16,568 nt of DNA from an uncultured Lachnospiraceae bacterium (GTDB taxonomy: Bacteria; Bacillota; Clostridia; Lachnospirales; Lachnospiraceae), in assembly GCA_905236615.1 (NCBI GenBank), contig CAJORC010000160.1, forward strand, positions 1-16,568, written 5' to 3'. Both the position numbers and the translations under genes were made by a program. Within the stretch, counting starts at the first letter, position 1, and every line of letters starts with the position of its first letter. The notes beneath the pieces are model-generated. The model did no database searches. It was not told where the DNA came from and was given only the letters and a program-made list of their open reading frames with translations. Of the stretch, positions 1 through 16,568 are shown one piece after another.

Positions 1-762
1 ATTCCGGGAGTAAAGGAAGATTTTACTGAAATCATTCTGAACATTAAAAATCTGGCAATTCGTAACAATTCAACGTCAGATGAGACAAAGACTGCATATA
101 TTGATTTCAGTGGTGAAGGTGAAGTGACTGCCGCTGATATTCAGGTTGATCAGGATATCGAGATCGTTAATCTTGACCAGCATATTGCAACACTTAATGG
201 TGGTGCAGATTGCAGACTGTATATGGAACTTACTATTTCAAACGGCAGAGGATATGTAAGCTTAGATAAGAATAAATCGGACGATCTTCCGATCGGTGTT
301 ATCGCTGTTGACTCAATCTACACACCTGTAGACAGAGTAAACTTAAGTGTTGAGAACACCCGTGTAGGTCAGGTTACTGACTATGACAAGCTTACACTTG
401 ATGTATTTACTGATGGTACATTAAATCCTCAGGACGCTGTAAGTCTTGCAGCGAAGGTACTGAGTGAGCATCTTGGTCTCTTTATGGATCTTTCGGATGC
501 CGCTACAAAGACCGAAGTTATGAAGGATAAGCCCAGCGATGAGACAACTAAGATATTGGATACCAATATCGATGAACTTGAGCTTTCAGTTCGTTCATAC
601 AATTGTCTTAAGCGTGCAGGAATCAATACTGTTGCAGAGCTTATCAACAGAACTTCTGATGATATGATGAAAGTAAGAAACCTCGGACGTAAGTCTTTAG
701 AAGAAGTTCTTGCAAAGCTTAACGAGCTTGGTCTTGAACTCAGAAAATCCGAGGACGCATAA
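1..762 (+). CDS. rpoA: RNA polymerase alpha subunit (5' truncated by window edge)
   Basis: This is the alpha subunit of RNA polymerase, which nucleates core assembly through its N-terminal domain and contacts UP elements and activators through its C-terminal domain. The frame is open from base 1 (it begins Ile-Pro-Gly-Val-Lys-Glu-Asp), so an internal GTG at 124 is not the start. 253 codons are visible before the TAA at 760-762. Compared with the usual ~315 residues, roughly the first 60 are outside the window. The fragment starts in the conserved alpha-NTD helix ([12 protein letters not shown]). The helix-hairpin-helix alpha-CTD occupies the last ~65 residues, with [13 protein letters not shown] and [11 protein letters not shown] being highly typical. 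It is followed by rplQ, the standard end of the bacterial alpha operon. Identification is secure. Confidence 0.98.
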
Positions 763-786
763 TTGTAATGATAAACGGTTACGGAG

Positions 787-843
787 GTAAGACCAAAAGG
801 CACACCGTATCCACTCATGCATGAGCCGTAAGACCAAAAGGCA
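787..843 (+). repeat. 16-bp direct repeat flanking a 12-bp palindrome in the rpoA-rplQ spacer
   Basis: GTAAGACCAAAAGGCA occurs twice, at 787-802 and 828-843, offset by 41 bp. Between the copies lies the perfect palindrome CTCATGCATGAG (814-825). In addition, TTACGG at 779-784 can pair with CCGTAA at 826-831, which would enclose the first copy. The first copy is preceded by a ribosome-binding-site-like ACGGAGG (781-787) that has no gene after it. All of this is directly visible. A role as a structured leader or processing site for rplQ mRNA is inference. Confidence 0.75.
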
Positions 844-882
844 GGTTTGTGTAAGTTAAATGAGAAAGTTGAGGAATTAAAA

Positions 883-1470
883 ATGGCAAACTACAGAAAA
901 CTTGGACGTACATCATCACAGAGAAAGGCTCTTCTCAGAAATCAGGTTACAGCTCTTATTCTTAACGGAAAGATTAAGACAACTGCTGCAAAGGCAGAAG
1001 AAGTTCAGAGAATGGCTGAGAAGCTTATCACAAAGGCTATCAAAGAGAAGGATAACTTTGAGACAGTTAAAGTATCTGCAAAGGTAGCTAGAAAAGATAA
1101 GGACGGACACAGAGTAAAGCAGATCGTTGACATTAAGACAGGCGCTGTTCTTTCTGAGTCACACCGTGATGAAAACGGCAAGATCAAGAGAATTGAAAAC
1201 GGAAAGACTGTTACCGTTTACGATACAGTTGAGAAGGAAATCAAGAAAGATCTGCCTTCAAGACTTCACGCAAGACGTGAGATGCTTAAGGTTCTTTACC
1301 CTGTAACTGAGGGTACAGGCAAGAAGGCAAAGTCAGTTGACCTTGTTGCAAAGCTTTTCGATGAGATCGCACCTAAGTACGCTGAGCGTAAGGGTGGTTA
1401 CACAAGAATCGTTAAGATTGGTCTTCGTAAGGGTGACGCAGCAATGGAAGTTCTTCTTGAACTCGTTTAA
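883..1470 (+). CDS. rplQ: 50S ribosomal protein L17, enlarged form
   Basis: L17 is a component of the large ribosomal subunit near the exit tunnel. The start is ATG 883, preceded by GAGGA at 871-875. An in-frame TTG further upstream (847) would add an unconserved tail and is rejected. The 195-aa product opens with the canonical [20 protein letters not shown] and closes with [20 protein letters not shown] and a hydrophobic LLELV terminus, as in all L17 proteins. Typical bacterial L17 is about 115-130 residues. The excess is a Lys/Asp-rich internal segment at roughly residues 60-127 plus a short GTGKKAK stretch near 144-150. An insertion at this place is, to my recollection, characteristic of Lachnospiraceae L17. 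The gene is followed directly by an intrinsic terminator, so the ribosomal operon ends here. Confidence 0.97.
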
Positions 1471-1494
1471 TTCTTGTATAGTTTTTAGTATATG

Positions 1495-1527
1495 AAAGGA
1501 GAAGCGTGTGCTTCTCCTTTTATTTTG
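1495..1527 (+). terminator. Rho-independent terminator of the rpoA-rplQ operon
   Basis: A perfect 11-bp stem, AAAGGAGAAGC (1495-1505) with GCTTCTCCTTT (1510-1520), closes on the 4-nt loop GTGT and is followed by a T-rich tail (TATTTTG). It sits 24 nt after the rplQ stop and separates the ribosomal operon from the ECF operon. Confidence 0.92.
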
Positions 1528-1546
1528 TCCGGAATTATTATATAAT
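1519..1546 (+). promoter_or_regulatory. Candidate promoter for the ecfA-ecfT-truA(-nif-like-hypF) operon
   Basis: A perfect TATAAT lies at 1541-1546, with a weak -35-like TTTATT at 1519-1524 (16-bp spacer) that overlaps the end of the upstream terminator. An alternative in the same gap is TTGATA (1566-1571), 16 bp before TAAAAT (1588-1593). That one would start the transcript only ~20 nt before the ecfA ATG. One of these must drive the operon, because there is no other gap before hypF large enough for a promoter. Confidence 0.4.
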
Positions 1547-1620
1547 GATGCAAGGCTTAGAGATATTGATAAATGAACCGTTTACTATAAAATAAAAGGC
1601 GGACATTCGGGTAAAATACG

Positions 1621-3426
1621 ATGGGAATAGTAGTAGCCAAAGATCTGGCATTTGAATATATAAGACGTGATGAAGAGGGAAACGTTGAGGGAATAACGAG
1701 AGCAATCGACGGAGTCACTCTGAATATTAAGGCAGGGGAGTTCGTTGCGGTTCTCGGTGGAAACGGATCCGGAAAATCGACCTTTGCAAAGCACATAAAT
1801 GCTCTCCTCTATCCTACTGAGGGGGCTGTATATGTTGATGGAAAGGATACGGCTGCAGCCGAGAATACATGGTCTGTACGTCAGACTGCCGGAATGATAT
1901 TTCAGAATCCGGATAACCAGATCATTGGAAATATCGTGGAAGAAGATGTCGGATTTGGACCTGAAAATATGGGAATTCCGACTGAGGAAATATGGCAGAG
2001 GGTTGAAGAAGCCCTGCAGATAGTCGGAATGAAGAAATATGCTAAGCATTCTCCAAATAAGCTTTCAGGCGGTCAGAAGCAGAGAGTCGCAATAGCCGGT
2101 GTAGTAGCCATGCATCCGAAATGTATAATAATGGATGAACCAACTGCAATGCTTGACCCCGAAGGACGCCACGAGGTTATTAGGGCTGCAAGAGCCCTCA
2201 ATAATGTTGAAAAAGTCACGGTAATACTTATTACACATTACATGGAAGAGGTCATTCATGCAAGCCGTGTCGTTGTAATGGATCATGGTAAAGTCGTGAT
2301 GATGGGAACACCGAGAGAAATATTCTCGGAAGTAGAGAAGCTGCGGGAGCTTCGTCTTGATGTTCCGCAGGTTACAATGCTTTCATGGTATTTAAGAAAG
2401 GACGGCCTTCCGCTTAAAAAGGGAATACTTGATATTAATGAATTAACTAAGGAACTGCTTCAGTTAAAGAAGTCAGATTTCCGCCTGCCGGAAACAGCCC
2501 TGAATCCGGTAAGAAAGGAACTGCTTGCAGCTGCAGAGGAGAAAAAGAAGGGTTCTGATGAACAGCTTCCTATACTTATACTCGATCATGTCAGCTATGT
2601 GTACAGCGAGGGCTCAAATGATGAGATAAGGGCGCTGGATGATGTTTCACTTACTATCAGAAAAGGTGAATTTATCGGACTCATCGGGCATACAGGTTCC
2701 GGAAAATCTACTCTGGTGCAGCATTTAAACGGACTTAACCGTGCAACGTCCGGAAATATATACTTCAAAGGCGAGGACATCTGCGAAAAGGGTTATGATA
2801 TGAGGAAACTCAGGTCGAAGGTAGGACTTGTTTTCCAGTATCCGGAGCATCAGCTTTTTGAGGAAAATGTTTTTAAGGATGTATGTTTTGGCCCGCTGAA
2901 TATGGGACTTTCGAAAAAAGAAGCGGAACTTGCTGCGTTCTCTGCTTTGGAAGCAGTAGGATTTCCAAAAGACGGATTCTATTCATCACCCTTTGAATTC
3001 TCGGGTGGTCAGAAGAGAAGGATCGCCATTGCCGGTGTACTTGCAATGAAGCCTGAAATCCTCGTTCTTGATGAGCCTACGGCAGGTCTTGATCCTAAGG
3101 GCAGAGACGAGATACTGGGACTTATAAAGGAACTTCATGAAACACAGGATATAACAGTTGTACTTGTGTCACACAGCATGGAGGATGTTGCAAATTATGC
3201 TGAAAGGATAGTTGCGGTAGATAATGGCAAAATCCTCATGGAGGGAAGTCCGAGAGAAGTGTTTAAGCGTTATAAAGAGCTTGAAGCTGTAGGACTCGCA
3301 GCACCACAGGTTACTTATATCTTAAATGACCTCAAGGATAAAGGCTTTGACATAGACGAAAACGTCACAACGATTACCGAAGCAAGATATCGGATACTCA
3401 ATTCATTTACAGGAAGTAGAGACTAA
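1621..3426 (+). CDS. ecfA: Energy-coupling factor transporter ATPase, fused EcfA1-EcfA2
   Basis: These are the two ATP-hydrolysing subunits of a group II ECF vitamin/metal transporter, normally separate proteins but here one 601-aa chain with two complete ABC domains. Domain 1 has Walker A GGNGSGKST (46-54), Q-loop FQNPDNQ (94-100), signature LSGGQKQR (148-155), Walker B IIMDEPTAMLDP (169-180) and switch His 206. Domain 2 has Walker A GHTGSGKST (356-364), Q-loop FQYPEHQ (405-411), signature FSGGQKRR (460-467), Walker B LVLDEPTAGLDP (481-492) and His 518. A charged linker (about 280-315, with AAAEEKKKGSDEQ) joins them. Both sites look catalytically intact. The ATG at 1621 gives the expected EcfA1 N-terminus (FEYIRRDEEGNVEGI), although no strong Shine-Dalgarno lies close upstream. 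The TAA overlaps the ecfT ATG by one base. The substrate cannot be told, because group II modules pair with many unlinked S-components. Confidence 0.95.
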   Translation: MGIVVAKDLAFEYIRRDEEGNVEGITRAIDGVTLNIKAGEFVAVLGGNGSGKSTFAKHINALLYPTEGAVYVDGKDTAAAENTWSVRQTAGMIFQNPDNQIIGNIVEEDVGFGPENMGIPTEEIWQRVEEALQIVGMKKYAKHSPNKLSGGQKQRVAIAGVVAMHPKCIIMDEPTAMLDPEGRHEVIRAARALNNVEKVTVILITHYMEEVIHASRVVVMDHGKVVMMGTPREIFSEVEKLRELRLDVPQVTMLSWYLRKDGLPLKKGILDINELTKELLQLKKSDFRLPETALNPVRKELLAAAEEKKKGSDEQLPILILDHVSYVYSEGSNDEIRALDDVSLTIRKGEFIGLIGHTGSGKSTLVQHLNGLNRATSGNIYFKGEDICEKGYDMRKLRSKVGLVFQYPEHQLFEENVFKDVCFGPLNMGLSKKEAELAAFSALEAVGFPKDGFYSSPFEFSGGQKRRIAIAGVLAMKPEILVLDEPTAGLDPKGRDEILGLIKELHETQDITVVLVSHSMEDVANYAERIVAVDNGKILMEGSPREVFKRYKELEAVGLAAPQVTYILNDLKDKGFDIDENVTTITEARYRILNSFTGSRD

Positions 3427-4244
3427 TGCTTAGAGATATAACTTTAGGGCAGTATTACCAGGCGGATTCGATAATACATAAGCTCGATCCGCGGACGAAA
3501 CTGATAGGGACTTTCGTATATCTGGTATCCCTGTTCCTTTTCAGAAATGTTGCCGGATTTCTGGCGGCAACGGTTTTTCTGGTTTCGATGATAAAACTTT
3601 CCCGTGTACCATTTAAATTCATGGTTAGGGGCATGAAGAGCATAGTTGTCATAATGATGATAACTGTCGTGTTTAATATGTTTCTGACGCCGGGGGAGCC
3701 TTTGCTGAAATTCTGGAGATTTACTATCACGGATGAAGGTTTGAAGAATGCGGTATTTACGGCGATAAGGCTGATATATCTTATAATCGGCGCATCACTT
3801 ATGACGTTGACGACGACACCGAACCAGCTGACGGATGCTCTTGAAAATCTGATGAATCCGTTAAAGGTATTTAAGCTTCCGGTTCATGAAGTTGCGATGA
3901 TGATGTCGATCGCTCTGAGATTTATCCCGATACTGCTGGATGAAACGGATAAGATAATGAGGGCGCAGACTGCAAGGGGAGCCGATTTTGAACATGGCAA
4001 TCTCGTACAGAGGGCGAAAAGCCTCGTACCGATCCTTGTTCCGCTTTTTGTGTCAGCGTTCAGAAGGGCAAATGATCTTGCCATGGCAATGGAAGCACGC
4101 TGCTACAGCGGCGGTGAGGGCAGGACGAAAATGAAGCCTTTGAGATATGAAAAGCGTGATACTATCAGCTTTATTATCATAGTTTTCTATCTGGCAGCAG
4201 TTATAGTCCTCGGAAGGATTACGATAGGGAAGTTTGGATTATGA
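3426..4244 (+). CDS. ecfT: ECF transporter transmembrane subunit EcfT
   Basis: EcfT is the membrane scaffold that couples the EcfA ATPases to exchangeable substrate-binding S-components. The 272-aa product has a hydrophobic N-terminal half with several membrane segments (about 28-57, 70-88, 110-130), a cytoplasmic coupling region, and a last membrane segment near 246-264. The two signature Ala-Arg-X coupling motifs are present: ARG at 183-185 (AQTARGADF) and ARC at 224-226 (AMEARCYSGG). The N-terminal DPRTKL is also family-typical. Its ATG overlaps the ecfA stop (TAATG). AGGAAG at 3411-3416 inside ecfA is the ribosome binding site, so translation is probably coupled. Its own stop overlaps truA by 4 nt. 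Confidence 0.96.
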   Translation: MLRDITLGQYYQADSIIHKLDPRTKLIGTFVYLVSLFLFRNVAGFLAATVFLVSMIKLSRVPFKFMVRGMKSIVVIMMITVVFNMFLTPGEPLLKFWRFTITDEGLKNAVFTAIRLIYLIIGASLMTLTTTPNQLTDALENLMNPLKVFKLPVHEVAMMMSIALRFIPILLDETDKIMRAQTARGADFEHGNLVQRAKSLVPILVPLFVSAFRRANDLAMAMEARCYSGGEGRTKMKPLRYEKRDTISFIIIVFYLAAVIVLGRITIGKFGL

Positions 4245-4978
4245 AAAGAGTTATGCTGACTGTTGCCTATGACGGCACAAATTATCACGGCTGGCAGCTC
4301 CAGGACGGGCAGGTCACCATTGAAAGTGAGCTGAACAGCGCTTTGAGCAGGATAACGGGAGAAGATATAAAGGTGAGCGGTGCAAGCAGGACCGATGCCG
4401 GAGTACATGCAAAGGGAAATCTGTGTGTGTTTGATTCTGAAGCAAGGATGCCCGGAGAGAAATTCTCTTATGCGCTGAACACCTGCTTAAATGAAGATAT
4501 CAGGGTTGTGGACTCGGTTGAGGTCGCTGATGACTTTCATCCGAGATTCACAAAGACCGAGAAAACATATTGTTACAGAATTTACAATTCAAAATTCGCA
4601 AATCCGCTTTACAGGCTTTACTCACATCACAGTTATATTCCGTTAAATATTGATTTAATGAATAAAGGTGCAGAATTTCTTATAGGAGAGCATGACTTTA
4701 AGAGCTTTTCTTCCGTACATGCTTCAGTAAAGACAACGGTAAGGCAGATCACGGGAGCAGAGATCAAAAGAAGCGGAGAATTGATTGAAATCAATATAAA
4801 AGGATACGGCTTCTTGTATAATATGGTGCGGATAATTTCCGGAAGCCTGATGGAAGTTGGATCCGGCAAATATCCTCCCGAGCGGATAGGAGAGATTCTC
4901 GCAGCAAGGGACCGTGCAGCAGCAGGACCTACTGCACCGGCAAAGGGACTTACACTTGAAAATATAAGGATTTTATAA
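4241..4978 (+). CDS. truA: tRNA pseudouridine(38-40) synthase TruA
   Basis: TruA converts uridines 38-40 of the tRNA anticodon stem to pseudouridine. The 245-aa length is standard. The catalytic Asp is D52 within [15 protein letters not shown] (46-60). Other hallmarks are the N-terminal [20 protein letters not shown], and the C-terminal [17 protein letters not shown]. The start overlaps the ecfT stop as ATGA, with AGGGAAG (4226-4232) 8 nt upstream. In the common Firmicutes order truA is followed by rplM-rpsI. Here it is followed after a single base by a nifH-like gene, and rplM lies about 11.4 kb further on. Confidence 0.97.
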
Positions 4979-4979
4979 A

Positions 4980-5726
4980 ATGTTAAAAATTGCTATTTAC
5001 GGAAAAGGCGGTATAGGTAAATCTACGGTGACCGCCAATCTTGCAGCCGCATTTGCGGAAATGGGAAAAAAAGTCATACAGATAGGATGTGACCCGAAAG
5101 CGGACTCGACAATGAATCTGCTCGGAGGCGAAGCGGTCTCTTCGGTAATGACTTATATGAGGGAAAAAGACACGCTTCCCACGGATTACAATGAGATCAT
5201 AAAGAAAGGCTTCGGCGGGGTACTCTGTATAGAGACAGGCGGACCGACTCCGGGACTCGGATGTGCGGGAAGAGGCATCATAACTACTTTCCAGCTTCTT
5301 GACGGACTGAAGCTTTTCGAAAAGGAAAAGCCTGACGTCGTTCTTTACGATGTACTCGGTGACGTTGTCTGCGGAGGCTTTGCAGCTCCGATAAGGGAAG
5401 GCTATGCGGAGCAGGTCGTGATAGTGACTTCCGGCGAAAAAATGGCACTTTACGCAGCATCAAATATCAATGAGGCTGTTAAGAATTTCGAAGACCGCGG
5501 CTATGCCAATGTCAGAGGTATCGTCCTTAACCACAGGAATGTTGAGAATGAGACCGAGAAAGTCAGGAAATTCGCAGATGAAAGAGGAATCGATATTATA
5601 GGTGAGATCCCCAGAAGTGATGATATCATAGCCTGTGAAGATGAAGGCAAAACTGTCATTGAAGGCAGACCTTCATCGGAAGCGGCTCTTGAATTCAAAA
5701 AACTGGCGGAAAAGCTTTTAGCATAA
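4980..5726 (+). CDS. NifH-like iron protein (ATP-dependent [4Fe-4S] reductase)
   Basis: This is a homodimeric P-loop ATPase of the NifH/BchL/ChlL/CfbC type, expected to pass electrons from a [4Fe-4S] cluster to a nitrogenase-component-1-like partner on ATP hydrolysis. Visible motifs are Walker [10 protein letters not shown] (8-16), switch I CDPKADS (37-43), first cluster ligand C95 in GLGCAGRG, second ligand C131 in switch [18 protein letters not shown], and R98, which corresponds to the NifH ADP-ribosylation arginine. At 248 aa it is shorter than typical NifH (about 275-295), the difference being mainly at the C-terminus. It starts 1 nt after the truA stop, with TAAGGA (4965-4970) inside truA as ribosome binding site, so it is translationally coupled to truA. 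The partner is presumably the next gene. The sequence is close to true NifH, but the context (hyp genes, hydF, no nifB/E/N) argues against nitrogen fixation. The substrate is unknown. Confidence 0.9.
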
Positions 5727-5761
5727 GATAAGAAAAGATTTACAGCAAGGACAGATTTAGG

Positions 5762-8077
5762 ATGGGAAATAAGGCAGTATATTACACAAGTGCAGATCTT
5801 TCGAAAAGAGGAGCGGGGGATATACCTGAGGAATTCAGGCTCTCGTCAAACCTTATATACAGTTCTCCTGCGACTTTGAGTTACAATTCACCCGGAGCAA
5901 AGGGTTTCGGTGTAAAGCGCGGAGGACTTGCCATACCGGACTCGGTCATGCTGATAATAGCGCCGGGATGCTGTGCCCGAAATACATCCGATCTCAGCCG
6001 TATGAGAGAATATGAGAACCGTTTCTTTTATCTCACGATGGACGAAACAGATATCGTGACAGGACGGCACTTAAATAAAATTCCCGAAGCAGTGGCAGAG
6101 ATCGTGAGAATCCTTGATAAAAAGCCTTCACTTGTCATGCTCTGCGCAACCTGTGCGGATGCCCTGCTGGGAACCGATTTTGAAAGGGTTTCCAGAAAAG
6201 CTGAGGAGTTTGCGGGTGTAAAGGTACGTCCCTGTTACATGTATGCACTTACCAGAGAAGGCAGCAAACCGCCTATGACAGCACTTAGAGAGTCACTTTA
6301 TTCGCTCCTTGAAAAAAGAGAGCGCAGGGCGGACACGGTCAACCTTCTCGGGTATTTTGCACCGACAGATGAAAAGTCCGAGCTTTTCGAGCTTTTGAGA
6401 GATGCCGGAGTAAAAAAGATAAATCAGATATCGACCTGTAAAAACATAGATGAATTCTATTCAATGTCCGAGGCGAATTTCAATATAGTCTTAAATCCGG
6501 AAGCATCCTATGCGGCATCTGTAATGTCCGGAAAGCTTGGTACGCCTTATATAGAGCTCAGAAGATTTTACGATACGGAGCGTACAGCAAGACAGTACAG
6601 GGCATTTTTCAAGGCTTCTATGCTTGATTGCTCAGCGGAGAAATATTATGAAGAAGCGAAGAAAAGGGATGAGGAATTCAGCAGGAAATATGCCGGACTC
6701 AGAATCTCGATAGGTGAGTGTATAAATGCAAATCCCTTTGAGCTGGCGCTTACTCTAAGCCGTCTGGGATTGAAGACAGCAGAGATATTCGCACTGGTTA
6801 CGGAAGAGAGCTTTCCCTATATAGACAGGCTTGCAGAGATCAGCCCGGAAACGAAGATTTACTGCAATCAGAATCCATCCATGTATTTCTATGAGACGGA
6901 AAATGAAGTTGACATAAGTCTTGGAGCGGATGCGGCATATTACAGGAAGGGAGTTCCAAACATTCCTTTTAATGAGGATGTTCAGCCTTTTGGTTTTGCG
7001 GCAGCAGACAGGCTTTATGCTGAATTTGATAAAGTAATGTCTGACGGTTATAAAGAGGAGAAAAAGCCGGATTTTCCCGTAGGCAGCGGAGAAAAGGTAT
7101 TTTTATCCGACGGGCCCAAAGGGTTCAGAAGTGTACTTACTCCTTTCGCACCTGATCAGTCCGGAGCATCGGCGGTATTTTTCGGTGCGGGAGCCTTCAA
7201 CGTGATAGTTGATGCAGGAGGATGTGCAGGAAACGTATGCGGTTTCGACGAGCCGAGATGGTTCAGCGAAAAAGGAATGATATTCAGCGCAGGACTCCGC
7301 GACATGGATGCCATCCTTGGCAGGGACGAGGAGCTTGTTAAAAAAGTTGCCAAAGCCGTGAAGATTGCGAAACCGGAACTTATATCCCTTGTAATGACAC
7401 CTGTTCCTGCAATTACCGGAACGGATGGAAAGGGGCTTTCAAGACTCTGTGAGAGAGCCAGCGGAATAGAGACCGTGTCAGTATCTACAAACGGAGTCGA
7501 GCTTTATGACAAGGGTATTGAAAAGGCTGAGAAAGTCCTCGCGGAGCATGGGAAGAAAAGAAATGTGATAGGCCTTACACCTCTCGATTATCCGGGAATT
7601 GATGAAAAGACTCTTTATGAAAAATGGCGCGAAAGCGGAGCTGACGCGGATATTCTGGTGGTGTCCCCGGCAGCTGTGGAAGCTGCGGAAATCTATAAAG
7701 AAAAGCAGTCGCTGACTTATGAGATCGCATGGCCTTATGCGGAAGAGGAAGCTGAAAAACTGGAGATCCCGGAGCGGTTTGATGGGGAAAAGATACTTAT
7801 AATCCATTCCCAGGTAAGGGCGAATGAATTGCGGAAAGCTTTGAGGAAAAAGCTCCCTAAAGCTGATATAAGAGTTGCGGGCTTTTTCATAATGAACGAT
7901 TCGCTTATGGAAGATAAAGATATGAGGATCGCTGAAGAAGCGGATCTGACGGAATATCTGGATAAGGAAAAATTCTCGCTGATAATCGCTGACAGCGAGC
8001 TTAAAAAACTTATAAGGGGCGAAGTCCCTGAATGGAGGGAATTTCGGCATTTTGCAGTCAGCGGAAGGCTGCAGTAA
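5762..8077 (+). CDS. Fused double nitrogenase-component-1-like protein (D/K-like halves)
   Basis: The 771-aa protein carries two nitrogenase component 1 (oxidored_nitro fold) halves in one chain. Half 1 (about 1-430) has Cys at 70/71 (APGCCARN), 128/131 (MLCATCADALLGTD) and 158 (RPCYMYALTREG), matching the three P-cluster-type ligand positions. Half 2 (about 445-771) has C488/C493 (DAGGCAGNVCGFDEP). At the second ligand site it reads MTPVPAITGTDGKGL with no Cys, so the two halves are asymmetric, as in dark-operative reductases. Where NifD has its FeMo-co cysteine, half 1 reads NPEASYAASVMSGKLG, with none. Half 1 is recognisably paralogous to the 415-aa protein at 13513. Start ATG 5762 is supported by AAGGA at 5747-5751. 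It lies 35 nt after the nifH-like gene and 44 nt before hypF. It is likely the electron acceptor for the NifH-like protein. It could be a catalytic reductase or a cofactor-assembly scaffold like NifEN; the sequence does not decide. Confidence 0.8.
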   Translation: MGNKAVYYTSADLSKRGAGDIPEEFRLSSNLIYSSPATLSYNSPGAKGFGVKRGGLAIPDSVMLIIAPGCCARNTSDLSRMREYENRFFYLTMDETDIVTGRHLNKIPEAVAEIVRILDKKPSLVMLCATCADALLGTDFERVSRKAEEFAGVKVRPCYMYALTREGSKPPMTALRESLYSLLEKRERRADTVNLLGYFAPTDEKSELFELLRDAGVKKINQISTCKNIDEFYSMSEANFNIVLNPEASYAASVMSGKLGTPYIELRRFYDTERTARQYRAFFKASMLDCSAEKYYEEAKKRDEEFSRKYAGLRISIGECINANPFELALTLSRLGLKTAEIFALVTEESFPYIDRLAEISPETKIYCNQNPSMYFYETENEVDISLGADAAYYRKGVPNIPFNEDVQPFGFAAADRLYAEFDKVMSDGYKEEKKPDFPVGSGEKVFLSDGPKGFRSVLTPFAPDQSGASAVFFGAGAFNVIVDAGGCAGNVCGFDEPRWFSEKGMIFSAGLRDMDAILGRDEELVKKVAKAVKIAKPELISLVMTPVPAITGTDGKGLSRLCERASGIETVSVSTNGVELYDKGIEKAEKVLAEHGKKRNVIGLTPLDYPGIDEKTLYEKWRESGADADILVVSPAAVEAAEIYKEKQSLTYEIAWPYAEEEAEKLEIPERFDGEKILIIHSQVRANELRKALRKKLPKADIRVAGFFIMNDSLMEDKDMRIAEEADLTEYLDKEKFSLIIADSELKKLIRGEVPEWREFRHFAVSGRLQ

Positions 8078-8121
8078 CAGGAAGATTCTGCACTGGCTAG
8101 AGTTCTTAAGGTGAGATTTTG

Positions 8122-10422
8122 ATGAATGAAAAAACGCTTATTATAAGAGTATATGGTATAGTGCAGGGAGTCGGTTTCCGGCCTACTGTGGCGAGGATTG
8201 CCGAGAAAAACCAGATCAGGGGAACCGTCAGCAATTGCGGTCCCTATGTGGAGATATATGCACACGCTACTGATGAGAGGCTGGCTGCTTTTAAGAAGGA
8301 TATATCGGAAAATCCACCGGAACGCTCAGTTATACTCAGGATTGAGGAAGAAACCGCAGAACAGCATGAATTCGATGACTTCAGGATAATCGAGAGCAGT
8401 AAGACCAGCGGAGAACTCTTCATACCGCCGGATATTGCGATATGCGACAAATGCTCGGAAGAACTTTTCGATAAAAAGAACAGGCGTTATCTGCATCCTT
8501 TCATAAACTGCACCCAGTGTGGGCCGAGGCTCACGATCTTAGAGAAGCTTCCTTATGACAGATGCAGGACCTCCATGAAGAAATTTCCAATGTGTCCCGA
8601 ATGTGCGGAAGAATATGAGAATCCGGAAAGCCGCAGGTTTGATGCCCAGCCCGTATGCTGCAATGACTGCGGACCTAAGGTTTACAGTATAGACTGCAGG
8701 GATGGAAAAAAGTCGGAAGGACTTGAAGCAATAAGTCTTGTGAGGAAGATAATTTCTGAAGGCGGTATCGCGGCTGTTAAAGGGATAGGAGGATTTCACC
8801 TCTGTTGCGATGCGGCAAATGAGGATGCTGTAAAAACTCTGAGACAGAGAAAATCGCGTCCGGTAAAGCCTTTTGCGGTAATGCTTAAGGATAAGGAAAC
8901 CTTGCTGAGAGAAACGGATCCTGGAGATGATGCCGAAGAACTGCTGAAGATAATAAGCGGACACCAGAAGCCGATCGTTTTAATCCCTAAAGCTGCAGGC
9001 AGCAAAATTGCTGATTCGGTTGCACCGGGAAGCAGAAAAGTGGGTGTCATGCTGCCTTACGCTCCCGTACAGCTCCTGCTTTTTTCTCTTGAAGATGGTG
9101 TTGATATGCCCGATGCACTGGTCATGACGAGCGGAAACGTATCAGGTGCTCCGATCTGCCGGACGGATGAAGAAGCATTGTCGGAGATTGCCGGATTCTG
9201 CGATATTATTCTTTCAAATGACCGTGATATAAGGACGCGTGCCGATGATTCGGTCATGGATTTCTATAAGGGTGAACCTTATATGATAAGGCGTTCAAGG
9301 GGCTATGCACCGCTTCCTTTTCACCTTACAGGTGATTTTAATAAAAATGTGCTTGCAGTCGGGGGAGAACTTAAGAATACCTTCTGCATAGCGAAGGGAA
9401 ATCTGCTTTATCCTTCAGCTTATATAGGAGATCTGGCGGATATCCGTTCACAGCAGGCGCTGGAAGAAACGATCGGGCGCATGGAGGAAATGCTTGAGGT
9501 CAAGGCGGACACGGTTGCCTGTGACCTTCACCCGGCTTACTATTCGACTGCAATAGCAGAGAGAGCCGGAAGGAAAGTTGTCAGGGTACAGCACCATTAT
9601 GCCCATATATTGTCATGCATGGCGGAAAACGACTATTTGGAAGATCTTATCGGCGCGGCCTACGATGGAACCGGCTACGGAACAGACGGGACTATTTGGG
9701 GCGGTGAGATAATGCAAGCCGGACTCAGTGGTTTTGAAAGGCTTTTCAGCATCAGACCCTTCAGCCACGTCGGAGGAGACTCCGCTTCAAAAGAAGGCTG
9801 GAAGATAGCTGTTTCCATGCTGGATTCTATTCTGGAAGACGAAGAGGCATTGATAAAAACTGCGGAAAGCCTTGATTTATGCAGAAGTTCAGAGGCGCTT
9901 GTGATATCGCGGATGAAGAAGAACGGTCTCAATAGCGTGAGATCGACCAGCGCAGGACGGCTTTTTGATGCGGTCAGTGCGCTTCTTGGAATTGTAAGAA
10001 AGTCAACTTTCGAAGGAGAAGCTTCCATGGCGCTGCAGACGGCAGCGGAAAGCTACAGAGGAAATGATTTTAAGAAATATGAGCTCAAAATCTCTGATGA
10101 AGGCTTAGGTATTCTGCCAACGGACGAGCTCTTTTCAGATATACTTGAAATGAAGAAAAAAGGCGAAGAAACTGAAAAAATCGCATATTTTTTCCATGCT
10201 TCTCTGGCTGCCATGACGGCGGAGGCTGTAGTCAGAGCCGGCGAGGCAGCGGCTGTCAGGACAGCCGCACTGAGCGGAGGAGTATTTCAGAACCTGCTGC
10301 TGCTGCGCCTCACGGAAGAGGAGCTTGAGAGACGAAAAATCAAGGTCTTAAGGCATTCGCTCATTCCGCCTAATGACGGTGGAATTGCAGTCGGACAGGC
10401 GCTTGCTGCTGTATCAGATTAA
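8122..10422 (+). CDS. hypF: Carbamoyltransferase HypF (hydrogenase cyanide-ligand synthesis)
   Basis: HypF uses carbamoyl phosphate and ATP to make carbamoyl-adenylate and transfers the carbamoyl group to the C-terminal Cys of HypE, the source of the cyanide ligands on iron. The 766-aa protein shows all domains in order. The acylphosphatase domain is at 1-90 (YGIVQGVGFRPTVAR). Two zinc fingers use C108/C111, C130/C133, C158/C161 and C179 or C180/C183. A YrdC-like domain spans roughly 205-395 (KGIGGFHLCCDAAN, SGNVSGAPI). The Kae1-like carbamoyltransferase domain has HHYAH (491-495) and AYDGTGYGTDGTIWGGE (513-529). ATG 8122 is chosen over TTG 8119 because AAGGTGAG (8108-8115) is well spaced and the N-terminus fits the family. 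It appears complete and functional. It is the last gene before a terminator and is separated from hypCDE by a minus-strand remnant. Confidence 0.96.
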   Translation: MNEKTLIIRVYGIVQGVGFRPTVARIAEKNQIRGTVSNCGPYVEIYAHATDERLAAFKKDISENPPERSVILRIEEETAEQHEFDDFRIIESSKTSGELFIPPDIAICDKCSEELFDKKNRRYLHPFINCTQCGPRLTILEKLPYDRCRTSMKKFPMCPECAEEYENPESRRFDAQPVCCNDCGPKVYSIDCRDGKKSEGLEAISLVRKIISEGGIAAVKGIGGFHLCCDAANEDAVKTLRQRKSRPVKPFAVMLKDKETLLRETDPGDDAEELLKIISGHQKPIVLIPKAAGSKIADSVAPGSRKVGVMLPYAPVQLLLFSLEDGVDMPDALVMTSGNVSGAPICRTDEEALSEIAGFCDIILSNDRDIRTRADDSVMDFYKGEPYMIRRSRGYAPLPFHLTGDFNKNVLAVGGELKNTFCIAKGNLLYPSAYIGDLADIRSQQALEETIGRMEEMLEVKADTVACDLHPAYYSTAIAERAGRKVVRVQHHYAHILSCMAENDYLEDLIGAAYDGTGYGTDGTIWGGEIMQAGLSGFERLFSIRPFSHVGGDSASKEGWKIAVSMLDSILEDEEALIKTAESLDLCRSSEALVISRMKKNGLNSVRSTSAGRLFDAVSALLGIVRKSTFEGEASMALQTAAESYRGNDFKKYELKISDEGLGILPTDELFSDILEMKKKGEETEKIAYFFHASLAAMTAEAVVRAGEAAAVRTAALSGGVFQNLLLLRLTEEELERRKIKVLRHSLIPPNDGGIAVGQALAAVSD

Positions 10423-10424
10423 TT

Positions 10425-10463
10425 ATCGGAGGTCGGACATCAGATCCGGCCTCCGATTTTTTT
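10425..10463 (+). terminator. Rho-independent terminator after hypF
   Basis: A 13-bp stem with one G-U pair (10425-10437 with 10445-10457) closes on a 7-nt loop and is followed by seven T residues (10457-10463). It starts 3 nt after the hypF stop and would end the ecfA...hypF transcript. The hairpin could also act on minus-strand transcripts from the converging remnant gene, but the downstream run on that side is not T-rich. Confidence 0.9.
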
Positions 10464-11043
10464 CAGATAACAACACTTCCTTTGTAATTGTTTTTGAACT
10501 CAAGAATAAAATTATCGCCGGAAACCGTGCAGGTATAGTCTTTCTTTTTGGGTTTCATGATAATATTACCGGCCTTGATCCTGAGCTTTTTTACCGGGGG
10601 TTATCTTCTTCGAGCTGAACTGATAGGAAGGTGTTCCTGCAGTCGCACCATCGCTGAAGGACATTACAAGTACGTCATCACCGGTATAGACAGTTCTTGC
10701 TCCAATGCAGAAATTCCCATTTTTAGTTTCATAATAAAAATCCTTCCAATTGCCGTTTTCTTTATAGAAACTCTGTCCCGGAAGATTCAGCATCGCTGTC
10801 AACCATCATAGATTTTATCTCGCTGAATGATAAATCTTCGTCGGGCATGGGTACGTTTTTGTCCCAGGGCAGGCTGATGTGACCGGCCGGATGCGGAGCC
10901 AGACTATTCAGACTTTCGGAAATCTCATTTGCTTGTGCAGAATCATTTAAATTAATCTCTTCTTCTGCCATTATAGGTTGAGACATTGATAGAGAAAGGA
11001 CAAGTGTTAAGCTTATCAGAAGTTTGTTTTGTTTTTTAGTCAT
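10463..11043 (-). pseudogene. Frameshifted gene for a small secreted protein of unknown function
   Basis: Reading the minus strand, an ATG at 11043 with an ideal AAGGAG (11053-11058) begins a clear signal peptide: Lys-rich MTKKQNKLL, a hydrophobic Leu/Ser core, then a probable cleavage after Ile-Met-Ala before Glu-Glu-Glu. This frame stops at 10762-10764. Coding-like sequence continues in a second frame (MLNLPGQSFYKENGNWKDFY) up to a stop at 10566-10568. It continues again in a third frame (KKLRIKAGNIIMKPKKKDY) to TGA at 10463-10465. Each junction needs one base skipped. The first shift lies between about 10765 and 10806. The second lies at a C5/A6 homopolymer pair (10587-10600), where removing one C yields a smooth Ile-Thr-Pro-Val-Lys-Lys. 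The restored product would be about 193 aa. It is either a decaying gene or one with sequencing errors. I do not recognise a family. It lies between hypF and hypC on the opposite strand, apparently splitting one hyp set. Confidence 0.65.
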
Positions 11044-11169
11044 AGTTTTATTCTCCTTCATAATCCGGTAAAAAAGAAACTTCCGAGTCTTTTATCGGTA
11101 AGAGATGAAAAAAAGATTAGAAATTATTGAAGAAAATACAATATCCGTATACTGCTGAAAGCTGACAGG

Positions 11170-11198
11170 TTGACCGCAATTTATTAAGATGATAAACT
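11170..11198 (+). promoter_or_regulatory. Sigma-70-type promoter of the hypC-hypD-hypE-nifD-like-hydF operon
   Basis: TTGACC (11170-11175), a 17-bp spacer and TAAACT (11193-11198) place transcription start near 11205, about 35 nt before the hypC ATG. The -35 matches consensus at 5 of 6 positions and the -10 at 4 of 6. A second, weaker pair, TTGAAG (11127-11132) and TATACT (11148-11153), has only a 15-bp spacer. Confidence 0.6.
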
Positions 11199-11238
11199 TC
11201 AGAAGTAAAACTATGTTTTGAATAGAGGAGACATTTTT

Positions 11239-11448
11239 ATGTGTGTAGGTTTGCAGGCTAAAGTAGTAAGTGTGAATGATGGTGTGGCACTGGTTGATGC
11301 TTCGGGAGCAAAGAGGACTGTTTCGGCAGAGCTGATAGACAGCCTTGAGCCCGGAGATTATGTAATGGTGCATGCAGGTTCTGCGATCGCTAAAATTACA
11401 GACAGCGACAAGAAAGAAACGGAAGACCTTCTTTCGGGACTTTTCTGA
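11239..11448 (+). CDS. hypC: Hydrogenase maturation chaperone HypC
   Basis: HypC is the small chaperone that, with HypD, holds the iron atom while cyanide and CO ligands are attached, and then passes it on. The 69-aa product begins MCVG, giving the essential N-terminal Cys2, and contains the family motif PGDYVMVHAGSAI (38-50) with the conserved H45. The start is ATG 11239 with GAGGAG at 11225-11230. A longer reading from TTG 11218 would bury Cys2 and is rejected. It is the first gene of the second operon, 15 nt before hypD. There is only one HypC-like gene in the window. Confidence 0.95.
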   Translation: MCVGLQAKVVSVNDGVALVDASGAKRTVSAELIDSLEPGDYVMVHAGSAIAKITDSDKKETEDLLSGLF

Positions 11449-11463
11449 TTCGGAGGCGGAAAT

Positions 11464-12525
11464 ATGAATGAGTCGTTAAAAGCTGCCGTTGAATATATTA
11501 AAAATTACAATGGCAGAAAAATTCGAATGATGGAAGTCTGTGGGACCCACACACATGAAATATTCAGGCTCGGAATCAGGGAGCTGCTGAATGAAAACGT
11601 AGAGATAGTGTCAGGTCCCGGATGCCCGGTATGCGTAACGCCGCCGGGCTTTATTGATGAGGCGGTGGAACTTGCCCTTGATAAAAAGGTCACGGTATGC
11701 ACTTTCGGTGATCTGGTGAGAGTTCCCGGAACCGAGCAGAGCCTGTCAGAGGCAAAGGCATCAGGCGCAAAGGTGAAGGTCGTTTACTCGCCGCAGGACG
11801 CGGAGAAGTATGCGTCTGAGCACAGGGATGAGGAAGTGGCGTTCCTGTCCATAGGTTTTGAAACGACTACCCCGTCATCGGTTATTGCAGTTAAAAATGC
11901 CATAGCAGACGGACTTAAGAATTTCTCACTCCTTACAGCCAATAAGACCATGCCGGGTGCTTATGAGGCAATGGCTGACTTTGCGGATGTTTTCATATAT
12001 CCGGGACATGTTCATGCAATAAGCGGGATATCAGACTGTGAAAAAATGCTTGAGAAGGGTGTGAGCGGCGTTATAGCTGGCTTTACGGCAGACGAGCTTA
12101 TCAGTGCGATAGCTATAGCATTAAAGAAATCGGAATCGGGAAAACCCTTCTTCGTGAATGCCTATCCCAGAGTGGTCAAGGCAGAGGGAAGTCCCGAGGC
12201 ACAGAAGATGGTCAGACAGTTCATGGAAGAGACTGATGCGGAGTGGCGCGGAATAGGGGTAATAGCAGATTCCGGAATGTCGCTTAAATCAGAATATGCT
12301 GAATTCGATGCCGAGAAAAAATTCGGAATAGAAAGAAGAAGCGGAAGATCAAATCCCGGATGCCGCTGCGGAGAGATTCTTAAAGGCATGTGCAAACCTG
12401 CGGAATGTCCGCTTTTCGGTAAAGTATGCAGCCCGGAGCATCCAGTGGGAGCCTGCATGGTTTCGGGAGAGGGGACCTGCAGTGCCTACTATCTTTATGG
12501 AAAGGATAAAACAAATGTCAGATAA
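11464..12525 (+). CDS. hypD: Hydrogenase maturation factor HypD
   Basis: HypD is the [4Fe-4S] protein on which Fe(CN)2CO is assembled together with HypC. The 353-aa product has all signature motifs: MEVCGTHTHE with C26, GPGCPVCVTP with C54 and C57 (the redox/iron-binding pair), FETTTPS in the middle domain, and the Cys-rich C-terminal cluster region with C300, C302, C310, C315, C322, C331 and C339. Length and motifs are standard, so it should be functional. A ribosome binding site (GGAGGCGG) lies just upstream of the ATG. The 3' end overlaps hypE by 11 nt, typical of coupled expression of these partners. Confidence 0.97.
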   Translation: MNESLKAAVEYIKNYNGRKIRMMEVCGTHTHEIFRLGIRELLNENVEIVSGPGCPVCVTPPGFIDEAVELALDKKVTVCTFGDLVRVPGTEQSLSEAKASGAKVKVVYSPQDAEKYASEHRDEEVAFLSIGFETTTPSSVIAVKNAIADGLKNFSLLTANKTMPGAYEAMADFADVFIYPGHVHAISGISDCEKMLEKGVSGVIAGFTADELISAIAIALKKSESGKPFFVNAYPRVVKAEGSPEAQKMVRQFMEETDAEWRGIGVIADSGMSLKSEYAEFDAEKKFGIERRSGRSNPGCRCGEILKGMCKPAECPLFGKVCSPEHPVGACMVSGEGTCSAYYLYGKDKTNVR

Positions 12526-13519
12526 AATAACACTTGCAGAGGGCGCCGGCGGAAAACAGACAGCGGCGCTGATAGACAGTGTATTCAAGGAAAATTTCAC
12601 TAACGAATATTTTACCGCTGATGATGCGGCGGTTCTTCCACAGCCTAAGGGCAGGATCGCAATGTCAACGGACGGATTTATTGTTTCGCCGGTGTTCTTT
12701 CCGGGTGGAAATATCGGAAAGCTCTCGATCTGCGGAACGGTGAACGATCTTTCCTGTATGGGCGCCAGACCGCTCTATCTTACAAGTTCATTCATAATCG
12801 AAGAAGGCTTCGAAAAAGAAGATTTAAGAAAAATAGTTAGATCCATGGCTGAAACCGCGGCTTATGTCGGGGTTAAGATCGTTGCGGGAGATACAAAAGT
12901 AGTTCCCCACGGAAAGGCGGACGGAGTATTCATAACGACCACCGGAGTCGGAGAGATCATCACCGATAATGTTCCTTCGGGAGCAAAGGCAAAGCCCGGA
13001 GATGCGGTTATCGTGACCGGAGACGTGGGACGCCACGGTGCGACGATACTTCTGAGCCGTGATGATTATGGAATAGAGGCTGATATAAAGAGCGACTGCG
13101 CACCGCTCTGGAAAAGTGTGGAATCGGCAATAAAAGAAGTCGGGGACGTCCATGTGATAAGGGACGCAACGAGAGGCGGCGTTGGAACGGTTCTTTATGA
13201 AATAACCAAAGAAAGCGGCGTCGGAGTAAGACTTGAAGCTGAGGAGATCCCTGTAGCAGAGCCTGTAAGGGGCGTATGCTCCATGCTTGGTCTGGAGCCT
13301 TTGTACCTTGCCTGCGAGGGAACAATGGTAATGATAGTTCCCGATGAAAAGTCGGATAAACTTATAGAAACGCTTTCGAAGATAAGCGAAACAAAAGACG
13401 CTAAAAAAATCGGAGTTATCACAGAGGAGCACAGCGGACTGGTGAGCCTTAAAACTGAGATCGGAACCGAAACTGTACTTCCTGAGCCGGGACATGAGCT
13501 CCTGCCAAGAATATGCTAG
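12515..13519 (+). CDS. hypE: Hydrogenase maturation protein HypE
   Basis: HypE dehydrates the carbamoyl group received from HypF to a thiocyanate on its C-terminal cysteine and donates cyanide to the HypC-HypD iron. The 334-aa protein starts MSDKITLAEGAGGKQ and has the PurM/AIRS fold motifs GTVNDLSCMGA, GDTKVV and RDATRGGVGT. It ends in the canonical PRIC, so the reactive terminal Cys334 is present. ATG 12515 is preferred because AAAGGA (12501-12506) is 8 nt upstream. In-frame alternatives at 12482 and 12497 lie further inside hypD. The stop codon overlaps the following component-1-like gene by 7 nt, tying that gene tightly to hyp expression. Confidence 0.97.
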   Translation: MSDKITLAEGAGGKQTAALIDSVFKENFTNEYFTADDAAVLPQPKGRIAMSTDGFIVSPVFFPGGNIGKLSICGTVNDLSCMGARPLYLTSSFIIEEGFEKEDLRKIVRSMAETAAYVGVKIVAGDTKVVPHGKADGVFITTTGVGEIITDNVPSGAKAKPGDAVIVTGDVGRHGATILLSRDDYGIEADIKSDCAPLWKSVESAIKEVGDVHVIRDATRGGVGTVLYEITKESGVGVRLEAEEIPVAEPVRGVCSMLGLEPLYLACEGTMVMIVPDEKSDKLIETLSKISETKDAKKIGVITEEHSGLVSLKTEIGTETVLPEPGHELLPRIC

Positions 13520-14760
13520 AATACAATCCGCCGGCGCACGGCACATGGAACATAGTTCATATTGGGATGCAGATCCCGGACAGCCATCAGGTATACGTCT
13601 GTGCCATAAACTGCATGCGGGGCGTTACCATGACGGCTTTCGAAATGGGTGCGGAAGACCGTTTCAGCTGCGTTACTTTTGACGAGGAAGATCTGTTTAA
13701 GGACAATCTGGAAACAGTGACCATCGAAGGTACGGCTGAGGCAATAGAAAGTCTGGAAAAGCGTCCGCGTTCGGTACTGCTTTTTACGGTATGCACTCAC
13801 GCTTTTCTGGGAACGGATCTTGGAAAAGTATACGGGGAACTTAGGAAACGCTTTCCCGATATAGATTTCTGCAGATGCTATATGGATCCCATAATGCAGA
13901 AAAACGGCCCATCTCCGGAAATGAAGCTTCGTTATGCGATGTTTTCAAATTTAAAGCCTTTAGAGGTAAGGAAGAAAACAGCGGCGCTTTTAGGCATTGA
14001 CATGAAGGCGACTGCTGAAAACAGCGATATCGTGAAATTTCTTACCGATAACGGCTGGGAGATCAGGCAGTTACCGGACTGCAGGGATTATGATGAATTT
14101 CTGAAACTGGGAGAGTCGGAATTATTTATCTCTACACTTCCTACGGGAAAAGATGCGATAAGGCGTACGGCAGAGAGGCTCGGACGGAAATTTATCTATA
14201 TGCCCATGAGCTATTCTTCAGGAAAGATACGGGAGTCCATGAGAGAACTTGCAGAGCTCACGGGACTTGAATACGATCCGCAGATTTATGAAAAAGAAGC
14301 TTCAGATGCGGTAAAAAGTTTATATAATGTCATTGGCAGCAGAGAGATCGCGATAGACTACAGTGCCGCTCCGGAAATCTTTTCGCTTGCAGAATTCTTA
14401 TTGGAAAATGCTTTTAATCTGAACTATATTTATGCTGATACGGCAGCTGAGCATGAGAAAGAGATCATGGAGCGGATAAAGTCGGGCTCTAAGGTGAAAA
14501 TTCTCCCTATAATAGCTCCGGAGCAGAGAATGGCTGAGCGTAAAAAGACTGATATTCTCGCAATAGGGCAGAAAGCTGCATGGTTTTCAAATACAGAGCA
14601 TTTTGTGAACATTATTGAAAATGGCGGATTTTTCGGCTTCAGAGGAATTACAGCCCTGGCAGAACTTATGAAGGAAGCTTATAATACGGAAAAAGATACG
14701 GCTGATATAATACCGAGGAAGGCTGTTGGATTGTGCAGCTGCGTACCCGGCAACATCTGA
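13513..14760 (+). CDS. Single nitrogenase-component-1-like protein (NifD/NifE-like)
   Basis: This 415-aa protein has the nitrogenase component 1 pattern: C30/C34 in CAINCMRGVTMTAFEMG, C94 in LLFTVCTHAFLGTD, and C120/C122 in DFCRCYMDP. That gives three ligand positions for an FeS cluster at a subunit interface. It aligns with half 1 of the 771-aa protein around LLGTD/FLGTD, CYM and the CK/CR-x-x-DEF segment, where C190 matches C226 of the fused protein. No Cys lies in the stretch (STLPTGKDAIRRTAERLGRK) equivalent to the FeMo-co ligand region. The extreme C-terminus carries an unusual CSC (C408, C410). It starts inside the end of hypE (7-nt overlap, weak ribosome binding site, so coupled) and ends 14 nt before hydF. 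It may pair with the fused protein or act as an assembly scaffold. The component-1 membership is a motif-level call. Confidence 0.75.
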   Translation: MLEYNPPAHGTWNIVHIGMQIPDSHQVYVCAINCMRGVTMTAFEMGAEDRFSCVTFDEEDLFKDNLETVTIEGTAEAIESLEKRPRSVLLFTVCTHAFLGTDLGKVYGELRKRFPDIDFCRCYMDPIMQKNGPSPEMKLRYAMFSNLKPLEVRKKTAALLGIDMKATAENSDIVKFLTDNGWEIRQLPDCRDYDEFLKLGESELFISTLPTGKDAIRRTAERLGRKFIYMPMSYSSGKIRESMRELAELTGLEYDPQIYEKEASDAVKSLYNVIGSREIAIDYSAAPEIFSLAEFLLENAFNLNYIYADTAAEHEKEIMERIKSGSKVKILPIIAPEQRMAERKKTDILAIGQKAAWFSNTEHFVNIIENGGFFGFRGITALAELMKEAYNTEKDTADIIPRKAVGLCSCVPGNI

Positions 14761-14774
14761 TTTTGGAGGATAAA

Positions 14775-15956
14775 ATGGGATTAAATGATACACCGGCTTC
14801 GGAACGGCTTCATATTGCTTTTTTCGGACGGAGAAATGCCGGAAAGTCCAGTCTTGTAAATGCTCTCACAGGCCAGAACATGTCTGTGGTCTCGGATACT
14901 GCCGGAACTACGACGGATCCGGTTAAAAAGACGATGGAGATACTGCCTCTGGGCCCGGTTTACATTATTGATACGCCGGGCTTTGACGATGAAGGCGAGC
15001 TGGGTGAGCTCAGGGTAGAGAAGACCCGTGAGATAGTGAGACAGACTGACATTGCGGTACTTGTAACTGACGGCAGGGGCAGGGGAAACTGCGAAGCTGA
15101 ACTTGAAGAGATATTTAAGGAGAACTCCATTCCATATCTGATCGTTCGTAATAAGTCCGATATTGAGGAAAGCTCAGCTGATGATGAAAGTAAAAATCCG
15201 GTCGTTGTAAGTTCGAAAACTCTGGACGGGATAGAGGAACTGAAGGAGAAACTTTCACAGATGAAGCAGTCGGCGGGAAATGTCCGTGTGCTTCTGTCCG
15301 ACATTATAAATAAAGGCGAGCATGTCGTACTTGTGATTCCGATAGATGAGTCGGCACCGAAGGGACGTATAATCCTCCCCCAGCAGATGGTGATAAGAGA
15401 GCTTTTAGAGGTTGGAGCGGTAACTACGGTGGTCAAGGAAACGGAACTGGAAGAGACACTTGCAGGGATGAGCCAGCCGCCGAGAATGGTAATTACGGAT
15501 TCACAGGCTTTCGGAAAAGTCATGAAAATAGTTCCGGAAGAAGTGGAATTAACATCTTTTTCCATTCTGATGGCAAGATATAAGGGAACGCTAGAAACAC
15601 AGGTGAACGGTGTTGAGAGTCTTAAGAAGCTGAAAGGCGGAGAAAAGATACTGATATCCGAGGGCTGCACCCACAAAAGGCAGTGCAGGGATATCGGAAC
15701 CGTAAAGCTACCCGGCTGGATTCGGGAATTTACCGGGAAAGACTTTGAATTTGAAACGAGCTCCGGCGGAACATTTCCGAATGATCTGAAAAAGTATTCA
15801 CTTATAGTTCACTGCGGCGGATGCATGCTGAATGAGAAGGAAATGCAGGGCAGAATGAAAAGCGCATTAGAAGAAGGGGTTCCCTTCACAAATTACGGAA
15901 CCCTGATAGCATCGGTACACGGTATTTTAGAAAGAGCGCTTCGTCCCTTTTCATGA
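14775..15956 (+). CDS. hydF: [FeFe]-hydrogenase H-cluster maturation GTPase HydF
   Basis: HydF is the scaffold that carries the diiron subcluster precursor and transfers it to apo-HydA. The N-terminal TrmE/Era-like GTPase domain has the P-loop GRRNAGKSS (18-26), G2 DTAGTTTDP (41-49), G3 DTPG (66-69) and G4 NKSD (126-129). The C-terminal cluster-binding domain has the diagnostic Cys-X-His at C298/H300 and His-Cys-X-X-Cys at H346, C347 and C350, ligands of a [4Fe-4S] cluster. The 393-aa length is normal. ATG 14775 with GGAGGA (14765-14770) is the start; a farther in-frame ATG (14733) lies inside the preceding gene and adds unconserved residues. It is the last gene of the hypC operon. hydE and hydG, its usual partners, are not in the window. 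The convergent small gene begins only 2 nt after its stop. Confidence 0.95.
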   Translation: MGLNDTPASERLHIAFFGRRNAGKSSLVNALTGQNMSVVSDTAGTTTDPVKKTMEILPLGPVYIIDTPGFDDEGELGELRVEKTREIVRQTDIAVLVTDGRGRGNCEAELEEIFKENSIPYLIVRNKSDIEESSADDESKNPVVVSSKTLDGIEELKEKLSQMKQSAGNVRVLLSDIINKGEHVVLVIPIDESAPKGRIILPQQMVIRELLEVGAVTTVVKETELEETLAGMSQPPRMVITDSQAFGKVMKIVPEEVELTSFSILMARYKGTLETQVNGVESLKKLKGGEKILISEGCTHKRQCRDIGTVKLPGWIREFTGKDFEFETSSGGTFPNDLKKYSLIVHCGGCMLNEKEMQGRMKSALEEGVPFTNYGTLIASVHGILERALRPFS

Positions 15957-15958
15957 TA

Positions 15959-16138
15959 TTATGCGCCAAATGTGGCTTTCGGTATCCAGTTGGAACCGTC
16001 GTAATGATAGTTTACAAAGCAGCCTCTCACGGGGTCAACGATTATAAAGTCTGAGGCGCCGTCGGTATAAAGGTCATAATTTCCCTTTGTGACGGTACAG
16101 TAGAGGATTTTTTCTTTTTTCATCTGTTTTTCATCCAT
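15959..16138 (-). CDS. Small protein of unknown function, 59 aa
   Basis: The minus strand has ATG at 16138 with a consensus AAGGAGG (plus-strand 16149-16155) 10 nt upstream and a 59-codon frame ending at TAA (15959-15961). The predicted product begins MDEKQMKKEKILYC, has no obvious membrane segment or signal peptide, and is rich in aromatic residues (NYDLY, VNYHYDGSNW), suggesting a small folded domain. I do not recognise it. The strong ribosome binding site, candidate promoter and aromatic/acidic composition make it look real. It converges on hydF with a 2-nt gap, so the two transcripts must overlap at their 3' ends. No cue in the sequence links it to the hydrogenase genes. Confidence 0.65.
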   Translation of the reverse strand: MDEKQMKKEKILYCTVTKGNYDLYTDGASDFIIVDPVRGCFVNYHYDGSNWIPKATFGA

Positions 16139-16155
16139 GGATGCCCGACCTCCTT

Positions 16156-16193
16156 GCCAATATGATATCCAATATCCTGTATACCATATCGGC
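16156..16193 (-). other. Hairpin in the leader of the 59-aa gene
   Basis: The arms 16156-16168 and 16181-16193 form a 13-bp stem on the minus-strand RNA with two G-U pairs and a 12-nt loop. On the plus strand the same positions would be A-C mismatches, so the fold favours minus-strand RNA. It ends immediately beside the Shine-Dalgarno of the 59-aa gene. On the plus strand it is followed by TTTTT (16194-16198), so a weak terminator for hydF transcripts is an alternative reading. Confidence 0.4.
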
Positions 16194-16209
16194 TTTTTGG
16201 GACGGAAAG

Positions 16210-16238
16210 ATAATAGCTTTATGCTTTTTTAATATTAA
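16210..16238 (-). promoter_or_regulatory. Candidate minus-strand promoter for the 59-aa gene
   Basis: Read on the minus strand, TTAATA (plus 16233-16238), a 17-bp spacer and TATTAT (plus 16210-16215) resemble a sigma-70 promoter. The transcript would start near 16203 and immediately contain the hairpin and then the ribosome binding site. The -10 matches at 5 of 6 positions, the -35 at 4 of 6, in an AT-rich region, so chance is possible. Confidence 0.35.
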
Positions 16239-16256
16239 GAAATTTCTTCATATATC

Positions 16257-16285
16257 TTGACATGAAGAGTCTGATACGTTAAAAT
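16257..16285 (+). promoter_or_regulatory. Strong sigma-70 promoter of rplM
   Basis: A perfect TTGACA (16257-16262), a 17-bp spacer and TAAAAT (16280-16285) place the start near 16292. The ribosomal pair rplM-rpsI would thus be transcribed on its own here, instead of with truA. Confidence 0.85.
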
Positions 16286-16290
16286 ATTAA

Positions 16291-16335
16291 GCGCTGCAAA
16301 CCACAGCCCCGGTCTTGCGGCCTGAAACAATATTC
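16291..16335 (+). ncRNA. L13-leader-like RNA element upstream of rplM
   Basis: The transcript's first ~45 nt can form GCTGCAA (16293-16299) paired with TTGCGGC (16315-16321), 7 bp with one G-U, around a C-rich loop ending in CCCCGGTC. It is located between the promoter and the rplM ribosome binding site. Position and sequence resemble the Firmicutes L13 leader, an autoregulatory element bound by L13. The match is from memory of the motif, not from a covariance search. Confidence 0.6.
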
Positions 16336-16364
16336 TAATTTCTTTGTTTATTTGGAGGAAAATA

Positions 16365-16568
16365 ATGGATACATATATGGCAAGCCCGGCTACCATCGAG
16401 AGAAAATGGTACGTTGTAGATGCCGAGGGACAGACACTCGGACGTGTTGCTTCCCGCGTGGCAATGGTACTCAGAGGTAAAAACAAGCCTACATACACAC
16501 CTTTCCTTGATACAGGTGATTATGTAATTGTTATAAACGCATCAAAGATTAAGGTTACAGGTAAGAAG
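16365..16568 (+). CDS. rplM: 50S ribosomal protein L13 (3' truncated by window edge)
   Basis: L13 is an early-assembly protein of the large ribosomal subunit. The first 68 codons are visible. The start [18 protein letters not shown] and the downstream [19 protein letters not shown] and [20 protein letters not shown] are diagnostic. Full-length L13 is about 145 aa, so a little over half lies beyond the window. GGAGGA (16354-16359) sets the ATG at 16365 rather than Met5 at 16377. rpsI is expected next. Its separation from truA by the hyp/nif-like/hydF block is the main anomaly of this otherwise standard neighbourhood. Confidence 0.97.

Follow-up and report, generated by a model that had tools for sequence, protein, structure and literature searches.

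Nitrogenase-like and Hyp proteins in place of HydG: gut bacteria that appear to build the [FeFe]-hydrogenase cofactor by a different route

Why would genes for nitrogenase-like proteins, for HypCDEF and for HydF share one stretch of DNA? HydG converts tyrosine to CO and cyanide and passes an Fe(CO)2(CN)(Cys) synthon to HydE. The HypCD product is Fe(CN)2CO, with two cyanides per iron; the H-cluster has one cyanide per iron. Nitrogenase-like proteins usually carry out special reductions or take part in cofactor making. An earlier note on the DNA analysed here (the window, 16,568 nucleotides of contig CAJORC010000160.1 of an uncultured Lachnospiraceae bacterium) had proposed that the locus encodes another way of assembling the H-cluster, possibly replacing both HydE and HydG, or else makes a new Fe-CN/CO cofactor.

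The locus and its counterparts in other bacteria

All the genes that had been named in the window were confirmed in the order given:

4980..5726, plus strand: NifH1, NifH-like ATP-dependent iron-sulphur reductase, 248 aa (PF00142, 299 bits)
5762..8077, plus strand: D1-K1, fused nitrogenase component-1-like protein, 771 aa (PF00148, 141 bits in 2 stretches; A2 family)
8122..10422, plus strand: hypF, carbamoyltransferase, start TTG 8119 or ATG 8122 (TIGR00143, 748 bits, cut-off 466)
10425..10457, plus strand: intrinsic-terminator-like stem-loop of 13 pairs followed by T6, 3' of hypF (terminator scan)
11239..11448, plus strand: hypC, likely start MCVGL, N-terminal Cys2 present (TIGR00074, 64.3 bits, cut-off 48)
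11464..12525, plus strand: hypD (TIGR00075, 379 bits, cut-off 192.8)
12515..13519, plus strand: hypE, C-terminus PRIC (TIGR02124, 414 bits, cut-off 251.6)
13513..14760, plus strand: D', second nitrogenase component-1-like protein, alpha-type (PF00148, 46.9 bits; A1/A3 family)
14775..15956, plus strand: hydF, GTPase scaffold of H-cluster assembly (TIGR03918, 541.5 bits, cut-off 325.55)

The overlap between hypE and D' and the spacing of 14 nucleotides between D' and hydF are as the earlier note had them; the former measures 7 nucleotides, and hypD and hypE overlap by 11 nucleotides. Its description of a near-continuous block holds for this tightly packed part but not between hypF and the likely start of hypC, where a gap of 816 nucleotides opens with the terminator-like stem. 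The locus is likely to comprise two transcription units. The stem, with its 13 pairs, comes from a scan whose other sites have 5-7 pairs and which found 10 sites in all versus 11.0 expected by chance; a promoter scan was uninformative (21 found versus 17.1 expected). truA lies 5' of the block and rplM 3' of hydF. Profile searches of the window found neither HypA nor HypB among its genes, and Rfam and tRNA matches in the window were zero.

The PRIC motif of HypE has been described previously (PMC12130793). NifH1, whose P-loop, C95 and C131 are among the residues kept in at least 95% of 50 relatives, scores under the NCBIfam cut-offs for nifH (308.8 bits, cut-off 394.35) and CfbC (311.1 bits, cut-off 402). 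D1-K1, which many relatives encode as separate D and K genes, reaches 42.2 bits against a nifD cut-off of 653.55 and 34.1 bits against a cut-off of 268.4 for the CfbD-type family TIGR03282, and D' matches no NCBIfam family, nifD included. By these scores the NifH and NifD-type proteins of the window differ from NifHDK nitrogenase, and the FeMo-cofactor ligands Cys275 and His442 have been reported absent in these clades (PMC3464626). CfbCD (F430), DPOR/COR and methylthio-alkane reductase, the last compared by fold only, likewise pair a NifH-like ATP-driven reductase with a component-1 partner, but the window proteins fall under the CfbC/CfbD and DPOR family cut-offs and the block holds no tetrapyrrole or sulphur genes.

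The AF2 model of D1-K1 (pLDDT 82) has as its top Foldseek match the fused NifEN maturase 9i0g, at an overall TM of only 0.39 and 16% identity, while its halves reach a target TM of about 0.6 against single chains; the D' model (pLDDT 83) matches nitrogenase, NifEN and DPOR component 1 at TM of about 0.6-0.67. With NifEN and NifH the cluster shares two component-1-like subunits and a NifH-like reductase in a cofactor-building setting, but D1-K1 and D' lie far below every NCBIfam cut-off and their partners here are Hyp and Hyd proteins. A putative role as a NifEN-like, ATP-driven scaffold that binds a metal cofactor precursor and hands it on would fit this fold match.

The cluster recurs in gut Clostridia, Coriobacteria and Erysipelotrichaceae in the order NifH1-D1-K1-HypF-C-D-E-(NifH2)-D'-K', often followed by HydF-HydE, and this order is kept across several classes; species of Blautia, Roseburia, Coprococcus, Anaerobutyricum and rumen Coriobacteria are represented among 80 loci. 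Where at least 8.5 kb was available 5' of D' (55 loci, window included), D1 and HypE were each found in 53, HypD, HypC, HypF and NifH1 in 52 each, and K' in 51. The association of these genes exceeds chance. D' was above the score limit used in 80 of 81 loci, the exception being L077. The few of these nitrogenase-like proteins that carry a specific name at source are annotated 'nitrogenase' or 'nitrogenase component 1'.

HydE lies inside 25 of the 81 cluster loci and HydG inside none of 80. A TM1266-type [FeFe]-hydrogenase system protein (TIGR03959), missing from the window, is encoded in 57/81 cluster loci; elsewhere it was found in 34/57 loci of HydG genomes and in 0/7 separate nif-like loci. 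An aspartate-ammonia-lyase-like gene is rarer (8/81 cluster loci versus 3/57 loci of HydG genomes; the L053 protein is over the NF008909 cut-off and under that of the aspA equivalog), and ammonia-lyases are known to occur in hyd operons (PMC11736057). The idea of a further conserved enzyme dedicated to the system, such as one that supplies CO, was rejected, since only these two recur (the TM1266-type protein in 58/88 loci); the one other gene set present in more than 10% of the 88 loci (16 loci) was taken for antisense frames.

HydG in genomes with and without D'

Which hydrogenase proteins does the window's own genome retain? It encodes an intact HydE (C195; TIGR03956, 571.3 bits, cut-off 254.6) directly downstream of K' on another contig, and the idea that K' is missing from this genome was rejected accordingly. 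Two PF02906 (HydA) proteins are present, the first carrying the three H-cluster motifs (TSCCPAW, MPCLAKKAE and EVMACPGGC) and the second lacking two of the strict motifs. For HydA, HydE and HydG, the genome search that the earlier note had proposed thus recovered the first two and no HydG over cut-off; the assembly is 76% complete, and this absence is therefore weak by itself.

Across 50 cluster genomes, HydG over cut-off occurs in one: Oliverpabstia intestinalis (G067) carries both systems. HydG-model matches of 167-206 bits, taken for ThiH, were found in 18 of the 50, G067 among them, and 32 have neither HydG nor a ThiH-like match. HydE-type cross-matches are present in 47 (none in G071, G072 and G105) and HydA in 48 (not found in G061 and G068). 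The proposed alternative H-cluster route is thus well supported for HydG, which is missing from 49/50 cluster genomes, but not for HydE: joint replacement of the two was rejected because HydE is retained.

In a class sample of 292 genomes, HydF is present at E up to 1e-70 in 199 (198 over cut-off). With D' called at E below 1e-150, HydG was found in 0/13 of the HydF-positive genomes with D' versus 181/186 of those without (Fisher p 1e-16), six of the 13 coming from one genus. D' and HydG thus exclude each other in this sample. The pattern is not purely lineage-bound. Among eight HydF-positive genomes of genus g116, six have D' and no HydG, while two (G185, G327) show the reverse; families f1, f38, f40, f57 and f60 each contain both states; and 6-8 changes of label (cluster or HydG) are required to explain the HydE and HydF trees. 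These are quick trees, on which well-supported branches of the cluster rows force 5 changes (HydE) and 2 (HydF), or 2 and 2 after G048 and long rows are dropped. As a control, four of five genomes with only distant D'-like matches carry HydF and HydG together.

Neither HydG nor D' is present in five of the HydF-positive class genomes, three of which are 98-99% complete (G254, G362, G365), and HydG is also absent from G011 and G048 of the family set; by eye, the neighbours of HydF in such genomes (L099-L102) include no obvious substitute. Around HydG itself, HydE or HydF is nearby in 30 of 35 HydG-centred class loci, and HypD, HypE or nif-like matches above 150 bits occur within about 10 kb in none of them.

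We also compared HydE and HydF between the two groups. Thirty cluster and 47 HydG-genome HydE proteins share 88 conserved columns with 1 weak difference, and 38 cluster and 44 HydG-genome HydF proteins share 96 with 1 trivial difference, so that no specificity change was found in either. The cluster therefore resembles the HydEFG pathway in keeping HydE, HydF and HydA, in these columns and in having the TM1266-type protein and, in 8/81 loci, the ammonia-lyase-like gene nearby; it differs in the loss of HydG, with NifH-like, component-1-like and Hyp proteins instead. Together, gene content and distribution argue strongly that the cluster replaces HydG. An alternative H-cluster assembly route is well supported, and D' is a marker of the HydG-less system.

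Alternative explanations and published work

Three genomes of the class sample that are 99-100% complete (G172, G238, G315) carry NifH2-D'-K' and HydF, and neither HypD nor D1K1 was found in them; HypCDEF is therefore not essential to the HydG-less state. Joined to NifH2-D'-K' in all three are FecB/FecC/FecE-type genes of a metallophore-type transporter, in the orders HydE-NifH2-D'-K'-FecB-FecC-FecE-HydF (G315), NifH2-D'-K'-FecB-FecC-FecE-HydE (G172) and FecC-FecE-NifH2-D'-K'-FecB (G238). The transporter ATPase of G238 is fused to a TM1266-like domain (PF21699, 68.6 bits), and the three D' proteins are basal in the D' clade. These features would fit a reading in which D'K' and NifH2 stand in fully for HydG by themselves, either by producing CO and cyanide or by reducing a metal chelate taken up from outside; HypFCDE and D1K1 would have joined later and would feed that step from within the cell. 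However, the evidence comes from only three genomes, HydE was seen in two of them and is absent from the regions fetched of G238, and in the other 10 D' class genomes HypD and D1K1 always accompany D'. We regard this reading as possible, if doubtful. Weaker D' matches (G004, G048, G059, G174, G229, G237, G244, G352) were not counted among the 13. In six of the seven regions retrieved for them (all but G174), NifH-D-K-FecB-FecC-FecE forms a set of its own with no hyp or hyd gene, and in the seventh (L110) D-K-FecB lies where the contig begins.

A new Fe-CN/CO cofactor for a different enzyme, with HydF and HydE recruited to make it, would accommodate both the mismatch between Fe(CN)2CO and the single cyanide per iron of the H-cluster and the usual roles of nitrogenase-like proteins. 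We consider this second proposal of the earlier note unlikely, because HydA is present in 48/50 cluster genomes and HydE and HydF keep, without specific divergence, the residues conserved in HydG organisms; the TM1266-type protein is moreover embedded in 57/81 loci, and no conserved gene of another target lies nearby in 88 loci.

Could two systems simply lie side by side, HypCDEF serving a [NiFe]-hydrogenase and HydF an [FeFe] one, with the nif-like genes doing something else and the neighbourhood historical? The Hyp proteins do resemble the [NiFe] branch, HypC, D, E and F of the window all exceeding curated cut-offs, and a [NiFe] large-subunit match was found in four of 50 cluster genomes (G060, G066, G087, G104), G060 being the nearest relative of the window; the two [NiFe] loci read (L087, L088) look by eye like group 4 (Ech-type), with both CxxC motifs, and one has a HypA-like frame. 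But the other 46 genomes have no such match, the window has no hypA or hypB, the Hyp genes are linked to HydF, gene order is kept across several classes and HydG is absent where D' is present, all of which makes this explanation very improbable. That another radical-SAM enzyme (ThiH-like) or stray CO and cyanide does the work of HydG, the cluster being loosely linked, is scarcely credible: it could draw on the 18 genomes with matches taken for ThiH, on the five lacking HydG and D' and on the approximately 1% activation reported for HydE and HydF without HydG (PMC9431212), from which some hydrogenase activity could be unassisted, but 32/50 genomes have no HydG or ThiH-like match, B. schinkii activity is high (PMC12773636) and the mutual exclusion is left unexplained.

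The activities in question are approximately 23,000 mU/mg (H2:methyl viologen) for B. schinkii and 14 to 644 mU/mg over six conditions for Blautia luti (PMC12773636); in both genomes (G073 and G065, respectively) the cluster is present, and neither HydG over cut-off nor a [NiFe] match was found. Dos Santos et al. (2012) described, in Coprococcus catus and Dorea longicatena, two linked NifHEN-like copies that occur together with hydrogenase maturation proteins, and guessed that they may help to assemble an active-site metallocluster (PMC3464626). Those sequences are very likely the system described here, and L067 is from a C. catus strain. The available part of that paper is silent on HydG loss, on the hydrogenase served, on exchange of HydE/HydF partners and on the two-part structure. 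In the literature searched (most subscription papers and all bioRxiv preprints lay outside its scope), it was the only prior notice of the neighbourhood, and no report of HydG replacement was found.

A proposed route and what it would mean

Overall, the best explanation, and in our judgement a probable one, is that a Nif/Hyp hybrid supplies the synthon of HydG. The replacement pattern, the gene set and the unchanged HydE and HydF are read from sequence, whereas all the chemical steps and the order of hand-over are inferred. The route that we propose to the Fe-CO-CN synthon used by HydE would not need tyrosine; its detailed chemistry is tentative. Carbamoyl phosphate would give the cyanide, through HypF and HypE, and HypC-HypD would hold the iron that receives it. 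NifH1 and D1K1, tied to HypFCDE, would then carry out an ATP-driven reduction at this iron, most likely delivering an extra CO (from CO2, a formyl or a carbamoyl donor) or turning Fe(CN)2CO into a mono-cyano unit. CO2 is disfavoured as the donor, because labelling in R. eutropha showed that the [NiFe] CO ligand does not derive directly from added CO2 (PMC12134894). NifH2 with D'K' would act as a NifEN-like ATP-driven reductase and scaffold and hand a low-valent Fe-CO-CN unit to HydE, after which HydE and HydF would complete the cofactor as usual. The difficulty of two cyanides per iron, raised by the earlier note, stands, and in three of the genomes that have the D'K' part no HypD was found.

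A fuller reading, which we regard as evenly balanced, is that of a second, tyrosine-independent H-cluster biosynthesis, common in the mammalian gut, in which the ATP-driven NifH2-D'K' reductase and scaffold makes or reshapes the Fe-CO-CN synthon for HydE. It would have originated from a transporter-linked NifHDK set and replaced HydG more than once, with HypFCDE and a second NifHDK pair acquired later to provide an intracellular Fe-cyanide precursor. Nitrogenase-like, [NiFe] and [FeFe] assembly lines would then form one pathway, and D1K1 may also supply the CO ligand anaerobically, a source that has long been sought.

Many gut bacteria thus appear to build the iron cofactor of [FeFe]-hydrogenase without HydG, which has been described as the source of the H-cluster CO and cyanide ligands (PMC11736057), by means of a nitrogenase-like and Hyp cluster. 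If this is true of many gut H2 producers, the account of H-cluster biosynthesis changes, the evolution of three cofactor assembly lines would have to be revised, and surveys relying on HydG as their marker would be affected. The system would also offer a genetic handle on the role of the nitrogenase-like proteins of gut bacteria and on the anaerobic origin of the CO ligand, which has been called the most pressing question for [NiFe]-hydrogenases (PMC12134894).

Gene order in the window and across loci

The window, 16.6 kb long, is one contig of an assembly of 2.47 Mb in 447 contigs, 76% complete. Ribosomal genes lie at both of its ends. Its features are as follows:

Near end: rpoA, rplQ, then two ECF ATPases, EcfT and TruA (named by eye)
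4978-16368, between truA and rplM: the cluster
10566-11061, minus strand, inside the hypF-hypC gap: two overlapping short frames of 78 and 99 aa
Far end: rplM (named by eye)

The truA-rplM junction is normally short. In the window, TruA is followed by NifH1, a fused D1K1 (the first component-1-like pair) and hypF. Beyond a terminator-like stem and a gap of 816 nt come hypC, hypD, hypE, D’ (the alpha-type protein of the second set, NifH2-D’-K’) and hydF, with rplM after them. The earlier note had hypE overlapping the D-like gene and the latter lying 14 nt from hydF; window coordinates bear out both. No Pfam match was found for the two frames in the gap, one of which has a start resembling, by eye, a signal peptide. 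On a 4.6-kb contig of the same genome, K’ lies directly 5’ of HydE (TIGR03956, 571 bits). Thus, in this genome D’ is grouped with HydF and K’ with HydE.

A D’ profile was searched against contigs of one genome per species (84,980 species), yielding 170 related places, of which the best 80 were kept as loci. Source records for these 80 include Lachnospiraceae (among them Blautia, Roseburia faecis, Coprococcus and Anaerobutyricum), Oscillospiraceae, Ruminococcaceae, Coriobacteriaceae, Atopobiaceae, Erysipelotrichaceae and others: the D’-bearing system is widespread. Their common order is NifH1-D1-K1-HypF-HypC-HypD-HypE-(NifH2)-D’-K’, often with HydF and HydE next, and HydG is found in none of the 80. 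Where at least 8.5 kb of upstream sequence was available (55 loci), D1, HypE, HypD, HypC, HypF, NifH1 and K’ each occur in 51 to 53 loci and NifH2 in 24. Among the 63 loci whose downstream sequence spans 4 kb or more, 35 include HydF or HydE.

Models of D’ (pLDDT 83) and D1K1 (pLDDT 82) both match nitrogenase component 1, NifEN and DPOR. The predicted fold says ATP-driven reductase and does not tell the substrate. Conserved cysteines (C30, C34 and C94 in D’, one in K’, several in D1 and K1) would fit an Fe-S cluster between subunits, as suggested for these clades in PMC3464626, a 2012 paper that gives an earlier notice of this gene neighbourhood. HydG was undetected by motif in 5 of 8 Clostridium acetogens, according to a section of PMC9431212; in the literature searched, no paper was found tying the neighbourhood to HydG absence.

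Exclusion of HydG

The cluster excludes HydG. Searches of 50 of the 80 host genomes placed HydG above cut-off in one, G067 (Oliverpabstia intestinalis, locus L015), and HydA in 48 (G061 and G068 had no match). Carrying cluster and HydG together, G067 offers a natural strain for comparing the two routes. A [NiFe] large subunit was matched in 4 of the 50 (G060, G066, G087, G104); the two inspected, in L087 (G087) and L088 (G066), have an Ech-type look, and in such genomes hydrogenases of both types could draw on one HypCDEF set.

A class-wide sample comprised 292 genomes, of which 199 have HydF, 188 have HydG and 13 have strong D’. All 13 strong-D’ genomes have HydF and none has HydG, while HydG is present in 181 of the 186 HydF-positive genomes without strong D’. 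The two states, D’ without HydG and HydG without D’, coexist within five families, and even within one genus, g116, where they account for six and two of its eight HydF-positive genomes, respectively. Genomes with distant D’-like matches only have HydF and HydG in 4 of 5 cases, so distant D’ relatives are not tied to HydG loss. A further sample, of 60 genomes from the family, includes 32 with HydF above cut-off, and five of these have no HydG above cut-off: G000 and G025 (strong D’), G048 (a distant trio), G011 (no D’) and G047 (a HydG fragment, 262 bits). Counter-cases are G067, which carries both systems, and, in the class sample, G235, G254, G290, G362 and G365, with HydF and neither HydG nor D’. 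Three of them (G254, G362 and G365; loci L099, L100 and L101) are 98-99% complete, and may represent either a further HydG-free way or a pathway under loss.

HydE and HydF with either partner

HydE, HydG and HydF are commonly adjacent in HydG genomes, HydE or HydF being close to HydG in 30 of 35 class loci. Column comparison at thresholds of at least 95% and 90% found 88 columns alike conserved, with one weak difference, between 30 cluster and 47 HydG-genome HydE proteins, and 96, with one trivial difference, between 38 and 44 HydF proteins; it counted as cluster proteins those of G048, later removed from the trees. These trees need 8 partner changes for HydE and 7 for HydF, or 7 and 6 once G048 and long rows are taken out. 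Well-supported branches of cluster rows force 5 and 2, and in the reduced trees 2 and 2. On a plain reading, the synthon that HydE takes from the cluster would be identical or equivalent to the one from HydG, and HydE and HydF would have exchanged partners more than once.

Two further features link the cluster to [FeFe]-hydrogenase. A TM1266-type protein (TIGR03959) occurs in 57 of 81 cluster loci and 34 of 57 HydG-genome loci, and is absent from all 7 separate nif-like loci; its gene is not in the window. An aspartate-ammonia-lyase-like gene lies in 8 of 81 cluster loci (the L053 copy matches NF008909), and part of PMC11736057 ties ammonia-lyases to hydF and the bridging ligand.

Proposed chemistry and the two parts of the system

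Blautia luti produces H2, and its extracts oxidise H2 at 14 to 644 mU/mg over six conditions; about 23,000 mU/mg is quoted for B. schinkii (PMC12773636, whose main text lacks the words “maturation” and “nitrogenase”). The genomes searched (G065 and G073), a species-level match to those assayed, carry the cluster, with no HydG above cut-off and no [NiFe] large-subunit match. HydG converts tyrosine to Fe(Cys)(CO)2(CN), passed to HydE (PMC11736057, in part); carbamoyl phosphate serves HypF and HypE as the source of cyanide, the anaerobic CO source being unsettled (a section of PMC12134894); and a nitrogenase Fe protein alone can reduce CO2 (an excerpt of PMC9571451). From this chemistry we propose that HypFCDE would supply cyanide, and the two nitrogenase-like reductases electrons, CO and scaffold. 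The mechanism’s weak points are the cyanide count, three Hyp-less genomes, and labelling in another organism against CO2 as CO donor (PMC12134894, same section).

HypD and strong D1K1 occur together in 10 of the 13 D’ class genomes and are both absent from G172, G238 and G315. There, FecB/FecC/FecE-type transporter genes are joined to NifH2-D’-K’, in G315 as HydE-NifH2-D’-K’-FecB-FecC-FecE-HydF; HydE is present in the G172 and G315 regions and not in the G238 regions fetched. By Pfam and NCBIfam the transporter falls with importers of siderophores, haem and B12, no family being above cut-off. The G238 transporter ATPase (L111:12266-13321) is fused at its C-terminus to a TM1266-like domain of the [FeFe]-hydrogenase system type (PF21699, 68.6 bits). 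A separate related system lies in L103 and L105-L110 (G048, G059, G004, G229, G244, G237, G352). Six of these seven loci have NifH-D-K, then an ABC transporter of the FecB/FecC/FecE type, and lack hyp and hyd genes; L110 shows D-K-FecB at a contig start. In a quick tree of sampled D rows, D’ of G172, G238 and G315 form the base of the D’ clade, 6 of the 7 separate trios branch immediately outside that clade, and D1 forms a clade of its own. From this branching order we infer that NifH2-D’-K’ looks to be the constant HydG substitute, and that HypFCDE with D1K1 looks to be a later, internal supply of what the transporter would import elsewhere.
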